From: Calditrichota bacterium
GTDB taxonomy: Bacteria; Zhuqueibacterota; Zhuqueibacteria; Zhuqueibacterales; Geothermadaptataceae
Length of the DNA: 64,000 nucleotides
Assembly (NCBI GenBank): GCA_008501765.1
Contig: QQUE01000002.1
Location: 370,336 to 434,335 of the forward strand
Reading direction: 5' to 3'
The notes beneath the pieces were generated by a model. It searched no databases and had not been told where the DNA came from. It saw only the letters and a list, made by a program, of their open reading frames with translations. Positions within the stretch are counted from its first letter, which is position 1, and each line of letters begins with the position of its first letter. Shown in pieces: positions 1 through 64,000 of this stretch. The position numbers and the translations under genes are program-made.

Positions 1-2
1 CT

Positions 3-3000
3 GATGTGGTTTTTGCGCTCTACCAGGATCGCAGCGGCGCTTTGTGGGTGGGCTCCTGGGAAGGGCTCAACAAGATCGATTTGGATCTGAAAAAAATTAC
101 ACAGTTTGTCCATGATCCAGAGAATACAGCCAGCCTGAATCCCAATCGGATTCGTTCGATCTGTGAAGATAGCAGTGGTTCAATATGGCTGGGAACCGAA
201 GGGGGCCTCAGCCGTCTCGATGTTCAGACAGGAAAATTCGAACGTTTTGTAGCGGATCCCAACAATCCACACAGTCTGAGCAGCAACGGTGTTAATTCTG
301 TTATGACCGATATGACCGGTACTCTTTGGGTAGGATCATTGGGAGGATTGGATCGCTTTGACAGTAAAAACCAGCGTTTTACTCATTTCGCCACCGGGGG
401 TGGAGTTGCTTCTCTTCTGCAAGACCAATCTGGGGCGTTGTGGATTGGAACGGGAAAGCATCTTTTACATTTTGAACCGGAAACCGAACGCTTCACCGAA
501 TTTCAACATGACCCGGAAGATGCAACCAGCCTGATCAACGGTGTCATCCAAAGTGTATACGAAGATCGCAGCGGGGCGCTGTGGTTTGGTACAAACAACG
601 CAATCAATCGGTTAGACAGAAGACGGTGGCAGTTCAAGCAAATTGGCCACAATCCCAGGGATGCGAGTAGCCTTAGTAACAACAGGATATCAGCCCTGCA
701 TGCAGGCCTTTCCGGTACCATTTGGGTGGCAAGCTGGGGAGATCTGGGTGTAGCCATCGACAAGATAGATCCCGAAACAAAGCACGTTTCCCGCTCTCTC
801 CCCGGATTGAAAAAAGAACACCTGCAACCCGGCGGCGGTATTACTCATCTTCATGAAGACCACTCTGGTATGCTTTGGATTTCCCAAAACGGGCTTGGAC
901 GTTATGATCCCAAAAATGGGAAGTTCACCCGTTTTGTGCATGAATCCGGTAATCCGAACAGTTTGACCACCAATGAGATTGAATGCTCCTACGAAGACCA
1001 AAACGGAACTCTCTGGGTCGCAATCTATCACTATGGCGCCAATGGTGTCAGCGTGTTCGAACGGGAGCATGAGCGCTTTCGCTTCATCAGGTTTGAGCCA
1101 AAAATTCGTTCCAATATATCTCCGAAAAAAGGAATTACTTTTATTTCTCAAGGTAGATCTGGGAAATTGTGGTTTGCCACCAAAGGCGAAGGGATATTTC
1201 TGCTAAATCCCGGAAGCGAGGAATTCGAGCAGATAACACACGAACCTGGCAATCCAAATAGCCTGAGTCATAGCTGGGTGCGCGTAGTCCTCGAAGACCG
1301 GCAAGGTATGGTTTGGGCAGCACCGTGGTTCGGCGGATTGAACAAGTATAATCCTGAGACCGGACGCTTCACAATTTACACTGAAAGTGATGGTCTGCCC
1401 AGCAATGACATCACTAACTTGGTTGAAGATGATAATGGCAATATTTGGCTGACTACTCAGCATGCCGTATCACGATTTGATCCGCGAGCAGAAACTTTCA
1501 AAAATTTTGATCGTGACGACGGTTTGATAAATGAGAGTTATCATTCGTGGAAGTGCGCTGAAAAAAGCAAAACTGGCGAATTATTCTTTGGAGGTGAAAA
1601 CGGCATCGATTTTGTGCATCCAGACAGCATCTACGACAATCTGTACATCCCGCCGGTGGTATTTACCAGGTTTGTTCGCTACAACAGCAGCGAGGCTTCA
1701 GGGAAAGCCATTGCCGAAAAAGGGATTTCCGAAAAACATCGTTTCGATCTCAGCTATAAAGACCACACACTAACTTTTGAATTTGCTGCGCTCAACTACC
1801 GAGCACCGCATAAAAATCAATACGCCTATAAGCTGGAAGGCTTTCATGACGATTGGATTCACCTCGGCACCAAACATGAGGTGACGCTCACGAACATCGA
1901 ACCTGGTGAATACATCCTGCGTGTCAAGGGCTCTAACAACGACGGCGTCTGGAATGAGAAAGGCGCTTCTCTAATCATCAATATTAGCCCGCCATGGTGG
2001 CGCGTTGGCTGGGCTTTTGCGATTTATGCTTTTTTGTTTGCTGTAATATTGTATGGCGTGCGAAGATTTGAACTGAAACGCACACAGCTCAAAAACGAGC
2101 TTGAAAGGAAAAATTTCGAAGCGCAAAAGTTGCAGGAAGTCGACAGTATGAAATCGCGCTTCTTTGCCGACATTTCCCACGAATTTCGCACGCCGATTTC
2201 GCTCATTCTTGGCCCATTCGAGAAAGTCCTGACCAAAATCAGAGACAGCGAAGTACTGGAAGACCTGCACATCATGCAACGAAATGCGCGTCGGTTACAG
2301 CGACTGGTTGAGCAACTGCTCGATCTTTCCCGCATCGAAGCCCGCCGCATGCCGCTGCGGGCGCAGCAAGATAACATCGTTCCTAAAATCAGGGAATGGT
2401 CGGCGTCTTTTGTCTCGCTGGCGGAAAGCAAAAATATCACGCTGAACCTGCATTTCCCGGAGCACGCCATTTTCGTCTTTTTCGACAGCGAAAAATTGGA
2501 GAAGATCGTTTATAATTTATTGAGCAATGCTTTCAAGTTTACGCCTGAAGCCAGGGAGATTACCGTGACTGCTGGCAGCGACGTCAGCAGATTTAAATTC
2601 TCGGTTCGCGACACCGGTATCGGGATTTCGCCGCAGCAGGTTGAACACGTTTTCGATCGATTTTATCGTGCAAGTGATGCATTGACAGGCGAACAGGGCG
2701 GAACCGGCATCGGCCTGGCGCTGGCCAAGGAGTTCGTAGAATTGCACCACGGAGAAATTCGGGTGGAGAGCGAACCAGGAAAAGGCTCAACATTTACAGT
2801 GCTGCTACCGCTTGGCCGCGAGCATTTGTCCGATGACGAGATAGTCGAGGGCGTTATGGATGGAGAAATGGCGCAGCCGTCACAGGGATCATTCGAGGAA
2901 ATGGATGCTGAAACTGTAACCGAGTCTGACAACGTGCATGCAGTGCCGAAAACCGAACGACCAGTAGTTCTGATCATTGAGGATAATGAGGACATGCGGC

Positions 3001-3707
3001 GCCATCTGCGCAACTGCCTGGCGGCAGAATTTGAACTTATTGAGACTGAAAACGGTGAGGCTGGTTTGCAAGCAGCTCATAAAAAATTGCCTGATTTGGT
3101 CGTCAGCGATGTCATGATGCCGGTGATGGACGGCATTGTGTTGTGCGAGAAACTCAAGACCGATCAGCGAATCAGCCACATTCCAGTGATTTTGCTCACG
3201 GCGCGCGCCGGGCAGATGGACAAACTGGTGGGCTTGGAAACCGGGGCGGATGACTATCTCACCAAACCTTTCGACGCCCGGGAATTAAATATCAGGGCAA
3301 AAAATCTTATAGAGCAACGGCGCAACTTGCGTGAGCGATTCAGTCGCGAAGTCACAATAAAACCGAGTGAGATCACCGTAACCTCAATCGATGAACAATT
3401 CCTGCAACAAGCCATAGAGATCGTCGAACAAAACATCGCCAACAGTGCGTTTGATATCGATCAATTCTGCAAAAATATAGCAATGAGCCGCTCGACGCTG
3501 AATCGCAAGCTGCGTGCTTTGACAGGGAGTTCCACTAATGAATTCATTCGCATCCTGCGGTTGAAACGCGCCGCGCAGCTCTTGCAGCAAAAAAACGCCA
3601 CCATCGTTGAAATTGCTTACGAAGTGGGTTTCAATAATCCTTCCTGGTTCGCTGAATGTTTTCGCGAGCAATTCGGCACATCACCATCAGAGTATAATTC
3701 ACAATAA
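3..3707 (+). CDS. Hybrid two-component system protein (sensor kinase + receiver + AraC regulator), 5' truncated
   Basis: An inner-membrane one-protein two-component regulator of the HTCS type, which in Bacteroidota-like bacteria senses glycan fragments in the periplasm. The reading frame is open to the left edge of the window, so the N-terminus with its signal peptide is missing; the apparent GTG start at base 6 lies inside a propeller blade. Counting from that codon: residues 1-555 are two-component-regulator propeller repeats (recurrent D-x-x-G-x-L-W-x-G), 582-650 a Y_Y_Y domain, 667-688 a membrane helix, His725 in DISHEFRTP is the kinase phospho-acceptor, the ATP lid includes DTGIGIS (about 870) and GGTGIGLALA (about 900), Asp1035 is the receiver phospho-acceptor, and residues 1125-1233 are an AraC-type double helix-turn-helix. 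All catalytic motifs look intact. The ligand is unknown; the next gene, a glycosidase-like propeller, suggests a carbohydrate signal (inference). Confidence 0.95.
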   Translation, partial: DVVFALYQDRSGALWVGSWEGLNKIDLDLKKITQFVHDPENTASLNPNRIRSICEDSSGSIWLGTEGGLSRLDVQTGKFERFVADPNNPHSLSSNGVNSVMTDMTGTLWVGSLGGLDRFDSKNQRFTHFATGGGVASLLQDQSGALWIGTGKHLLHFEPETERFTEFQHDPEDATSLINGVIQSVYEDRSGALWFGTNNAINRLDRRRWQFKQIGHNPRDASSLSNNRISALHAGLSGTIWVASWGDLGVAIDKIDPETKHVSRSLPGLKKEHLQPGGGITHLHEDHSGMLWISQNGLGRYDPKNGKFTRFVHESGNPNSLTTNEIECSYEDQNGTLWVAIYHYGANGVSVFEREHERFRFIRFEPKIRSNISPKKGITFISQGRSGKLWFATKGEGIFLLNPGSEEFEQITHEPGNPNSLSHSWVRVVLEDRQGMVWAAPWFGGLNKYNPETGRFTIYTESDGLPSNDITNLVEDDNGNIWLTTQHAVSRFDPRAETFKNFDRDDGLINESYHSWKCAEKSKTGELFFGGENGIDFVHPDSIYDNLYIPPVVFTRFVRYNSSEASGKAIAEKGISEKHRFDLSYKDHTLTFEFAALNYRAPHKNQYAYKLEGFHDDWIHLGTKHEVTLTNIEPGEYILRVKGSNNDGVWNEKGASLIINISPPWWRVGWAFAIYAFLFAVILYGVRRFELKRTQLKNELERKNFEAQKLQEVDSMKSRFFADISHEFRTPISLILGPFEKVLTKIRDSEVLEDLHIMQRNARRLQRLVEQLLDLSRIEARRMPLRAQQDNIVPKIREWSASFVSLAESKNITLNLHFPEHAIFVFFDSEKLEKIVYNLLSNAFKFTPEAREITVTAGSDVSRFKFSVRDTGIGISPQQVEHVFDRFYRASDALTGEQGGTGIGLALAKEFVELHHGEIRVESEPGKGSTFTVLLPLGREHLSDDEIVEGVMDGEMAQPSQGSFEEMDAETVTESDNVHAVPKTERPVVLIIEDNEDMRRHLRNCLAAEFELIETENGEAGLQAAHKKLPDLVVSDVMMPVMDGIVLCEKLKTDQRISHIPVILLTARAGQMDKLVGLETGADDYLTKPFDARELNIRAKNLIEQRRNLRERFSREVTIKPSEITVTSIDEQFLQQAIEIVEQNIANSAFDIDQFCKNIAMSRSTLNRKLRALTGSSTNEFIRILRLKRAAQLLQQKNATIVEIAYEVGFNNPSWFAECFREQFGTSPSEYNSQ

Positions 3708-3764
3708 AACATCATCTTTTGGATCAAATTGATCCGATTCTGGCATAAATTGACCCGTCTCTGG
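3705..3764. promoter_or_regulatory. Tandem direct repeat with 21-bp period, candidate AraC/HTCS operator
   Basis: Two clear copies, AAATTGATCCGATTCTGG (3726-3743) and AAATTGACCCGTCTCTGG (3747-3764), sit exactly 21 bp apart. A weaker third copy at 3705-3722 keeps the register and the terminal TTnTGG. The first copy also overlaps a perfect 7+1+7 inverted repeat (3721-3735). Two helical turns between direct half-sites is the geometry used by AraC-family proteins. It lies between an AraC-type HTCS gene and a secreted glycosidase-like gene, about 110 bp upstream of the latter's start. The regulatory role is inferred. Confidence 0.5.
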
Positions 3765-3873
3765 TCGAACTGTTCACCCCTTAAGCACTAAATTTAGAGC
3801 AGTTAATTCACACCTTACCCTGCCTTTTTTCTTCATCTCAATATTATAAACTCTCTTTATGGAGGTTTTTATT

Positions 3874-5463
3874 ATGAAACAAGTATTTGCCTTTTTGCCA
3901 GCGCTGAAATCTGCGCTTCTTTTTTTTCTTTTTCTGCCGGGTGTTTCTCTTACACAAACCAATTTTGTCAAGTATGCCGGTAACCCAATCTTGCCTTTGG
4001 GAAACACAGGAAACTGGGACGATACCGAAGCGGCATATGCTACGGTTTTGTTTGACGGAACTATACATCAAATGTGGTATAGCGGTGCCCCGCAGGAGGA
4101 TACCTATAGAATCGGCTACGCCACTTCTACAGATGGACTAAACTGGATTAAAGATGCGACGAATCCAGTCCTTGGTCTGGGTGCTGCAGGTACGTTCGAT
4201 AGCATCAACTTGTGGCTGCCGGCTGTTCTCTTTGATGGATCGCAGTATGAAATGTGGTATTCCGGTGGTCTCACCGCCTCCGGGATAGGGTTTGCAACCT
4301 CTCCCGATCCGGTATCATGGAGCAGGCCGGGAAGCGGTCCTGTTTTGGCCAAAGGTAGCTCCGGCGCATGGGATGAGAGTTATGCTTTCCGTCCGGTTGT
4401 CCTGCGCAGTGATACGCTGTACCATATGTGGTATACAGGTCGGTCAGCAAGCGATTTATGGCAGACCGGCTATGCGACTTCCACATTTGGTATAACCTGG
4501 GACAAGCACTCCAATAACCCGGTGTTGCCTATAGGTGCAGCAGGCACCTGGGAGGATAGAGCGGTGGCAGCCGGGAGCATACTTTTTGAAGACGGGCAAT
4601 ATCAAATGTGGTATCATGGAGCGAGAAATAATCTTTCAGACTACAATATCGGCTATGCAACTTCTCCGGATGGCATTAATTGGACAAAACATCCAAATAA
4701 TCCAATTTTGAAATCAAGCACCAATGGCTGGGACCTCATCAACGTCGGATTTCCATGCGTAATTAAAGAGGGAAATCGTTATCGCATGTGGTATACCGGA
4801 CGAAGATCTGGAAGTATCGATCGCCTCGGCTATGCCGAAGATTTCAGCAAGGCTGCGCATGTCGACAGCATTCGAGTATCTTCCAATACAGTGAGCGTTT
4901 CCGACACGGTTTTTTTTGATGCCTACATCGCAAATCCGCATACCGAGAACCTCACGGCCCAGGCGCGGATCAAGAGCAATGATGGCAGTGTCAGTGAACT
5001 GGTTGATCTGACGGATGCCGGCAATAACGTTTGGCAGGGCCAGTGGGTAGTTCCTGCTGATGGGCATGATTATTCTGCGGGCGTCTCTCTCAACAACTTG
5101 AGTGCCGGTTATGTCCACAACAGTTTTGACTGGGGTATCTTTGATGAATTCAGCTCAATAGTGACTAGCTTAAATGATGATACGCGAGGCACGGTACCGG
5201 CTCAATTTGCATTACATCAAAACTACCCAAATCCCTTCAATCCGACAACAACCATTGAATTCTCTTTGCCGAAAAGCAGTTTCGTGATGCTGCAAGTATA
5301 CAACTTACTTGGGACGGAAGTCGCTACCTTACTGGAAACGCATAAACCGGCTGGCAAGCATGTCGTGAGTTTCGATGCCATGGCGCTGGCGTCCGGCATC
5401 TACTACTACACTTTGACTACAGGCGATTTCAAACAATCGCGCAAGATGCTTTTGCTGCGGTAA
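3874..5463 (+). CDS. Secreted glycosidase-like five-bladed propeller protein with T9SS sorting domain
   Basis: A secreted protein of 529 residues. The start is set at 3874 because GGAGG at 3861-3865 is spaced 8 nt from it; the earlier in-frame ATG at 3859 overlaps that ribosome site. A signal peptide (MKQVF... hydrophobic to about residue 25) is followed by five similar blades of about 60 residues with recurring Y-x-M-W-Y-x-G, G-Y-A-T-S-x-D-G-x-x-W and N-P-V-L. This is the layout of the GH43/62/32/68/130 propeller superfamily. I cannot place it in one family or name a substrate, and it may be non-catalytic. A linker domain follows, and the last 80 residues are a type A T9SS sorting domain (QNYPNPFNPTTTI, then LLGTEVATLL, ending KMLLLR). 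It is therefore expected on the cell surface or released. The neighbouring HTCS probably controls it (inference). Confidence 0.85.
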   Translation: MKQVFAFLPALKSALLFFLFLPGVSLTQTNFVKYAGNPILPLGNTGNWDDTEAAYATVLFDGTIHQMWYSGAPQEDTYRIGYATSTDGLNWIKDATNPVLGLGAAGTFDSINLWLPAVLFDGSQYEMWYSGGLTASGIGFATSPDPVSWSRPGSGPVLAKGSSGAWDESYAFRPVVLRSDTLYHMWYTGRSASDLWQTGYATSTFGITWDKHSNNPVLPIGAAGTWEDRAVAAGSILFEDGQYQMWYHGARNNLSDYNIGYATSPDGINWTKHPNNPILKSSTNGWDLINVGFPCVIKEGNRYRMWYTGRRSGSIDRLGYAEDFSKAAHVDSIRVSSNTVSVSDTVFFDAYIANPHTENLTAQARIKSNDGSVSELVDLTDAGNNVWQGQWVVPADGHDYSAGVSLNNLSAGYVHNSFDWGIFDEFSSIVTSLNDDTRGTVPAQFALHQNYPNPFNPTTTIEFSLPKSSFVMLQVYNLLGTEVATLLETHKPAGKHVVSFDAMALASGIYYYTLTTGDFKQSRKMLLLR

Positions 5464-5607
5464 CTCGACAATACTAAGTTCAAGCCCAAATGGCTTAGTT
5501 GTAGTGTGCATTATTGGAATCAACTGCTTATGGCGGTCGATCCAAAGATCATGTTTCAATATTCAACGATAAAGCCGTTGGTGGTCACTGATGATGACTT
5601 CAGTTAA

Positions 5608-5657
5608 AATTAATAAAACAAGCTTTCGCCCTGCTGAACAAAATGCAGGGCGAAAGC
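5608..5657 (-). terminator. Rho-independent terminator of the mtrA-mtrB-like operon
   Basis: A perfect 13-bp inverted repeat (GCTTTCGCCCTGC at 5622-5634 and its complement at 5645-5657) has a 10-nt loop. Read on the minus strand it is followed by a T-rich tract (5603-5621). It lies 50 bp past the stop codon of the barrel gene. Confidence 0.85.
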
Positions 5658-5705
5658 TGCGGTGTTTTACTATGCCCGAATAGCACCTTTGCAGGTGTGA
5701 AAAAG

Positions 5706-6170
5706 TTACTTACCTAAGTTTATCAACTTAAATCCGGTTTTGAAAACATAGAGCGAACCGGACTCATCCCCATAAACCCACGCTTCATCCGAAGTGAAAT
5801 CATAATAATCGAAATCTACATTGAATACAAGCCTATTGGAGAGCTGATACTCTGCGCGTGCCTTAAAATTCATGAATCCATAAGACAGATCGGAGTACTG
5901 CGGAATTCCGCTATAATCATAGTCAGATGCTTCGATTTCCTCAAGCGCTTCATGCACTTCAGGTGTGTCGAGGTTCATTTCGACTTTATCAAAAGCGGCT
6001 TCACTTTTACTATAATTTCCCTGTAACCAGAATTTGAGTTTTGAATTGACTTTAAAATTCAGCCCGGCATAAAGCACGCTGTTTGTACTTTCATAATCAA
6101 ATTCACCATAAACAGAACCAAAATGGAGCAATGAATCACTAACGTTTAAGACGCCACCTGCGCCTCCCAT
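5706..6170 (-). CDS. C-terminal part of MtrB/PioB-type outer-membrane barrel, downstream of in-frame UGA
   Basis: A 154-residue beta-strand-rich stretch, with alternating hydrophobic/polar residues and repeated aromatic-rich hairpins such as FWLQGNYSKSEAAF and VFNVDFDYYDF. It is in the same reading frame as the 591-residue barrel protein upstream. The two are separated only by a TGA at 6180-6182 and three codons. Together they make 749 codons, a normal size for the MtrB/PioB family. I read this as the last strands of the same barrel, not as a separate gene. The ATG at 6170-6168 is simply the first Met after the stop and has a GGGAGG-like run after it, not before it. The segment shows no decay, which suggests recent interruption, readthrough or a sequence error. 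Confidence 0.75.
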   Translation of the reverse strand: MGGAGGVLNVSDSLLHFGSVYGEFDYESTNSVLYAGLNFKVNSKLKFWLQGNYSKSEAAFDKVEMNLDTPEVHEALEEIEASDYDYSGIPQYSDLSYGFMNFKARAEYQLSNRLVFNVDFDYYDFTSDEAWVYGDESGSLYVFKTGFKLINLGK

Positions 6171-6179
6171 GTGGGACGC

Positions 6180-6182
6180 TCA
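6180..6182 (-). other. In-frame UGA codon interrupting the MtrB-like gene, with adjacent hairpin
   Basis: The minus-strand frame reads A-L-M-D-G-UGA-A-S-H-M-G-G and stays open on both sides. Directly 3' of the UGA the message can fold into GCG-UCCC / GGGA-(GG)-CGC around an ACAU loop (6179-6160). UGA is an ordinary stop elsewhere in the window (for example the ccmA gene and two genes near 15.9 and 16.6 kb). The most likely original codon is UGG (Trp). Confidence 0.7.
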
Positions 6183-7955
6183 GCCATCCATTAGCGCAAC
6201 CGCCGCTAATCCATTTTGTGTCTGTTTTGCATAAGTATAATTGGCGAAAAAGTTAACATTGTCGTTTGGCATCAATGTCAAGCCCAAACTCGGAGCCATT
6301 GTCGTTTGCTGGAAATCCAGTTCTTTCTGTGTGTCATTGGAACCCATTTTCAGGTTTAAACCGGCATCCAGTTTCACCTTTTTATTGGGTTGCAATTTAA
6401 CAGTTGCTTTGACTGTCTGCACCATGGCCGGCATGCTGCTGATATTGCCGTAGCGCAAATCGTCTCGCAAATAGTAATAGGTGTGGGGGGCGCCCTCAGA
6501 AGGTGCGAGAGCACCATCCCGGCCATACACCTCAAACATTTGATCCACAGGAGAGAACGGATTGTCGATATTCTCCAAACCGAGCTTCAAATTACCAGTG
6601 AATTTTCCTGTTGGACGATAGCGTACACCCAATTCAAAACGTGTTTTATCCGTTTTGAAATTTGCACCTTCAACCGGATAATCGTCCCGTTCAACGGAAT
6701 TAAATCCGAGAAGTGCAGTCAGGCGATAGCTTCTCTTGGGTTGATAAATAACCTTGGCGCTACCCTTCAAATCGGTGCGGGTCAGATTGGAATAGCGAAT
6801 GTAATCGAGGTCGATATTTCCTGCACCACGATTTTCACGCCAAAGCGGATTATCAATCCCCAACGCTTCGTTTTCCAAACGACGGTACTGACCAGCAAGA
6901 ATGAGCTTGGTTTTCTTCGCCAACGGCGTGCTGTAATTACCATTGAAATTATTGCCGGTGACTTTCAGATCACCATTAATAGTAACATTGGGATCACTCA
7001 ATTCAGCGTCATTGGTTAGCGACAAATTCTGATATTGCAGCAACAGACGGCCATTGCCAACATCGGACTTCGCCGTTACTTTGTGGCTCAGTTTATTGGT
7101 TTCAGGATAACCGGTAATTGCAGCCTCCTCGCCGTGAAAATTCAGGCGCGAGCCAAATTCAACAAAATAATTACTCGTTACACCTGAATTTGGATCCGTC
7201 CAGATATAACCACGACCGGGGTGCCCTGCGCTGTCATAGTCTGCAAAATATGTGCTGGCATCCGACTTGAATTTGCGCAGATTAACTTCGTAAGACAAAT
7301 CTGCAAAACCCAGTGCAGCATCAATTCCAGCCGTCAATGAATTTGTTTTATTTTCCAAATCCAACGGACGGGACTCGAGGTGGCAAGAGGTACAGTGGTT
7401 ATTTTGGATATGCTGCATCTTACCACTTTCCAATATCGTGCGGTGTGCAGCTCGCAATGTAATCTTGTCGCCTGGCAGCATGAATTTCAGATTTGCTGCA
7501 ATTTCTTCGCGCTGATAACCTAACTGCTCTTCCGGATTGATCAATTCATGGGTTAACATTTTACCGCCTGGCGCCGTTCCTTCCCGATTAAAAGATTCAC
7601 GACCGGTGATATTTTCCAACAAATCAAGCTGCGTCTGGCGATAAAACGATTTGTAGCTCACATCGGCTAAAATCGATTTACCCAAACGGAAATCTCCGCC
7701 AAACACCATTTGCTTCGGATTGTAATAATAGCCATTAAGCTGTATTTTTTTCAATCCATTGCGGTGGTTTAAATCGAATTTTAATTCTGGAAAAAATCCA
7801 TCTTCATAATATTTGTACTCAGCAACTTTTGGGATATAATTGTCAAAAGATGTGTAATTGCTTCCGACTCCCAAGGACCAGTTCGTCGTTCCCTGTTGTG
7901 CGTGCAGGGGAAGAACCAGTCCGAATACTAACAGTATCAATATTAGTTTCTTCAC
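6180..7955 (-). CDS. MtrB/PioB-type decahaem-associated outer-membrane beta-barrel (N-terminal 591 residues)
   Basis: The outer-membrane porin part of a porin-cytochrome conduit that lets electrons cross the outer membrane. It has a signal peptide (MKKLILILLVFGLVLPLHAQ), then about 570 residues of alternating beta-hairpins with family-like phrases (FGGDFRLGKSILADVSYKSF, KITLRAAHRT). A CxxCH haem motif, C188-T-S-C-H192, sits inside the barrel sequence; MtrB homologues usually have only a CxxC near the N-terminus. Translation begins at 7955 with AGGAGA just upstream, overlapping the stop of the decahaem cytochrome gene 10 bp away, so the two are co-translated. The frame ends at a TGA, after which the same frame continues for 154 codons. 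If UGA is a true stop, the barrel lacks its last strands and its C-terminal insertion signal. Confidence 0.85.
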   Translation of the reverse strand: MKKLILILLVFGLVLPLHAQQGTTNWSLGVGSNYTSFDNYIPKVAEYKYYEDGFFPELKFDLNHRNGLKKIQLNGYYYNPKQMVFGGDFRLGKSILADVSYKSFYRQTQLDLLENITGRESFNREGTAPGGKMLTHELINPEEQLGYQREEIAANLKFMLPGDKITLRAAHRTILESGKMQHIQNNHCTSCHLESRPLDLENKTNSLTAGIDAALGFADLSYEVNLRKFKSDASTYFADYDSAGHPGRGYIWTDPNSGVTSNYFVEFGSRLNFHGEEAAITGYPETNKLSHKVTAKSDVGNGRLLLQYQNLSLTNDAELSDPNVTINGDLKVTGNNFNGNYSTPLAKKTKLILAGQYRRLENEALGIDNPLWRENRGAGNIDLDYIRYSNLTRTDLKGSAKVIYQPKRSYRLTALLGFNSVERDDYPVEGANFKTDKTRFELGVRYRPTGKFTGNLKLGLENIDNPFSPVDQMFEVYGRDGALAPSEGAPHTYYYLRDDLRYGNISSMPAMVQTVKATVKLQPNKKVKLDAGLNLKMGSNDTQKELDFQQTTMAPSLGLTLMPNDNVNFFANYTYAKQTQNGLAAVALMDG

Positions 7956-7964
7956 ATTCTTCTC

Positions 7965-8903
7965 CTATCTCGTTAAAGCGCTGCTGCCGATTCCCTGGGA
8001 CGGCATATCAGAGCCATGAATTGCATTGTGACATTGGGTACATTTTGTCAGCATGCCTTTTTTAAACGCATCTAAAGTGGTAACTCCACCTCGATCGGGA
8101 AACAACGGTGCCTGAAAAGTACCTTCCAATCCCGTAAGCGTTGTGTGAAAGTGCATCGGGTGACAGCTCATACACAATGCAGGCTCGCTTTGGGCCAGCA
8201 AATTGTTGGCTGTCGTTCCGTGGGGACTGTGGCAAATACCGCAGTCTTCGTTGACTGGATCATGCTCAAATACAAATGGTCCTTCTTTCGAAGCATGGCA
8301 GGTCAGGCAAAGCTCACGCGACTCCTCCGACATGGCAAATTTGTTATCTCCTCCATGAACTTCATGGCAATCCTGGCACGTCATCAATCCCTCCTCCACG
8401 GGGTGATGCGAAGGCAGCATAAATTGAGCGACAATATCGGTGTGGCATTGCTGGCAGAGCTGATCTGCCGGTTGGCTCAGGAGATTTTCGCTGGTCGAAT
8501 GCACCGTGTGACAATCGCTGCAGCCGTTGGCTGCTTCGTGGTGCGCGGTGCCAAATGCCGATTCAAATTGCGAACCGCCGTGGCAATCCAGACAGACACT
8601 TTTTTCTGTGCTGTTGAAATCTCTTTTTGGATTAAAAATCAACATCTCGTCTTCCTCTTCAGCATGTAAAGAGCCGGGACCATGGCATGACTCACACAAA
8701 AAGCCTTCATCTTCTGCGTAGACTTTGTGAGCACTTTTAGCAAAAGATTCAGCGATGTCTTCGTGGCAGTCGGCACACTCAGCATCACCAATCTTTTTGG
8801 CTTTTTCATCACCAGCAGCGTAAGCTGGACTGATTTGAATGATCCCAAAACTAAATACTGTCAGGGCGAGAAGGGATGCTAGACTCTTCAATTTTCTAGC
8901 CAT
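7965..8903 (-). CDS. Periplasmic decahaem c-type cytochrome, MtrA/DmsE type
   Basis: A periplasmic electron carrier that inserts into its partner barrel and passes electrons across the outer membrane. The 312 residues carry a signal peptide (to about ...SPAYA) and ten CxxCH motifs: CADCH, CESCH, CLDCH, CSDCH, CQQCH, CQDCH, CLTCH, CGICH, CMSCH and CTQCH. That haem number and the length match MtrA/DmsE/PioA. GGAGGAG stands 5 nt before the ATG. The MtrB-like gene follows 9 bp downstream. No outer-surface MtrC/OmcA-type cytochrome is present in the window, so the terminal donor or acceptor is unknown. Maturation needs a c-type cytochrome assembly system; ccmABCD lies at 26-28 kb. Confidence 0.93.
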   Translation of the reverse strand: MARKLKSLASLLALTVFSFGIIQISPAYAAGDEKAKKIGDAECADCHEDIAESFAKSAHKVYAEDEGFLCESCHGPGSLHAEEEDEMLIFNPKRDFNSTEKSVCLDCHGGSQFESAFGTAHHEAANGCSDCHTVHSTSENLLSQPADQLCQQCHTDIVAQFMLPSHHPVEEGLMTCQDCHEVHGGDNKFAMSEESRELCLTCHASKEGPFVFEHDPVNEDCGICHSPHGTTANNLLAQSEPALCMSCHPMHFHTTLTGLEGTFQAPLFPDRGGVTTLDAFKKGMLTKCTQCHNAIHGSDMPSQGIGSSALTR

Positions 8904-9364
8904 TGTTTCTCCTCCACAAATAAATAATTCTAATTATTAACAGTTAATTCTGGAAAGAAAATTAATTTGGGTAATAGTAAACACTCGAAAACCTTGCATG
9001 CAAATATCATTCTTATTTTTCAAAAGATTGTTATTAAAAAACTTAGGTTACAAATATCGGATTCTATTTACTTATAATTATTTTCTGTATTGTCAAGTAC
9101 AGGAAAAACCACTACCGCTTCTCAATTCCAAGAATGAACTAATTATTTTTCATCATCCACGCAATCTGACCTTTTTCTGTGTTTTCAAAAGTCGACCTGT
9201 TTCTCAAATTGATAGGCAGATGTTTGTTTGTACTTGCCTTTCTTCAATTGTATCAGTAATTTAAGTCTCAGATTTGACTTAAATATTCTGTTTTTTCTGC
9301 GCACAATCCCTGTAAATAAATCACATACCCAACTGAACATTTAAATCAAAGGATCGGGGTTCCA
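8904..9364. other. Divergent intergenic region, AT-rich
   Basis: About 460 bp between the mtrA-like gene (leftward) and the glucuronoyl esterase gene (rightward). It must hold both promoters. The only structure I see is a 10-bp palindrome TTGCATGCAA near 8995-9004. I find no convincing gene here. Confidence 0.4.
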
Positions 9365-10651
9365 ATGTTCGCTAAAAAAATTATTTCGGGGAAAATACTA
9401 TTGTGCATCGCTCTTTTCATCGCGGAAACTCAACCTGCCCAATCACAAAATCCAAATTACGACGAGTCCAAAGTTCCAGCTTATGAATTGCCGGATCCGC
9501 TTCTTTCGAACGATGGAAAGCCCATCGTAAATAAAGAAATGTGGTTCAACAAGCGGAGACCTGAAATCCTCAAACTTTTCGAGAGCCAGGTTTATGGGAA
9601 ATCCCCGGCTTTGCAAAATGGAATCACATTTAAAATATCAGCCGTAAATGATAGTGCTCTGGGTGGAAGTGCTGTTCAAAAACAGATAGAAATCACTGTT
9701 AAAGACAGGATTTCGCTTGCTATGCTGATTTATCTCCCGAACGATGCAGAAGAGCCTGTGCCCCTTTTTGTTGGACTGAATTTCTATGGCAACCACTCAA
9801 TTCACAGCGATCCTGGAATTCATCTTTCTCCAAACTGGATGAGAAATAATGAGAAATTTGGAATTTTCAATAACCGCGCGACCGAAGAATCCCGTGGTGT
9901 TCGTGCGTCTCGCTGGCCGGTAGAAAATATTATAAAGCGTGGGTACGGATTAGCTACAATTTATTACGGTGATATCGATCCTGATTTTGATGATAATTTT
10001 CAAAATGGCGTGCATCCATTATTTTATAAATCAGGGGAAAAAGTGCCAGCGGCGGATGAATGGGGTTCGATCGCAGCCTGGGCGTGGGGGTTGAGCCGTG
10101 CCATGGATTATTTCGAAAATGACGCGTGCATCGATCCTGCCCGAATCGCAGTGATGGGGCACTCCCGGCTCGGAAAAACCGCGTTGTGGGCTGGTGCGCG
10201 CGATCAGCGATTTGCGCTGGTCATTTCGAACAATTCCGGCTGTGGCGGCGCTGCGCTCTCACGCAGAAAATTCGGCGAAACTATAAAAAAAATCAACACC
10301 AATTTTCCCCACTGGTTTTGCGATAACTTTAATCTTTATAACGATAGGGAAGAAAATCTTCCTGTTGACCAACACATGCTTATCGCCCTAATTGCGCCAC
10401 GTCCGGTTTACATTGCCAGCGCAGAAAAAGATCGCTGGGCCGACCCCAGAGGCGAGTTTTTAGCGAGCCTGCACGCCGATCCGGTTTATAAATTATTGGG
10501 GACTGAGGGTTTGCCCACGAAAAAAATGCCGGACACAAACAGCCCGGTGATGGGCACCATCGGTTATCACATTCGGGAAGGAAAACACGATGTAACGGAT
10601 TACGATTGGAACCGCTACATGGATTTTGCAGACCGCCACTTGCAGAAATAA
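9365..10651 (+). CDS. CE15-family glucuronoyl esterase-like hydrolase
   Basis: A secreted alpha/beta-hydrolase of 428 residues, related to carbohydrate esterase family 15, whose members cleave ester bonds between glucuronic acid of xylan and lignin alcohols. The signal peptide ends near ...QPAQSQ. The nucleophile is Ser267 in GHSRLGK (family motif G-C/H-S-R-x-G-K). An acidic residue in [10 protein letters not shown] (about 352) and His408 in GKHDVTD complete the likely triad. A typical CE15 stretch, [17 protein letters not shown], follows the nucleophile. There is no sorting domain, so the protein is probably periplasmic or lipid-free outer-surface. An acetyltransferase gene starts 17 bp downstream. 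Substrate assignment to lignin-carbohydrate esters is by family only. Confidence 0.88.
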
Positions 10652-10667
10652 CTCAAAAGGCCTCAAA

Positions 10668-11057
10668 TTGGAAATCATCGAATCAGCGCCAAGCGTCGAA
10701 GAATATTTAGAATTAAGAAAAAAAGCCGGCTTATCAGCAAAATCACCCAAAGCCGCACAACGTGGACTTCCAAATTCGCTCTATGCCGTGCACTTTCGCA
10801 TTGCCGGAAAGTTGGCTGCTATGGGCCGGGTCATTGGCGATGGCGGCTGTTTTTTTGAGATTGTCGACATTGCAGTTGCTCCGGAACACCAGGGAAAAGG
10901 CCTGGGAAAAGCAGTCATGCAGCATATCGATAAGTTTTTAAACGAAGCATCTTTTGATGGCTCTTATGTTTCGATGATTGCAGACGAACCGGCATTCTAT
11001 GAAAAACTGGGTTACAAATTAACTGCCCCGGCACAGGGGATGTATAAAAAGTTTTAA
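10668..11057 (+). CDS. GNAT-family N-acetyltransferase
   Basis: A small cytoplasmic acetyl-CoA-dependent acyltransferase of 129 residues. I place the start at TTG 10668, 8 nt after AAAAGG and just past the preceding stop. An earlier in-frame TTG at 10626 would overlap the esterase gene. The acetyl-CoA pyrophosphate loop is clear: V-A-P-E-H-Q-G-K-G-L-G-K (motif A, Q/R-x-x-G-x-G/A), preceded by the beta strand F-F-E-I-V-D-I-A-V and followed by FYEKLGYKL near the C-terminus. The acceptor substrate cannot be told. It probably forms a transcription unit with the esterase gene. Confidence 0.85.
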   Translation: MEIIESAPSVEEYLELRKKAGLSAKSPKAAQRGLPNSLYAVHFRIAGKLAAMGRVIGDGGCFFEIVDIAVAPEHQGKGLGKAVMQHIDKFLNEASFDGSYVSMIADEPAFYEKLGYKLTAPAQGMYKKF

Positions 11058-11200
11058 CATAAACAGAAAATTTGTATCGCATTTAAGTACAAAGAAGAAA
11101 CATAGTTATTCAAGAAAGAAATTTATATTTATTGAACTTCGATTCCCTATGCCAAAGATAAATGTTCAAAAAAAAAGGGTCTATCTAAGGAAGGAAAATC

Positions 11201-13084
11201 ATGGTAAAACTGCGCTACTTAACCACGCTATTCACAATAAGCATTTTTATATTTTTAAATTGTAGCCAACAAAACAAGACGATTGTCAAAATTCTCGATT
11301 CCCGTTCGAATGCACCGATTGTGGGAGCAATGATTTACAAGCAGGGAAGTACACCAATTTTGCGCTCAGATAATAAGGGCAATGTTGCAATCCCGGCTAT
11401 TTTCCTGAATTCTGAGTTAAATATTCACGCAAAAAATTATCGAAATATCAAAATAAATTTCTCCCCAAATGTCAAAACACTAACAATGGATTTTGATGAA
11501 AATTTGGCGAATCCATACGAGCAGAAAATGGAGTTTTCCAGAGCGGATACAATTCGAGGCGCCTATGGGCCCTTTCGGGAGAACAACGATTTGTTATTTT
11601 ATGATCTGAACATTAAAGTTGATGTGGAAAAAAAACACCTTGCCGGCAGGAATACAATTCGCTTTGAAATGCTGCAAGATGATGATCGCATTCAAATCGA
11701 CCTGTTTGCCAACATGGATATTGATAGTATTTTGTTCAAAGAAACGAGCCTCGATTACAAACGTGAGTTCAACGCGGTATTTATCGATTTTCCGGAAAAA
11801 TTGAAAAAGGGATCAACCTACAGCATCGATTTTTATTATTCCGGTTATCCACAGGAAGCGGGCCGGTTCGGCGGCATTGTTTTTAAAGAGGATTCGTTGG
11901 GAAATCCCTGGGTTTTTACCGCCTGCCAGAATATCGGCGCCAGCCTGTGGTGGCCGAACAAAGACCAGCAACCGGATGAAGTTGACAGCATGAAAATCAG
12001 CGTAGCTGTGCCTTCCGATCTGATTGATGTTTCCAACGGACGTTTTTTAGGAAAAACAGAGTTTGACGACGGCTACACACGCTACGATTGGAAGGTGCAC
12101 TACCCAATCAATAATTATTCTGTCTCGTTAAATATTGCAAAATACGCCCATTTTTCAGAAAAAATTGGCAATTTATCTCTGGATTATTTTGTTTTGCCCT
12201 ACCATCTGCAAGCTGCTAAGCAGCAGTTTACACAGGTAAAACCCATGCTACAATGCTTTGAAAAATTCTTTGGGCCCTATCCTTTTCCAAAAGATGGCTT
12301 CAAACTTGTGGAAGTCGCCTATGCCGGCATGGAGCACCAAAGCGCTGTGGCTTATGGCAATGGTTACCAAAATGGCTATCTCGGGCGCGACTGGACGGGT
12401 GTCGGTATCAGTATGGATTTCGATTTTATTATTATCCACGAGAGCGGGCACGAATGGTTCGGCAACAGCGTGAGCGCAAACGACGTCTCAGATGCATGGA
12501 TTCACGAAGGCTGGACGACCTACGCCGAAGGTGTTTACGTGGAATGTTTGTTTGGCTATGAAAAGGCGATTAAATACATCAATGGCTACAAAAGCAAAGT
12601 GGCAAACAGGGAACCCATCATCGGGCCGATCGGCGTAAACCACTGGCCAACACACGACCAGTATTTTAAAGGTGCGCTTTTTCTCAACACGTTACGCCAT
12701 GTCGTCGATGACGATGACAAGTGGTGGGCTTTGATAAAAGATTATACAGATCATTTCAAATACCAGAACATCTGGACGAAAGATGTGATCAATTTTTTTA
12801 GTGACTATTTAAAAAAAGATCTGCGTCCTGTTTTTGAGCACTATTTATATCACGCGGATTTACCAGTTTTAGAATATAAAATTGAAGGGGAAAATGTAAG
12901 TTTCCGCTGGCGGGCACTTGTTGAGGATTTCAATATGCCGGTAAAAGTTCGAGTCAACGACAAAAACTATACTCTTATGCCAACTACGCAATGGCAATCG
13001 AAATCTATTGAAAGAGCGTCACAAGAAAATTGGCAGGTAGAGACTGATTTATTTTATATTAAAACAGAAAACGTTGAATTTTAA
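11201..13084 (+). CDS. M1-family zinc aminopeptidase, lipoprotein
   Basis: A metallopeptidase of 627 residues, likely anchored in the outer or inner membrane through a lipobox Cys (I-F-L-N-C) after a short signal peptide. Residues 28-90 resemble a carboxypeptidase-regulatory/CNA-B-like beta sandwich. The M1 core follows: an N-terminal beta domain (110-320), an exopeptidase motif G376-M-E-H-Q in place of GAMEN, and the zinc site H413-E-S-G-H417-E-W-F-G-N with the third ligand E436 (W-I-H-E-G-W), giving the canonical HExxH-x18-E spacing. The usual WWGN is WFGN here. AAGGAAGG precedes the ATG by a normal distance. The C-terminal helical domain of larger M1 enzymes is reduced. It probably processes peptides in the periplasm or at the surface. 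Confidence 0.93.
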   Translation: MVKLRYLTTLFTISIFIFLNCSQQNKTIVKILDSRSNAPIVGAMIYKQGSTPILRSDNKGNVAIPAIFLNSELNIHAKNYRNIKINFSPNVKTLTMDFDENLANPYEQKMEFSRADTIRGAYGPFRENNDLLFYDLNIKVDVEKKHLAGRNTIRFEMLQDDDRIQIDLFANMDIDSILFKETSLDYKREFNAVFIDFPEKLKKGSTYSIDFYYSGYPQEAGRFGGIVFKEDSLGNPWVFTACQNIGASLWWPNKDQQPDEVDSMKISVAVPSDLIDVSNGRFLGKTEFDDGYTRYDWKVHYPINNYSVSLNIAKYAHFSEKIGNLSLDYFVLPYHLQAAKQQFTQVKPMLQCFEKFFGPYPFPKDGFKLVEVAYAGMEHQSAVAYGNGYQNGYLGRDWTGVGISMDFDFIIIHESGHEWFGNSVSANDVSDAWIHEGWTTYAEGVYVECLFGYEKAIKYINGYKSKVANREPIIGPIGVNHWPTHDQYFKGALFLNTLRHVVDDDDKWWALIKDYTDHFKYQNIWTKDVINFFSDYLKKDLRPVFEHYLYHADLPVLEYKIEGENVSFRWRALVEDFNMPVKVRVNDKNYTLMPTTQWQSKSIERASQENWQVETDLFYIKTENVEF

Positions 13085-13093
13085 ATAAAAACT

Positions 13094-13121
13094 GTAGCCG
13101 TATTCTGGTGAATTCGGCTAC
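13094..13121 (+). other. Intergenic RNA hairpin between the M1 peptidase and CPBP genes
   Basis: GTAGCCG-T-ATTC-TGGT-GAAT-T-CGGCTAC is a near-perfect stem-loop. It has no T tract, so it is more likely an mRNA processing or attenuating structure than a terminator. It overlaps the GTG at 13108, arguing that the next gene starts later, at 13135. Confidence 0.5.
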
Positions 13122-13134
13122 GTTGGGAAAAAGT

Positions 13135-14016
13135 ATGACTGAACAAAAAACACCTGTACAAAGCACAGTACGAAAAATTATCATGTTTCCGCTCGTTCGG
13201 GCAATTATTGCCATCGTAATGGTCGTCGTGGCCACGATGGTAATTGGCAATATATTGAAATGGGTCGGCAGTTCCCTTTTCGGTGAAACACCACCGGAAC
13301 TCTGGAGATTGTTGGCAAATATAATCGTCGTTATTTTCGCTTGCCTGTCCTATAGTGCATTTGTGATTTATATCGAACGAAGAAAGGAGAGCGAACTCGC
13401 TCTTGATGGTGCGCTGAAAGAGACGGGATTGGGTGTCGCTATCGGCGCTGGACTTATCGCGGCTGTTGTTGGAATTATATGGGTAGCCGGCAGTTACCAA
13501 GTCCATTCTGTTAATGATTTGCAGGCGTTAATCAAGCCATTTTACACATCTCTTTCAGCAGGTGTTATCGAGGAAATAATTTTTCGTGCTATCATTTTCA
13601 GGATCATGCAGGAAAGTCTGGGTAGCTGGATCGCTATCGCTTTTTCCGCCTTGTTTTTTGGCTTTGGCCACGCTGCAAATCCCAATGCAACACTTTTTAG
13701 CAGTATCGCCATTGCGCTGGAAGCGGGCATTTTATTAGCTGCTGCTTTTATGTTTACCCGGCGGTTATGGATGGTAATCGGGATACACTTTGCCTGGAAT
13801 TTTACCCAGGGTGGTATTTTTGGCGTAGCAGTTTCAGGGCATGAGATAACAGGTTTGCTGCAGTCAGAAATGTCTGGCCCAGAGCTTGTCACTGGAGGAG
13901 CTTTTGGTGCTGAAGCCTCCATTTTTGCATTAATTATTTGCACCGGCACCGGTTTATATATGCTTTGGAAAGCCTGGGAACGAGGCCATTTCATTAAACC
14001 ATTTTGGCTTCGATAA
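13135..14016 (+). CDS. CPBP-family intramembrane glutamic protease
   Basis: A polytopic inner-membrane protein of 293 residues with about eight hydrophobic helices. It has the Abi/CPBP motifs: E146-E147-x-x-x-R151 (IEEIIFR), F-x-x-x-H in FFGFGHA, and H-x-x-x-N in HFAWNF. Members are Rce1-like proteases or, often, proteins of unknown role. The start is taken at ATG 13135 because the GTG at 13108 lies within an RNA hairpin. A paralogue sits at 45655-46605. The two share the C-terminal region after W-N-F-x-Q-G, including V-S-G, T-G-G-x-F-G and E-A-S-I, so they stem from one duplication or belong to a lineage-specific subfamily. Confidence 0.9.
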   Translation: MTEQKTPVQSTVRKIIMFPLVRAIIAIVMVVVATMVIGNILKWVGSSLFGETPPELWRLLANIIVVIFACLSYSAFVIYIERRKESELALDGALKETGLGVAIGAGLIAAVVGIIWVAGSYQVHSVNDLQALIKPFYTSLSAGVIEEIIFRAIIFRIMQESLGSWIAIAFSALFFGFGHAANPNATLFSSIAIALEAGILLAAAFMFTRRLWMVIGIHFAWNFTQGGIFGVAVSGHEITGLLQSEMSGPELVTGGAFGAEASIFALIICTGTGLYMLWKAWERGHFIKPFWLR

Positions 14017-14083
14017 ACTTGTTTCACATTTAAAATTTAGCAATTAAAAACCCACTTCGCTTTAAAAAGCCAGGAAATAAAAA

Positions 14084-14908
14084 TTGAAAAAAATTACATC
14101 TTCGAATCTTAAATATATTTTACAAAGTCTCATCTCCCTCGTTCTTCTGCTCTCCGCAGCCGGAAAAATTACCAGCATCGAGGCCACAGCGCGATCGATG
14201 GCAGAACTGTTTTACTTGCCTGCCGAAACAGCCCACATCTTCGTCTTTGGTGTCGTTCTCCTGGAAATATTTTTTGTATTTCTGGTCTGGATCAAACCCC
14301 ATAAATTCCTGGTTATATTGCCGATTATTTTTCTGATCATCACCGGATATAGCCAGTTTCGAAATCTCGACTGTGGTTGTTTTGGCACCTTGCCGTTCTT
14401 CTCCCAATTTCCACTTTGGGGACATTATTTGCTCGTTGCAGGAATGCTGGTGGGACTGATATTTTTAACAAGCAAAAAAAAAGATACTGTGGCGTCCGCA
14501 GTGATTTCAATTTGCCTGTTTCTATGTGCAGGGTTCTCCCTTTTTTTTCCCGATTCACCTGTAGTAATAACACACTCAGCTAAATTTGAAATTGTTCAAT
14601 TTAATCAGGTTTATCAGGATTATTTGAATGAAAATACACTTCTCGTCGATGCACGCTCCGACATCCAGTTCAGCTACGGTACTATCGGCGACGCAATCAA
14701 CATTCCCCACGACATTGCGCTGCTCGATAGTCTCGTCGATTTATGGAATTTACGCCAACAAAATTTAATAATATTTTGCAGCGGCATCCATTGCGACAAA
14801 GCGGATATTCTCGCGACACGGCTTGAAAAGGCGGGTTGCGAAAATATAAAAATTTACGCCGGAGGTTGGGATGACTGGGTAGAAAAAGAGGTTTTTATTG
14901 AGGATTAA
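14084..14908 (+). CDS. MauE/DoxX-like membrane protein fused to a rhodanese domain
   Basis: A two-part inner-membrane protein of 274 residues. Residues 1-150 are four helices with a Cys pair in NLDCGCFGTLPF (C97, C99). This is the MauE-type domain, related to DoxX and to the membrane partners of disulfide chemistry. Residues 165-274 form a rhodanese-like sulfurtransferase domain with LLVDARS near its start and the active-site loop F-C232-S-G-I-H-C237-D-K. The second Cys in the loop is unusual. The start is TTG 14084, with AGGAAA about 8 nt upstream. The fusion suggests sulfur or persulfide transfer coupled to membrane thiol redox (inference). Confidence 0.8.
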   Translation: MKKITSSNLKYILQSLISLVLLLSAAGKITSIEATARSMAELFYLPAETAHIFVFGVVLLEIFFVFLVWIKPHKFLVILPIIFLIITGYSQFRNLDCGCFGTLPFFSQFPLWGHYLLVAGMLVGLIFLTSKKKDTVASAVISICLFLCAGFSLFFPDSPVVITHSAKFEIVQFNQVYQDYLNENTLLVDARSDIQFSYGTIGDAINIPHDIALLDSLVDLWNLRQQNLIIFCSGIHCDKADILATRLEKAGCENIKIYAGGWDDWVEKEVFIED

Positions 14909-15138
14909 GCAGATCAATCTATTATTTTCACCACACTGAATTATTATATATAAATCGGCTTGCAACTCTTATGCGATTTATTAAATTGCAGTCATAGTTA
15001 AACATCTTCTGATTAACTTTTCCCAACATCTGGCAGCAAAGAGAGCCGGACCGACGCGCAAGTGATATCGCTCTCTTTTTTTCCAAGGGATAATTATTCG
15101 TAGGAAATGAATTCACTAAATCCCAGGATGGGGAATCT

Positions 15139-15936
15139 ATGAATAACGGCACTTTAGTCACTAATTTTGTTCTCGATGACTTTGGACAGAACTCGCGCTT
15201 GCCCTATCTCATATCTTCGGAAATAAAATTAACGCAGTTGCAACACTATAAACCTAACGGTTCGCCTACCCTGTTTATTCTCAGCCAGAAAAATCTCCAA
15301 ATCGGCCAGAAATTTTACGAGCAAATGGATGCCGAAGCCAAACGATCCAGCTTGATCACCTCACGTACGCTCCCGAATGAACTGCCCCCGGTAGATCAAG
15401 CAACAGGAACGATTATAATCCACCATTGCAACGATAAAAAATTCATGGCGTGGTTAAATTTACTCGCAGGAAAAACAGTAAATCGTATTTATCTGGATTG
15501 GTTTGTCCCATTGAAAGTTTTTCATCCCTATTCCTACAGCCAGGGCCTTTTGATAAAAGCATTCGATAATTTACCAATAAAAAAGGCCGCAGAAATCCAG
15601 CGCAAAGACCTCGAAAATACCGTCCATTGTTCTTCCTTTAAACTGGATTACTTGAGCAAACAGATATATGGATTAACCCCGGGCCGGCTTTTGCGCATCT
15701 GGCGTTACTTCGTTTTAACAGAGAAATTTATGACGGAAGAAGCCCTGCTCGGCATCCAACCGCGAAGAGGCCGTTCCCCGTTGCGAACCGTTGAGAATGA
15801 TTATTGCGAAGCGCTCATTCGCTTGCTTAATATTTCCTACACTGAATTACGCCTGGCCGCCAAGGATCAACATTGGATTGCAGTCTGGACTGCCGCCTTG
15901 AGAAAATCCATGCAGAAATTCTATGCAGCACCCTGA
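15139..15936 (+). CDS. Hypothetical protein with AraC-like C-terminal region
   Basis: A soluble protein of 265 residues that I do not recognise. There are no membrane segments or signal peptide. Residues 170-205 (DYLSKQIYGLTPGRLLRIWR) resemble the first helix-turn-helix and linker of AraC-type domains (Y-L-S-x-x-F...G-x-S-P...R). The second helix-turn-helix is not recognisable, so it may be a degenerate regulator. The middle has a receiver-like flavour (GTIIIHHCNDKKFMAWLN). The start is supported by GGGGAA a few bases before ATG 15139. The next two genes encode receiver domains, so this could be a small orphan signalling group. A short hairpin (15935-15954) overlaps the stop codon. Confidence 0.65.
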   Translation: MNNGTLVTNFVLDDFGQNSRLPYLISSEIKLTQLQHYKPNGSPTLFILSQKNLQIGQKFYEQMDAEAKRSSLITSRTLPNELPPVDQATGTIIIHHCNDKKFMAWLNLLAGKTVNRIYLDWFVPLKVFHPYSYSQGLLIKAFDNLPIKKAAEIQRKDLENTVHCSSFKLDYLSKQIYGLTPGRLLRIWRYFVLTEKFMTEEALLGIQPRRGRSPLRTVENDYCEALIRLLNISYTELRLAAKDQHWIAVWTAALRKSMQKFYAAP

Positions 15937-16196
15937 ATTGTACGCTGACAATTCGAATCGCCCGCTGCATTTGCCTTCCCTTTCCTTAACTCCCCCCAAT
16001 CCCAACCAGGAGTTGACCCCCGATTTTCTTTTAAAATCAGGTAAATTTAACTATCAAATCTTCAACGCTTTATGCTAATCGAGCATAATTCGAGAAATCG
16101 GAATGCTGACAAATTCTTCCGCAGACCATTTTCCATGTTGCTAAATTAGTTACGTATATCCTTTGCGGTAACCTTTAAATAATGGGCAGAAGCGCA

Positions 16197-16565
16197 ATGA
16201 AACGAATCATCATCCTCAATGAGGAATTAGAAACTCAAATGCGCATGTACCTAGCTCTATCGACCCGGTATAAAGTTGAAATCGCTGAGGACGAAGCGAT
16301 GTTAATGCGAATGATTCGTCGAAAAAAACCACGGCTTATTTTTCTTGATGGAGAATACAGCGGTTATTCCAGAGAAGGAAAATCTATAACGAAAACAGTT
16401 CAAAAAATCAAAAAGAAATACCATGAACTGCAGGTTATATCGATAATGAATACGCGGACAAAAGGAGCGGCAAACAGCGACCGCATCCTCTATCATCCAT
16501 TTGATGAGTCCGACATTCAAAAAGCAGTACAGGCACTTTTGGAATTATCGCCGGTGCCCGGTTGA
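16197..16565 (+). CDS. Degenerate response-regulator receiver protein
   Basis: A single-domain protein of 122 residues with the receiver fold pattern, starting MKRIIILNEELETQMRMYL. The acidic pair that holds Mg2+ is Asn-Glu-Glu here. The phospho-acceptor strand keeps an Asp (LIFLDGEYSG), but the conserved Lys of the K-P-F motif is His (LYHPFDESDI). It may still bind a partner without classical phosphorylation. The start could also be ATG 16182; neither has a strong ribosome site. No output domain is present. Confidence 0.7.
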   Translation: MKRIIILNEELETQMRMYLALSTRYKVEIAEDEAMLMRMIRRKKPRLIFLDGEYSGYSREGKSITKTVQKIKKKYHELQVISIMNTRTKGAANSDRILYHPFDESDIQKAVQALLELSPVPG

Positions 16566-16692
16566 TTGACGAATCAGAAAGAAATATGAAATTGAACCTC
16601 TTTGGTAACACATTTTCTATCTTTCCATAGTCAGGTTGTGAGCAACCAAACGGAATTCACAACATGCGCGAAATTCGGGGAAACACATTTTA

Positions 16693-16726
16693 ACTGCTCA
16701 TATGTTTCATATGAGCAGTTTTTTTT
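16693..16726 (+). terminator. Rho-independent terminator
   Basis: A 12-bp perfect stem (ACTGCTCATATG / CATATGAGCAGT) with a TTT loop is followed by eight or more T residues. It closes the unit ending with the degenerate receiver gene. Confidence 0.92.
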
Positions 16727-16863
16727 ATAATTCAGGGAAAAGAATCGATATTATAAATGTGAAGTATTGCTAATGAAGCGTTTTTATTTTGCCTTTAATG
16801 ATATTTCCACTTAATTATAAAATTAACAATTACAAACTTTCTCTGCAAAAAAAAGATAGCAAG

Positions 16864-17226
16864 ATGAAAAAAATACTAATCCTGGAAGATGAAGCCAATC
16901 AGCGGACGCTTTATACCAACATCTTATCTGATGCGGGTTTTTACATTTCAGCAGCCGCGAGTTGCAGCGAAGCTGTACAGCTTGCAAATATCGAAAATTA
17001 TGATCTTGCCGTGGTTGATCTAAAACTCGAGACTGAAAATGGCCTCGATGCAATAAAAAAAATTCTCACGATCAATAAAAAAATTAAAATTGTTATTCAC
17101 ACCTCATATGCAGAGTATAAACAAGATATGCAAACATGGTCTGCCGATGCCTACGTTATAAAAAGTTCAGACTCATCCGAATTGATTGCAACAATTCATA
17201 ACTTATTGGGCGAAATTAAAGAATAA
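16864..17226 (+). CDS. Single-domain response regulator (receiver)
   Basis: A CheY-like receiver of 120 residues with no output domain. It begins MKKILILEDEANQRTLY (acidic pair E-D-E), has phospho-acceptor D52 in VVDLKLE, a Thr/Ser switch position (IVIHTSY), and Lys in AYVIKSSDSSEL, where the usual K-P is K-S. I reject the upstream in-frame ATG at 16789, whose extension is low-complexity and has no ribosome site. It lies alone between a strong terminator and the Yip1 gene. Its cognate kinase is not evident; the multi-PAS kinase at 30-34 kb carries its own receiver. Confidence 0.85.
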   Translation: MKKILILEDEANQRTLYTNILSDAGFYISAAASCSEAVQLANIENYDLAVVDLKLETENGLDAIKKILTINKKIKIVIHTSYAEYKQDMQTWSADAYVIKSSDSSELIATIHNLLGEIKE

Positions 17227-17389
17227 CAAAATTCATCCTGCCGACTCAAATACTTGCATTCCACGTTTCCTCTTCCTATCTTTATTTTTCCATTTTCAAC
17301 AACAGGGATTTCAACAACCACGGATACAAATAGTTCTCAAAAATTTAAAATTAAATTAAGTATGCTCCAAAAAAAGGCCGGAAAACCGA

Positions 17390-18244
17390 ATGAATGAGAT
17401 GAAAACGTGCACAACTTGCCATAAAGTATTACCCGAAGACCCTCTCATAAATTTTTGCCCGTATTGCGGTGTCCATTTTTCAGAAGAGAAAAAATCTGCA
17501 GATGCTGGAATTAACATCGTCATAGAAGATCAACCCGAAGAGCCGGTTGAACCAGATATTGAAAACGAACCGGAGGAACCAGTACACGCACAACCGGAAA
17601 CTGCTTCAGGCGGCATCCCCTGGGAGGATGGTGAAAATCAGTCCATTATTGAACGTTTGACCCACACCTGGTCCGAGTCCATTTTTCGCCCAACGGATTT
17701 TTTTCAAAGAATGAAGATCGTTTCCAAATTAGGCCCCGCCCTTCTTTATGGCTTCATTTTTAAATTTTTCGGGCAAGTTTTAGGAAATTATTGGGCACAA
17801 AAACAAATCAACTCCATGAGCGAACAAATGGAACAAATGCCGGCTTTTTTACAAATGTTTTATGAGCGTTATATGGAAAGTGTTTCACAGATGGGTGCGA
17901 CGGAACAACTTTTATTAACACCGTTTATGGTTATTTTTAGTCTACTCATCGTACCGGTGATTTTTCATGCTTCACTGAGCTTGTTTGGCGTTGCGAAAAA
18001 TGGATTTGCTACAACTTTCCGGGTCAATGCTTACGCAGAGGGTGCGGCAATTTTTCAAGCAATCCCTTTTATCGGTGGTCTGGTTTATTTCGTTGTCTGG
18101 CTGATAGTGGTCATTATCGGCTGGCGTGAATGCCACAACACGACGACCAACCGCGTTGTTCTCGGTCTTGTCATACCATTCTTAGCGTGTTGCACATTTG
18201 TTTTTATGTTCATTTCGCTAATTGGAAATCTCATAAGTGTATAA
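17390..18244 (+). CDS. Zinc-ribbon + Yip1-family membrane protein
   Basis: A membrane protein of 284 residues. An N-terminal zinc ribbon (CTTCHKVLPEDPLINFCPYC, residues 6-25) is followed by an acidic Pro/Glu-rich linker (to about 85) and a Yip1-type domain with about five helices (115-284). Bacterial Yip1 proteins are of unknown function and often sit beside DUF2752 genes, as here. The downstream gene starts 6 bp after its stop. Confidence 0.8.
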   Translation: MNEMKTCTTCHKVLPEDPLINFCPYCGVHFSEEKKSADAGINIVIEDQPEEPVEPDIENEPEEPVHAQPETASGGIPWEDGENQSIIERLTHTWSESIFRPTDFFQRMKIVSKLGPALLYGFIFKFFGQVLGNYWAQKQINSMSEQMEQMPAFLQMFYERYMESVSQMGATEQLLLTPFMVIFSLLIVPVIFHASLSLFGVAKNGFATTFRVNAYAEGAAIFQAIPFIGGLVYFVVWLIVVIIGWRECHNTTTNRVVLGLVIPFLACCTFVFMFISLIGNLISV

Positions 18245-18250
18245 ATCTCG

Positions 18251-18652
18251 ATGCTTCAAATTTACCATAAAAAAACAGCCCGGTTAGAATTTCACATCGG
18301 ATTTATTCTTATTTACTGCGCTGTTTTTTCATATTGGATCGTTCACCGGTTTCCTGCAATTTTTACGCTCCCTTGTCCCATTAAAGCAACTTTTTCAATT
18401 CCATGCCCCAGTTGTGGCAGCGGCCGGGTTATAACAGCACTACTTAATTTCCAATTGGGCGATGCTTTTGTTGCCAACCCCCTATTTTTCTTGATACTAG
18501 CACTAAGCGCCATTTATTGTAGTGGTGCAGTCATGCAACTTACAACAGGATATCGCATTATGTTAATCCGAACTAAAAATACATCCTGGTTTGTATCTCT
18601 ATTTGGAATTATTGCCGTTCTCGCGAACTACTACTACCTCTTAATGCAATAA
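18251..18652 (+). CDS. DUF2752 family membrane protein
   Basis: A small inner-membrane protein of 133 residues with about three helices and the DUF2752 signature C-P-x-C-G-x-G-R (SIPCPSCGSGRVITALL, about residues 50-66). The family's function is unknown; it commonly pairs with Yip1/zinc-ribbon membrane proteins, as it does here. Its 3' end overlaps the 3' end of the convergent T9SS gene by 12 bp, so both stop codons lie inside the other gene. Confidence 0.85.
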   Translation: MLQIYHKKTARLEFHIGFILIYCAVFSYWIVHRFPAIFTLPCPIKATFSIPCPSCGSGRVITALLNFQLGDAFVANPLFFLILALSAIYCSGAVMQLTTGYRIMLIRTKNTSWFVSLFGIIAVLANYYYLLMQ

Positions 18653-21439
18653 AAAGAATTTTCTATACATCTTACCTCCTTCAGCTTGAATTTTATAAAA
18701 ATATACTCCGGCTGGCCATTTCATCGTATTAATCATTATGGAATGTTGTGCCTTATTCATTTCTTTATCTAAAACAACAGCCACTTCCTGACCCAAAGTA
18801 TTGTATACAGTAATTTTTACATGCGATTGAATTGGCAGATAGAATTCAACCTTTGTATAATTACTGACCGGATTTGGATAGTTTTGGAAGAGCTGCAAGG
18901 TTTCAGCATCCTCTAAATCTTGATTAGAAACGTTGCTGAGACGAATGGCCGTGATCTTAATTGAATCTTGAACCATCGCACCAGCTTCGTCTGTAACAGT
19001 AATAAAAAGAGGCGTTGACTCGATTAAATTGGTCGCTAATATCTGAAGCAAACCTGTAGCATTTTCAAAGTCGAGAACTAATCGTGGTTCGTTGCAAGAA
19101 ACTGCAAAATTGAGAAGAGAATCCGGTGTTTCGAAATCATCAAAATAATCCCACAATTGCAATACCACTGTGCTATCTGTCCTAAAAACCAGTGAATGAG
19201 GCAAGTTTACAATTTCTGGATCCCAGTTTTCCCGTGCTGCCAGGTTAAGCTCGATCAATGCCCCATCTGTAGTCCAGACGGGCGGATTCGGACCCAGAGT
19301 TTTAGCCAGAAATCCGTCAATCATAAATTCTAACCGCTCACCCTGCTCTGGTCCCTCATCTTTACCTGGAGTTTTAAAATCATCTAAAAAAATGAGAATC
19401 GGTCCCCATGCGCCAACACTGTCAACAGTATCCTTACTACATAAAACATTATCATTATCATAAATATCGATGATGGAGCCAACTGGAACGAGATCTCCGT
19501 TGAAAAGCGAACTATCACTAAAAAAGCTTACGGACTCAACTGGCGGACCATATAATCCAACATTTTCCCTGAAAGCTAAATCCCATTCACCGAGAAAAAA
19601 CCACCAATTATTCATTATCTGGTCTTTATGTTCAATTTTATTCCCGTAACCCGGCATATTTTGTGTCCAGTACACGTACCACTGCAATTCTGTTCGATCA
19701 TGGAAAACCTCATCACTATCAGGCCAGGTATAGTTCAATGAAGCCCAGGTATCAACATTTATTAATCTGGTTGCCCCATTTCCGTCAGGCGTCCAATCTT
19801 CGATATCACTCTCAACCAGTGTGGAATTGTGATAGTCATACGGATTTAATGTGTTTGGCGGATTATGGGTCCACCCACAGCGGCCGAGGATAAAATTATA
19901 ATTTTCATCACAGCCAACAAATTTTCTCCGAAATAAATCGAGGTCTCCATCCTGTCGGCGGTTAATATAATCCAACATAACTTCCAACTGATGTCCAGCA
20001 CTGTGCAATTCAGGTTGTGACCGACGCATGTTGCGATCCATCACAACGTAGGTTGAATTATAGATTGGCAAATCATCGGGATCATGCCCACTATTAGAAA
20101 TATCATCTGTCGTTGGACTGGACATATTCGACTCCCATATTGCCCGATAATTTTCAGGGCGATGAATTGCCGGATCATAAGACGGCATCCCAGGGACGAG
20201 CTGATTGATCCAAAACCATATTTCTTTCACACCCAGATCGTCAACGTACCGTTGCATATCATATTGCTCAAAAAGCAGGTGGTAATCAGGCCAATAAAGC
20301 AGCTCCCCATTATCAGTACCGTAGCTATTTCCGGGCGGTGCCTGGGTATAAATTGTAATATATTCAACGATACGATAGCCAAGTGAAGGCACAGCGGAAG
20401 AATCCCGATAACCATGGTAACGCGTTCGCTCTTCCAGGCCAAACTTCGATCTTCGATCACGTACATTAATCCAGTTTTTCATTTCTGTCAAACGTATCTC
20501 ATCCAAAGAATGATGGCCGGGAGCGTAAGAGACGTCTAGATTTATCCCATCTTTGGTTGGAAGGAACCGAAAAACGACAACGGGTATTTCGTAAATAAAT
20601 CCATGAGCAGGAGTGGAAAGGTAGGGATCAATCTCCTCAAAGACTGGAGGAAAAACCGGCTCAAAAACCTTTATATGTTGCTGCGCCTGCATCCCAGAAT
20701 AATTAGCAGTCAGATTCGCAGATCCTGCTTTTTGGGTGAATAAAGTTCCTGCTGAATCAACAGAGATAACGGACGAATCAGAGCACCCCAACTCTACATC
20801 TCCCAGGGGAATTTCTTTCTCGCTTCCATCAAATAAAGTTGCAAAATATTTATTATGCATCCAGCGCCAGTTTTTATAAAGTTGCAAAGAATCAAAGTTG
20901 ACCCTGAAAGATAGAATTTGTGGTGGATTAACCTCACCAAATAGTTCCCATTCATGCAAATGGACGTAATCATCACCCGTTGTACGATGAACGGTGAGAC
21001 GTAAAATTCGCCCTGATACGGAAAACCCAACTCCATCCCACACATCCATTTTCATCGAGCGATTATCGACAGCGATTTTATAAGAATTGCTTTTATTGTC
21101 GAGATCTTCCTCATTTTTTGCTGCCTCTATTGTCCAAAGTCCGTCATGACTTGAAATATAAATACGGCTGCTGTCTATTTGAAACTCTGATTCAAATTGC
21201 AGTGTGATGATAAGTGGATTTATACCTGGGGTTCTTGCAAGTGTAGCAACATCCCCATCAAAAAAATTTTCGATCGATCCGATATCAAATTCCGTGTTCG
21301 CTGATGCGGTTATCAAACCTTTATCAATATGATTTCTAACATCGATTTGTTCTGAGTTGGTGAAAAAATGCAGAGATTGGCTCAATACTAAATTCGAAAG
21401 AGCTAAAATCACAATGGTAAGAAATTGATGACATTTCAT
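18641..21439 (-). CDS. Large secreted T9SS cargo protein with discoidin-like and Ig-like domains
   Basis: A secreted protein of 932 residues. AAGGAGGTG lies 4 nt before the ATG, and a signal peptide ends near residue 20 (NLVLSQ). Regions: 25-175 is like an F5/8 (discoidin) carbohydrate-binding domain (I-E-N-F-F-D-G-D, then L-R-L-T-V and H-E-W-E-L-F-G near its end), and 178-265 is a Big_2-like Ig fold (V-I-S-V-D-S-A-G-T-L). The central region, about 270-640, is unrecognised and rich in Trp, Tyr and Asp, with HSAGHQLEVML and GRCGWTHNPPNT. Then come Ig-like repeats (about 740-840) and a type A T9SS sorting domain (QNYPNPVSNYTKVEFYLP, LGQEVAVVL, ending RKFFLLH). The central domain may be an uncharacterised enzyme or binding module. 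Confidence 0.8.
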   Translation of the reverse strand: MKCHQFLTIVILALSNLVLSQSLHFFTNSEQIDVRNHIDKGLITASANTEFDIGSIENFFDGDVATLARTPGINPLIITLQFESEFQIDSSRIYISSHDGLWTIEAAKNEEDLDNKSNSYKIAVDNRSMKMDVWDGVGFSVSGRILRLTVHRTTGDDYVHLHEWELFGEVNPPQILSFRVNFDSLQLYKNWRWMHNKYFATLFDGSEKEIPLGDVELGCSDSSVISVDSAGTLFTQKAGSANLTANYSGMQAQQHIKVFEPVFPPVFEEIDPYLSTPAHGFIYEIPVVVFRFLPTKDGINLDVSYAPGHHSLDEIRLTEMKNWINVRDRRSKFGLEERTRYHGYRDSSAVPSLGYRIVEYITIYTQAPPGNSYGTDNGELLYWPDYHLLFEQYDMQRYVDDLGVKEIWFWINQLVPGMPSYDPAIHRPENYRAIWESNMSSPTTDDISNSGHDPDDLPIYNSTYVVMDRNMRRSQPELHSAGHQLEVMLDYINRRQDGDLDLFRRKFVGCDENYNFILGRCGWTHNPPNTLNPYDYHNSTLVESDIEDWTPDGNGATRLINVDTWASLNYTWPDSDEVFHDRTELQWYVYWTQNMPGYGNKIEHKDQIMNNWWFFLGEWDLAFRENVGLYGPPVESVSFFSDSSLFNGDLVPVGSIIDIYDNDNVLCSKDTVDSVGAWGPILIFLDDFKTPGKDEGPEQGERLEFMIDGFLAKTLGPNPPVWTTDGALIELNLAARENWDPEIVNLPHSLVFRTDSTVVLQLWDYFDDFETPDSLLNFAVSCNEPRLVLDFENATGLLQILATNLIESTPLFITVTDEAGAMVQDSIKITAIRLSNVSNQDLEDAETLQLFQNYPNPVSNYTKVEFYLPIQSHVKITVYNTLGQEVAVVLDKEMNKAQHSIMINTMKWPAGVYFYKIQAEGGKMYRKFFLLH

Positions 21440-21596
21440 GAAACACCTCCTTCGTGTATAATTTCTGATAATTCTTGAAATACAAAAATCTCAGGCAAAG
21501 CCTTTGAGTATTCGGAAATTAAACCAGGAGAAAATTTCAGGGGTGAAGGGAAATTTCAATATGAGATATTAGAACTAAAAGTGCAAAAACAGGCAC

Positions 21597-22223
21597 TCAA
21601 TTTCGACTATTCAGTTCATTTTGAAATATCAGAAGGAAGTAAAAATTCGTAAAGAAAATAAATATGGAAACTGGTATGAAGAAAACAGGAAATTCACCGG
21701 AGAAATGCCAGAGAGATGTAATTTTGCCAAAGTACAAAACGCTTGTAAAAATATAGCTGTGAATTCCTGTAGAAATTGCAGTCCCAATAATAGCTAAAAA
21801 CACAGCTTGTTTCAATCCAGATGCAAAGTTATCTCGCTTTTCATTATAAAACTTTACGAAAAAATACAAGAAGAAAATTGAACTAAGCCATGGAATTCCT
21901 GTGCGCAATGAAGCTGAATCAAAAATATTAGTACCAAAAAGATCAAACATGCTAATCAGCATTAATAATGCAACTCCAGCAGCACCGCATACTGCATAGT
22001 AGGATGCTCTTTTTAACGCATCTTGTCTTTCGTGAACATAATCCCGATAGAATAAGAAATAAAAAGCCACAACAGCTAAACTTGCTACAAAAGACAATAC
22101 TGCGTTGACTTGTGCCACTACCAAATTGCTAAATAAACCAGGTGAAAAAGTAGCCATTGTTCTGGAGATAAAAATATATGAAATCGCAATAATTGAAAAC
22201 AATGTGGCTCTGTTCAAATTCAT
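21597..22223 (-). CDS. Hypothetical six-helix membrane protein
   Basis: A polytopic membrane protein of 208 residues with about six hydrophobic segments, short loops and a charged stretch Y-V-H-E-R-Q-D-A-L-K-R after the second helix. I do not recognise a family. The ribosome site is weak (GGAAAT). It stands alone between the T9SS cargo gene and the spmAB pair, on the same strand as both. Confidence 0.65.
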   Translation of the reverse strand: MNLNRATLFSIIAISYIFISRTMATFSPGLFSNLVVAQVNAVLSFVASLAVVAFYFLFYRDYVHERQDALKRASYYAVCGAAGVALLMLISMFDLFGTNIFDSASLRTGIPWLSSIFFLYFFVKFYNEKRDNFASGLKQAVFLAIIGTAISTGIHSYIFTSVLYFGKITSLWHFSGEFPVFFIPVSIFIFFTNFYFLLIFQNELNSRN

Positions 22224-22339
22224 GGAATTAATTTCCGAAATCTATTATTGCTGAAATAAACATTTTAATTCGTTTAGATGCAACAGTCTAAGAACAATGG
22301 CCGATCAAACATTAGACTACGTGGCAAGGTTTTAGACTT

Positions 22340-22885
22340 TTACCCAAACATAAACTGACAAATAAACAAGGCAGCCATAATTCCGGCAAAATCTGCTATG
22401 AGACCGGCAGGTACAGCATGACGCGTTTTCTTAATCGCAACTGAGCCAAAATAAACCGCCAATACATAGAAAGTGGTTTCGGTGCTGCCATAAATAGTCG
22501 ATGCCAATTTGCCGATAAATGAATCCGGGCCATGCGTATTGATAAGCTCGGTAATGATGCCCAGTGTGCCACTTCCGGAAAGAGGGCGCATCAAAGCAGC
22601 GGGCAAAATTTCTGCAGGTAGACCAATAAGATCGGTTACCGGAGAAATAAATGATACGAATATATCCATGGCGCCGGAAGCGCGAAACATGGCGATAGCC
22701 ATCAAGATCGCGACCAAAAATGGAATTATTCGAATAGCTACGTTGAATCCCTCTTTTGCGCCCTCTACAAACACCTCATAAACCTTTACTTTTTTCAGAA
22801 ATCCCACGGTTGGAATTAACACCAACAAAACTGGAATCGCCCATTCCGAAATAGTTTTCAATATCTGAATCATCGTTTCAGCCAT
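22340..22885 (-). CDS. spmB: Spore maturation protein B-like (nucleoside-recognition/Gate domain) membrane protein
   Basis: An inner-membrane protein of 181 residues with about five helices and the SpmB pattern R-P-L-S-G-S-G-T-L-G-I and STIYGSTETTFYVLAVYFGSV. SpmA and SpmB are needed for spore core dehydration in Firmicutes, but homologues are widespread in non-sporulating bacteria, where their role is unclear. AAGGAG precedes the ATG by 8 nt. It lies 12 bp after spmA, so the pair is co-transcribed. Confidence 0.92.
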   Translation of the reverse strand: MAETMIQILKTISEWAIPVLLVLIPTVGFLKKVKVYEVFVEGAKEGFNVAIRIIPFLVAILMAIAMFRASGAMDIFVSFISPVTDLIGLPAEILPAALMRPLSGSGTLGIITELINTHGPDSFIGKLASTIYGSTETTFYVLAVYFGSVAIKKTRHAVPAGLIADFAGIMAALFICQFMFG

Positions 22886-22897
22886 TACTGTGACTCC

Positions 22898-23524
22898 TTA
22901 TTTCTCAGCTTCTTTTGCTGGTGTAATATTGGGATTGGTCTTTTTAAAAACAGGAAGACGGCCTAACAATTTTGCCGTGATTATCGCGACAATGGTTGCA
23001 CATGTGGAGGCAAAAAGAGAGGTAGCGATAATGCTGAACGGCTCTTGCGAACCGGCGGCAACGCGTACACCGATAATCGTTGCCGGGATAAAAGTAATGC
23101 TCGCAGTGTTCATTGCCAGGAACAGAACCTGTGAATTTGAAGCCGTGTCTTCGGATTTATTGAGCGATTGCAGTTCTTCCATCGCTTTCAAGCCAAGTGG
23201 TGTTGCTGCGTTCGACAAGCCAAGCCAGTTGGCAGCCAAGTTCAACAACATGGCGCCCATCGCCGGATGGTCCGGAGGAATTTCCGGGAAAAGCCGCTTT
23301 GTCACCGGTTTAATCAGCCTCGCCAGCAAGCGAATCAAACCAGCTTCCTCGGCTATTTTCATGATCCCCAGCCACAAAGCCATAATTCCAATCAGCCCCA
23401 GTGAAATATTGACAGCCGTTTCTGCACCGCTCACTGCAGCCGTTCCGAGGTCGGGTATTTTTCCGGTAAACATCGCGGTTACAAAAGCGATGGCGATGAG
23501 ACCAAACCACACATAATTCAACAT
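22898..23524 (-). CDS. spmA: Spore maturation protein A-like membrane protein
   Basis: An inner-membrane protein of 208 residues carrying the nucleoside-recognition (Gate) domain. Typical SpmA phrases are GAMLLNLAANWLGLSNAATP and LGLKAMEELQSLN. GGAGGAAG sits 4 nt before the start. It is the first gene of the spmA-spmB pair. No sporulation gene is visible in the window, so the SpmA name describes homology, not function. Confidence 0.93.
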   Translation of the reverse strand: MLNYVWFGLIAIAFVTAMFTGKIPDLGTAAVSGAETAVNISLGLIGIMALWLGIMKIAEEAGLIRLLARLIKPVTKRLFPEIPPDHPAMGAMLLNLAANWLGLSNAATPLGLKAMEELQSLNKSEDTASNSQVLFLAMNTASITFIPATIIGVRVAAGSQEPFSIIATSLFASTCATIVAIITAKLLGRLPVFKKTNPNITPAKEAEK

Positions 23525-23848
23525 AAATCTTCCTCCGATTGGAAAGTGTTCGTGTTTTCGCTCGTAATTTGTTGTGATAAAAGGGATCTAATTAACCACT
23601 GGAATTTAGTGGATAATCAAGCAGTCAAAAAATCTAGCATTTTAATTGAAAATAGCAAATTATAGCGTGTATTTCACCAGTGAAATTTAAATTCCAGGCA
23701 ATATCCAATCGCTCGAATCCAAGATTACAATTAACAGCCCACCCGAAATCGCTTGTTTAATTTTTTCTTATCTTGTATATTCACCGTTCTTTTATATCCA
23801 CTTAAAATTTGATAAAATTAGAGCTGTTTGAAATATACTGGAGGTCTC
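23525..23848. other. Intergenic region between spmA and queD
   Basis: About 320 bp of AT-rich DNA between divergent genes. A weak hairpin (CCACT...AGTGG, near 23597-23613) is the only structure noticed. I see no gene and no recognisable riboswitch. Confidence 0.35.
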
Positions 23849-24193
23849 ATGAGACTTGGGATTATTGAACATATAGATTGTGCCCACTATCTTCCCGGGC
23901 ATAGCCATTGCGGAACAATGCACGGGCATACTTACAAAGTGGAAGTCGTGGTTGAGGGGGAAATGCAAGGAGGCATGCTCATCGATTTTGCCGATTTAAA
24001 ACGCGACATCCGCGCCGTTCTAAAAATTTACGACCATACTTTATTGAATAATGTGATTGAATTTCCATCCGTTGAAAATGTAGCATTGCTCATTCGTGAA
24101 AAATTGAGTGAAAAATTGCCGTTCAGTTTCACTCTCAAAGTTTGGGAGGGAATAAATAAATGGTGCGAAGTTGATTATAAAAAGTCGGAGTAA
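23849..24193 (+). CDS. queD: 6-carboxytetrahydropterin synthase (QueD/PTPS family)
   Basis: A cytoplasmic enzyme of 114 residues that makes 6-carboxy-5,6,7,8-tetrahydropterin from dihydroneopterin triphosphate in queuosine/7-deazaguanine synthesis. It has the zinc and catalytic motifs: AHYLPGH (His ligand), then C-G-T-M-H-G-H-T-Y (catalytic Cys and two His), L-I-D-F-A-D-L-K, D-H-T-L-L-N, and the substrate-binding V-W-E-G at the C-terminus. The start is ATG 23849 behind GGAGGT; an upstream TTG at 23828 is less likely. No other queuosine genes are in the window. Confidence 0.92.
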   Translation: MRLGIIEHIDCAHYLPGHSHCGTMHGHTYKVEVVVEGEMQGGMLIDFADLKRDIRAVLKIYDHTLLNNVIEFPSVENVALLIREKLSEKLPFSFTLKVWEGINKWCEVDYKKSE

Positions 24194-24482
24194 AGCACAC
24201 CGAGCAAAACGGAGAGATTCGAGATAAAAAAACCATCTTTCACTGTGGTGAGTTTCCAAATGAAAGATATAATAGTACCAAAACGAACATATTGAATTAT
24301 TATTTCAGCAATCTTCGCTGCAAAATTGACTAAATCTTTAAATCCGCACCATAGATAATTCTTGACAAAACAACGTTCAAGCTATATATTGCAAACTCTG
24401 TGTGAACAATATTCTTCAGTGGTAGAATGCGCAGGCCACACCCCCCTTGACAAAATATTTATTAAAGCTACCAGGATGGAAA

Positions 24483-26003
24483 ATGAGCGCTTGGGAAACG
24501 CGGCACCAGCGAATAAAAGCCGATGAAACGCAGCACGATCTGCGCCGCGCCATAGATGAGTGTGTCTTTCCCTACATTCCGAAGGCGCGGCAACAGCGCA
24601 CCGGATTATTAATCGATTTTCTCAATATGAAGGGCACTTCAAGCGATACTGATATCATTGATTTGCTCATGCTTGGAGAAAACAAATTTGGTGTCCTGCT
24701 CGGAAATTTGCCTGGTCCAGTCGCTGCCTCTCTCGAAGATTTATCGATGATTAAAGCAGCGCTGCGGGATCAGAAAACTTCCAATTCATCTGCCGCGGCT
24801 TTGCGTGCCCTCGATTATTTTTTTAGTGAAAATTTCCAATCTGAAAAAGGTGTCTGTGCTTTTTATGCTTTATTTGATCAGCATGACCGAAAAATAAATT
24901 TTGCCAGCGCTGGCCACCTTGCCATGCTTTTATACCGCCCCTCTGAAAACAAAATCTACAGATTAAACACAGAAGGTATCCCCATCGGCAAAGCTGTCAT
25001 AACCTCCCAGGGCAATACCGGCCATTTTAACAGTTCATTGCCGCAAATAAAAAGTGAAATTGCAGATTTTGTGCAAAACGATTTGCTTGTGCTTTATTCG
25101 GAGGGTGTGCTCAAGGCACGAAATGCGTGGGGTGAAAGTTTTGGAATGCAACGGTTATTGCAGCTCATCCGAAAAAATGGCCACATGCAACCGACCCCCT
25201 TTCTCGTTGAATTTCAAAATACCTTGGAATCCTTCACCCTCGGGGAGGCACAGGAATTTGACAGCACCGCCATTGCCATAAAAAACATGCTGCCGGTCAT
25301 CGACAAAACCGAATCCGATGCTGTTGCGTCGTTCAAAAAGAAATTCCTCTCCATAGAGGACGAAGAATATCTCCTGCAAATGGCAGAAAAATATCCGGAA
25401 GCCCGCATCAGTGAGCTGATGGATTTGCTGGGAGATCGCTACATCGAACTTGGACACGAAGCAATTCGCGCCTATTTGATGACACCGCGGTCTCAGCCAG
25501 TTTCATTTTCCCAGAATGGAGACTCAAAACTTAAAAAGCTGGAAAACAAAGAAAAAAACCTGCAGCAGAAGCTACTTCAGGCATTTCCGACCCGGCAGTT
25601 AATATTCAAAAAATATGAATTTCGCGGCAACACCGGCGTCATCGGCCCTGCGCTCGAATATTATCAGAATGGGAAATATCAGGATTCGCTCATTGAATTC
25701 ATGAAAGTCCGTAAGGCGATCGCGGAAAGTGAATCGGTGTTTTGTTTTTTCGGGAACCTATATATTTTGCTCAATATGTCAATTAAAGCGAAACAGGAGT
25801 TTCTGAAGGCCCTGAAATTAAACCCCAAAAGTACACACGCCATTTGTGCCCTGGCCTACGTTGCGCTGCTCCACGAAGACTATGATGGCGCCATCAACAA
25901 TCTTTCCACAGCTATCCGCCTGGACGATAATCTGGCTGATTTTTACACTTTTTTGCAAACGCTTATCCAGGCGATGAATACCAACTCCGACTGGATTTCC
26001 TAA
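24483..26003 (+). CDS. PP2C/SpoIIE-type phosphatase-like protein (degenerate) with TPR repeats
   Basis: A cytoplasmic protein of 506 residues. The start is ATG 24483, behind AGGATGGA; an upstream TTG at 24447 has no such site. Residues 25-275 follow the RsbU/SpoIIE fold: FASAGHLAMLLYRP, LNTEGIPIGKA and DLLVLYSEGVLKARN are well kept. The metal-binding residues are not: GDVSGKG is GNLPGPV, TDG is SEG, and the C-terminal DD is DS (EFDSTAIAI). A pseudophosphatase that binds an anti-sigma-antagonist-like partner is plausible. Residues 365-500 form a helical linker and three or so TPR repeats (ALEYYQNGKYQDSLIEFMKV). No partner anti-sigma factor is nearby. Confidence 0.8.
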   Translation: MSAWETRHQRIKADETQHDLRRAIDECVFPYIPKARQQRTGLLIDFLNMKGTSSDTDIIDLLMLGENKFGVLLGNLPGPVAASLEDLSMIKAALRDQKTSNSSAAALRALDYFFSENFQSEKGVCAFYALFDQHDRKINFASAGHLAMLLYRPSENKIYRLNTEGIPIGKAVITSQGNTGHFNSSLPQIKSEIADFVQNDLLVLYSEGVLKARNAWGESFGMQRLLQLIRKNGHMQPTPFLVEFQNTLESFTLGEAQEFDSTAIAIKNMLPVIDKTESDAVASFKKKFLSIEDEEYLLQMAEKYPEARISELMDLLGDRYIELGHEAIRAYLMTPRSQPVSFSQNGDSKLKKLENKEKNLQQKLLQAFPTRQLIFKKYEFRGNTGVIGPALEYYQNGKYQDSLIEFMKVRKAIAESESVFCFFGNLYILLNMSIKAKQEFLKALKLNPKSTHAICALAYVALLHEDYDGAINNLSTAIRLDDNLADFYTFLQTLIQAMNTNSDWIS

Positions 26004-26074
26004 GCACAATTTTCTCGCCCTCCCCCAATCCAAAACCTAGTATTCACTATCGCGTTTAAAATCAACCAGGCTGG

Positions 26075-26212
26075 CTATTTTTTTATTTCCTCGCGCAAAG
26101 CTGCAATTTCCTGCTCAATCGTTTTTTGTTGTCGTCCGATGACAAAAACATAAACCGACAGCAAAAGCCAAAAAACCGAATAGCCTGCAAACAGATAATT
26201 TAAATTTTCCAT
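26075..26212 (-). CDS. ccmD: CcmD-like small membrane protein of cytochrome c maturation
   Basis: A 45-residue protein, MENLNYLFAGYSVFWLLLSV followed by the rest of a single helix and a charged tail (RQQKTIEQEIAALREEIKK). Size, one N-terminal helix, a charged C-terminus and position directly after ccmC are those of CcmD, which helps release holo-CcmE from the CcmABC complex. AAAGGAT overlaps the end of ccmC, and the gap is 9 bp. Confidence 0.85.
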   Translation of the reverse strand: MENLNYLFAGYSVFWLLLSVYVFVIGRQQKTIEQEIAALREEIKK

Positions 26213-26221
26213 TTTAATCCT

Positions 26222-26926
26222 TTATTTCGTTGATAATACATGCAATCGTTTAATTTCTTCAAGTTCCATCTTTGAATTCTCCACCCGAAGCCGGGTTGCA
26301 ACCAAAAACAGGTAGAGAATAAAAAAGACCGCCATGCTAAAATACAGTGCAAATGCCATGTCCGGATGCAGGCCGCTGCCTTCACCACCAGCCAAAACCG
26401 GTTTGGGATGCAGTGTTCGCCACCATCGAATGGAAAAATAGACGATGGGAATATCGACCGTGCCAATGATAGCAAAAACGGCGGCAAATCGTGCCCCACG
26501 CTGATCTTCGCCGACGTAATCCCGCAGCATTAAATAGGCGATGTAAATAAACCAGAGAATAAGAAAAGTTGTTAAACGGGCGTCCCAGCTCCACCAGGTA
26601 TTCCAGATTGGGCGTGCCCAAATTGAGCCCGTAATCAGCGCAATAGTCGTAAAAAGGACCCCGATTTCAGCGCAGGCAACGGCGACCCGATCGTGCCAGG
26701 CATTTCGCTTCACCAAAAAGGCGATGCTGAATCCGGCAACCGTAAAAAATGCCATAAACGACATCATTGCCGAGGGAACGTGAAAGTAAAAAATGCGTTG
26801 CACAATACCCATTTTTTGCTCGGTAGGTACCATTATAAACACGTTGTATAGACTGAAAAGCATGCCCACAAACAGCAGCACACCCAAAATCAATTGCATT
26901 TTTCTTAAAACGGAAGCTCTTTTCAT
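26222..26926 (-). CDS. ccmC: Haem exporter/handler CcmC
   Basis: An inner-membrane protein of 234 residues with six helices, belonging to the haem-handling protein family. It has the tryptophan-rich WWD segment W-N-T-W-W-S-W-D-A-R-L-T-T and flanking conserved His residues (FYFHVPSAMMSF; RTLHPKP). CcmC presents haem to CcmE in system I cytochrome c maturation. It lies between ccmB (20 bp upstream) and ccmD (9 bp downstream). Confidence 0.95.
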   Translation of the reverse strand: MKRASVLRKMQLILGVLLFVGMLFSLYNVFIMVPTEQKMGIVQRIFYFHVPSAMMSFMAFFTVAGFSIAFLVKRNAWHDRVAVACAEIGVLFTTIALITGSIWARPIWNTWWSWDARLTTFLILWFIYIAYLMLRDYVGEDQRGARFAAVFAIIGTVDIPIVYFSIRWWRTLHPKPVLAGGEGSGLHPDMAFALYFSMAVFFILYLFLVATRLRVENSKMELEEIKRLHVLSTK

Positions 26927-26946
26927 CTCAATATCCTGTTCAATAA

Positions 26947-27624
26947 TTACTCTTCAACCACGAAATCAAATGTCAAATAACTGAGCGTAATAAAAACAAT
27001 ATCAAAAGCAGATAATATGCGAATCCAGCCAAGAATTTTACTCCACTCTTCCAGGTTAAGAATAGAGGCAGTGGCGTTAACCGCCGAAAGAATGACCGGA
27101 ATCATCACCGGAAAAAGCAGAATTGGCAGCATCAATTCCCGTGTTTTTGTGTGCACTGTCATCGCACTGAAAAGTGTCCCGACGGCGACGAAGCCAATTG
27201 TTGCTAAAAATATGATAACAAACAACTGCAAATAGTGGCCTTCCAAATTCAAATCAAAAAAGATAATTATTACCGGCAGCGTGATAAATTCAACGAGAAA
27301 CATGAAAATGAAACTGCCGATCATTTTACCTAAATAGATAACACCTCGATCCAGTGGCGCTAATAAAACGCCGTGAATACTGCCGGTATCCACTTCCTGG
27401 CTAAAGGTGCGGTTTAATCCCAACATACCACTGAAAGTAAAAGCCACCCAAAGAATGCCCGGTGCTGCTTCCTTGGAATAGGTGCTGCCGGGATCAAAAG
27501 TAAAACTGAAAATGACAACGACGAGCAGACAAAATACCAACATTGAAAGCACGATATCACGGCTGCGAAACTCGGAGAGGAGGTCTTTCCATGCGATTGC
27601 CAGGACCTGGTGTAAATAACTCAG
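26947..27624 (-). CDS. ccmB: Haem ABC exporter membrane subunit CcmB, apparent CTG start
   Basis: The membrane subunit of the CcmAB transporter that drives release of holo-CcmE. The first conventional start codon (GTG 27552) would cut off the conserved N-terminus. Upstream in the same frame the translation reads VLAIAWKDLLSEFRSRDIV, typical of the start of CcmB. The only plausible initiator there is CTG at 27624-27622, overlapping the ccmA stop as C-TGA, with GGGAGGG 6 nt before it. This start gives 225 residues, the usual CcmB length, with six helices. Translational coupling to ccmA is likely. The CTG choice is inferred. Confidence 0.85.
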   Translation of the reverse strand: MSYLHQVLAIAWKDLLSEFRSRDIVLSMLVFCLLVVVIFSFTFDPGSTYSKEAAPGILWVAFTFSGMLGLNRTFSQEVDTGSIHGVLLAPLDRGVIYLGKMIGSFIFMFLVEFITLPVIIIFFDLNLEGHYLQLFVIIFLATIGFVAVGTLFSAMTVHTKTRELMLPILLFPVMIPVILSAVNATASILNLEEWSKILGWIRILSAFDIVFITLSYLTFDFVVEE

Positions 27625-28331
27625 TTGTTCCCTCCCGCGGCGATAATTTCGTGGTATCGCTGTTGAAACTCGGACTCAGTCATATCTCCCGTTTCCGCTT
27701 CAAAGGCAATTCTTCCTTCTTTGAACACGGCGATTTTGTCTGCGAGCTGAAATCCCTGTTGAATATTATGTGTAATTAGCACGATTGTGCGATTTTCAGA
27801 TTTGAGTTCCAGAATGCGGTCAGTCAATAATTGCGAAGCACTCTGATCAAGGCCGGTATAGGGTTCATCCAGCAATAGAATTTCCGGTTCATTGAGAATC
27901 GCGCGAGCGATGGCAAGCCGCTGCTGCATCCCCCGTGAAAAAGTCCGCACACGGTCGTTGCTCCGGTGTGCGAGACCGACGGTTTTTAAAAGGGCATCAG
28001 CGCGTTTTTCAGGTTTGGGAACGCGATAAAGTGTGGCATAGAATTTTAAATTTTCCGCAGCAGTCAGTTCCGGATAAAGAAATGTAGCATGCGCAATTAA
28101 ACCGATTTTACGGCGGAATTCGGCGGGATTCTCAAAAACACTTTTGCCGTCTATGAAAATATCGCCCTGGTTCGGGCGCGACAAAGTAGACAGAATTCGA
28201 ATAAACGTCGATTTTCCGGCACCGTTGGGTCCTAAAATGCATAAGCATTTACCGTAATCAATATCAAAATTCAAGCCGCTTAATGCAAACTGCTGATTGT
28301 AAATTTTGGTTAATTCTTTAACTTTTATCAT
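27621..28331 (-). CDS. ccmA: Haem ABC exporter ATP-binding protein CcmA
   Basis: A cytoplasmic ATPase of 236 residues. Walker A is GPNGAGKST, the signature is FSRGMQQRLAIARA, Walker B is EILLLDEPYTGLD, and the H-loop is VLITHN. With CcmB it forms the ABC complex of system I cytochrome c maturation. The protein is close in size to CcmA and sits first in ccmA-B-C-D. Its stop codon overlaps the apparent CTG start of ccmB. It follows a CcmI-like zinc-ribbon gene by 17 bp. Confidence 0.93.
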   Translation of the reverse strand: MIKVKELTKIYNQQFALSGLNFDIDYGKCLCILGPNGAGKSTFIRILSTLSRPNQGDIFIDGKSVFENPAEFRRKIGLIAHATFLYPELTAAENLKFYATLYRVPKPEKRADALLKTVGLAHRSNDRVRTFSRGMQQRLAIARAILNEPEILLLDEPYTGLDQSASQLLTDRILELKSENRTIVLITHNIQQGFQLADKIAVFKEGRIAFEAETGDMTESEFQQRYHEIIAAGGNN

Positions 28332-28348
28332 TGCAATCGAAACCGGAA

Positions 28349-28753
28349 TCAGGAACTATGCTGTTTGGTGCCACAATTCATGCAGAACTTGTCATCAGCA
28401 GCGATTTTATCTCCGCATTCGTGACAGAATTTTTCCTGTGAACTCGCTTTTGCACCTTTATTCTTTTTCCGTTTTTTGCCGTTCTTAATTTGCTCGATTT
28501 GTTGAATGACCTGAGCTGCCTCTGCTTTATAAGAATCCCGCAAACCAACATAATCATCATCGGAAAGCTTGCCCATTTCACGATCAAATTCGATATCTTT
28601 AATGGCAGAATAAAGCTCCGTTTTTCTCGCTACGAGCTCGTCTACCTTATTTGTGCTATTAAAATTGAGTTCAACTTGTTTCGTTTTAAAAAACGGCCGG
28701 GCAATAAAAAACGTTGTTGCCACTGCCAGTAATATTCCAAGAGCTTCAACCAT
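28349..28753 (-). CDS. CcmI-like membrane protein with C-terminal zinc ribbon
   Basis: A protein of about 134 residues. One N-terminal helix is followed by a helical segment (V-D-E-L-V-A-R-K-T-E-L-Y-S-A-I-K-D-I-E-F-D) and R-E-M-G-K-L-S-D-D-D-Y, which resembles the L-x-E-G-K-L-S-x-x-E-Y coil of CcmI/CcmH-type proteins. Then come a Lys-rich linker and a zinc ribbon (F-C-H-E-C-G ... F-C-M-N-C-G). I choose ATG 28753, 11 nt after GGAGG; the ATGs at 28771 and 28762 overlap or crowd that site. Position directly before ccmA suggests a role in cytochrome c maturation (inference). Confidence 0.75.
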   Translation of the reverse strand: MVEALGILLAVATTFFIARPFFKTKQVELNFNSTNKVDELVARKTELYSAIKDIEFDREMGKLSDDDYVGLRDSYKAEAAQVIQQIEQIKNGKKRKKNKGAKASSQEKFCHECGDKIAADDKFCMNCGTKQHSS

Positions 28754-28777
28754 CTTTATCATAACCTCCATCTAAAT

Positions 28778-29524
28778 TTAATGTGCTTCTTTTTGCAAAA
28801 TCCAAAAATATGTAAAAGCTAAAATAATTAATAAAATACTCAACCCGTGCGCCACCCTGAACCAACCCCAGGCAATAACAGGCGTATTTCGAAAAAACTC
28901 TGTCACGAACCGGGTGCACCCCAAAGCTATCAACGATAGTACAGTCGTTCTACCGATGGGCATAGGCTTTTTTCTATACCATATTGGGATAAAGAACAGA
29001 CTGGAAATAAGTGTGTCGTAAACCGGCGTCGGATGAACCGGTTCAAATACCGGGATTATGCCAGCTGGGTAGGCCATCGCCCAGGGCATTTCACTCGGCG
29101 GCCCATAATCGCCATCGCCTGCCAGTTGGCAGCCAATTCGCCCGACAGCGTAGCCTAATAATACAAGCGGCACTAAAATATCAAGTGACACTGCCAATCT
29201 GAGCTGCAACTGGCTTAAATAATAAATACCAAAAATTCCCGCACAAAAAAAGCCACCATACCAGCTAAACCCAGACTTAAAAAACAGAGTTTGTCCAATA
29301 CTCAAATATTCGGCCGGGGAATTTTCAACAAGATAAAGCATTTTTGCACCGAAAAATCCGGCTATTGCCACGATAGCAAAGAGTTGATTTATCTTTGCAT
29401 CACGGATACCGTATTTTGCAAACTCGCGCCTCGCCAATAAATAACAAATGCCGAAAGCGAGCACGACCATAATCCCAAAACTATAAACTTTAAATTGACC
29501 GATTTCAAAAAGTACGGGTAGCAT
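28778..29524 (-). CDS. lgt: Prolipoprotein diacylglyceryl transferase
   Basis: An inner-membrane enzyme of 248 residues that transfers diacylglyceryl from phosphatidylglycerol to the lipobox Cys of prolipoproteins. It has about seven helices and the Lgt signature around GRIGCQLAGDGDYG, with the invariant Arg and Gly-Asp, plus HPTPVYDTL and R-F-x-x-E-F-F-R. The initiation region is weak (GGGA). It is the first gene of the leftward cluster leading into ccm; a functional link to cytochrome maturation is not implied. Lipoproteins such as the M1 peptidase and the RND adaptor depend on it. Confidence 0.95.
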   Translation of the reverse strand: MLPVLFEIGQFKVYSFGIMVVLAFGICYLLARREFAKYGIRDAKINQLFAIVAIAGFFGAKMLYLVENSPAEYLSIGQTLFFKSGFSWYGGFFCAGIFGIYYLSQLQLRLAVSLDILVPLVLLGYAVGRIGCQLAGDGDYGPPSEMPWAMAYPAGIIPVFEPVHPTPVYDTLISSLFFIPIWYRKKPMPIGRTTVLSLIALGCTRFVTEFFRNTPVIAWGWFRVAHGLSILLIILAFTYFWILQKEAH

Positions 29525-30132
29525 AAATCCCAGATTTTAATGTATAAAGAACACGAAGCGGTAATATTAATATAATTTGTGCATAAAAGCAATGACGATT
29601 CATCTTGTTTTTAGCAAAATGAGATTCCGGTAATCATTCTCCGACCCAACTTTGATCAACTTGGAATTGAGCCGTAATAATTAATTTGATTAGGCCTTTA
29701 GCTCCGCGGTCTTTTTCTTAAACGGCCTTCGAAAAATGGCGTTAAGAACTTTTTGAGAATTTCCGTTAAGAATCATTTTTTGTTTGAGCGCAGCGAGTTT
29801 AAAATGATTTAGGAAATTCTCAAAAAGTTTAGCCGATTTTTCGTCAGCCTTGATTTTTTTGTTTCTTTTTTGATCAAGCAAAGCCAGCGGCCGGCGAAGC
29901 AAAAAGAAAATGCATAACACATTAAAAATTTTGTAATTAAATTAAGTACAGCGGAGCTAAGGTCACAATCAATAATTAATATATGCCCAGGAATTAATTG
30001 CACTATTCCATATGCGAAGAAATATTATTTAAGAGCTATTAAAATATTGTTACTTCATATGCAGATTTATTTGCACTTTTAATAAATATCTCCTATTATA
30101 ACGTCAAACAAATTTAAATATACAGATCGTTT
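29525..30132. other. Intergenic region holding a palindromic element
   Basis: A gap of about 600 bp before the small open frame at 30133 and about 900 bp before the PAS kinase gene. Its main content is the 263-bp element at 29698-29960. The flanks are AT-rich and show no gene I can support. Confidence 0.4.
29698..29960. repeat. MITE-like palindromic element with terminal inverted repeats
   Basis: The ends are perfect 10-bp inverted repeats, TTAGCTCCGC (29698-29707) and GCGGAGCTAA (29951-29960). Inside is a long imperfect hairpin: an 18-bp perfect stem (29747-29764 with 29812-29829) and a second 9-bp stem (29771-29779 with 29801-29809) around GAGCGCAGCGAG. The minus strand is open for about 76 codons with a Lys-rich translation. 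No target-site duplication is obvious. The element looks like a short non-autonomous or palindromic repeat; copy number is unknown. Confidence 0.6.
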
Positions 30133-30282
30133 CTAAAGATTGGCGACACAGAGTATACAACAAAATCTTTCTCCCTCTGCTCCATTCCCAGTATTCCCGA
30201 ACAAGGCTTTATCAAATTTTTTTGTATATTCGGCAAATTGTAGCCACGATTGGCTCACAAACAACTCGCGTTCCGAAGTCAT
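30133..30282 (-). CDS. Possible 49-residue small protein
   Basis: An open frame beginning MTSERELFVSQSWLQF and ending CCILCVANL, with CAGGAG 6 nt before ATG 30282. The ribosome site is good, but the composition gives no family and the frame is short. It could be a real small protein divergent from the PAS kinase gene, or chance. Confidence 0.25.
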   Translation of the reverse strand: MTSERELFVSQSWLQFAEYTKKFDKALFGNTGNGAEGERFCCILCVANL

Positions 30283-30439
30283 TTTATCTCCTGATAGTAA
30301 TGCCGGGAATAATTGCCACCTGTTAAATTTCACAAAACCGGTTCGGGTATTTTGAGGCAGATTAAATAAAAAAACAACTGTTTGTACTAAAATCAAATGA
30401 AAGTAACTTCCAAACATTTATAACCACTCTGGATCGATT

Positions 30440-33400
30440 ATGGAAGACTTAAATAAATCGAAAAAGCAGCTCATCGATGAGTTGAACATGGTGCGCAGCC
30501 GTCTAAATAAAATTGAAACGGAAAAGGGGAAACAAGCTTTTTTCCCCTCCGAGGAGCGTTTTCATGAACTTGTCGAGAATGCGCCCATAGGCATTTACTG
30601 CAATGATTTCAAAGGTACTTTTATTTATGGAAACAAGAAAGCCGAAGAAATTATCGGCTACCCCGCGGATAAAGTTCTTGGTAAAAATATGCTTAAACTT
30701 GATCTTGTCAGGGGGAAAGAATTGGCGAAAGCAGCTAAAATATTGGCAAAGAATGTTTCAGGAAGGCCCAGTGGTCCCGATTTATTTACCCTTCACCGCG
30801 AGGATGGTAGAAAAAGAAAAGTAGAAATTTATAGTGAACTCATGAAAATGGGCAACAAAAAAGTTGTTGTCGGCATGGTACAGGATATCACGGAAAAAGA
30901 AAATGCCTTTAGTTCACTTAAAGAAAATGAATCCAAATATCGTGCTGTCATTGAACAGAGCAGAGATTGCATTTTTCTCGTCGATTTGAAAACACAAAAT
31001 ATCCTCGATGCAAACCCTGCCTTTCTGAATGCTCTTGATTACACTATCGATGAAATAAAATCGATGACGTTATTTGATATCGTTGATGATGATAAAAAAA
31101 ATATCGATGCCAATATAAAACTTATCAAAAAGAGAAAAGGTTTGGCGATTAGCGAGCGCTTTTACCGAAAAAAAGATGGCAGTCAAATTACGGTTGATGT
31201 CAGCATGAGCTTGATCACATATTGCGGTCAAAAAGTGATGAGCGTGGTGATGCAAGACATTACTGAAAAGAAAAAGAAAGAAAGTGAACTTGCTGAACAA
31301 GAAAAACGCTACAGTTTTCTTTTCGATCAAAGCCATGACAGTATATTTTTAATCGACATAGCATCGATGAAAATCGTGCAGGCCAATCCGGCATCCCATT
31401 GCCTGACCGGCTATGAAAAAGGTGAATTAGTTGGACGATCCTGTCTGCAACTGCTCACCGATGACAAGTCCGTACTTGAAAAGTCGATTCAAAAATTAAT
31501 CCGGGAAAAGTGCCATTTTTCCGGAGACAAAGAACTCCGTAAAAAGGATGGCACGCTCATTCCTGTCGATGTCTCGATCAATCTGATTTCAACCCATGGC
31601 AATGCGATGATCAGTATGATCTGCAAAGATCTGTCCGAGCGTAAAAAGGCGGCTCTGGCAGCAAAGAAATCGAGTAAAATGTTGCGGACCATTCTGGATC
31701 ACATCGCTGCTCCCATTTCAGTCATCGATATTGAAACAAAAGAGTTTATTTTCGCCAACAACCAATTAAAAAATATATTCGGTGAAGTTAACGGAAAAAA
31801 ATGTTACGAAATATGCGCCAATTCAGAATATCCTTGCCCTCAGCTCAAAGGACCACCTTTGAACGGCTCAACTCTTGAAAATGGAAAGATTCTCTGCTGG
31901 GAGCACTATTGTGAATTGCATGAAAAATGGTTTTTGAAATCGGCAACGGCAATAAGTTGGCTTGATGGACGGCAGGTCGTTTTAGAAGTAAGTACGGACA
32001 TCACAGATCGCAAATCTATCGAAATGGAGTTACAGCATTCCGAAAAAAGTTATCGCGGGCTTTTTGACGATGCGAGCGATGCGATTTATGTGCAAAACAG
32101 GAAAGGCCAGTTTCTTGATGTCAACAAAGGCGCGGAAAAAATGTATGGCTATCCCCGTGAACTCCTGATTGGCAAAACTCCGGATTTTGTTTCCGCCCCG
32201 GATAAAAATGACTTAGACAAAATAAAGACCCATATCCAAAATGCTTTTGCCGGGCATGCACAAGTATTCGAATTTTGGGGAAAAGATAAAAACGGACGGG
32301 TTTTTCCAAAGGAAGTTCGGCTCAGTAAAGGAACTTATTTTGGCGAAGATGTTGTCATCGCGTTTGCCAGGGACATAACTAAAAAATTACGCTATGAACT
32401 GGCCCGCAGGCAAAATGAAGCGCGTTTACAAGCACTTTACGAATATGCCCCGATAGGCATTGTCCATTCCGATCCGGTTCATTATAAAATTTTTAGTGCG
32501 AATAAAAATTTCTGTAAATTCATCGGCTATACAAAGGAAGAACTGGAAAAACTTAGCTTTTTAGATTTTACCCATCCGGATGATTTGGCAGATGATAATA
32601 AATTTATGAACGAGCTCATTTCGGGAAAAATCAAGACTTTTAGCCACGAAAAAAGGTACATCAAAAAGGACGGCAGCCTGGTCTGGGGCAAAATTACAGT
32701 TTCGCTTATCCACGATGAAAAAATACAACCACTTTATGTCATTGCTGCGGTTGACGACATCACGCAACAAAAAGAAGCTGAAATCGAAAAACAAAATTTG
32801 CAGGAGCGATTGCGTCAGACACAAAAATTGGATGCCCTGGCTACGCTTGCCGGTGGAATCGCCCACGATTTCAATAATGCACTCTCCGCTGTTGTTGGCA
32901 ATATCGAGCTGCTCGCAATACAAATGCCGGATGATGCCACAATTCAACAGTGCACACAACCCGTTCTTCAATCGACATCACGCATGGCGCAACTTACCAA
33001 TCAACTTCTTGCCTACGCCAGAGGTGGCAAATACCAACCGAAGGCCATCGAAATTGATACTTTTATCCGGGACAACTTCTCACTACTCAAACATACCGCC
33101 CCGCCTGACGCAGATATTTTGTTGGACCTGAATTGTAAAAACCATAAAGTTATGGCTGATTCAACGCAACTGCATATGCTTTTTTCAGCCGTGATCAGCA
33201 ACTCGGCAGAGGCAATCAATGAATCAGGAAAAATCTGCCTGCAAACGGCAATAAAAGATTTTACCAACGATAGTCAATCTAACTATCCGGAAATGAAACC
33301 AGCCAATTATATTTGTATCCGTATAATTGATAATGGCTGTGGAATGGATAAATGCACGCAAGATCGAATATTTGAACCATTTTTCACGACCAAATTCCGC

Positions 33401-33931
33401 GGCCGTGGCTTGGGAATGGCAGCGGTTTATGGTATTGTAAAAAACCATGATGGCTTTGTATATGTTGATTCAAAAATTGGCAAAGGCACCGCTGTAAATA
33501 TCTTCCTGCCGATCATTCCCAATGCAGTTGAGGAAAAAGAAAAACCGGAGCTACGTACAAAAACCGGGGCCGGAACAGTCCTGGTTATAGAGGATGAGGC
33601 GATCGTTAAAAATGTGATCAGCTCCATGCTTCGCCGTCTGGAATACCATGTCCTGACTGTAAAAAACGGCCGCGAGGCGCAGGAAATCTGCCAATCGCTT
33701 GGTGATCAAATTAATGTAATTTTACTGGACATGGGTCTGCCGGACATGCCAGGGGAGTTTCTGTTTCCGCTTTTAAAGGAAAACTGCCCCGACTCGAAAA
33801 TTATTATTTGCAGTGGCTATTCCATCGATGGGCCGGCACAAAATTTACTGGAAAAAGGAGCCGATGCGTTCTTGCAGAAACCGTTTAATTTAGCCGTGCT
33901 TTCTGATGTTTTGGCAAAGGTTATGAATTAA
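30440..33931 (+). CDS. Multi-PAS hybrid histidine kinase with C-terminal receiver
   Basis: A cytoplasmic hybrid sensor kinase of 1163 residues with no membrane helix. A short coiled coil (1-35) is followed by six PAS domains, beginning near residues 40, 170, 290, 415, 535 and 660 (for example ENAPIGIYCNDFKGTFIYGN and EYAPIGIVHSDPVHYKIFSA). Then come the dimerisation/phospho-acceptor helix with H809 in GGIAHDFNNALSAVVGN, the ATPase domain (IIDNGCGM, GRGLGMAAVYGIV) and a receiver with D1097 in VILLDMGLPDMPG and Lys in FLQKPF. The fourth PAS has a Cys-rich insertion (KCYEICANSEYPCPQ) that might bind a metal or sense redox. The output regulator is unknown. Confidence 0.94.
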   Translation: MEDLNKSKKQLIDELNMVRSRLNKIETEKGKQAFFPSEERFHELVENAPIGIYCNDFKGTFIYGNKKAEEIIGYPADKVLGKNMLKLDLVRGKELAKAAKILAKNVSGRPSGPDLFTLHREDGRKRKVEIYSELMKMGNKKVVVGMVQDITEKENAFSSLKENESKYRAVIEQSRDCIFLVDLKTQNILDANPAFLNALDYTIDEIKSMTLFDIVDDDKKNIDANIKLIKKRKGLAISERFYRKKDGSQITVDVSMSLITYCGQKVMSVVMQDITEKKKKESELAEQEKRYSFLFDQSHDSIFLIDIASMKIVQANPASHCLTGYEKGELVGRSCLQLLTDDKSVLEKSIQKLIREKCHFSGDKELRKKDGTLIPVDVSINLISTHGNAMISMICKDLSERKKAALAAKKSSKMLRTILDHIAAPISVIDIETKEFIFANNQLKNIFGEVNGKKCYEICANSEYPCPQLKGPPLNGSTLENGKILCWEHYCELHEKWFLKSATAISWLDGRQVVLEVSTDITDRKSIEMELQHSEKSYRGLFDDASDAIYVQNRKGQFLDVNKGAEKMYGYPRELLIGKTPDFVSAPDKNDLDKIKTHIQNAFAGHAQVFEFWGKDKNGRVFPKEVRLSKGTYFGEDVVIAFARDITKKLRYELARRQNEARLQALYEYAPIGIVHSDPVHYKIFSANKNFCKFIGYTKEELEKLSFLDFTHPDDLADDNKFMNELISGKIKTFSHEKRYIKKDGSLVWGKITVSLIHDEKIQPLYVIAAVDDITQQKEAEIEKQNLQERLRQTQKLDALATLAGGIAHDFNNALSAVVGNIELLAIQMPDDATIQQCTQPVLQSTSRMAQLTNQLLAYARGGKYQPKAIEIDTFIRDNFSLLKHTAPPDADILLDLNCKNHKVMADSTQLHMLFSAVISNSAEAINESGKICLQTAIKDFTNDSQSNYPEMKPANYICIRIIDNGCGMDKCTQDRIFEPFFTTKFRGRGLGMAAVYGIVKNHDGFVYVDSKIGKGTAVNIFLPIIPNAVEEKEKPELRTKTGAGTVLVIEDEAIVKNVISSMLRRLEYHVLTVKNGREAQEICQSLGDQINVILLDMGLPDMPGEFLFPLLKENCPDSKIIICSGYSIDGPAQNLLEKGADAFLQKPFNLAVLSDVLAKVMN

Positions 33932-33994
33932 TCCGCAGAGAAACAAAAGGAGTGAAAAATCACACAAGCTGATCTGGTCCCCGTAGACTTTAAA

Positions 33995-34273
33995 TTGACA
34001 GATGATAATCAACTCGAAATCACATGGAATGATAAAATAGTTACCAAATACAGTTTTCAATTTTTACGTGGAAGCTGTCCATGCGCCGAATGCGTCAGTG
34101 AGGACACCGGTGAAAGAATGGTGTTCCCAAAGGATGTGCCCAAAAGTATTCGACCGGTGGAAGCGAAGCCCGTTGGCCGCTACGCTTACCAAATCGTGTG
34201 GTCGGATGGCCATGGAACCGGGCTTTTTTCCTATGCTTATTTGCGCAGTTTAGGGGATGCTGAAAAAGCTTAG
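33995..34273 (+). CDS. DUF971 protein (gamma-butyrobetaine hydroxylase N-domain-like)
   Basis: A small protein of about 92 residues with the DUF971 fold: FLRGSCPCAECVSEDTGER, the paired V-G-R-Y-A-Y and I-V-W-S-D-G-H-G-T-G-L-F-S-Y-A-Y-L. DUF971 proteins are often linked to iron-sulfur or hydroxylase systems. The start is uncertain. TTG 33995 has no ribosome site and falls inside the conserved opening P-V-D-F-K-L-T-D-D-N. The good site AGGAG (33948-33952) is spaced 6 nt from an in-frame ATC at 33959, so the protein may be 12 residues longer with a rare or mis-sequenced start. I report the conventional codon. Confidence 0.8.
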   Translation: MTDDNQLEITWNDKIVTKYSFQFLRGSCPCAECVSEDTGERMVFPKDVPKSIRPVEAKPVGRYAYQIVWSDGHGTGLFSYAYLRSLGDAEKA

Positions 34274-34338
34274 TGGAGCATCAAGCCTAATTTTATGAGT
34301 TGCGCTTCGTGATGCATTCATTTTTTAATTGGATGAAA

Positions 34339-34408
34339 AAGCTCGTAATTCAGAGCGTTCTCTGTCTGCAAATGTGTGTTTTCAGAGCACGCGCTGAACT
34401 ACGAGCTT
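34339..34408. repeat. Imperfect 26-bp palindromic repeat
   Basis: Left arm 34339-34364 and right arm 34383-34408 pair over 26 positions with three mismatches, beginning AAGCTCGTA and ending TACGAGCTT, around an 18-nt loop. No T tract follows, so it is unlikely to be a simple terminator of the DUF971 gene. It resembles a REP-type extragenic palindrome. The 310 bp between the DUF971 and GGDEF genes hold nothing else I can identify. Confidence 0.55.
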
Positions 34409-34586
34409 GTTATCTAATGGTAAAAAGCGAACCATCCATATTTTTAAACTTGATAGACAAACAGGTTCAGGATAATTTCTCATCGATGTGCGATCAGAAC
34501 GGGAGTTTTAACTCAACATATTCCCGTCGAAAAACTGCTCTGGCATATTATCGGTCAGTGATTCATCAACTCAGCGAATTCCTCCC

Positions 34587-36053
34587 TTATTTTTCATAAA
34601 TTTCAATTCGATTTCTGCCATTTTCCTTTGCCTGATAAAGCGCCTTATCCGCTTGTTCTAACCATTCTTCTGCAGAAGTTCCCGGTGTGAGTTCAGAAAT
34701 TCCGAAACTCACAGTAACACGAATTTCATCATTTTTCAGAGCGAAGGTCGTGGATTCCATTTTTTGCCGGATTCTGTCCATCACTTTCAGGCTGCCGACT
34801 GGTGTGGTGTTCGGCAGAATCGCGGCGAATTCTTCCCCCCCGATTCGCGCAAGAAAGTCAATTTTTCGCAGCAATTGGCGGATAATTATAGCCGTATTTT
34901 CAAGTATTTTATCCCCTGTTTGGTGGCCAAAGGAATCATTTACTTTTTTAAAATGATCAATGTCAATCATTACAACACAATAAGGAAATTTATGACGTGA
35001 AAAATTATCGAGAGCCGTTGCCATCTCCTTATCAAAAAACCGGCGATTGGGCAATTTTGTCAACGCATCTTTATCGCGCTCGATGAGGGCATCTGCCAGC
35101 TCGGATCGTGTTTTTTGTAGCTCATCTTCCAGAGATAACACACGGCTCTGCGCACGTAAAATTCGTTCGTGCATAACATGAATTTCTTTATTCGCTTCAG
35201 CAGCTTGCCGCTGCATTTCCGATGTCGCTGAAAGCAATTTTTCGCGAGTTTCACTCAAGTCGTTAAAATCACTCGCCTTGCGGATTTCTTCAACAAACGT
35301 ATTGAGCCCCGAAATAAACACCCCGCTACCGGCGCTGTAACTCTGCAGCACATCGACAAGTGATTTGATAATACGCAGCAATTCTTCCCGTTCGCTACGA
35401 TTGTGATCTGTGATTACGGAATAATCTTTGACAAGTAAACTGAGGCGCTCATTTGTAAACTCCAAATCACTGAGATCACACCCCTTTTTTAAATTTACGA
35501 CCAGCGCTTCCACTTTTTCATTAAAATTACCATATTCTTCCTCCGGAGCTCGTAAAGTACGTAACAATTTCAGGGCAAGGCTGGTGACTGCTTTGGTATA
35601 TTTTTCCTGATATTCAGCGCGCCAGATACTTGATTTCATTATAATATCGAGTGCCGAAGTGCGAACATCCTCCAATTCATCGATAGCCTCCGCCCGTTCC
35701 AGACTTTGGCTCAGATTAATTAAATTTTCCTCAAAAGGATTGTTGCAATCCTCTTTTATGTGCAGCTCAATCAGGCTTTTAGACAGACGCCGCAAACATT
35801 TTTCACGCCCGTCATCATTGCGGTGGTCGTGGGCTTCCAATTGAAACAACAATTCCTTCACCCTGTTTTCAAGTTTGGAAAAATCTTTTTCAGGCAATGG
35901 GGTTTCAGAAAGGGCAATCAACCCCTTCACTTTTCCGATAATTTCGCTGTCAAAATCCGGGCGTTCTTTTAAATATATCAGGAGTTCATTTATTGCATGT
36001 TGCAGTGGATGAATTTCTTCGATGGTACTTTTTTTATTTTTGATCAGTGACAT
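34587..36053 (-). CDS. Diguanylate cyclase (GGDEF) with long helical N-terminus
   Basis: A cytoplasmic enzyme of 488 residues that makes cyclic di-GMP from two GTP. The start ATG 36053 follows AGGAG by 10 nt; the ATG at 36119 adds an unlikely extension. Residues 1-320 are mostly alpha-helical and charged, without a recognised sensor domain, ending in a coiled coil (RILRAQSRVLSLEDELQKTR). The GGDEF domain (325-488) is active by motif: D-A-L-T-K-L-P-N-R-R, D-I-D-H-F-K-K-V-N-D, and R-I-G-G-E-E-F. An inhibitory site RxxD (RKID) stands five residues before GGEEF, so product feedback is likely. Confidence 0.94.
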   Translation of the reverse strand: MSLIKNKKSTIEEIHPLQHAINELLIYLKERPDFDSEIIGKVKGLIALSETPLPEKDFSKLENRVKELLFQLEAHDHRNDDGREKCLRRLSKSLIELHIKEDCNNPFEENLINLSQSLERAEAIDELEDVRTSALDIIMKSSIWRAEYQEKYTKAVTSLALKLLRTLRAPEEEYGNFNEKVEALVVNLKKGCDLSDLEFTNERLSLLVKDYSVITDHNRSEREELLRIIKSLVDVLQSYSAGSGVFISGLNTFVEEIRKASDFNDLSETREKLLSATSEMQRQAAEANKEIHVMHERILRAQSRVLSLEDELQKTRSELADALIERDKDALTKLPNRRFFDKEMATALDNFSRHKFPYCVVMIDIDHFKKVNDSFGHQTGDKILENTAIIIRQLLRKIDFLARIGGEEFAAILPNTTPVGSLKVMDRIRQKMESTTFALKNDEIRVTVSFGISELTPGTSAEEWLEQADKALYQAKENGRNRIEIYEK

Positions 36054-36482
36054 CGCTGTCAAACTCCTGTGTTTATCTAAATATTTCAACAAATTTAGCC
36101 CACGTAGCAGGGAATGCACCCATATTACTTTGTCGGCACTGTCAACCCGGAATTGAAGATAAAATTATTGATTTCAATTCAAGACTGGCTGGAAATGACA
36201 CCAAAATGTTGTGCAATCGATGGATATTTTTATGACGTGATTTCCGCAGCTCAGCGGGTGGCAGAGAATTAATTACGCAGCATATTTCTGTGCGTTGTAT
36301 TTATTATATTGACCGTTATTTCGATTATATCCACAGCCTTTTTATGATTTTTGTACCCGGTTTTTCCACACTGCAAATCTGTATCGAGGCATTGAATAAC
36401 CTGGTTTTCCTATGTAAAGCAAAAATAATTTCCTTGAATTTATAAAATGTTAAACCTCCCAATTTCATTAATTGGAGTCGAC
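36054..36482. other. Divergent intergenic region
   Basis: About 430 bp between the GGDEF gene and the PKD-protein gene; it should hold promoters for both. Only a weak 5-bp hairpin near 36275-36295 was noticed. Confidence 0.35.
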
Positions 36483-39400
36483 ATGTTTAAGCCTGCAAAA
36501 AGACAAAAATGGCTTTTCGGCTTGTTAAGCCTGTGCTTTTTCGCTATAACCGGGAACATCGCAAAAATTTATCAAACCAGCACCCCACCCGATGGGCACG
36601 GAACTTTGAAATCGGTAGATTTGTGGGTCGCGCCTGATCCGGATAGCAGCCTAATTTTTATCAGCGACCTCTCTTCCAATTTTCTCGAAATACACAATGC
36701 AACGACCAACACATTTATTGAGCAATTAAACAATTCAGGAACGGGGCAACTTTCGGCCCCAACGGGTGTTGCCGTTGCTTATAATGTCGAAACGAGTTCA
36801 GGAACCACTGATATCGTATTGGTTGCCGAAAGAGACAACAACCAGATTTCTGCCTATTCTCTGCCTGAGAGAACATTTATTGGCGCCTTTGGCAGCGCAA
36901 TTTTGAACCAGCCAAACGACCTTACTGTGTACTATGAAGGTGACAAAATACAAGCGTGGATTATCAATCGCGGCGCCGCTCCTAAACAGGTTGTAGTTTA
37001 CGATTTGCTGCCGGGTGGTGATGGAATCCGAGGAAGCTTTCATCGCACTTTTGAAGTGCAGGGAACACCGGAATTCATCGAAATCGATGCCTATTTTCAA
37101 GAAATATACCTCACCGACAGCGGTATTGATAAAAACATCCTGATTTACGATCTCACCGGAAATTATAAAGGGCGGTTTGGACAAGGTCAATTTTCGGGTG
37201 GTCCCCAGGGAATTTGCCTCTATGATATGGGTGCCGGAAGCGGCTGGATTCTTGTTTCAGATAAAGATGCCAGTCAAATTGAAGTTTTTGAACGTAAAAC
37301 CTATTCATTTATAGGAAATTTCACCAGTGATGCAAGCTTGTCAAGTGGTATCGCGATTACACAGCGTGCAATTCCAAATCTACTCAACGGATCCTTTTTT
37401 GCCGTCAATGCAGGGGAAAATGTCCAGGCTTACAATTGGACAGATATTTCATCGACTCTGTCCCTCGGAACACGCATCATCGAAGCCCCGCTAATTGCAC
37501 CCACTGATTTAAAAATCACCCAATCCACACCCTCAAGCGTAAATCTGACCTGGGTTGACCGCTCGGATAATGAAAGCAATTATCGTGTTGAGCGAAAAAT
37601 TGATAACGGCAATTACAGCGAACTCGTTTCATTAACAGCGAACACAGAACAATTTACGGATATTTTTACCAGTGCATCTACCAAATATTCCTATCGCGTT
37701 TTGGCCCACAACAACACTGCGGAATCCGCCTATAGTAATGAGATCAGCGTCACAACACCGGCTGCGGGCAGCAACGCCCCACCCATTGCGATTTTGGAAT
37801 CCACTCAGACTGCCGCTCGGACAGGCGTAGAAATTCAATTTACGGGCAGCAACAGTACAGATCCAAATTCGAATATCAGCAGTTATCACTGGATTTTTGG
37901 CGATGGCCATACAGCAAGTAGCGCCGACACAAACCATATTTTTACTTCCGAAGGGATATTTGAAGTTAAATTAACTGTAAGTGATGAATTAGGGCTGCAA
38001 GATATCGCAACGGTCTCCATTCAAATCACCGACAACAGCCCACCCGTGGCTTCGATTTCGCAACCTGCGGACGGTACCAACTTCATCTCCGGCAGCATTA
38101 TTTCGTTTGTCGGAAGCGGCAGTGATCTCGAAGATGGCTCAATTCCAGCTGCAAATTTTACCTGGCTCATCGATATGCCGAATGGTCTAAAAAACTTTAT
38201 TATTGCCCAGGGTACAAAATCGGGCACCGGCAACGCGCCAATGGATGGGAATTATTTGTTAAAACTTGCTATCGAAGACAGTGAAGGCCTGCCGGATACA
38301 GCATTTGTAAATTTTTCTGTTGGACCGCGTCCCAATATCCAACCTAGCGTCATAGCTGAAGCCGATGTAACCAGTGGCGATACCCCGTTATTTGTTCAAT
38401 TTACCGGATCAAATTCAAGCGATAGCGATGGAACAATTTCATCCTATTCCTGGGATTTTGGTGATGGTTTTACAAGCTCAGCTGCCGACCCGCTGCATGA
38501 ATTTCAAAATGATGGATTATTCAATGTACGTCTTATTGCGACAGACAATGGCGGATTGACCGATACGGCCTTCGTACTCATCACAGTGAATCCAACCTCC
38601 AACATCAGGCCAACGGCCATCGCTGAAGCAGATATTACCACTGGCGATGCTCCCTTAACTGTTCAATTTACCGGTTCAAATTCATCTGATTTCGACGGCA
38701 CGATTTCACTTTATTTATGGAATTTTGGTGATGGCGGAACCAGCACATCTGCCGATCCACAACATATTTTCACGACGGACGGCGCCTATAAAGTACAGCT
38801 CATTGTAGCCGACAACGGCGGGCTTAAAGATACCTCCGAAGTACTGATAAACGTTGGAAATCCGCCCGTTGGTGGTGTCGTTGTTGGAACCATCGATGGA
38901 TTTAATACACCCAATCAGAGCAAATTATTTTACCACGGTGGGCACTGGTGGCTCACAGCCGCCGCGCAGGACAACGGCCACTGGTATTTGTGGAAATACA
39001 CCGATGGTAGTTGGGAAAAAAATATTGAAATAATCGATTCCAACGATAGCCGTCCGGATGCTTTGGTCGACTCAAATAACAATAAATGCTATATTTTATT
39101 TTCACGCAAATCATCGACCCGTTTCACCCGCCTCACCTTCGCCGCGGGTGCCTGGTCGGTCGATACTGGTTTTCCGGTCACCCTCCTTGATTTTAATCAC
39201 CAGGACGATGGTGCCATCAGCATGACGATGGATAAGGCAGGTGAACTATGGCTGTTCCGCATTTTTAATCAAAACCTCGAAGGCAAGCATTCAAAAGATG
39301 GCGGGAAAACCTGGAGTGCCACACTTTTTATAAAAACGGGCTTGAATCAGCCTATTGGACTCACGGATGCCACGACATTTCGTAACGGAACTAAGAATTC

Positions 39401-41141
39401 CATCGGTCTCGTTTATGGAGAAAATGCCAGCAGCGGCTCTGTTTTTGGATTTCTATACCACGAAGATGGCACAGCCAATACGAACTGGGTTGATGAAACA
39501 TCGCGACTGGGCATGTGGCCAAATGTTCATGCTGACGATCATGTAGCGATAACTTCCGATGGTGGCGGGAGATTATTTGTCATCACCAAAACAGGCAGCC
39601 CTGGCGGAAATAGTGTTAAAAATGGGCTTTTTAAACGTGATGCTAATGGCTGGCATAAATACGGTGTGAATATCACATTGAGCTGGGCCCGGCCAGCTAT
39701 TGCATTTGATAAAACGAACAATGATCTCTTTGTTTTCGGAACACGGGAGAGCTTGCCGAAAGTCTGTGAATATAAAAAAGTTAAGGCTGGTAATGAAGAA
39801 TTGCTAATCGATAAACCTATACACACATTGTTTGAAAATGGTAGCGACCATTTTGATAATATAAGTGTCGCTCAGCACGCAGGTTCGGCAGAAACAGGAT
39901 TATTCGCAGCCGCTGAGAACACGGCGCAGAATCAAATTTGGGCGAAAAAAATAATTATCGATGCCGACCCTGCCAATGAAGCACCGACAGCCATCGCTAC
40001 TGCAACCCCACTATCTGGAAATGTTCCTCTTACTGTTAATTTTTCAGGATCGCAATCGACTGATCCGGATAATAATATTGCTATTTACGCATGGAATTTT
40101 GGCGACGGAACATCGAGCTCTTCCGCTGAAGTGCCCCATACCTACACTACTGCCGGAACATTTGATGTTCGTCTCATTGTAAAAGACATTGGTGCGCTCG
40201 CTGACACCGCCACACTTCAAATTATCGTAAAATCGATCACCAATGAGCGGCCAAACGCGATCGCAGAAGCGGATATTTTTTCCGGCAATGTTCCGCTCAC
40301 CGTAAATTTTAACGGCTCAAATTCAAATGATACAGATGGAGTAGTCTCAGCTTTTGCATGGAATTTCGCCGATGGAATCGCAAGCACAGAACCCAGTCCA
40401 CAGCACACTTTTATCAGCGCAGGCACGTATGAAGTTAGGCTGATTGTCACGGACAACAGTGGTTTAACAGACACGGCTTTCGTTTCCATTTCAGTTTCAG
40501 CACGACCAAATCGACCGCCAATCGCCAGTATTATTCTGCCAGTCGCCAATACAATTTTTAATATTAGCGAAGCGATAAATTATAGCGGTACCGGAAGAGA
40601 CCCGGAAGATGGCGGTCTGCCAGTAGCAAATTTTACATGGTATTTTTCGTCGCATGGCGAGGAATCAAGCCTTCTTGCTTCGGGGATAAAAACAGGCAGC
40701 GTGCATCCGGACAAAGCCGGTGTTTTCAATTTATTTTTAGTTGTGCAGGATAGCAAAGGGCTGAAAGATACAGCCTCGGTGCAGTATTCGGTCAGTGGCT
40801 CAACAGGACTCGGGGAATGGCGCCAAACGTCCAGCGAAATTCCCGAGAAATTTGTATTAAGCGATGCCTATCCAAATCCATTTTCAAGGCATGCGGCGAA
40901 ACATGGTATTAAAGTGAGTATCGGGGTGCCAAAAACAGCGCCGGTTTCGTTTCATATTTATAATACCCTTGGCCAAAAAATAGCAACACTGCTGCAGGAG
41001 AATATTTTACATGCGGGATACCACACGGTAAGCTGGAACGGAAAGAATAACTTTGGTCGGGAGGTGCCCAATGGATTGTATTTTTTCAAAATCCAGGCGG
41101 GTGCAGAACAGCAAAATATGAAGATAAGCATCGTGCGTTAA
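36483..41141 (+). CDS. Giant secreted PKD/Fn3 protein with T9SS sorting domain
   Basis: A surface or secreted protein of 1552 residues. The start ATG 36483 follows GGAGT; an upstream ATG at 36447 lengthens an already good signal peptide. Order: an NHL/YncE-like propeller (about 30-335), an Fn3 domain (339-430), a PKD domain (430-515), an Ig-like domain (520-615), two PKD domains (620-795), a propeller-like block rich in W and G (799-1160, with SKDGGKTWSATLF like a sialidase Asp-box), two more PKD domains (1165-1340), an Ig-like domain (1343-1430) and the T9SS type A sorting domain (1459-1552, SDAYPNPFS..., LGQKIATLL). PKD units carry YxWxFGDG. It is likely an adhesin or carbohydrate-binding protein; no enzyme activity is proven. 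Confidence 0.88.
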   Translation: MFKPAKRQKWLFGLLSLCFFAITGNIAKIYQTSTPPDGHGTLKSVDLWVAPDPDSSLIFISDLSSNFLEIHNATTNTFIEQLNNSGTGQLSAPTGVAVAYNVETSSGTTDIVLVAERDNNQISAYSLPERTFIGAFGSAILNQPNDLTVYYEGDKIQAWIINRGAAPKQVVVYDLLPGGDGIRGSFHRTFEVQGTPEFIEIDAYFQEIYLTDSGIDKNILIYDLTGNYKGRFGQGQFSGGPQGICLYDMGAGSGWILVSDKDASQIEVFERKTYSFIGNFTSDASLSSGIAITQRAIPNLLNGSFFAVNAGENVQAYNWTDISSTLSLGTRIIEAPLIAPTDLKITQSTPSSVNLTWVDRSDNESNYRVERKIDNGNYSELVSLTANTEQFTDIFTSASTKYSYRVLAHNNTAESAYSNEISVTTPAAGSNAPPIAILESTQTAARTGVEIQFTGSNSTDPNSNISSYHWIFGDGHTASSADTNHIFTSEGIFEVKLTVSDELGLQDIATVSIQITDNSPPVASISQPADGTNFISGSIISFVGSGSDLEDGSIPAANFTWLIDMPNGLKNFIIAQGTKSGTGNAPMDGNYLLKLAIEDSEGLPDTAFVNFSVGPRPNIQPSVIAEADVTSGDTPLFVQFTGSNSSDSDGTISSYSWDFGDGFTSSAADPLHEFQNDGLFNVRLIATDNGGLTDTAFVLITVNPTSNIRPTAIAEADITTGDAPLTVQFTGSNSSDFDGTISLYLWNFGDGGTSTSADPQHIFTTDGAYKVQLIVADNGGLKDTSEVLINVGNPPVGGVVVGTIDGFNTPNQSKLFYHGGHWWLTAAAQDNGHWYLWKYTDGSWEKNIEIIDSNDSRPDALVDSNNNKCYILFSRKSSTRFTRLTFAAGAWSVDTGFPVTLLDFNHQDDGAISMTMDKAGELWLFRIFNQNLEGKHSKDGGKTWSATLFIKTGLNQPIGLTDATTFRNGTKNSIGLVYGENASSGSVFGFLYHEDGTANTNWVDETSRLGMWPNVHADDHVAITSDGGGRLFVITKTGSPGGNSVKNGLFKRDANGWHKYGVNITLSWARPAIAFDKTNNDLFVFGTRESLPKVCEYKKVKAGNEELLIDKPIHTLFENGSDHFDNISVAQHAGSAETGLFAAAENTAQNQIWAKKIIIDADPANEAPTAIATATPLSGNVPLTVNFSGSQSTDPDNNIAIYAWNFGDGTSSSSAEVPHTYTTAGTFDVRLIVKDIGALADTATLQIIVKSITNERPNAIAEADIFSGNVPLTVNFNGSNSNDTDGVVSAFAWNFADGIASTEPSPQHTFISAGTYEVRLIVTDNSGLTDTAFVSISVSARPNRPPIASIILPVANTIFNISEAINYSGTGRDPEDGGLPVANFTWYFSSHGEESSLLASGIKTGSVHPDKAGVFNLFLVVQDSKGLKDTASVQYSVSGSTGLGEWRQTSSEIPEKFVLSDAYPNPFSRHAAKHGIKVSIGVPKTAPVSFHIYNTLGQKIATLLQENILHAGYHTVSWNGKNNFGREVPNGLYFFKIQAGAEQQNMKISIVR

Positions 41142-41187
41142 TTTATATTTAAGCAAAATTTCGATACGGTATCCCCAAATTCTACAA

Positions 41188-43611
41188 TTATTTAAGCAGA
41201 AGTAATTTTCGCACATTTGTTGACTGCTCGGTCTGCATCTGCAAATAATAAACACCTGCAGCCATCCCTGTTGCATTCCAATGGACAGTGTGCGTCCCCA
41301 TATTTTTCTTCCCGGAAAGTAATCTGGCTACTTCTTTTCCACTTAAATTAAAAATTGTTAAATTAACATGCCCCGGCCGGTTCAGTTGATATCGAATTTG
41401 CGTGGTATGATTGAACGGATTTGGATAATTCTGGGACAAATAATCCAAGTTGACTTTAGAATTTTCGACTTCAGCAACTCCGACCATGGCACCAAATCGC
41501 TGTTCAATATGTCGGCTCATAAATTGTGGGCGCTCATCGATAAAATTTCGAATGAGCTCGATATGAAACTGCCAATCGTTCTCCATCTGGGTCACAAATG
41601 GCCAACGGTGCCGGTATTCCGGCATGTACGGCGCCAGCTCCGCGACCATCTCATCGAGCAACATATTCATATTTTCAGGCAAAAATGTCGATTTCATGTG
41701 CACATCAAACCAATGAATAAACGTATTTTTAAATTCTTCATTAGCTAACAAATGAACGAGAATTGGGTGTGGCCCGTACTGTCCAAATCCCAGAATCGGT
41801 GTACCGTCAATCACATGAGCCAACATATTGTAGGGCGCACCGAGATACGTGTAGAGTGGTGATAAAGTCGATGCGACCCCAAAACTTGTTTCCATATCAT
41901 AGACTGTCCATTTCCATTTACCATCTGGAGTTCGGGGCCGCCAGCATGCCTCATTGTTATTGGGCCAATCCCATTTGCAGAGATAAATCCCGTGTCCGAC
42001 ATAATTTATAAAGTTATCTACATCCATCTGAGTTTTTATATATTCATAATTTGCCGGCACACGCATATCGTTGGTGTTGAAAAAATTCATCATCGCATTC
42101 CAATGCAGGGCGTCGCCTTCATCAACTGAAGGCGCATTGTTTCCTCGCGGTGCCAGCAGGTCAAAACCCGGATCATCCCGGTCGATTCCATGGTGAAATT
42201 GATAATACCAGGAATTTTTGTTGGCTTCGCGCAATTCATGCAAGCCCCAATATTCGCCATTTAAAAATAAAATGGCCGGGCGATAGGCATTTAAATCCAG
42301 CCCGGATTGAGCCATAAGCAAATGCGCATAAGCGTCGTTAAAGAGTGCTGCGTTAATCACACTTCCCCAGGCACGAATAATAAATCGCTTGAATTCCCCC
42401 AACTCGGCGGCTTTTGTGCGCCTGTCCTTAAAAATCGGGTAGTTTATCCGATTATCTCCATAAATATCACGTGCGATAATATGCAGTCCTTTTTGCGGGC
42501 TCGATGGCGAGGTTCCACCCTGAATCTTCATTCCGACATTTTGATTGAATCCAACACCGGTACCGGGCTCAAATAACTCCACATGCGCCGGTTTCTCCCA
42601 ATCCTGAAAATAATTGCCGCTGTGTGTTACTCCCGCCCTGTGTGTGGCGCCGGGTACGTAGATTCCGGTTTCTGTATCAAATAAATGCTTGTGATCCGAA
42701 ACGAGGGAAACGACGGGCAAATTCGCGTAACGATTTTCAATGTCGGCATCAACAAAATAACTCTGCGTCACGATTTCGCTGGGCGGAAAGCCGGTGCGAA
42801 AAGACCGGGCGCGCACGACTGTGGCTTTAAAAATTTCTCCCGAGGGGGGTACCCAATTCGGGAGCCAGGACTCCGGATCAGCGTTTGTGCGAATTTCAGA
42901 GAAATAATTGGCATCGCCGGTGCGGCTGTTAATCGGTATTGCAGCAGTATAGATTTGAGAATTTTCATCCGGTTCACTGCAGTCCAAAGTATAACGAATT
43001 TCTACAGGTTGCGTTATGTTTTTCAATTCAAGGTGCTGGTCAGTCGTGTAAAAACCTCCCTCAATTGAAAAAAGAGGGGCTGCTGTTTTTAAATAAATTT
43101 CGGAATTGTTGGCTGCTCCCGGTGATGGTGCGCTAAAAAACTGCCATGTCTGCCCACCGTCCGGAAACCGGCCAAATGAGATATCAGATTCCTGGCCACT
43201 AAATTTTATGGAATCCACAACATTGCCCTGCTGATCGAACAGGCCAATTTCCTCGCCTCCTTTATTCAATTTAAAATTTGCGTGAATTTCCGTCAGATTT
43301 GTATTCATGGCATCAGCCCAAATAACCAAAAAGTCTTTAGCCTGGATTGCAGTACCGGCAGGAATGAGCCATTTTAATTTATCAGATAAATCATCGGTGA
43401 GCACATAATTACTCAAATCCACTGAAAACGAATTTGGATTATAAATTTCAATCCAGTCGCTGTATTCATGAAAATCCGCATCCGTATTGACACTGGAATT
43501 CGCTGATAGAAATTCATTTATAAACAATGATTGACCATTGGTCTGAGATAAACTCAGAAACATCAATCCCGATAAAAGGGCTATTGGTGGCACTCGAAAA
43601 ATAGCCGTCAT
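41188..43611 (-). CDS. CotH-family protein with lamin-tail and chitobiase-like domains, T9SS cargo
   Basis: A secreted protein of 807 residues. ATG 43611 follows GGAGA and leads directly into a signal peptide; the ATG at 43671 adds 20 unlikely residues. Domains: a lamin-tail domain (about 30-150: INEFLSANSS, S-D-W-I-E-I-Y-N-P), a chitobiase/hexosaminidase C-terminal-type beta sandwich (about 195-245: IRYTLDCSEPDEN), a CotH kinase-like domain (about 290-670, with YWGLHELREANK and YDMETSFG), and a T9SS type A sorting domain (722-807: SQNYPNPFNHTTQI ... LLLLK). CotH proteins are atypical kinases that phosphorylate secreted proteins. The D-x-D metal motif reads D-M-E here, so activity is uncertain. 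It converges on the PKD gene with a 46-bp gap. Confidence 0.9.
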   Translation of the reverse strand: MTAIFRVPPIALLSGLMFLSLSQTNGQSLFINEFLSANSSVNTDADFHEYSDWIEIYNPNSFSVDLSNYVLTDDLSDKLKWLIPAGTAIQAKDFLVIWADAMNTNLTEIHANFKLNKGGEEIGLFDQQGNVVDSIKFSGQESDISFGRFPDGGQTWQFFSAPSPGAANNSEIYLKTAAPLFSIEGGFYTTDQHLELKNITQPVEIRYTLDCSEPDENSQIYTAAIPINSRTGDANYFSEIRTNADPESWLPNWVPPSGEIFKATVVRARSFRTGFPPSEIVTQSYFVDADIENRYANLPVVSLVSDHKHLFDTETGIYVPGATHRAGVTHSGNYFQDWEKPAHVELFEPGTGVGFNQNVGMKIQGGTSPSSPQKGLHIIARDIYGDNRINYPIFKDRRTKAAELGEFKRFIIRAWGSVINAALFNDAYAHLLMAQSGLDLNAYRPAILFLNGEYWGLHELREANKNSWYYQFHHGIDRDDPGFDLLAPRGNNAPSVDEGDALHWNAMMNFFNTNDMRVPANYEYIKTQMDVDNFINYVGHGIYLCKWDWPNNNEACWRPRTPDGKWKWTVYDMETSFGVASTLSPLYTYLGAPYNMLAHVIDGTPILGFGQYGPHPILVHLLANEEFKNTFIHWFDVHMKSTFLPENMNMLLDEMVAELAPYMPEYRHRWPFVTQMENDWQFHIELIRNFIDERPQFMSRHIEQRFGAMVGVAEVENSKVNLDYLSQNYPNPFNHTTQIRYQLNRPGHVNLTIFNLSGKEVARLLSGKKNMGTHTVHWNATGMAAGVYYLQMQTEQSTNVRKLLLLK

Positions 43612-43832
43612 GAATATATTTCTCCGTTTTGACACGATCAGATTTTTGTAACTTTCATGGTTAAGGTACAAAACAAGGCCTTGTAATGGTATAATTTATT
43701 TAAGACGTTTGATTTAAATCAGGAGGTGATCAATTAATTGTAACTGGGTACGGGGAAGAGGGTTGGACAGAAAATCGGAGTGGAAAATTATTGATGTGAT
43801 AGAATTGTGGTCAACGCGACGACAAAGTCCAA

Positions 43833-43881
43833 TTAAAATCCAGAATAAACAGGTATTTATAAAAAAACCTGTTCATTCTGG
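43833..43881 (-). terminator. Terminator-like hairpin downstream of the periplasmic hypothetical gene
   Basis: A 15-bp stem with one mismatch (43840-43854 with 43867-43881) has an A-rich loop. Read leftward it is followed by ATTTTAATT. It lies about 40 bp after the stop of the gene at 43924. Confidence 0.65.
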
Positions 43882-43923
43882 AATCAAAATTTTTTGACCG
43901 CGGTCAGCGGAAACAGAGCCGGA

Positions 43924-44814
43924 CTATTCGTTCCCTGCGATAGATTTCAGCACATCTTTGATGCTGCCGGGTGCCGAACGGATTTTCATGAATGTACCCA
44001 TTGACAAATCAGGAAAACTGGCCGCAATACGAAAACGTCCTTTTAAAGCATATACTTTTTTCCCGGAAACAAGCAATTCATAGGGCAGGTGCGCCGTAGC
44101 TCGTACTTCTAATTTATCCACCACATTCATGACATGGGCATCACCGCCGTCACCGGTTTTTATCCCCACGCCAAAAAGTGTCTCTTCCTTTCCAGGAATA
44201 TCTATGCGGTAAACTTTTAGCGCATCGTCGCTTTTATCGATAAAACCTTGCTCAACAGCTTGCAGCGCCTGCTCGTGGCTATCGTATTTTCCCAGTTCTT
44301 CGAGATCGTTGAAATATGGCATCGCAAACATGTAATGATAATTGCGCAGCTTTTTAACTTTTAATCCATCTTTGGAGCCGTAATCCATTTCCATTCCCAG
44401 CACAAGCTCTAACTGCTTGGAAATATTATCCATACTGCCGTTCATGCGGTAGAGATGAAAAATGTAATCCATGTTCAAATAACTCACTTGTACTTCTTCG
44501 TCAACCTGGGTTACTGAGACACGAGCCATAGCGCCGAAACCACCGTTTTTTGAGCCGGCAGCCAATGTTTTTAGCTCCTCGTTGGTGACGACAATGACAA
44601 CCGCAGAATCGTATGGCGTATATTCGCCAGCTATTTCAAAATTTCCACTGGACAATTTTTCTTTTGTCGCCGCAACAATTTCATCAAAATTGCCCACCGT
44701 TTTTGAACCCAGGATATAGGGTTTTAACCGTAGTTCATCATCTCCTGCGGTCAAACTATTCACCGCAATACTTGTGAACAAAATAACCAACAACAATAGA
44801 AGTGCTTTCTTCAT
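43924..44814 (-). CDS. Periplasmic hypothetical protein, possibly DUF302-like
   Basis: An exported protein of 296 residues. The start is taken at ATG 44814, about 10 nt after GGAG; the ATG at 44823 crowds that site. The signal peptide runs to about ...NSLTAG. The region from 35 to 135 (F-D-E-I-V-A-A-T-K-E-K-L ... F-E-I-A-G-E-Y, then G-A-M-A-R-V-S-V) weakly recalls the DUF302 fold. The rest, with LPYELLVSGKKVYALKGRFR, is unrecognised. It stands alone on the minus strand. Confidence 0.7.
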   Translation of the reverse strand: MKKALLLLLVILFTSIAVNSLTAGDDELRLKPYILGSKTVGNFDEIVAATKEKLSSGNFEIAGEYTPYDSAVVIVVTNEELKTLAAGSKNGGFGAMARVSVTQVDEEVQVSYLNMDYIFHLYRMNGSMDNISKQLELVLGMEMDYGSKDGLKVKKLRNYHYMFAMPYFNDLEELGKYDSHEQALQAVEQGFIDKSDDALKVYRIDIPGKEETLFGVGIKTGDGGDAHVMNVVDKLEVRATAHLPYELLVSGKKVYALKGRFRIAASFPDLSMGTFMKIRSAPGSIKDVLKSIAGNE

Positions 44815-45167
44815 TACGCCCATGCTCCATTTGATTTGATAAGTGAATTTAATTATATCATGCCAACTATTTTAAGTTCTATTCTTTGACTCTGTAAATT
44901 TCAGATTGCGTCTGTTTTAGTCATCTTTAAAGTTTCCAGACAGAACAAACAATTAAAAATATTGATATTAAATCATTTCTGAAAAGCGATCAAAATGCAT
45001 CTTTTAAGTAAAACTGTATTTGAAACTACAGAAATGTACCAATTTTAGCAACATATATTATCGACATTGTAAAAGTATTTTTAATATTATGCAGTAAATA
45101 CAGAGCATTTATCATATATCATTGGGGGGAATTTTATCTTGTGTTCAGATGAGAAATGAAGGATAGA
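44815..45167. other. Intergenic region, nothing recognised
   Basis: About 350 bp of very AT-rich DNA with a weak hairpin (CTGTA...TACAG near 45014-45031). I see no gene or defined signal. Confidence 0.35.
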
Positions 45168-45677
45168 TTAATTACGGAGCAATTCAGTTATGCATGCCAA
45201 GTGATGATCGTCATGTTCTGCAACAAAATAGAGCAGGTCCAACAACCGCATTGGTTGCAGCAACCGTGGATGCAAAGCCACAAGAGCCGCATCCTCTTCA
45301 TCAAACTGATCGAGCTCAGCGATCAGTTTGCCACGTTCCTGACGAAAAGCGTGTAAAATATCGAAGATTTGTTTTTCGTTGTGTTTAGCCTGGTATGTTG
45401 CTGTATTTTGCAAATCAGCAGGCCGGAGTTTAGGCAACCGGTTTTTAAAATCCTGAACCCGGCCCGCCCACAGCGACTCAAGATCAACGAGGTGACCGAT
45501 ATTTTCCTGTATCGACCACTGGTTTTCGGCAGTCGCAGTTAGTTGATCCTCGGGAAGACCTTTGATTCTTTCTTCAATGCGGGCAGGTGTGCCGCGCAAA
45601 CGTTCCACAAGCAATGGATATATTTCAGGCTGTAAAACAAAATCAAATTTTCTATCAAACCACTTCTGCTTCGGCAT
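45168..45677 (-). CDS. DinB-like family protein
   Basis: A four-helix-bundle protein of 169 residues of the DinB/YfiT superfamily. The metal-site histidines are recognisable: one in WSIQENIGHL and two near the C-terminus in AEHDDHHLACI. Family members include thiol transferases and many uncharacterised proteins. Its start overlaps the end of the CPBP gene by 23 bp, so the two are translationally coupled. Confidence 0.88.
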   Translation of the reverse strand: MPKQKWFDRKFDFVLQPEIYPLLVERLRGTPARIEERIKGLPEDQLTATAENQWSIQENIGHLVDLESLWAGRVQDFKNRLPKLRPADLQNTATYQAKHNEKQIFDILHAFRQERGKLIAELDQFDEEDAALVALHPRLLQPMRLLDLLYFVAEHDDHHLACITELLRN

Positions 45678-46605
45678 TGGTGTTCCTCGTTTGTTTGTAC
45701 TGAAAATGAAGAATTACTGTTGAACAAATCAGGATGATCGTTGCGAGTATCGATGCTTCAAACCCAAAAACGCCGCCAGTCCACAAATCGCCTCCATGCC
45801 TGACGAGTGTAAAAACGCCTTGCACTTGGGAACCGCTCACTTCAAAACCCCACACAGGACCCTGGAAAAAATTCCAGGTGAGATGCAATCCGATCGGGAA
45901 CCACAGGTTTTGTTTATGTAAGTAATAAATTCCTAAAAAAATTCCTGCCAACGAAATATTGATGAAAGAAAGGAGCGTTACATTCGCGTTGCCGAGATGC
46001 AATAAGCCGAAAAATATCGATGAGACAACCAATGCGACGTACCTGTTCATCGAACAAAACAAGTTTTTCAAAATATAGCCCCGCATCATTATTTCTTCGT
46101 TTACCGCGGCAATTATCAGTGTCAGCAAATAACCGAATAGCAAAACAGGATCAAAATTTATGTTCACTACTGTAATTTGCTCTGTTAAATAAAGGAAAAG
46201 AAAGCCGCAGCTAATTGTTCCAAAGCCCCAAACAAGGCCGTTAGACAAGTCCCATTTATAATTTTTTAATTCGAATCCCAGGGACAACATGGATTTTTTG
46301 TCGATATATTTTCTGAAAAGCCAGGTTACCAACACGACACCAAGAAATGGCAAGCCTCTCCGCAAGGCTTCCCGGTAGGGACCAATGAATTTTGCTAAAT
46401 TCCCTTCTCCGGCCGGCATAGCTGCGGCTGAGATCCCGGTAAAATTAAATACAAAATAACTGGAAATAACCGCGAAGAGAAGCGTGGCAACAATTGAGGC
46501 AAATAAATAAAGGAGGGCTCTCGCCCACCCCATCTTGATCAATGGGCGTGTGGACTTCAATTCATCTGATTTAGCAGGCGATGTTCCACCGGTGACTGCT
46601 TCCAT
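45655..46605 (-). CDS. CPBP-family intramembrane protease (second copy)
   Basis: A polytopic membrane protein of 316 residues with about eight helices. CPBP motifs are present: N-E-E-I-M-M-R-G-Y (E-E-x-x-x-R), FFGLLHLGNAN and HLTWNFFQG. AAGGAT precedes the ATG. The C-terminal part (VWGFEVSG ... TGGVFGFEASI) is alike in the protein at 13135-14016. The first 35 residues form a hydrophilic cytoplasmic tail. It follows the RND permease gene and overlaps the DinB-like gene. Confidence 0.9.
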   Translation of the reverse strand: MEAVTGGTSPAKSDELKSTRPLIKMGWARALLYLFASIVATLLFAVISSYFVFNFTGISAAAMPAGEGNLAKFIGPYREALRRGLPFLGVVLVTWLFRKYIDKKSMLSLGFELKNYKWDLSNGLVWGFGTISCGFLFLYLTEQITVVNINFDPVLLFGYLLTLIIAAVNEEIMMRGYILKNLFCSMNRYVALVVSSIFFGLLHLGNANVTLLSFINISLAGIFLGIYYLHKQNLWFPIGLHLTWNFFQGPVWGFEVSGSQVQGVFTLVRHGGDLWTGGVFGFEASILATIILICSTVILHFQYKQTRNTNAEAEVV

Positions 46606-46724
46606 TTTTCATCCTTTAATACTTCAGGTCAACCACTAACTACACAGCCTGAACATAAAAACTATATTCAGGCTGTTCTCAAATTGACTATTTAAAATAA
46701 CCATCCGAATCATATTTTACAAAT

Positions 46725-49700
46725 TTATTCGTGCTGGGTTACTGGAGCCTGTGTAACCTTATCAGATTTGTGCAGGTACATCGTTGAAATGCGGCGAAAA
46801 TAAGTCCGCATATCATCAAAGACGGTATACGCCCACGGAACCGCAATTAGTGACACCAGCGTTGAAAGCAGCAGGCCGCCGATTATTGTGCGCCCCATCG
46901 GAGCATAAGGAATGCCGATCATCGTCGTGTTGCCAACGGCCATCGGGATGAGCCCACCGATTGTGGTGAATGCGGTCATCAAAATCGGACGGTATCGCAA
47001 CCGGCCAGCCTCAATTATGGCGTCCATACGGCTATAGCCCTCGATTCGCAGGCGATTGATGAGATCGATGAGCACAATGGCATTGTTCACCACAATTCCC
47101 ACCAGAATAACAAAACCGATCTGGCTCATAAAATCGATGGGTGTCTGGGTGATAAACATCATCCAAAAAGCACCAACCAGCGCAAAAGGCATTGAAAAAA
47201 TAACCGACAATGGCAAAACAAAGGATTCAAAGAGGATTCCCATGATGATAAAAACAAAAGTGACCGCGAGAAACATGGCAAAAACGACGGATTCATTTCC
47301 TTCGTTCATCCGGTCAAATCCACGGCCCTTGCTCCAGGTATAGCCGTAAGGCATGTCAAATCCGGCCATCACCATGTCCACTTTTTTGAAAATGTCTTTC
47401 ATGTCGTCTTTCGTGGTGTTGGCTTTCACCTGCAAATATGTTTTCCCATTTTCGCGGTGAATTTCGCCAAGGCCTTTGGTAATATTAAATGTTGCGACTG
47501 CGTCAAGAGGGATTTCCTTGCCGGAAGCCGTAAAAAAGGTCAAGTTTTTCAACTGTGACAGGTTGCGCCGGTCTTCTTCACGCACCTGAATTTGCACATC
47601 CACTTCCTTGTCTGGTGTGTGATATTTTGGAAGAGGCAGGCCACGCAGAGCATACTGCACCGTGCCGGAAATCACATTCGGCGCTATGCCGTATTTCTTT
47701 AACTGATCGCGTTTTAAATAAAGATGGATTTCATCGTTGCCTTTGTCCTGATCGGTTTCAATACTAACTATCTCTTCAATTGTGCCCAATCGCCGCTCAA
47801 CTTCTTTTGAGAGTTTGGTCAGGGTCGCTGTATCATCACCGTATAACATAATCGAGACCGAGGCATCTTCGCCATCCATGCGACGCCAGCTTGTTCGCAT
47901 TTCGACACCCGGAAATTCAGGGAATCGTTTTTTCAGATCTTCAACTACCGCCGTCCGCTCCATAATCCCATCGGGCAATACACCGAATTGTTTCAACACA
48001 TTGTCGTAGGCCACTTCGTACCAGTCTTTTTTCGGTGGTGCGTTAAGAAAAACGCGCATTTGCCCCCAGGTTGCACTGTAACGTGAATTGATTGTCCGAA
48101 TTCCATAAAGTTCTTTTTTTGCCCAAACTGTGTCTTCCAAAGCATCGAAAACACGCTCGGCATCGGAGAGTTTATAATTGGCCGGCATATCAAAAAAGAT
48201 ACGGATATCATTGATATTGCCGCTGGAATCATTGGTGTATTTGGCGTTATCTTTGGCGTACATCATCGAAAAAAGCGTGATGAGAAGAATGATGAAAGTT
48301 TCAACGCGGTGATGCATTGTCCAGTCCAGCGTGCGGCGGTACATTTTATTTGTCCAGACTAAAATCTTTGCTTCTTTAACTTCGCGTGTACTTTCAATTT
48401 TCGTGGCACCGAGCGGAATAAATATCATTGCAACAGCGAGAGATGAGAGCAGCGCGATGACCACTGGCATTCCGATTCGCAGCATAAAAAAGGTAAAATC
48501 TTCATCGCCATTCATCAAAATAAGTGGTAAAAATACCACGACCGTTGTCAAAGTCGCCATCGTAATCGCCAGCCCAACTTCGCTGGCGCCCGAAATCGCG
48601 GCATTGAGGATGCTCATGCCCTCGGCACGACGGCGGTAGATATTTTCAACGACAACGATCGAATTGTCGACGACCATACCGATGGAAATCATCAATCCCA
48701 TCATCGTGATGAGATTGAGCGTCCAACCGATAAAATAGATAAAAATAAGCGTCACGAGTAACGAAAGTGGGATCGCGACATTGACGATAAAAGTCATGCG
48801 CACACGGCGGAGAAAAAAGAACAGAATAAAAAATGCAAAAATACCGCCCCACAGCGCCGTCCGTTGCAGATTGTCAACCGATTCATTTATCCAATCGCCC
48901 TGATTAAACAATACCTGAATCTTAAAATTGGACAGCAATGGATTGTTGGCAAAATCTTCTTTAAATTTTTTATCAAGTATTTTACAGAGTTCAACGGTGT
49001 TGGCAGTGCTTTCTTTAAACACACCAATTCCGATTGCTTTCTGACCGTCAATACGATTGCGCCACCTTTTTTCCGGCACATCGTATTTAACCTCCGCCAC
49101 ATCTTTGAGATAAATATTGGTGCCTTTTATCGGCAAGTTGCGAATATCTTCGAGGCTGAGGAATTTACCCATCGAGCGGACGAAAATATCGCGGCCGCCT
49201 TCGACAACCCGGCCCGATGAAATGGCGAAATTATCACTGCGCAGGGTTTGAATAACTTGATAAAGATTTATTTTATAGGCTTTAACTTTGTTTTGATTGA
49301 CGTGAATCAGCACCGATTTCTCGTCTGCACCCCAGATTTCGATCTTTGCAACGCCGTCGATGCGTTCCAGCGGTTTTTGTATTTGCGTTTCGGCCAGGGC
49401 ATAAACATTTTCCATGGGTGTCAACTGCGCAAAAGAAACCCAGAGAATTGGCTCGTCGTCGTTAGACCATTTGCGAATATAGAGCCGTTCAACGTCATCG
49501 GGCAGCTCTGCTTTCACCCTGTCGACACGGTCGCGCAACTGCGCATAAGCAACGTCCATGTCTGTGCCTTTGGCGAATTCGATAAATGTCCAGCAGCCAT
49601 TTGTAAAACTGTTTGTCTGCACCCGCCTGACGCCGCTAATTGTGCGGATATGCTCTTCGATTGGTTTGGCGATTTGCTCTTCAACTTCCTGCGGATTAGC

Positions 49701-49880
49701 ATTGGGATAGGGAGTCCAGACACCAAGAAATTTCGGTGTAAATCCGGCAGGAAAAAGCTCCACAGGAATCTGCGTAAACGCAATAAATCCAACGACGAGC
49801 AAAGCCGTTAAACCCATCAGCACAGTGATGGGACGAGTAACCGAAAATCGGGGCAAAAAGCTATTTGATTCGCGACCCAT
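46725..49880 (-). CDS. RND-family efflux permease (HAE1/AcrB-like), second of a pair
   Basis: An inner-membrane proton-driven exporter of 1051 residues, standard RND size. It has 12 predicted helices, with TM1 FSVTRPITVLMGLTALLVVG, two large periplasmic loops, and the TM4 relay region G-M-V-V-D-N-S-I-V-V-V-E-N, where the first Asp is kept and the second is Asn. It is preceded by AAGGAT. It probably works with the adaptor at 54445 and perhaps the other permease as a heteromeric pump, as in MdtBC-type systems (inference). No TolC-type outer-membrane channel is in the window. Confidence 0.93.
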   Translation of the reverse strand: MGRESNSFLPRFSVTRPITVLMGLTALLVVGFIAFTQIPVELFPAGFTPKFLGVWTPYPNANPQEVEEQIAKPIEEHIRTISGVRRVQTNSFTNGCWTFIEFAKGTDMDVAYAQLRDRVDRVKAELPDDVERLYIRKWSNDDEPILWVSFAQLTPMENVYALAETQIQKPLERIDGVAKIEIWGADEKSVLIHVNQNKVKAYKINLYQVIQTLRSDNFAISSGRVVEGGRDIFVRSMGKFLSLEDIRNLPIKGTNIYLKDVAEVKYDVPEKRWRNRIDGQKAIGIGVFKESTANTVELCKILDKKFKEDFANNPLLSNFKIQVLFNQGDWINESVDNLQRTALWGGIFAFFILFFFLRRVRMTFIVNVAIPLSLLVTLIFIYFIGWTLNLITMMGLMISIGMVVDNSIVVVENIYRRRAEGMSILNAAISGASEVGLAITMATLTTVVVFLPLILMNGDEDFTFFMLRIGMPVVIALLSSLAVAMIFIPLGATKIESTREVKEAKILVWTNKMYRRTLDWTMHHRVETFIILLITLFSMMYAKDNAKYTNDSSGNINDIRIFFDMPANYKLSDAERVFDALEDTVWAKKELYGIRTINSRYSATWGQMRVFLNAPPKKDWYEVAYDNVLKQFGVLPDGIMERTAVVEDLKKRFPEFPGVEMRTSWRRMDGEDASVSIMLYGDDTATLTKLSKEVERRLGTIEEIVSIETDQDKGNDEIHLYLKRDQLKKYGIAPNVISGTVQYALRGLPLPKYHTPDKEVDVQIQVREEDRRNLSQLKNLTFFTASGKEIPLDAVATFNITKGLGEIHRENGKTYLQVKANTTKDDMKDIFKKVDMVMAGFDMPYGYTWSKGRGFDRMNEGNESVVFAMFLAVTFVFIIMGILFESFVLPLSVIFSMPFALVGAFWMMFITQTPIDFMSQIGFVILVGIVVNNAIVLIDLINRLRIEGYSRMDAIIEAGRLRYRPILMTAFTTIGGLIPMAVGNTTMIGIPYAPMGRTIIGGLLLSTLVSLIAVPWAYTVFDDMRTYFRRISTMYLHKSDKVTQAPVTQHE

Positions 49881-50408
49881 AATTTTATCCTTATTTCTGG
49901 TTCACGGCATTTTCATTTTTTATATTGAAGGCTGATCTGTTCATAAACTGATAAAAATGTGCCTGCCACTTCTACAAGTAATGAAAGCCCTTAAAAGCTA
50001 CTTTGTTTTCTGGTTATCCATCAACTTCTTGTAAAAATATAATGTTACCTATATTGCAAAAAACAGCCTTTTCAAAAAGCCTACAAAACTATGCCACCCC
50101 TCCGGGGTTTAAATATTTGGATTTTCAGTGTTATAATCATGTCATCCCTCCGGGATAAAAAAATCAATCTGTTTTGTTATGCTGCAAAACCCCGGAGGGG
50201 TGCAATGATTATAACTCGGTGAACTCAAAAAAACCGGAGAACCCCGGAGGGGTGGTATATTCACCGCTGGCTGAGTTAATTGGATAGCCATATCTTTGTT
50301 TAGATAAATTTATAAAAATCAACTAAGTGCCAGGCACATCCACTGCGCTTTATGAATAATTCAGGCAAGATCGAACAGATGGAATTTCTGATCGATCTTT
50401 GAATATAC
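49881..50408. other. Intergenic region between the two RND permease genes with palindromes
   Basis: A 528-bp gap, long for an operon interior. Its content is the palindromic cluster at 50096-50253; the rest is AT-rich with no gene. Confidence 0.4.
50096..50253. repeat. Cluster of four short GC-rich palindromes in nested inverted order
   Basis: Four copies of a 13-nt stem-loop: ACCCCTCCGGGGT (50096-50108), ATCCCTCCGGGAT (50144-50156), ACCCCGGAGGGGT (50189-50201 and 50241-50253). Copy 2 has a compensated base-pair change, so the stem is kept. Copies 2 and 3 extend into longer inverted flanks (TTATAATCAT at 50131-50140 and ATGATTATAA at 50205-50214), and 1 and 4 into shorter ones. They could fold the mRNA between the two permease genes. 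Confidence 0.7.
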
Positions 50409-53400
50409 TTATTTTTTACGATCCACCAAACTATACACAGTTGGAATCACAACCAGGGTCAAAATCGTTGAAACGATCAAACCGCAAATTACGGTGATCG
50501 CCATTGGTGTGCGAATTTCAGCACCATCTCCGAAGCCAATCGCCATAGGTAAAAGACCGAGCACCGTTGTTAATGTGGTCATAAAAATCGGCCGCAAGCG
50601 CGCTTTTCCCGCCTCGACTATCGCTTCAATTTTTTCGAGACCACGCTCGCGTAACTGGTTGATATAATCCACCAGCACGATGGCATTGTTCACCACTATG
50701 CCGGCAAGCATAATTCCGCCAAGAAAGACGACGATACTCACTGGAATGTTTAAAACAAAAAGTCCGAGAACGACGCCAATCACCGCAAGCGGGATGGTAA
50801 AAATAATCACCAGCGGATGCACCAGCGATTCAAACTGTGAGGCCATAACGATATAAACCAGAAAAATAGCCAGCGCCAAAGCGAGCTTCAAACTACCGAG
50901 CGAGGTTTCCATTTCCTTGTTTTGCCCGGCCAATTCGAACGAAAAATCCGCAGGCATCGGTGTTGCGCGCAATACAGCATATATATCTTGACTCACGCTC
51001 TGCAAATCCCGGCCACTGACATTGGCGCTTATCAAAGCTGTTCGTTGCTGGTCGACCCGGCGAATTTCTGACGGACCTTCATTGACCCGGATAGTTGCCA
51101 CTGCTTCCAACGGAATCGCTCGCGGGGCGCCCGGATTCACAATAATTCTTCGTAAATTTGAAATACTTTCACGATCTATTTCGCGCAATTGCACGAGAAT
51201 ATCAATCCGCCGGTCTCGCTCTTTATATTCGGTTGCCACATCGCCGCGGATTTTATTACGCACGATAGATGCGACATCGCGAATATTGAGATTGTATTTT
51301 GCCAGCAAGGCACGATTGTAAATAATTTGCACCTCAGGATTTCCGCGCTGGATATTGGAACGGACATCAAACAAACCCGGAACCGATTTTAAGCTCTCTT
51401 CCAATTCCTGGGAAATATTTTGCAGCTTCTGCAGATTGTACCCGTGAATTTGTACTTCTACCGGCGTTTGAAAACTGAAAAGTGTTGGCCGTGAGACCTT
51501 CCAGGTCAATCCCGAAAAGCCAGCCATTTCCTGTCTGAGATCAGAAATTAGTTCTTCTTCGGTATCGATTACTGATTTTTCCCGCGTTACGGTTACGGTC
51601 AGCTTGGCTGTATGCTCGCCATCTTCGCTGGAAGTATTGGCCGTTTTATCCGTGCCGGCCACAGCAGCGACTTTCGCGACACCGCTTTGCGATTTGACAA
51701 ATTTTTGGATTCCAATCATTCGCTCGTCCGTTCTTTCGACGGGCGTACCAACCGGCAAGGTCACTTCAAGATTAAATTCACCTTGATGGACTTCAGGAAT
51801 CAGTTCGCTGCCAAGCCGGGGCCCGAGGTAGAATAAACTCACTAAAAAAAGCAGGGTGATTCCGCCGAGCACACCAATTTTGTTGTCCAGCGATTTTCTC
51901 AAAAGCACTGGATAAGTACGCTCGACAAAGCCGTAACAAAAATTGAATCCCCTGATAATCCATGCCGCCGGTATGGCAAAAATAAGTTTGATCATTATTA
52001 CAGTCGCTTTGATGAAAAGACTGAGCACGGTAAAAACCGCATGGAAAAATTTGCCCAGCACTTCCAAAAAGAAATAAATAACAAACTTAACTACGGCAAA
52101 AATGGGGAGCGCCAAAGCAAATCCATGCCAGATTTTTTTCCACATATTTCCTGCGATAAATTTTTCACGGCGTTCTGCCAAACTCACAAACAAAGTTTGC
52201 ACACTTTCAAAAACCAGAAAGGCCGCCCAGACTTCTTCAACGAATTTCAGCTTCCAAACTACCGGGCTTATGGAAAATTGAGATACAAATTTGCTAATTG
52301 AAAAAGTGGATTTTTTAATCAAAACGACCAACGCAACTATAGGTGAGACCACCACGAAAATTAGCAGTGCGACAGCCTTTAATATAACCAACAAAAATGC
52401 ACCTATAATTTCAGCAGCCTTAAAAACCAACCAAACGGGTGTCATCGCCAATGCTTTTAAGCCAGCCAGGCCTTTTTCCTGCCAGGTGGCTTGTTCGCCA
52501 CGGGCGATAATATCATTAATTTCATCTTCCGATTTAAAATGAAGAATATTTCTTTTTAATACATCATTCAAGCGGGCTTGTGAAGCAAAATGACTCATAT
52601 TTCTCGAGGCCAACATCGGGATGAGAAACAAGGCGACAGCAAGCGAAGCTATCAGCGAAAAGACAACTGTGAGCGCCATATCACCAAATATCTGCCCGGC
52701 GACACCCTCCACAAAAACGATGGGAAAAAACACGGCAATCGTGGTCAAAGTAGAGGCAAAAACAGCCCCGCCTACCTCATTAACGCCACGAATTGTTGCG
52801 TGAATCAAATCATCGCCCTCATCGCGGCAGCGGGCGATGCTCTCCAAAACGACAATGGAGTTGTCCACCAGCATACCAATTCCCAGCGCAAGCCCTCCGA
52901 GAGACATGATGTTGAGCGAGACATTAAATATCTTCATCGGGGCAAAGGTCGCGATTATCGAGATTGGAATTGCGATGCCAATAATTAAGGTGACACTAAA
53001 ATTGCGCAGAAAAATGAAAAGCACAATTATCGCTAAAATTCCACCAATTTTGGCGGTGTTCATCACTTCGTCTACTGAATTTTGGATAAAAACAGATTGG
53101 TCGGACAGCGTCTCAATTTTCGTGCTGTCGGGTAAATTGTAGGCGATGAAATTGGTCATCCGTTTTTCTAACAAATTGTCCCCACGCCCGCCATCTTGAT
53201 CCGTATCACCATTGGTGGCTTTTTCCGCAGAATCTTGCTTTTCTTCTGTTTCCTTTTCTTCTGCAGATTTTTTCTTCTCCTCAGCGTTTTTCTTATCTTC
53301 AATCTGTTTTTTTACAAAGGCTTGTTGCTCCGCTGTGCCAAAAACCATGTTTTTAACACGTTCGGCGACGGCAACGATATTCTCGTCCGCTTCTTTGAAG

Positions 53401-54284
53401 ACTTCAATTTCAACACTTTCCTTGCCATTTATGCGGGTAATAATTTCGCGTTCCTTGCTTGTGCGAATCACCTGCGCTATATCTTGAACTTTAATTTCAC
53501 GGCCGTTGAAATTGCCAACCACAACATCGGCTATTTCGTTTACGGATTTAAATTCATTCAGCGTACGGACGAGGTATTCCGTGTCTCCCTCTTTTAAATT
53601 TCCACCTGCGAGATTGACATTTTCCTGCTGCAAGCGCTGCCGAACCTGCTGAATGTCAATACCTATTAACGTAAGCTTTTGTTCGTTCAACTCGACGCGA
53701 ATTTCCTCTTCCAAGCCACCTTTCACTTTCACTGCGGCGACACCGGGAATTGTTTCGAGCACGCGTTTGATTCCTTCTTCGGCCCGATAGCGCATGCGGG
53801 TGAGCGATTTATCGCCATACAAACCCAATCGCATAATTGGATCCAGCGATGGATCATAACGCAAAATGAGCGGCCTTTCAACATCTTCCGGCATAAATAC
53901 CTGATCGAGCTTTTCCCGCACATCGGAAGTCGCCCGATTCATGTCTGTATCCCAGGTGAACTCCAGCTTAACATCCGACAACCCGGCTTTTGAAATCGAA
54001 CTGATACTTACCAGATTGCCGACCACACCCAATGCCTGTTCAACCGGACGGGAAATACTCGTTTCAATTTCTTCCGGCGCCGTACCCGTGTATTCCGTGC
54101 GAACGGTAAGCGATGGATAGGAAATATCCGGCATCAGATTGACGGCTAATTGTTTGTATGATATAAAACCGAATACGCACACGCCGATCACAATCATCAA
54201 AATTGCAACGGGCCGGGATGTGGTAAAGCTAAAAAAATCATTGTTATTTTTATCAGCCATTGCCTTGATTTCTTTCTTTGCCAT
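50409..54284 (-). CDS. RND-family efflux permease with two large insertions
   Basis: An inner-membrane RND exporter of 1291 residues, about 250 longer than usual. The core is typical: TM1 TSRPVAILMIVIGVCVFGF, D-I-S-Y-P-S-L-T-V-R-T, the TM4 relay G-M-L-V-D-N-S-I-V-V-L-E-S, and the C-terminal permease half. Two insertions stand out. Residues about 326-369, in the first periplasmic domain, are Lys/Glu/Asp-rich low complexity. Residues about 563-785, between TM6 and TM7 where the family has a short cytoplasmic helix, add roughly 200 residues with several long hydrophobic stretches (for example AFLLVILKAVALLIFVVVSP). The role of the insertions is unknown. Confidence 0.92.
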   Translation of the reverse strand: MAKKEIKAMADKNNNDFFSFTTSRPVAILMIVIGVCVFGFISYKQLAVNLMPDISYPSLTVRTEYTGTAPEEIETSISRPVEQALGVVGNLVSISSISKAGLSDVKLEFTWDTDMNRATSDVREKLDQVFMPEDVERPLILRYDPSLDPIMRLGLYGDKSLTRMRYRAEEGIKRVLETIPGVAAVKVKGGLEEEIRVELNEQKLTLIGIDIQQVRQRLQQENVNLAGGNLKEGDTEYLVRTLNEFKSVNEIADVVVGNFNGREIKVQDIAQVIRTSKEREIITRINGKESVEIEVFKEADENIVAVAERVKNMVFGTAEQQAFVKKQIEDKKNAEEKKKSAEEKETEEKQDSAEKATNGDTDQDGGRGDNLLEKRMTNFIAYNLPDSTKIETLSDQSVFIQNSVDEVMNTAKIGGILAIIVLFIFLRNFSVTLIIGIAIPISIIATFAPMKIFNVSLNIMSLGGLALGIGMLVDNSIVVLESIARCRDEGDDLIHATIRGVNEVGGAVFASTLTTIAVFFPIVFVEGVAGQIFGDMALTVVFSLIASLAVALFLIPMLASRNMSHFASQARLNDVLKRNILHFKSEDEINDIIARGEQATWQEKGLAGLKALAMTPVWLVFKAAEIIGAFLLVILKAVALLIFVVVSPIVALVVLIKKSTFSISKFVSQFSISPVVWKLKFVEEVWAAFLVFESVQTLFVSLAERREKFIAGNMWKKIWHGFALALPIFAVVKFVIYFFLEVLGKFFHAVFTVLSLFIKATVIMIKLIFAIPAAWIIRGFNFCYGFVERTYPVLLRKSLDNKIGVLGGITLLFLVSLFYLGPRLGSELIPEVHQGEFNLEVTLPVGTPVERTDERMIGIQKFVKSQSGVAKVAAVAGTDKTANTSSEDGEHTAKLTVTVTREKSVIDTEEELISDLRQEMAGFSGLTWKVSRPTLFSFQTPVEVQIHGYNLQKLQNISQELEESLKSVPGLFDVRSNIQRGNPEVQIIYNRALLAKYNLNIRDVASIVRNKIRGDVATEYKERDRRIDILVQLREIDRESISNLRRIIVNPGAPRAIPLEAVATIRVNEGPSEIRRVDQQRTALISANVSGRDLQSVSQDIYAVLRATPMPADFSFELAGQNKEMETSLGSLKLALALAIFLVYIVMASQFESLVHPLVIIFTIPLAVIGVVLGLFVLNIPVSIVVFLGGIMLAGIVVNNAIVLVDYINQLRERGLEKIEAIVEAGKARLRPIFMTTLTTVLGLLPMAIGFGDGAEIRTPMAITVICGLIVSTILTLVVIPTVYSLVDRKK

Positions 54285-54444
54285 GGTTCAACCTGCTCCC
54301 TAATATTGGCTTGAAAACTTCACTTCAGATTATCAATTTGATTTAAAAACTGGCAGGCACAAAAAAAGCGGAACAGGAGTTTCCAGGGTAGATCAGGTTG
54401 TAAACTTTGAACTCTGCTCCGCTGTTTATCATTTCAGCGCGAAT

Positions 54445-55569
54445 TTAAGAACGCTCCGAGACGACCTTAACTTTGGTTTGGTCTTTTAATCCGGATTGGC
54501 CAACAACGATGATTTTGTCACCGGCTTGCAGACCGTCGAGCGCTTCGATAAACTCGTAATTTTGAAATCCGGAATTAAGAACCAGTTTGTGAGCCAAACT
54601 ATCACGCACGACATAAACATTCATCGTTTCATTTTCATAAACGATGGCTGATTTGGGCACGAGCACAGCGTCTTTATGGGTTTCTGTAATCACATGCACA
54701 TTGATAAACATTCCCGGACGCAATTTATTGGCTCTATTACGAATGCCGATGGTAACTTTAAAAGTTCCACTCTGCGGATCGACCACCGGACTCACGCGTT
54801 TTACCTTGCCCAAAAATTGATTGACACCCAAATGGTCTGACATTACAAATGCATCCTGTCCCGTGCGAATGCGGCCGATTTCTTTTTCAGGAACATGAAT
54901 AACGGCAATAATTTCTTCCGTGTTCACAACACTGAATAATTTATCCGATGGCTGCACACGGTCGCCAACGCGGCTGAGACGCTCTCCAACAACTCCGGAA
55001 ATTGGCGCTTCAATTTGGGTGTAATCCAGATTGAGTTTCGCTTGTTTGTAGGCGATTTCAGCGCTTTCTTTGGTAAATTTGGCCTGTTCAAATTCTTCGT
55101 TACTGAATAATTTCTTCGCATGCATTTGCTGCGCACGTTCAAAGACACTTTTTTGTTTCTGAAAATCGACGAGCGCTTTTGCCGCAGCCAGTTTGTATTC
55201 ATCAGCTTCCAGAGTGGCGAGAATTTCGCCTTTTCTGACTTCTTGCCCTTCTTCAACCTTTATTTTCTCCATCACACCTTGAACACGGGAATAAACATCT
55301 GCCATTCTCTCGGTTTCAAGGTTTGAGCTGAGTAATATAAATGAAGATATCTCGCCGGCGTTAAGCGTAGTGACTTCAACCGGGATTAGATCTATTTGTT
55401 CCTTTTTCTTATCTTTGTCATCTTTGTCCTTTGCAGCAAGCGAATCGGCGTCGGTAGTCGCTGATTTGTCTTTCTCCTCACTGTGGGCATCCTGCTGGCT
55501 GCAATTGAACTGTGCAAGGCTAAATCCGATAGCAAGCACATAAATTAATAACCGGACTTTTGTGTTCAT
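54445..55569 (-). CDS. RND efflux periplasmic adaptor (membrane fusion) lipoprotein
   Basis: A periplasmic adaptor of 374 residues. A lipobox Cys (L-A-Q-F-N-C) is followed by a highly charged linker (about 30-60, rich in Asp, Lys and Glu). Then come a lipoyl/barrel-sandwich half (GVMEKIKVEEGQEVRKGEIL), an alpha-hairpin (FERAQQMHAKKLFSNEEFEQ), the second lipoyl half (IEAPISGVVGERLSRVGDRV), the beta-barrel and a membrane-proximal domain. It bridges the RND permeases encoded just downstream to an outer-membrane channel encoded elsewhere. It is first in the order adaptor - large permease - standard permease. Confidence 0.95.
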   Translation of the reverse strand: MNTKVRLLIYVLAIGFSLAQFNCSQQDAHSEEKDKSATTDADSLAAKDKDDKDKKKEQIDLIPVEVTTLNAGEISSFILLSSNLETERMADVYSRVQGVMEKIKVEEGQEVRKGEILATLEADEYKLAAAKALVDFQKQKSVFERAQQMHAKKLFSNEEFEQAKFTKESAEIAYKQAKLNLDYTQIEAPISGVVGERLSRVGDRVQPSDKLFSVVNTEEIIAVIHVPEKEIGRIRTGQDAFVMSDHLGVNQFLGKVKRVSPVVDPQSGTFKVTIGIRNRANKLRPGMFINVHVITETHKDAVLVPKSAIVYENETMNVYVVRDSLAHKLVLNSGFQNYEFIEALDGLQAGDKIIVVGQSGLKDQTKVKVVSERS

Positions 55570-55962
55570 TTTACTTCTTCCTCTATTTAAAATGCGCCAA
55601 TTTTTCTATTACTGGATTTACTACGGGTTGTGCAATGAGTTGTTCCAGCCATATTTAAAGAAAAATAATTTTTTTGAAATTATCCGGGAGACATTGAGAT
55701 CGGTGCCGGCACCATTAAAACATAGTTGCTTTATTTCAATAATCCGGCCAATGGTTATAGAATAATCGATTAGACAAAAAGTTTCACAACTTATCACACT
55801 TTCCGTTAAGAATGCAAGACATTTTTTCGGGGATTATGTTCAAGTAAAATAATATTAAAATCGGAAATATCTAAAACTGCACTTTTGGATCAGTCAAAGG
55901 GGTGGGTACCGAAGGCATTACGTGGTTGAGCATCCTATTAATTCCATCTCGCTTAACCGGTT
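55570..55962. other. Intergenic region with a perfect 12-bp palindrome
   Basis: About 390 bp between the adaptor gene and the debranching-enzyme-like gene, both leftward. GGTGCCGGCACC (55702-55713) is a perfect palindrome upstream of the adaptor and could be an operator. Nothing else is recognised. Confidence 0.4.
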
Positions 55963-57858
55963 TTATCCAACAGATTTTACGAATGATTCTTTCAGCAAAT
56001 TATCGGAGTGCAGGGCATAAATTATTTCCATCAAAGATGCGGTAGCAATGGAAGACGCAGTTTTACCAAATGCATTATGCGGTGGGTCCCCTGCCCGGAA
56101 TTCTGGAAAGTAAAATTGTCCCGAGCCAGTGGTAACTTCAAATAAATTATGAAATAATTCTATCAGGTTGGTGCTTTTTTCTCCATTTTTAAGGGCAGAA
56201 ATAATAAACAGCTTTGTCGCCCACAACGAAATATGCCCCTGATTGGCATGAAGATCAAATCCCTGTTTTGTGTTAATTTCTTTGCCATAAAAGGCAGGAT
56301 GAGCTCTCTCCAGCGTCATCACGCCAAAAGGTGTGCACAATTTATCTTTCACACCAGCGACAATCGCCCGGCTCTTTTTTTGCATGAGTGGAGAAAATGG
56401 CAGAGCAAGTGCCAGGAGTTGGGAAGCTCTAAAACTTTTGTCGATTCGATCTGTTGTCACTTTTTCAGCCAGGAACCCATCTTTGTTCAGCCAAAATGCT
56501 TTTACAAAATTTTTCCGGAAGGTCGAACGCATATCTTCCAGCCGCAAGATGCCGTCTTGCTTTTTGAGTCGCGAGGCGATTTCTAAAATTATACAAAGCG
56601 CATTATAAAACAGAGCCTGAATTTCGACACGTTTTCCCGCTCGTGCGGCGGTTTTCCAGCGTTCAATTCCACTGTCCTGCAAGTGCTGGGAGCAGGTATC
56701 GATGACCATCAATCCGTCTTTCGAATCGAGAAAACATCCCTGAATATATCCGTTGATATATCCATTGAGAATACTCAGCAGAAATGGATATTCGTCTACT
56801 AAAAATTGATCGTCTTTTTCGACGAGCCAATGCGTAAAAACCGCGTTGCAATACCATAGCCCGGCCTCGGCAGCAACCCCGTTTTCCAGAGGGTTTGTCA
56901 GCGACTGAATCACGCCATTGACTGCGAGTGACCGGATTCCTTTTAATATCTGCCGCGATTTTGTTAAATTACCCGGGCACAAAAGCAATCCCAATGTAGA
57001 TTTCAACATATCACAAATCGAGATTTCCGGATTCGGATATTTATTAACAAGCCCAAGATGACGCCGGGTTTTCATCGTAGGCACATCGATTAAAAAACCG
57101 GATGCAGGCACAGCAAAAGCTGCGATGAGCTCGCTACCGGAGATGACCAAAGCTGAATTACGTATTTCTTGCCGGCGGTCAATCTCGTTTTCCAACAACA
57201 ATTCAGTATCATTTTGAATCTCTTCTTCCAGCCCAAATTGAAAAGTTACCGGTGTTTCCGGCTGCAGCCAGGTTTTATAGGCAAATGGTTGGTATAATTG
57301 GGGAATCCCGGTTTCATTTTCCTTCCAACAGTTTGATTCAACAACTTCTATTTCATTCACACTTTGAATATACAACCACTTATCGCCCTTGGTGCTGAGA
57401 TTAAATCCCGTACCATTTTCAAGTTTTTTGCAGGCATGGCGCCAATCTTCGAAGGTGTCCGGCCCATCATCCAGGGGAAGCGAAGGGCAAATTCGAATGG
57501 CCACATCATTACTGGCATCGAGCAAAATATAACGGACAAAAAGGGAGTTCAGGCCGGGCACCATAAACAAAGTTTTCTCAATGGTAAAAAACGGATTCGA
57601 ACATTTATATTGCGGCAATCCTTCCAGCGAGGCATATTCAATTTTCCATAAATTTTCCCCAGGTTTGGAATAACACATCGGTTCCCAGTTACCCTGCCAG
57701 CTTATTTTGTCATGTATTTTGTGAATCATGCTGCGGGTTTGCAGCGGAGGTTTCATTGGAAGATGTAAAAGATGGTGATCAATAAAATTTGCATCCGGCA
57801 AAATATCAAGACAAAACCCACCGATTCCATTCGTAATGAGCCAGTTTTTCACAGACAA
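55963..57858 (-). CDS. Divergent glycogen-debranching-enzyme-like protein (amylo-alpha-1,6-glucosidase family)
   Basis: A cytoplasmic protein of 631 residues. Start TTG 57858 lies 5 nt after AGGAG. The opening NWLITNGIGGFCLD matches the N-terminal domain of bacterial debranching enzymes (W-L-x-T-N-G-x-G-G-Y). The catalytic (alpha/alpha)6 barrel is recognisable in AARAGKRVEIQALFYNALCI and in NQGHISLWATK near the C-terminus. The usual acid motif T-W-M-D-A is replaced by M-V-I-D-T-C, and H-Q-G-T-V-W-P-W by N-Q-G-H-I-S-L-W, so the enzyme is divergent and its substrate uncertain. It stands alone. Confidence 0.82.
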   Translation of the reverse strand: MSVKNWLITNGIGGFCLDILPDANFIDHHLLHLPMKPPLQTRSMIHKIHDKISWQGNWEPMCYSKPGENLWKIEYASLEGLPQYKCSNPFFTIEKTLFMVPGLNSLFVRYILLDASNDVAIRICPSLPLDDGPDTFEDWRHACKKLENGTGFNLSTKGDKWLYIQSVNEIEVVESNCWKENETGIPQLYQPFAYKTWLQPETPVTFQFGLEEEIQNDTELLLENEIDRRQEIRNSALVISGSELIAAFAVPASGFLIDVPTMKTRRHLGLVNKYPNPEISICDMLKSTLGLLLCPGNLTKSRQILKGIRSLAVNGVIQSLTNPLENGVAAEAGLWYCNAVFTHWLVEKDDQFLVDEYPFLLSILNGYINGYIQGCFLDSKDGLMVIDTCSQHLQDSGIERWKTAARAGKRVEIQALFYNALCIILEIASRLKKQDGILRLEDMRSTFRKNFVKAFWLNKDGFLAEKVTTDRIDKSFRASQLLALALPFSPLMQKKSRAIVAGVKDKLCTPFGVMTLERAHPAFYGKEINTKQGFDLHANQGHISLWATKLFIISALKNGEKSTNLIELFHNLFEVTTGSGQFYFPEFRAGDPPHNAFGKTASSIATASLMEIIYALHSDNLLKESFVKSVG

Positions 57859-58088
57859 CTTATCTCCTAAATTCTAATTCGCTATTCACCATAGCGCTTT
57901 GTTCCAGCATCAAAATTTTCAGACAGAAAAATAGCACACTTCATTTTACCGGATTCGCACAAAAATGAAGAAATTTATTACAATTAGAACTGTAAAAAAA
58001 TTCAGGTCGTAATGATTCTGCCATTTTTATTGCTTCTTTTGCGAAGAAATACTACTATTGCTACTGCTGAAATATGGAGATGCACCAG

Positions 58089-58892
58089 GTGAAATTTAAA
58101 GAACAATTTAACACCATAAAAATTAAAAAAAAAAGTATGCTTTGTGTCGGTTTGGATCCCGAACTGGAAAAACTGCCGGGATGTGTCCAATCGGATGGGG
58201 ATGCCATTTTCAAGTTTTGCCGGGAAATTATCCAAAGCACGGCGCAATTCACGGCTGCGTATAAAATAAATTTTGCATTTTTTGAGAGATTTGGTGCCAA
58301 AGGTTGGCAAATTATCGAACGGCTGGTGGAGGAAATTCCCCAGGATTGCCTGTCTATCGCGGATGCCAAACGCGGTGATATTGGCAACAGCGCCCGGCAT
58401 TATGCGCACGCTATTTTTGGCGAACTGAATTTTGATTCGGTTACGGTGAATCCATACATGGGCAAAGACAGCACTGCTCCATTTTTAGACTGGCAGGAGA
58501 AAGCTACCTTTTTTCTTGGCCTAACTTCGAATCCCGGGGCTACCGATTTTCAATATTTTACACAGGACGATCAGCCACTCTATTCTTTCGTTGCCGAAAA
58601 TATTGAAAGCTGGAACAAAATTAATAATAACTGTGGTCTCGTTGTCGGGGCAACTCGCCCTGAGCAATTACGTGAGATCCGGAAAATTGCACCCAAATTG
58701 ACATTCTTAATTCCCGGTGTCGGTGCTCAGGGTGGTTCCGTGGAAACGGTCGTGCAAAACATCGGCGACAGCAATGCTTTGATATCCGCCTCGCGCAGTA
58801 TAATTTATGCCAGCCCGGAGAATGATTTTGCCGACGCCGCAGCACTGGAAGCGGAAAAATTACAGCGGCAGATGGCGCCATTTATCGAGTAA
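58089..58892 (+). CDS. pyrF: Orotidine 5'-phosphate decarboxylase (type 2)
   Basis: A cytoplasmic enzyme of 267 residues for the last step of UMP synthesis. It has the catalytic motif I-A-D-A-K-R-G-D-I-G-N, the substrate loop V-N-P-Y-M-G, and the phosphate-binding S-R-S-I-I-Y-A near the C-terminus. I choose GTG 58089, 9 nt after GGAG; ATG 58074 and 58080 overlap or precede that site. thrB follows 80 bp later. Confidence 0.94.
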   Translation: MKFKEQFNTIKIKKKSMLCVGLDPELEKLPGCVQSDGDAIFKFCREIIQSTAQFTAAYKINFAFFERFGAKGWQIIERLVEEIPQDCLSIADAKRGDIGNSARHYAHAIFGELNFDSVTVNPYMGKDSTAPFLDWQEKATFFLGLTSNPGATDFQYFTQDDQPLYSFVAENIESWNKINNNCGLVVGATRPEQLREIRKIAPKLTFLIPGVGAQGGSVETVVQNIGDSNALISASRSIIYASPENDFADAAALEAEKLQRQMAPFIE

Positions 58893-58972
58893 AGCAGCAC
58901 ATATTAGTGAGAAATCGCTTTACCTTTTGAATATCGAATACGAGATTAGACAAACACAAATTTTAAAATATT

Positions 58973-59884
58973 ATGCCAACAAAATTTAAAATCACCGTCC
59001 CGGGTTCAACATCCAATCTCGGCGCAGGGTTTGACACCCTGGGTCTGGCCTTAAAAATTTATTTAACAGCCATCGTCACCACCGATTCCCAGCAGACGGA
59101 AATTAAAACCACAGGCCATGGCGCCGAAAACGTGCCCAGTGACGACACCAATTTGATATATTCGATTTACAAACAAGGCTGTGAATTTCTCGGAGTGGCG
59201 CCACGGCCGTTGAAAATTTCCGTGGAAAATGACATTCCACTTTCGCGTGGATTGGGCTCAAGTGGCGCTGCCGTCGTTTGTGGTTTGGTTATCGCCAATG
59301 AACTAAATGAGGCGAAACTGACGAATCAGCAAATCGCCGAAATGGCGGCACGTATCGAAGGCCATCCGGAAAATGTAACTGCATCCTGTTTCGGCGGATT
59401 AACCATTAGCTCCCTGAAAAATGATAAATTAAACAGTTGCAAAATTAATCCACCAGCCGAACTTAAAACAGTGGTTTTAATCCCGGAAATTGAAATTCAA
59501 ACGAAAGATGCCCGGCGCTTGCTTCCCGAGGTCGTTCCCCTCGAAAAGGCAGTGGCAAATATTCAACGCAGCAGCTTGATGGTTGCCGCCATGGCAAGCG
59601 GCTGCTTCGATCTGTTGCGGGAAGCTGTTGCTGACAATCTGCACCAGCCATTCCGCAAACGCCTCATCCCGGGTTTTGATGAAATATGCGAAGCTGCATA
59701 CGGTGCAGGCGCTCATGCCGCTTTTATAAGTGGTTCCGGTTCAGGGGTTATTGCTCTGGTGAGCGAGCAGGCGCACGCTGTCGAACAGGCTTTTACCGAT
59801 GTGGCAGCTCCCTTGGAGTTTGCTGCAACAACCCAAATTTTGGAAATTGAGAAAGAAGGATACAAGGTAGACGAGGTAGAATAA
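58973..59884 (+). CDS. thrB: Homoserine kinase
   Basis: A cytoplasmic GHMP-family kinase of 303 residues that phosphorylates L-homoserine in threonine synthesis. The N-terminal substrate motif is VPGSTSNLGAGFDTLGLAL and the ATP motif is PLSRGLGSSGAAVV. The C-terminal G-A-H-A-A-F-I-S-G-S-G-S-G is also typical. The ribosome site is weak. No other thr genes are nearby. Confidence 0.93.
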   Translation: MPTKFKITVPGSTSNLGAGFDTLGLALKIYLTAIVTTDSQQTEIKTTGHGAENVPSDDTNLIYSIYKQGCEFLGVAPRPLKISVENDIPLSRGLGSSGAAVVCGLVIANELNEAKLTNQQIAEMAARIEGHPENVTASCFGGLTISSLKNDKLNSCKINPPAELKTVVLIPEIEIQTKDARRLLPEVVPLEKAVANIQRSSLMVAAMASGCFDLLREAVADNLHQPFRKRLIPGFDEICEAAYGAGAHAAFISGSGSGVIALVSEQAHAVEQAFTDVAAPLEFAATTQILEIEKEGYKVDEVE

Positions 59885-60076
59885 ATCGTCATATGATTTC
59901 GAATTTTACAGCAAAATGGGAAATTAGTACGAATGCCTTCTGCTAACAGAAAAAAGTCCGTGGCAGGACACTTTCGATCTATGCTTTGTCCCGAAAATAA
60001 GTAGTATTTATTAATAAACAACTGATAAATTGGCTTGTCAATTGGCTCTAAAAACACTCAAAAGTGGAGATTAACA

Positions 60077-61624
60077 ATGGTTGGTAAATTCCGCAATGAA
60101 GCTGTCCTCGATTTTAATGTACCGGAAAACAAAAAGAAAATGGAGGACGCTCTTCAATATGTTCGTTCGCAATTTAACCGGGAATATCCCTTGCACATCA
60201 ATGGCAAAGATGTGAAATCGGGAAATCTGTTCACATCCTACAATCCTGCGAACAAAAATGAGGTTATCGGTACATTTCACCGTGCCGGCGTCAAAGAAGT
60301 GGACATGGCGATGGCTGCAGCGCTCGAAGCTTTCGAAAGCTGGAAAATTTTTGATCCGGAAGAACGCGGTATTATGCTCATGAAAGCGGCCAACATCATG
60401 CGCCGCCGTCGTTTTGAACTCAATGCCTGGATGATTTACGAAACCTCAAAAAACTGGGTCGAAGCCGATGCCGATACGGCTGAAGCCATCGATTTCCTCG
60501 ATTTTTATGGCCGCGAAATGCTGCGTTTGAGCGAGCGGCAGCCACTCACTTCCAATCCTGGCGAATTCAACAAAATGATTTATATTCCGCTTGGCGTTGG
60601 TGCCGTTATTCCACCGTGGAATTTCCCCAATGCCATTTTGGTGGGCATGACCAGCGCATCCATCGTCACCGGAAACACCGTGTTGCTGAAACCCTCGTCC
60701 GATTCCCCGTGCACGGGTTACTGCATCGTTGAAATCATGCAAGAAGCTGGAATTCCAGACGGTGTTCTCAATTTCATCCCCGGATCAGGCAGTGAAATTG
60801 GCGATTATATCGTACAGCATCCGAAAACACGTTTCATTGCATTTACAGGTTCAATGGAAGTCGGATTGCGCATAAACAGACTTGCCGCCGAGACATCGGA
60901 AGGGCAAATCTGGATCAAACGCGTCGTGGCAGAAATGGGTGGCAAAGACGGCATCGTTGTCGATAGCGAAGCTGATGTTGAAGCGGCCGCAGCCGGCACA
61001 GTCGCCGCCGCATTTGGATTTCAAGGACAGAAATGCTCCGCCTGTTCCCGCGTCATGGTCGACGAAAGCATTTACGATGAATTCTGTGATCTCATCGTCG
61101 AGAAAACCAAAAAACTGACCGTGGGCGATACGACCGATACAAAAAACTATATGGGTGCAGTCATTAATCAAGCATCTTTTGACAGTATCAGCAAATATAT
61201 CGAAATTGGCAAAAAAGAAGGGAAGTTGATCGCCGGTGGCGAGGGCGATGATTCCAAAGGGTATTTCATTCAGCCAACAATTATCAAAGACATCGCACCG
61301 GATGGGGTGATTTCGCAGGAAGAAATCTTTGGCCCGGTTCTCGCTGTCATCAAAGTTAAAGGCATGGATGAAGCGATGGAAGTCGCGAACAACACGATTT
61401 ACGGACTGACTGGCGCCTTCTTCTCGCGCAACAAAGAAAAAGTTGCACGGGCAAAACGTGAATTTCATGTTGGAAATTTGTACATCAACCGCAAGTGCAC
61501 CGGCGCCCTCGTCGACGTGCACCCTTTTGGCGGCTTCAACATGTCCGGTACGGACAGCAAGGCCGGTGGCCGTGATTATTTGCAACTATTCATGCAAGCA
61601 AAAACGATTGCTGAACAGCTTTAA
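60077..61624 (+). CDS. pruA: 1-pyrroline-5-carboxylate dehydrogenase (glutamate semialdehyde dehydrogenase)
   Basis: An NAD-dependent aldehyde dehydrogenase of 515 residues that oxidises pyrroline-5-carboxylate/glutamate semialdehyde to glutamate in proline breakdown. The start ATG 60077 follows GTGGAGA; the ATG at 60035 is rejected. Motifs: cofactor site P-P-W-N-F-P-N, I-A-F-T-G-S-M-E-V-G, the base Glu in VAEMGGKDG, catalytic Cys in GQKCSACSRV, and EEIFGPVLAV. The C-terminal INRKCTGALVDVHPFGGFNM is characteristic of the PruA/RocA group. Confidence 0.93.
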   Translation: MVGKFRNEAVLDFNVPENKKKMEDALQYVRSQFNREYPLHINGKDVKSGNLFTSYNPANKNEVIGTFHRAGVKEVDMAMAAALEAFESWKIFDPEERGIMLMKAANIMRRRRFELNAWMIYETSKNWVEADADTAEAIDFLDFYGREMLRLSERQPLTSNPGEFNKMIYIPLGVGAVIPPWNFPNAILVGMTSASIVTGNTVLLKPSSDSPCTGYCIVEIMQEAGIPDGVLNFIPGSGSEIGDYIVQHPKTRFIAFTGSMEVGLRINRLAAETSEGQIWIKRVVAEMGGKDGIVVDSEADVEAAAAGTVAAAFGFQGQKCSACSRVMVDESIYDEFCDLIVEKTKKLTVGDTTDTKNYMGAVINQASFDSISKYIEIGKKEGKLIAGGEGDDSKGYFIQPTIIKDIAPDGVISQEEIFGPVLAVIKVKGMDEAMEVANNTIYGLTGAFFSRNKEKVARAKREFHVGNLYINRKCTGALVDVHPFGGFNMSGTDSKAGGRDYLQLFMQAKTIAEQL

Positions 61625-61644
61625 AAATCATCGATTTTCAGAAG

Positions 61645-61672
61645 AAGGCATCTCCAATGAGGTGCCTTTTTT
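61645..61672 (+). terminator. Rho-independent terminator after pruA
   Basis: A 10-bp stem (AAGGCATCTC / GAGGTGCCTT, one G-U pair) with a CAAT loop runs into a T run. It is 20 bp past the stop codon. Confidence 0.88.
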
Positions 61673-62084
61673 ATTTTCAGCCAATTTTATCAACTTCAGA
61701 AACCGGTACGTTTAGATTCAAATGGAATAATTGATTGTTCGAATAACCACTACGTAATTTATTCACCGCTCTCCCAAGGTAGCATGTCAAGTTTACCCAA
61801 TCTTGTAATTCACAGGTGCTGAAATTCCATTCCTGAAATTCGAATCCGGTGCTGAATTAAATCCAATTCGAATGTTTCGATTTTTTCTTCAATTAATTGC
61901 GCCAAGCATAAACAATAACTTAGAATAGTTTCCCTGACTCTATTTAAAAATATTCAACTAAAATAAAAAATAATTAAAGTTTTTGGGAAATCTGGCACTC
62001 CCCTTGCCATAATAAAATTTTCGTTCACCAAATCTAAAACGCAGACAACACTGATTGACAACTTATGAGAAAGTGTATTAAGCA
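61673..62084. other. Promoter-bearing intergenic region upstream of the Fn3/PorV pair
   Basis: About 410 bp, very AT-rich, holding the sigma-54 promoter at 61993-62008 and a seven-codon upstream frame at 62065-62088. No enhancer-binding site is obvious. Confidence 0.45.
61993..62008 (+). promoter_or_regulatory. Sigma-54 (RpoN) promoter
   Basis: TGGCACTCCCCTTGCC fits the -24/-12 consensus TGGCACG-N4-TTGCW at nearly every position, with GG and GC exactly 10 nt apart. Transcription should start about 12 nt after the GC, near 62019. An AT-rich region lies upstream. It would need an enhancer-binding activator, which I do not find in the window. Confidence 0.8.
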
Positions 62085-62088
62085 ATGA
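62065..62088 (+). other. Seven-codon upstream frame overlapping the next start
   Basis: ATG at 62065 reads M-R-K-C-I-K-Q and stops at a TGA overlapping the ATG of the next gene (ATGA). Its basic residues look like the n-region of a signal peptide, which the next protein lacks. Confidence 0.4.
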
Positions 62089-62714
62089 CAGGACTTCTCG
62101 CCACACTTATCTATCTGCCCGCGCTGTTTCTTTCCGTAGAAACGGAAATAAGCTGGAGCGCCAACTCCGAGTCGGATCTCGCCGGCTATAAAATTTACTA
62201 CGGCAAAGCCTCTCGAAATTACGATCAGGTTATCGATGTTGGCAAACAGCCCGGCTATTCAATCACGCTCACAGAAACGAACGTAACCTATTATTTCGCA
62301 GTGACAGCCTATGATAGCTCGGGCAATGAAAGCGCTTTTTCCGAAGAGGTCGAAGCCATCATCGAGGGCCAGGTTGACCCCGATCCGGATCCGGATCCAG
62401 ACCCACAACCGGATCCCACAGGTATAGACGAAAAAGTTTACAATTTCCCCAATCCATTTATTGCCGGACAGCAGGAAACCCATATCCGCTATTCACTTCA
62501 AGAAGCCAGTCCCGTTACAATTGAGATATTCAACGTCAATAATGAGTTGGTACGAACACTGGAAAATGAAACGGAAAAAAGCGCGGGCACGCACACCGAA
62601 ACAATCTGGAATGGCCAAACCGAAAGCGGTGAAAACGTGCCGCACGGAATTTATTACGGCAGAATAATGACTGCCAACAAAATTCGAATAATAAAAATTG
62701 CCGTATTGCGATAA
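62085..62714 (+). CDS. Secreted Fn3 protein with acidic linker and FlgD/T9SS-type C-terminal domain
   Basis: A secreted protein of 209 residues: a hydrophobic leader without basic residues (MTGLLATLIYLPALFLSV), one Fn3 domain (about 22-98, with DSSGNESAFSE), a Pro-Asp repeat linker (about 99-112), and a C-terminal beta-sandwich (113-209: NFPNPFIAGQQETHIRYS, then G-I-Y-Y-G-R). The last domain resembles the FlgD-Ig/T9SS sorting fold. The missing positive n-region may be supplied by a seven-codon upstream frame, so a frameshift is possible. It lies just before the PorV-like gene and behind the sigma-54 promoter. Confidence 0.78.
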   Translation: MTGLLATLIYLPALFLSVETEISWSANSESDLAGYKIYYGKASRNYDQVIDVGKQPGYSITLTETNVTYYFAVTAYDSSGNESAFSEEVEAIIEGQVDPDPDPDPDPQPDPTGIDEKVYNFPNPFIAGQQETHIRYSLQEASPVTIEIFNVNNELVRTLENETEKSAGTHTETIWNGQTESGENVPHGIYYGRIMTANKIRIIKIAVLR

Positions 62715-62736
62715 GCGAAGTCAGGGAAGACTCACT

Positions 62737-63906
62737 ATGAAATTTGCAGCATCCTCAATTACAAAAATTCTTATTCTACTCATCTGCTCAATACAAATTA
62801 GCATTGCCCAGGATGGGCAGGCCACAGCCGGTGCTTTTTTAAGGATGGGCGCTGGCGCACATGCAAAAAGCATGGGCGGTGCTTTTACAGCCATAGCGAA
62901 TACACCCGCGGCATCGTACTGGAATCCGGGTGGTTTGGCGCACATTGAGAGCATCAGTGTGCTGGCTTCCCACAATGAAATGGCGCTTGACCGGACTTAT
63001 ACTTTTATCAGCGGTGTCGTGCCGAGTTCACGCAACAGTTCGCTCGGAATCAGCTGGATTGGTTTAAATGTCAGCAATATCGAAGCGCGCACGGATGATA
63101 CATCCGAGCCTGACTATTACTTTAACAGCGCTAATAGCGCCTTCCTGCTATCCTATGCTTACAAATTTACTTCCTGGTTTTCTGTAGGCCTAAATTACAA
63201 ATGGCTGCAGGAGCGGGTGTACACATCAAGCCTTTCCGGCCATGGTTTTGATTTCGGGGTATTTTCCAAATTAACCGACACTTTTACAGCCGGATTGATG
63301 CTGCAGGATATTCAATCGACCGTGAAAGCGGAGGACGGATACAAACAGCCATTTCCCTTAATTTATCGTCTCGGGCTCGCTGCGCAAATTTCCAACGGAT
63401 TTAACACAGCTTTTGATATCAGCTTCAACGAAAACAAATACAGCAGTTTTGCTCTTGGGATTGAATACAAGCCAATGGCCATGCTGCCAATCCGCGCTGG
63501 ATTCAACCAACAAGGATTTGTCTTTGGTTCCGGCTTGCACATGCCGCTACAAACGATGAATTTAAGGCTGGACTATAGTTACGGCCAGGATCCGCTCAGC
63601 GGCAGCGATACGCACACAATCAGTGTTGGTGTTGGTTACAAACCCGCGGCACTGAACTTTTCCCGCGACAGAAAATCTAGTCCGGTGAAGCAAAACCGCC
63701 AGCCGTTGCAATATGTGGTGGTGCAAACCAAAAATCTCAATGTGCGTGAGGGACCAAGCACGAAATATCGAGTTCTCGGGGCTATCCATCAAGGCCAGCG
63801 ATTTCGCAAAACCGGTTCCATCGGCAACTGGTGTAAAATCAAAATTGGTAAAAAGAAATACGGCTGGGTGCACAAAAAATTTATTAAAGAATATATCCGG
63901 CGATAA
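62737..63906 (+). CDS. PorV/PorQ-like outer-membrane barrel with C-terminal SH3b domain
   Basis: An outer-membrane protein of 389 residues. ATG 62737 follows AGGGAAG, so the earlier overlapping start is rejected. The signal peptide ends near ...SIAQ. Residues 25-310 form a FadL-fold barrel of the PorV type (FLRMGAGAHAKSMGGAFTAI, then A-S-Y-W-N-P-G-G-L-A). PorV helps the type IX system process and attach sorting-domain proteins. Residues 325-389 are a bacterial SH3 domain (NLNVREGPSTKYRVLGAIHQ), usual for binding peptidoglycan, an addition I do not expect in PorV. The gene starts 22 bp after the Fn3 gene and probably shares the sigma-54 promoter. Confidence 0.85.
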   Translation: MKFAASSITKILILLICSIQISIAQDGQATAGAFLRMGAGAHAKSMGGAFTAIANTPAASYWNPGGLAHIESISVLASHNEMALDRTYTFISGVVPSSRNSSLGISWIGLNVSNIEARTDDTSEPDYYFNSANSAFLLSYAYKFTSWFSVGLNYKWLQERVYTSSLSGHGFDFGVFSKLTDTFTAGLMLQDIQSTVKAEDGYKQPFPLIYRLGLAAQISNGFNTAFDISFNENKYSSFALGIEYKPMAMLPIRAGFNQQGFVFGSGLHMPLQTMNLRLDYSYGQDPLSGSDTHTISVGVGYKPAALNFSRDRKSSPVKQNRQPLQYVVVQTKNLNVREGPSTKYRVLGAIHQGQRFRKTGSIGNWCKIKIGKKKYGWVHKKFIKEYIRR

Positions 63907-63919
63907 CTCTCCTCCTCAG

Positions 63920-63965
63920 CCCGGTATGTTGACACAAAAGTGTTGCCATACCGGGTTTTTATTTT
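63920..63965 (+). terminator. Rho-independent terminator of the Fn3/PorV-like unit
   Basis: Outer stem CCCGGTATG / CATACCGGG (63920-63928 and 63947-63955) and an inner ACAC / GTGT stem with an AAAA loop are followed by TTTTTATTTT. Confidence 0.93.
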
Positions 63966-64000
63966 CTACCTACCCTTGTCATTTCAAAAATAATTCTTAT

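Follow-up and report, generated by a model that had tools for sequence, protein, structure and literature searches.

Results

The window analysed here is a stretch of 64,000 nucleotides from the genome of a Calditrichota bacterium (contig QQUE01000002.1, positions 370,336 to 434,335). A reading frame on its minus strand starts with GTG at 7955 and runs for 591 codons (7955–6183) to a single in-frame UGA at 6182–6180, after which the same frame continues for 157 codons and ends in TAA at 5708–5706. When the UGA is read through, the whole gene (5706–7955, minus strand) gives a protein of 749 residues, predicted to be an MtrB/PioB-like outer-membrane barrel selenoprotein resembling GSU2204/OmcL, with selenocysteine (Sec) as residue 592. 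The initial annotation of this DNA had likewise described 591 codons followed by one UGA, but gave 154 codons beyond it, a figure that had been counted from an ATG at 6170. It was right that UGA serves as a stop elsewhere in the window. Directly upstream, in the same direction, lies a gene for a decaheme c-type cytochrome of the GSU2203/OmcK and DmsE type (7965–8903, minus strand), in which we count 10 CXXCH motifs by eye.

The part before the UGA (6183–7955, minus strand) scores 427.1 bits against the NCBIfam profile NF041027 (GSU2204_Se_pt_1; cut-off 350), whose full name is “GSU2204 family CXXCH-containing (seleno)protein”. The alignment places residues 7–591 on profile positions 2–580 of 580, and since the profile is matched to its last position, its end is the very point where the frame meets the UGA. 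There is one CXXCH, with the sequence CTSCH, at residues 188–192 in a predicted loop. The part after the UGA (5706–6179, minus strand; 157 codons and the stop) appears to hold the last barrel strands, and its matches to the MtrB/PioB models stay below their cut-offs (PF11854, 18.9 bits versus 23; TIGR03509, 18.8 versus 240.05). The full-length read-through protein matches neither of these two models. The protein is thus MtrB-like by its setting and its best structure match, and not a scored member of PF11854 or TIGR03509.

A structure model of the read-through protein, made with three sequences, is poor (mean pLDDT 50.3, pTM 0.42), though it consists of alternating strands. Among solved structures it matches best 6r2q_B, the MtrB chain of the MtrCAB complex from Shewanella (E = 1.3e-10, TM-scores 0.27–0.29). 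A sequence search against solved structures gave no meaningful match to any chain. To our knowledge MtrB carries no Sec. The low-confidence model has residue 592 in a loop between strands 567–586 and 615–635, with five more strands after it. This loop is long and is predicted to share its side of the barrel with the loop that bears the CXXCH, the side being judged from loop lengths in that low-confidence model. The quality of the model does not allow Sec to be positioned relative to the CXXCH.

The UGA and the tail in relatives

We looked for further copies by profile search and by scanning genome contigs. Within the host phylum NF041027 scores over its cut-off in 2 of 82 genomes, the window's own and G031, and within that search it is absent from the two other genomes of the host genus. 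In a second phylum (40 genomes, grouped with G082) it is over cut-off in G082, and in G117 the gene is split into three pieces. The scan of contigs gave matches in L023, which belongs to G082, and in L024; the latter has the same sequence at this place as locus L019 of G031, so that there are four distinct copies in total: the window, L019 (G031), L023 (G082) and L034 (G117). They come from two phyla, and the three relatives are metagenome-assembled genomes. Weak partial matches to NF041027 also occur in G001, G036 and G113 (E from 4e-5 to 8e-4), and no relatives were found in plasmids or in viral contigs.

All four copies have ATGGATGGC or ATGGACGGC followed by TGA GCG at the same position, and none has a Trp or Cys codon in place of the UGA. 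The tails are 41–50% identical in all six pairs. For the full-length copies, three in number, identities are 39–48% upstream of the UGA and 41–45% downstream of it, so the tail is about as conserved as the rest. When the tail was shuffled by mononucleotide 10,000 times, the frame stayed open once. The initial annotation was right that the downstream part is undamaged. The CXXCH is present in the other two full-length copies (L019 and L023). In G117 the barrel gene (L034 2022–3829) is frame-shifted and the CXXCH stretch is missing, but the UGA, the hairpin described below and the tail remain; as this genome is fragmentary, the damage may be a matter of assembly.

These copies bear on two other explanations. 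The first, listed in the initial annotation, is that an ancestral Trp codon was recently lost by nonsense mutation or sequencing error and that the window copy is broken. TGA is indeed one base away from TGG and the remainder of the frame is undamaged. However, different genomes in two phyla all have UGA and never TGG, which already contradicts this view, the family profile itself ends at the UGA point, and the genome has machinery for Sec (see below); we consider such a mutation or error highly improbable. The second is that two proteins are made, one of 591 residues and another restarted at the ATG at 6170–6168, which lies in frame four codons past the UGA. This ATG is not kept, the same codon being CTG, CTT and TTT in the three relatives, whereas the Ala and the His that precede it are kept in all four copies. 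On inspection by eye the tail looks like the closing part of a barrel and shows no signal peptide; we regard a restart as extremely improbable.

A conserved hairpin after the UGA

We aligned the four stretches that follow the UGA (gapless, 61 columns) and folded them with RNAalifold, supplying no structure. Columns 19–23 pair with columns 29–33, which corresponds in the window to a likely core of a bacterial SECIS hairpin at 6164–6150 on the minus strand (GGCGC-AGGUG-GCGUC), extendable to 6166–6148 in the window sequence. The other three copies have GGCGC-CGGUG-GCGCC, GGCAC-CGGUG-GUGCC and GGUGC-AGGUA-GCACC. Pairing is kept in 20 of 20 cells, two of the five pairs have changed on both sides and the GGU of the loop is invariant. 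With four sequences and two covarying pairs the statistics of this covariation are thin, its value being reached by 32 of 500 shuffles. Published rules for bacterial SECIS elements (PMC13188914, section 5) give a loop of 3–9 nt, a stem of 4–16 bp, a spacing of 16–37 nt, a G within the first two loop positions and a minimum free energy of at most -7.5 kcal/mol. The hairpin agrees with every one of them: its loop, AGGUG, has 5 nt with G at the second position, the stem has 5–7 bp, the distance from UGA to loop is 20 nt and the energy is -9.5 kcal/mol (nt 13–42). An Rfam scan of 5700–8000 yielded a single match that did not reach its gathering score, and we took it as chance.

The stem-loop that the initial annotation had noted directly after the UGA (UCCC-ACAU-GGGA) can be drawn, and the window sequence taken alone folds best in this way (over 45 nt, -15.8 versus -13.7 kcal/mol for the likely SECIS hairpin), but this stem-loop does not stand out from shuffled sequences (z = -1.29, with 19 of 200 at least as stable) and is not conserved in the relatives. 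Three of its eight pairs are broken in two of the four sequences and a fourth in one. As a candidate SECIS it was rejected, with 25 of 32 cells paired (78.1%) across the four copies and a loop, ACAU, without an early G. This fold also uses bases beside the UGA, which would probably lie under a ribosome paused at that codon.

Selenocysteine machinery

The host genome of the window (5.9 Mb, 98.9% complete) has a complete set of SelA, SelB, SelD and tRNA-Sec. There is one tRNA-Sec (66.4 bits, over cut-off; anticodon TCA by ARAGORN), with selB (342.5 bits) about 2 kb from it and selA (544.2 bits) on another contig. The selD gene (353 bits; L038 1447–2481, minus strand, on G000:C3) has one in-frame UGA of its own, within an N-terminal SSCGU motif; past this UGA lies a hairpin whose loop, GGUC, begins 17 nt downstream of it. 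A Sec-containing SelD would be expected in an organism that uses Sec. No stop interrupts the host's best match to formate dehydrogenase alpha, which by that test is thus not a Sec form.

The tRNA-Sec is over cut-off in all four genomes that carry the barrel gene. Three of them also have SelB over cut-off; in G117 it is split into neighbouring fragments of a single contig, each below cut-off. SelB is also present in G069 and G073, two relatives without the barrel gene.

One might instead propose that the stop is leaky, or read through in a regulated way, with an ordinary residue such as Trp being inserted to give a short and a long form. A conserved extension past a stop is the trace this would be expected to leave. 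Against it stand the complete Sec machinery, a covarying hairpin that resembles a SECIS and is suitably spaced from the UGA, and the fact that the family is already listed among selenoproteins, and we find ordinary readthrough very improbable.

The decaheme neighbour

In all four loci the barrel gene is adjoined by a decaheme gene. The cytochromes in L019 and L034 score over the cut-off of 325 for NF041028 (GSU2203 decaheme), while those of the window (316.9 bits) and L023 (316.6 bits) fall just below it; the window's cytochrome is over cut-off for the DmsE/MtrA-like family TIGR03508. Since the barrel gene stands behind a gene of the GSU2203/OmcK type, it probably encodes the barrel of a conduit like OmcKL. 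The porin-cytochrome conduit OmcK-OmcL is described in PMC10553843, and PMC4070692, where GSU2203 is named OmcK, reports that in Geobacter both this gene and GSU2204 are up-regulated with hematite and with magnetite. Taken together, the two papers suggest to us that OmcL is GSU2204. By family match the present locus appears to have the same gene pair, with two genes and no adjoining second cytochrome gene. A difference may lie in the position of the cytochrome: PMC10553843 places that of OmcKL outside the cell, whereas the DmsE-type match suggests that the one in the window sits inside the barrel. The words selenocysteine and selenoprotein are absent from the main text of PMC10553843.

Two further observations concern the surroundings of such genes. 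In a region elsewhere in the host genome (G000:C2:48963–61536) several weak matches resembling multiheme cytochromes are clustered, perhaps more genes for electron transfer. In L023 a gene that by eye resembles a sigma-54-type regulator diverges from the decaheme-barrel pair, with a cytochrome b-like ORF beyond it (1180–2532 and 4–492).

Discussion

The UGA that seems to end this barrel gene early almost certainly encodes selenocysteine, in line with the catalogued GSU2204 family of selenoproteins, and the gene would therefore be intact rather than broken. Sec had been rated the least likely reading of this UGA in the initial annotation; the evidence now places it first, including two of the checks proposed there, an alignment of orthologues (UGA in four of four, no Trp or Cys) and a search of the genome for selA, selB and selC. 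No Cys homologue was found among the relatives searched, and hence there is no Sec/Cys pair in support of Sec. We hold with high confidence to the joint reading of a GSU2204-family (OmcL-like) barrel selenoprotein, with Sec 592 inserted by way of the hairpin at 6164–6150, that most likely forms a conduit with the decaheme cytochrome.

From these data we infer the insertion of Sec itself, entry of the barrel into the membrane and a role in a conduit, as well as any chemical role of the Sec. A ribosome arriving at the UGA (6182–6180) would meet the hairpin at 6164–6150, which would recruit SelB with Sec-tRNA(Sec); Sec would be inserted as residue 592, and translation would continue for 157 codons to supply the last barrel strands. 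Without Sec the chain would end at residue 591 and should lack these strands, so that the short form would presumably not make a working barrel. Judging from family and neighbour, the completed barrel and the decaheme cytochrome probably form an outer-membrane porin-cytochrome conduit, through which electrons would be moved across the outer membrane. Because Sec sits in a loop before the last strands, one could go further and imagine a conduit gated by selenium, where Sec is needed for barrel closure and membrane entry and Sec 592 might act as a redox relay or a heme-side ligand at the mouth; we think this model unlikely.

That the GSU2204 family includes selenoproteins is already known. A 2022 table (PMC9312934) lists as a selenoprotein an outer membrane barrel protein of the MtrB/PioB family, and a 2026 table (PMC13188914) lists NF041027 by name. 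The window's gene shares with this family a match over the whole profile, one CXXCH, a UGA directly past the profile end and a decaheme neighbour resembling GSU2203. The copies described here differ in coming from Calditrichota and one further phylum, with roughly 40–50% identity among them; the direct comparison covers these copies rather than those of Geobacter. Beside GSU2204, PMC13188914 lists ExtKL (NF040886) of Geobacter, also a proposed Sec protein of electron transfer, though ExtKL is a selenoprotein of the cytochrome type (PMC5877670) and the present protein is a barrel. New here are the copies from Calditrichota and from a second phylum, the covariation of the likely SECIS and the predicted loss of the last strands without selenium. 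None of the papers searched mentions both ‘Calditrich’ and ‘selenocysteine’.

An apparent pseudogene thus becomes what is almost certainly an intact selenoprotein gene, which corrects how genes of this sort would be annotated, as a truncated barrel and a stray ORF. Finding this family in Calditrichota as well as in a neighbouring phylum also raises the question of why selenium should be used in the barrel of an electron conduit.

The window also holds, convergent with the barrel gene, a plus-strand gene (3859–5463) for a protein with a C-terminus of the PNPFNPTTTIEFSLP type, which we take to be a type IX secretion sorting domain.
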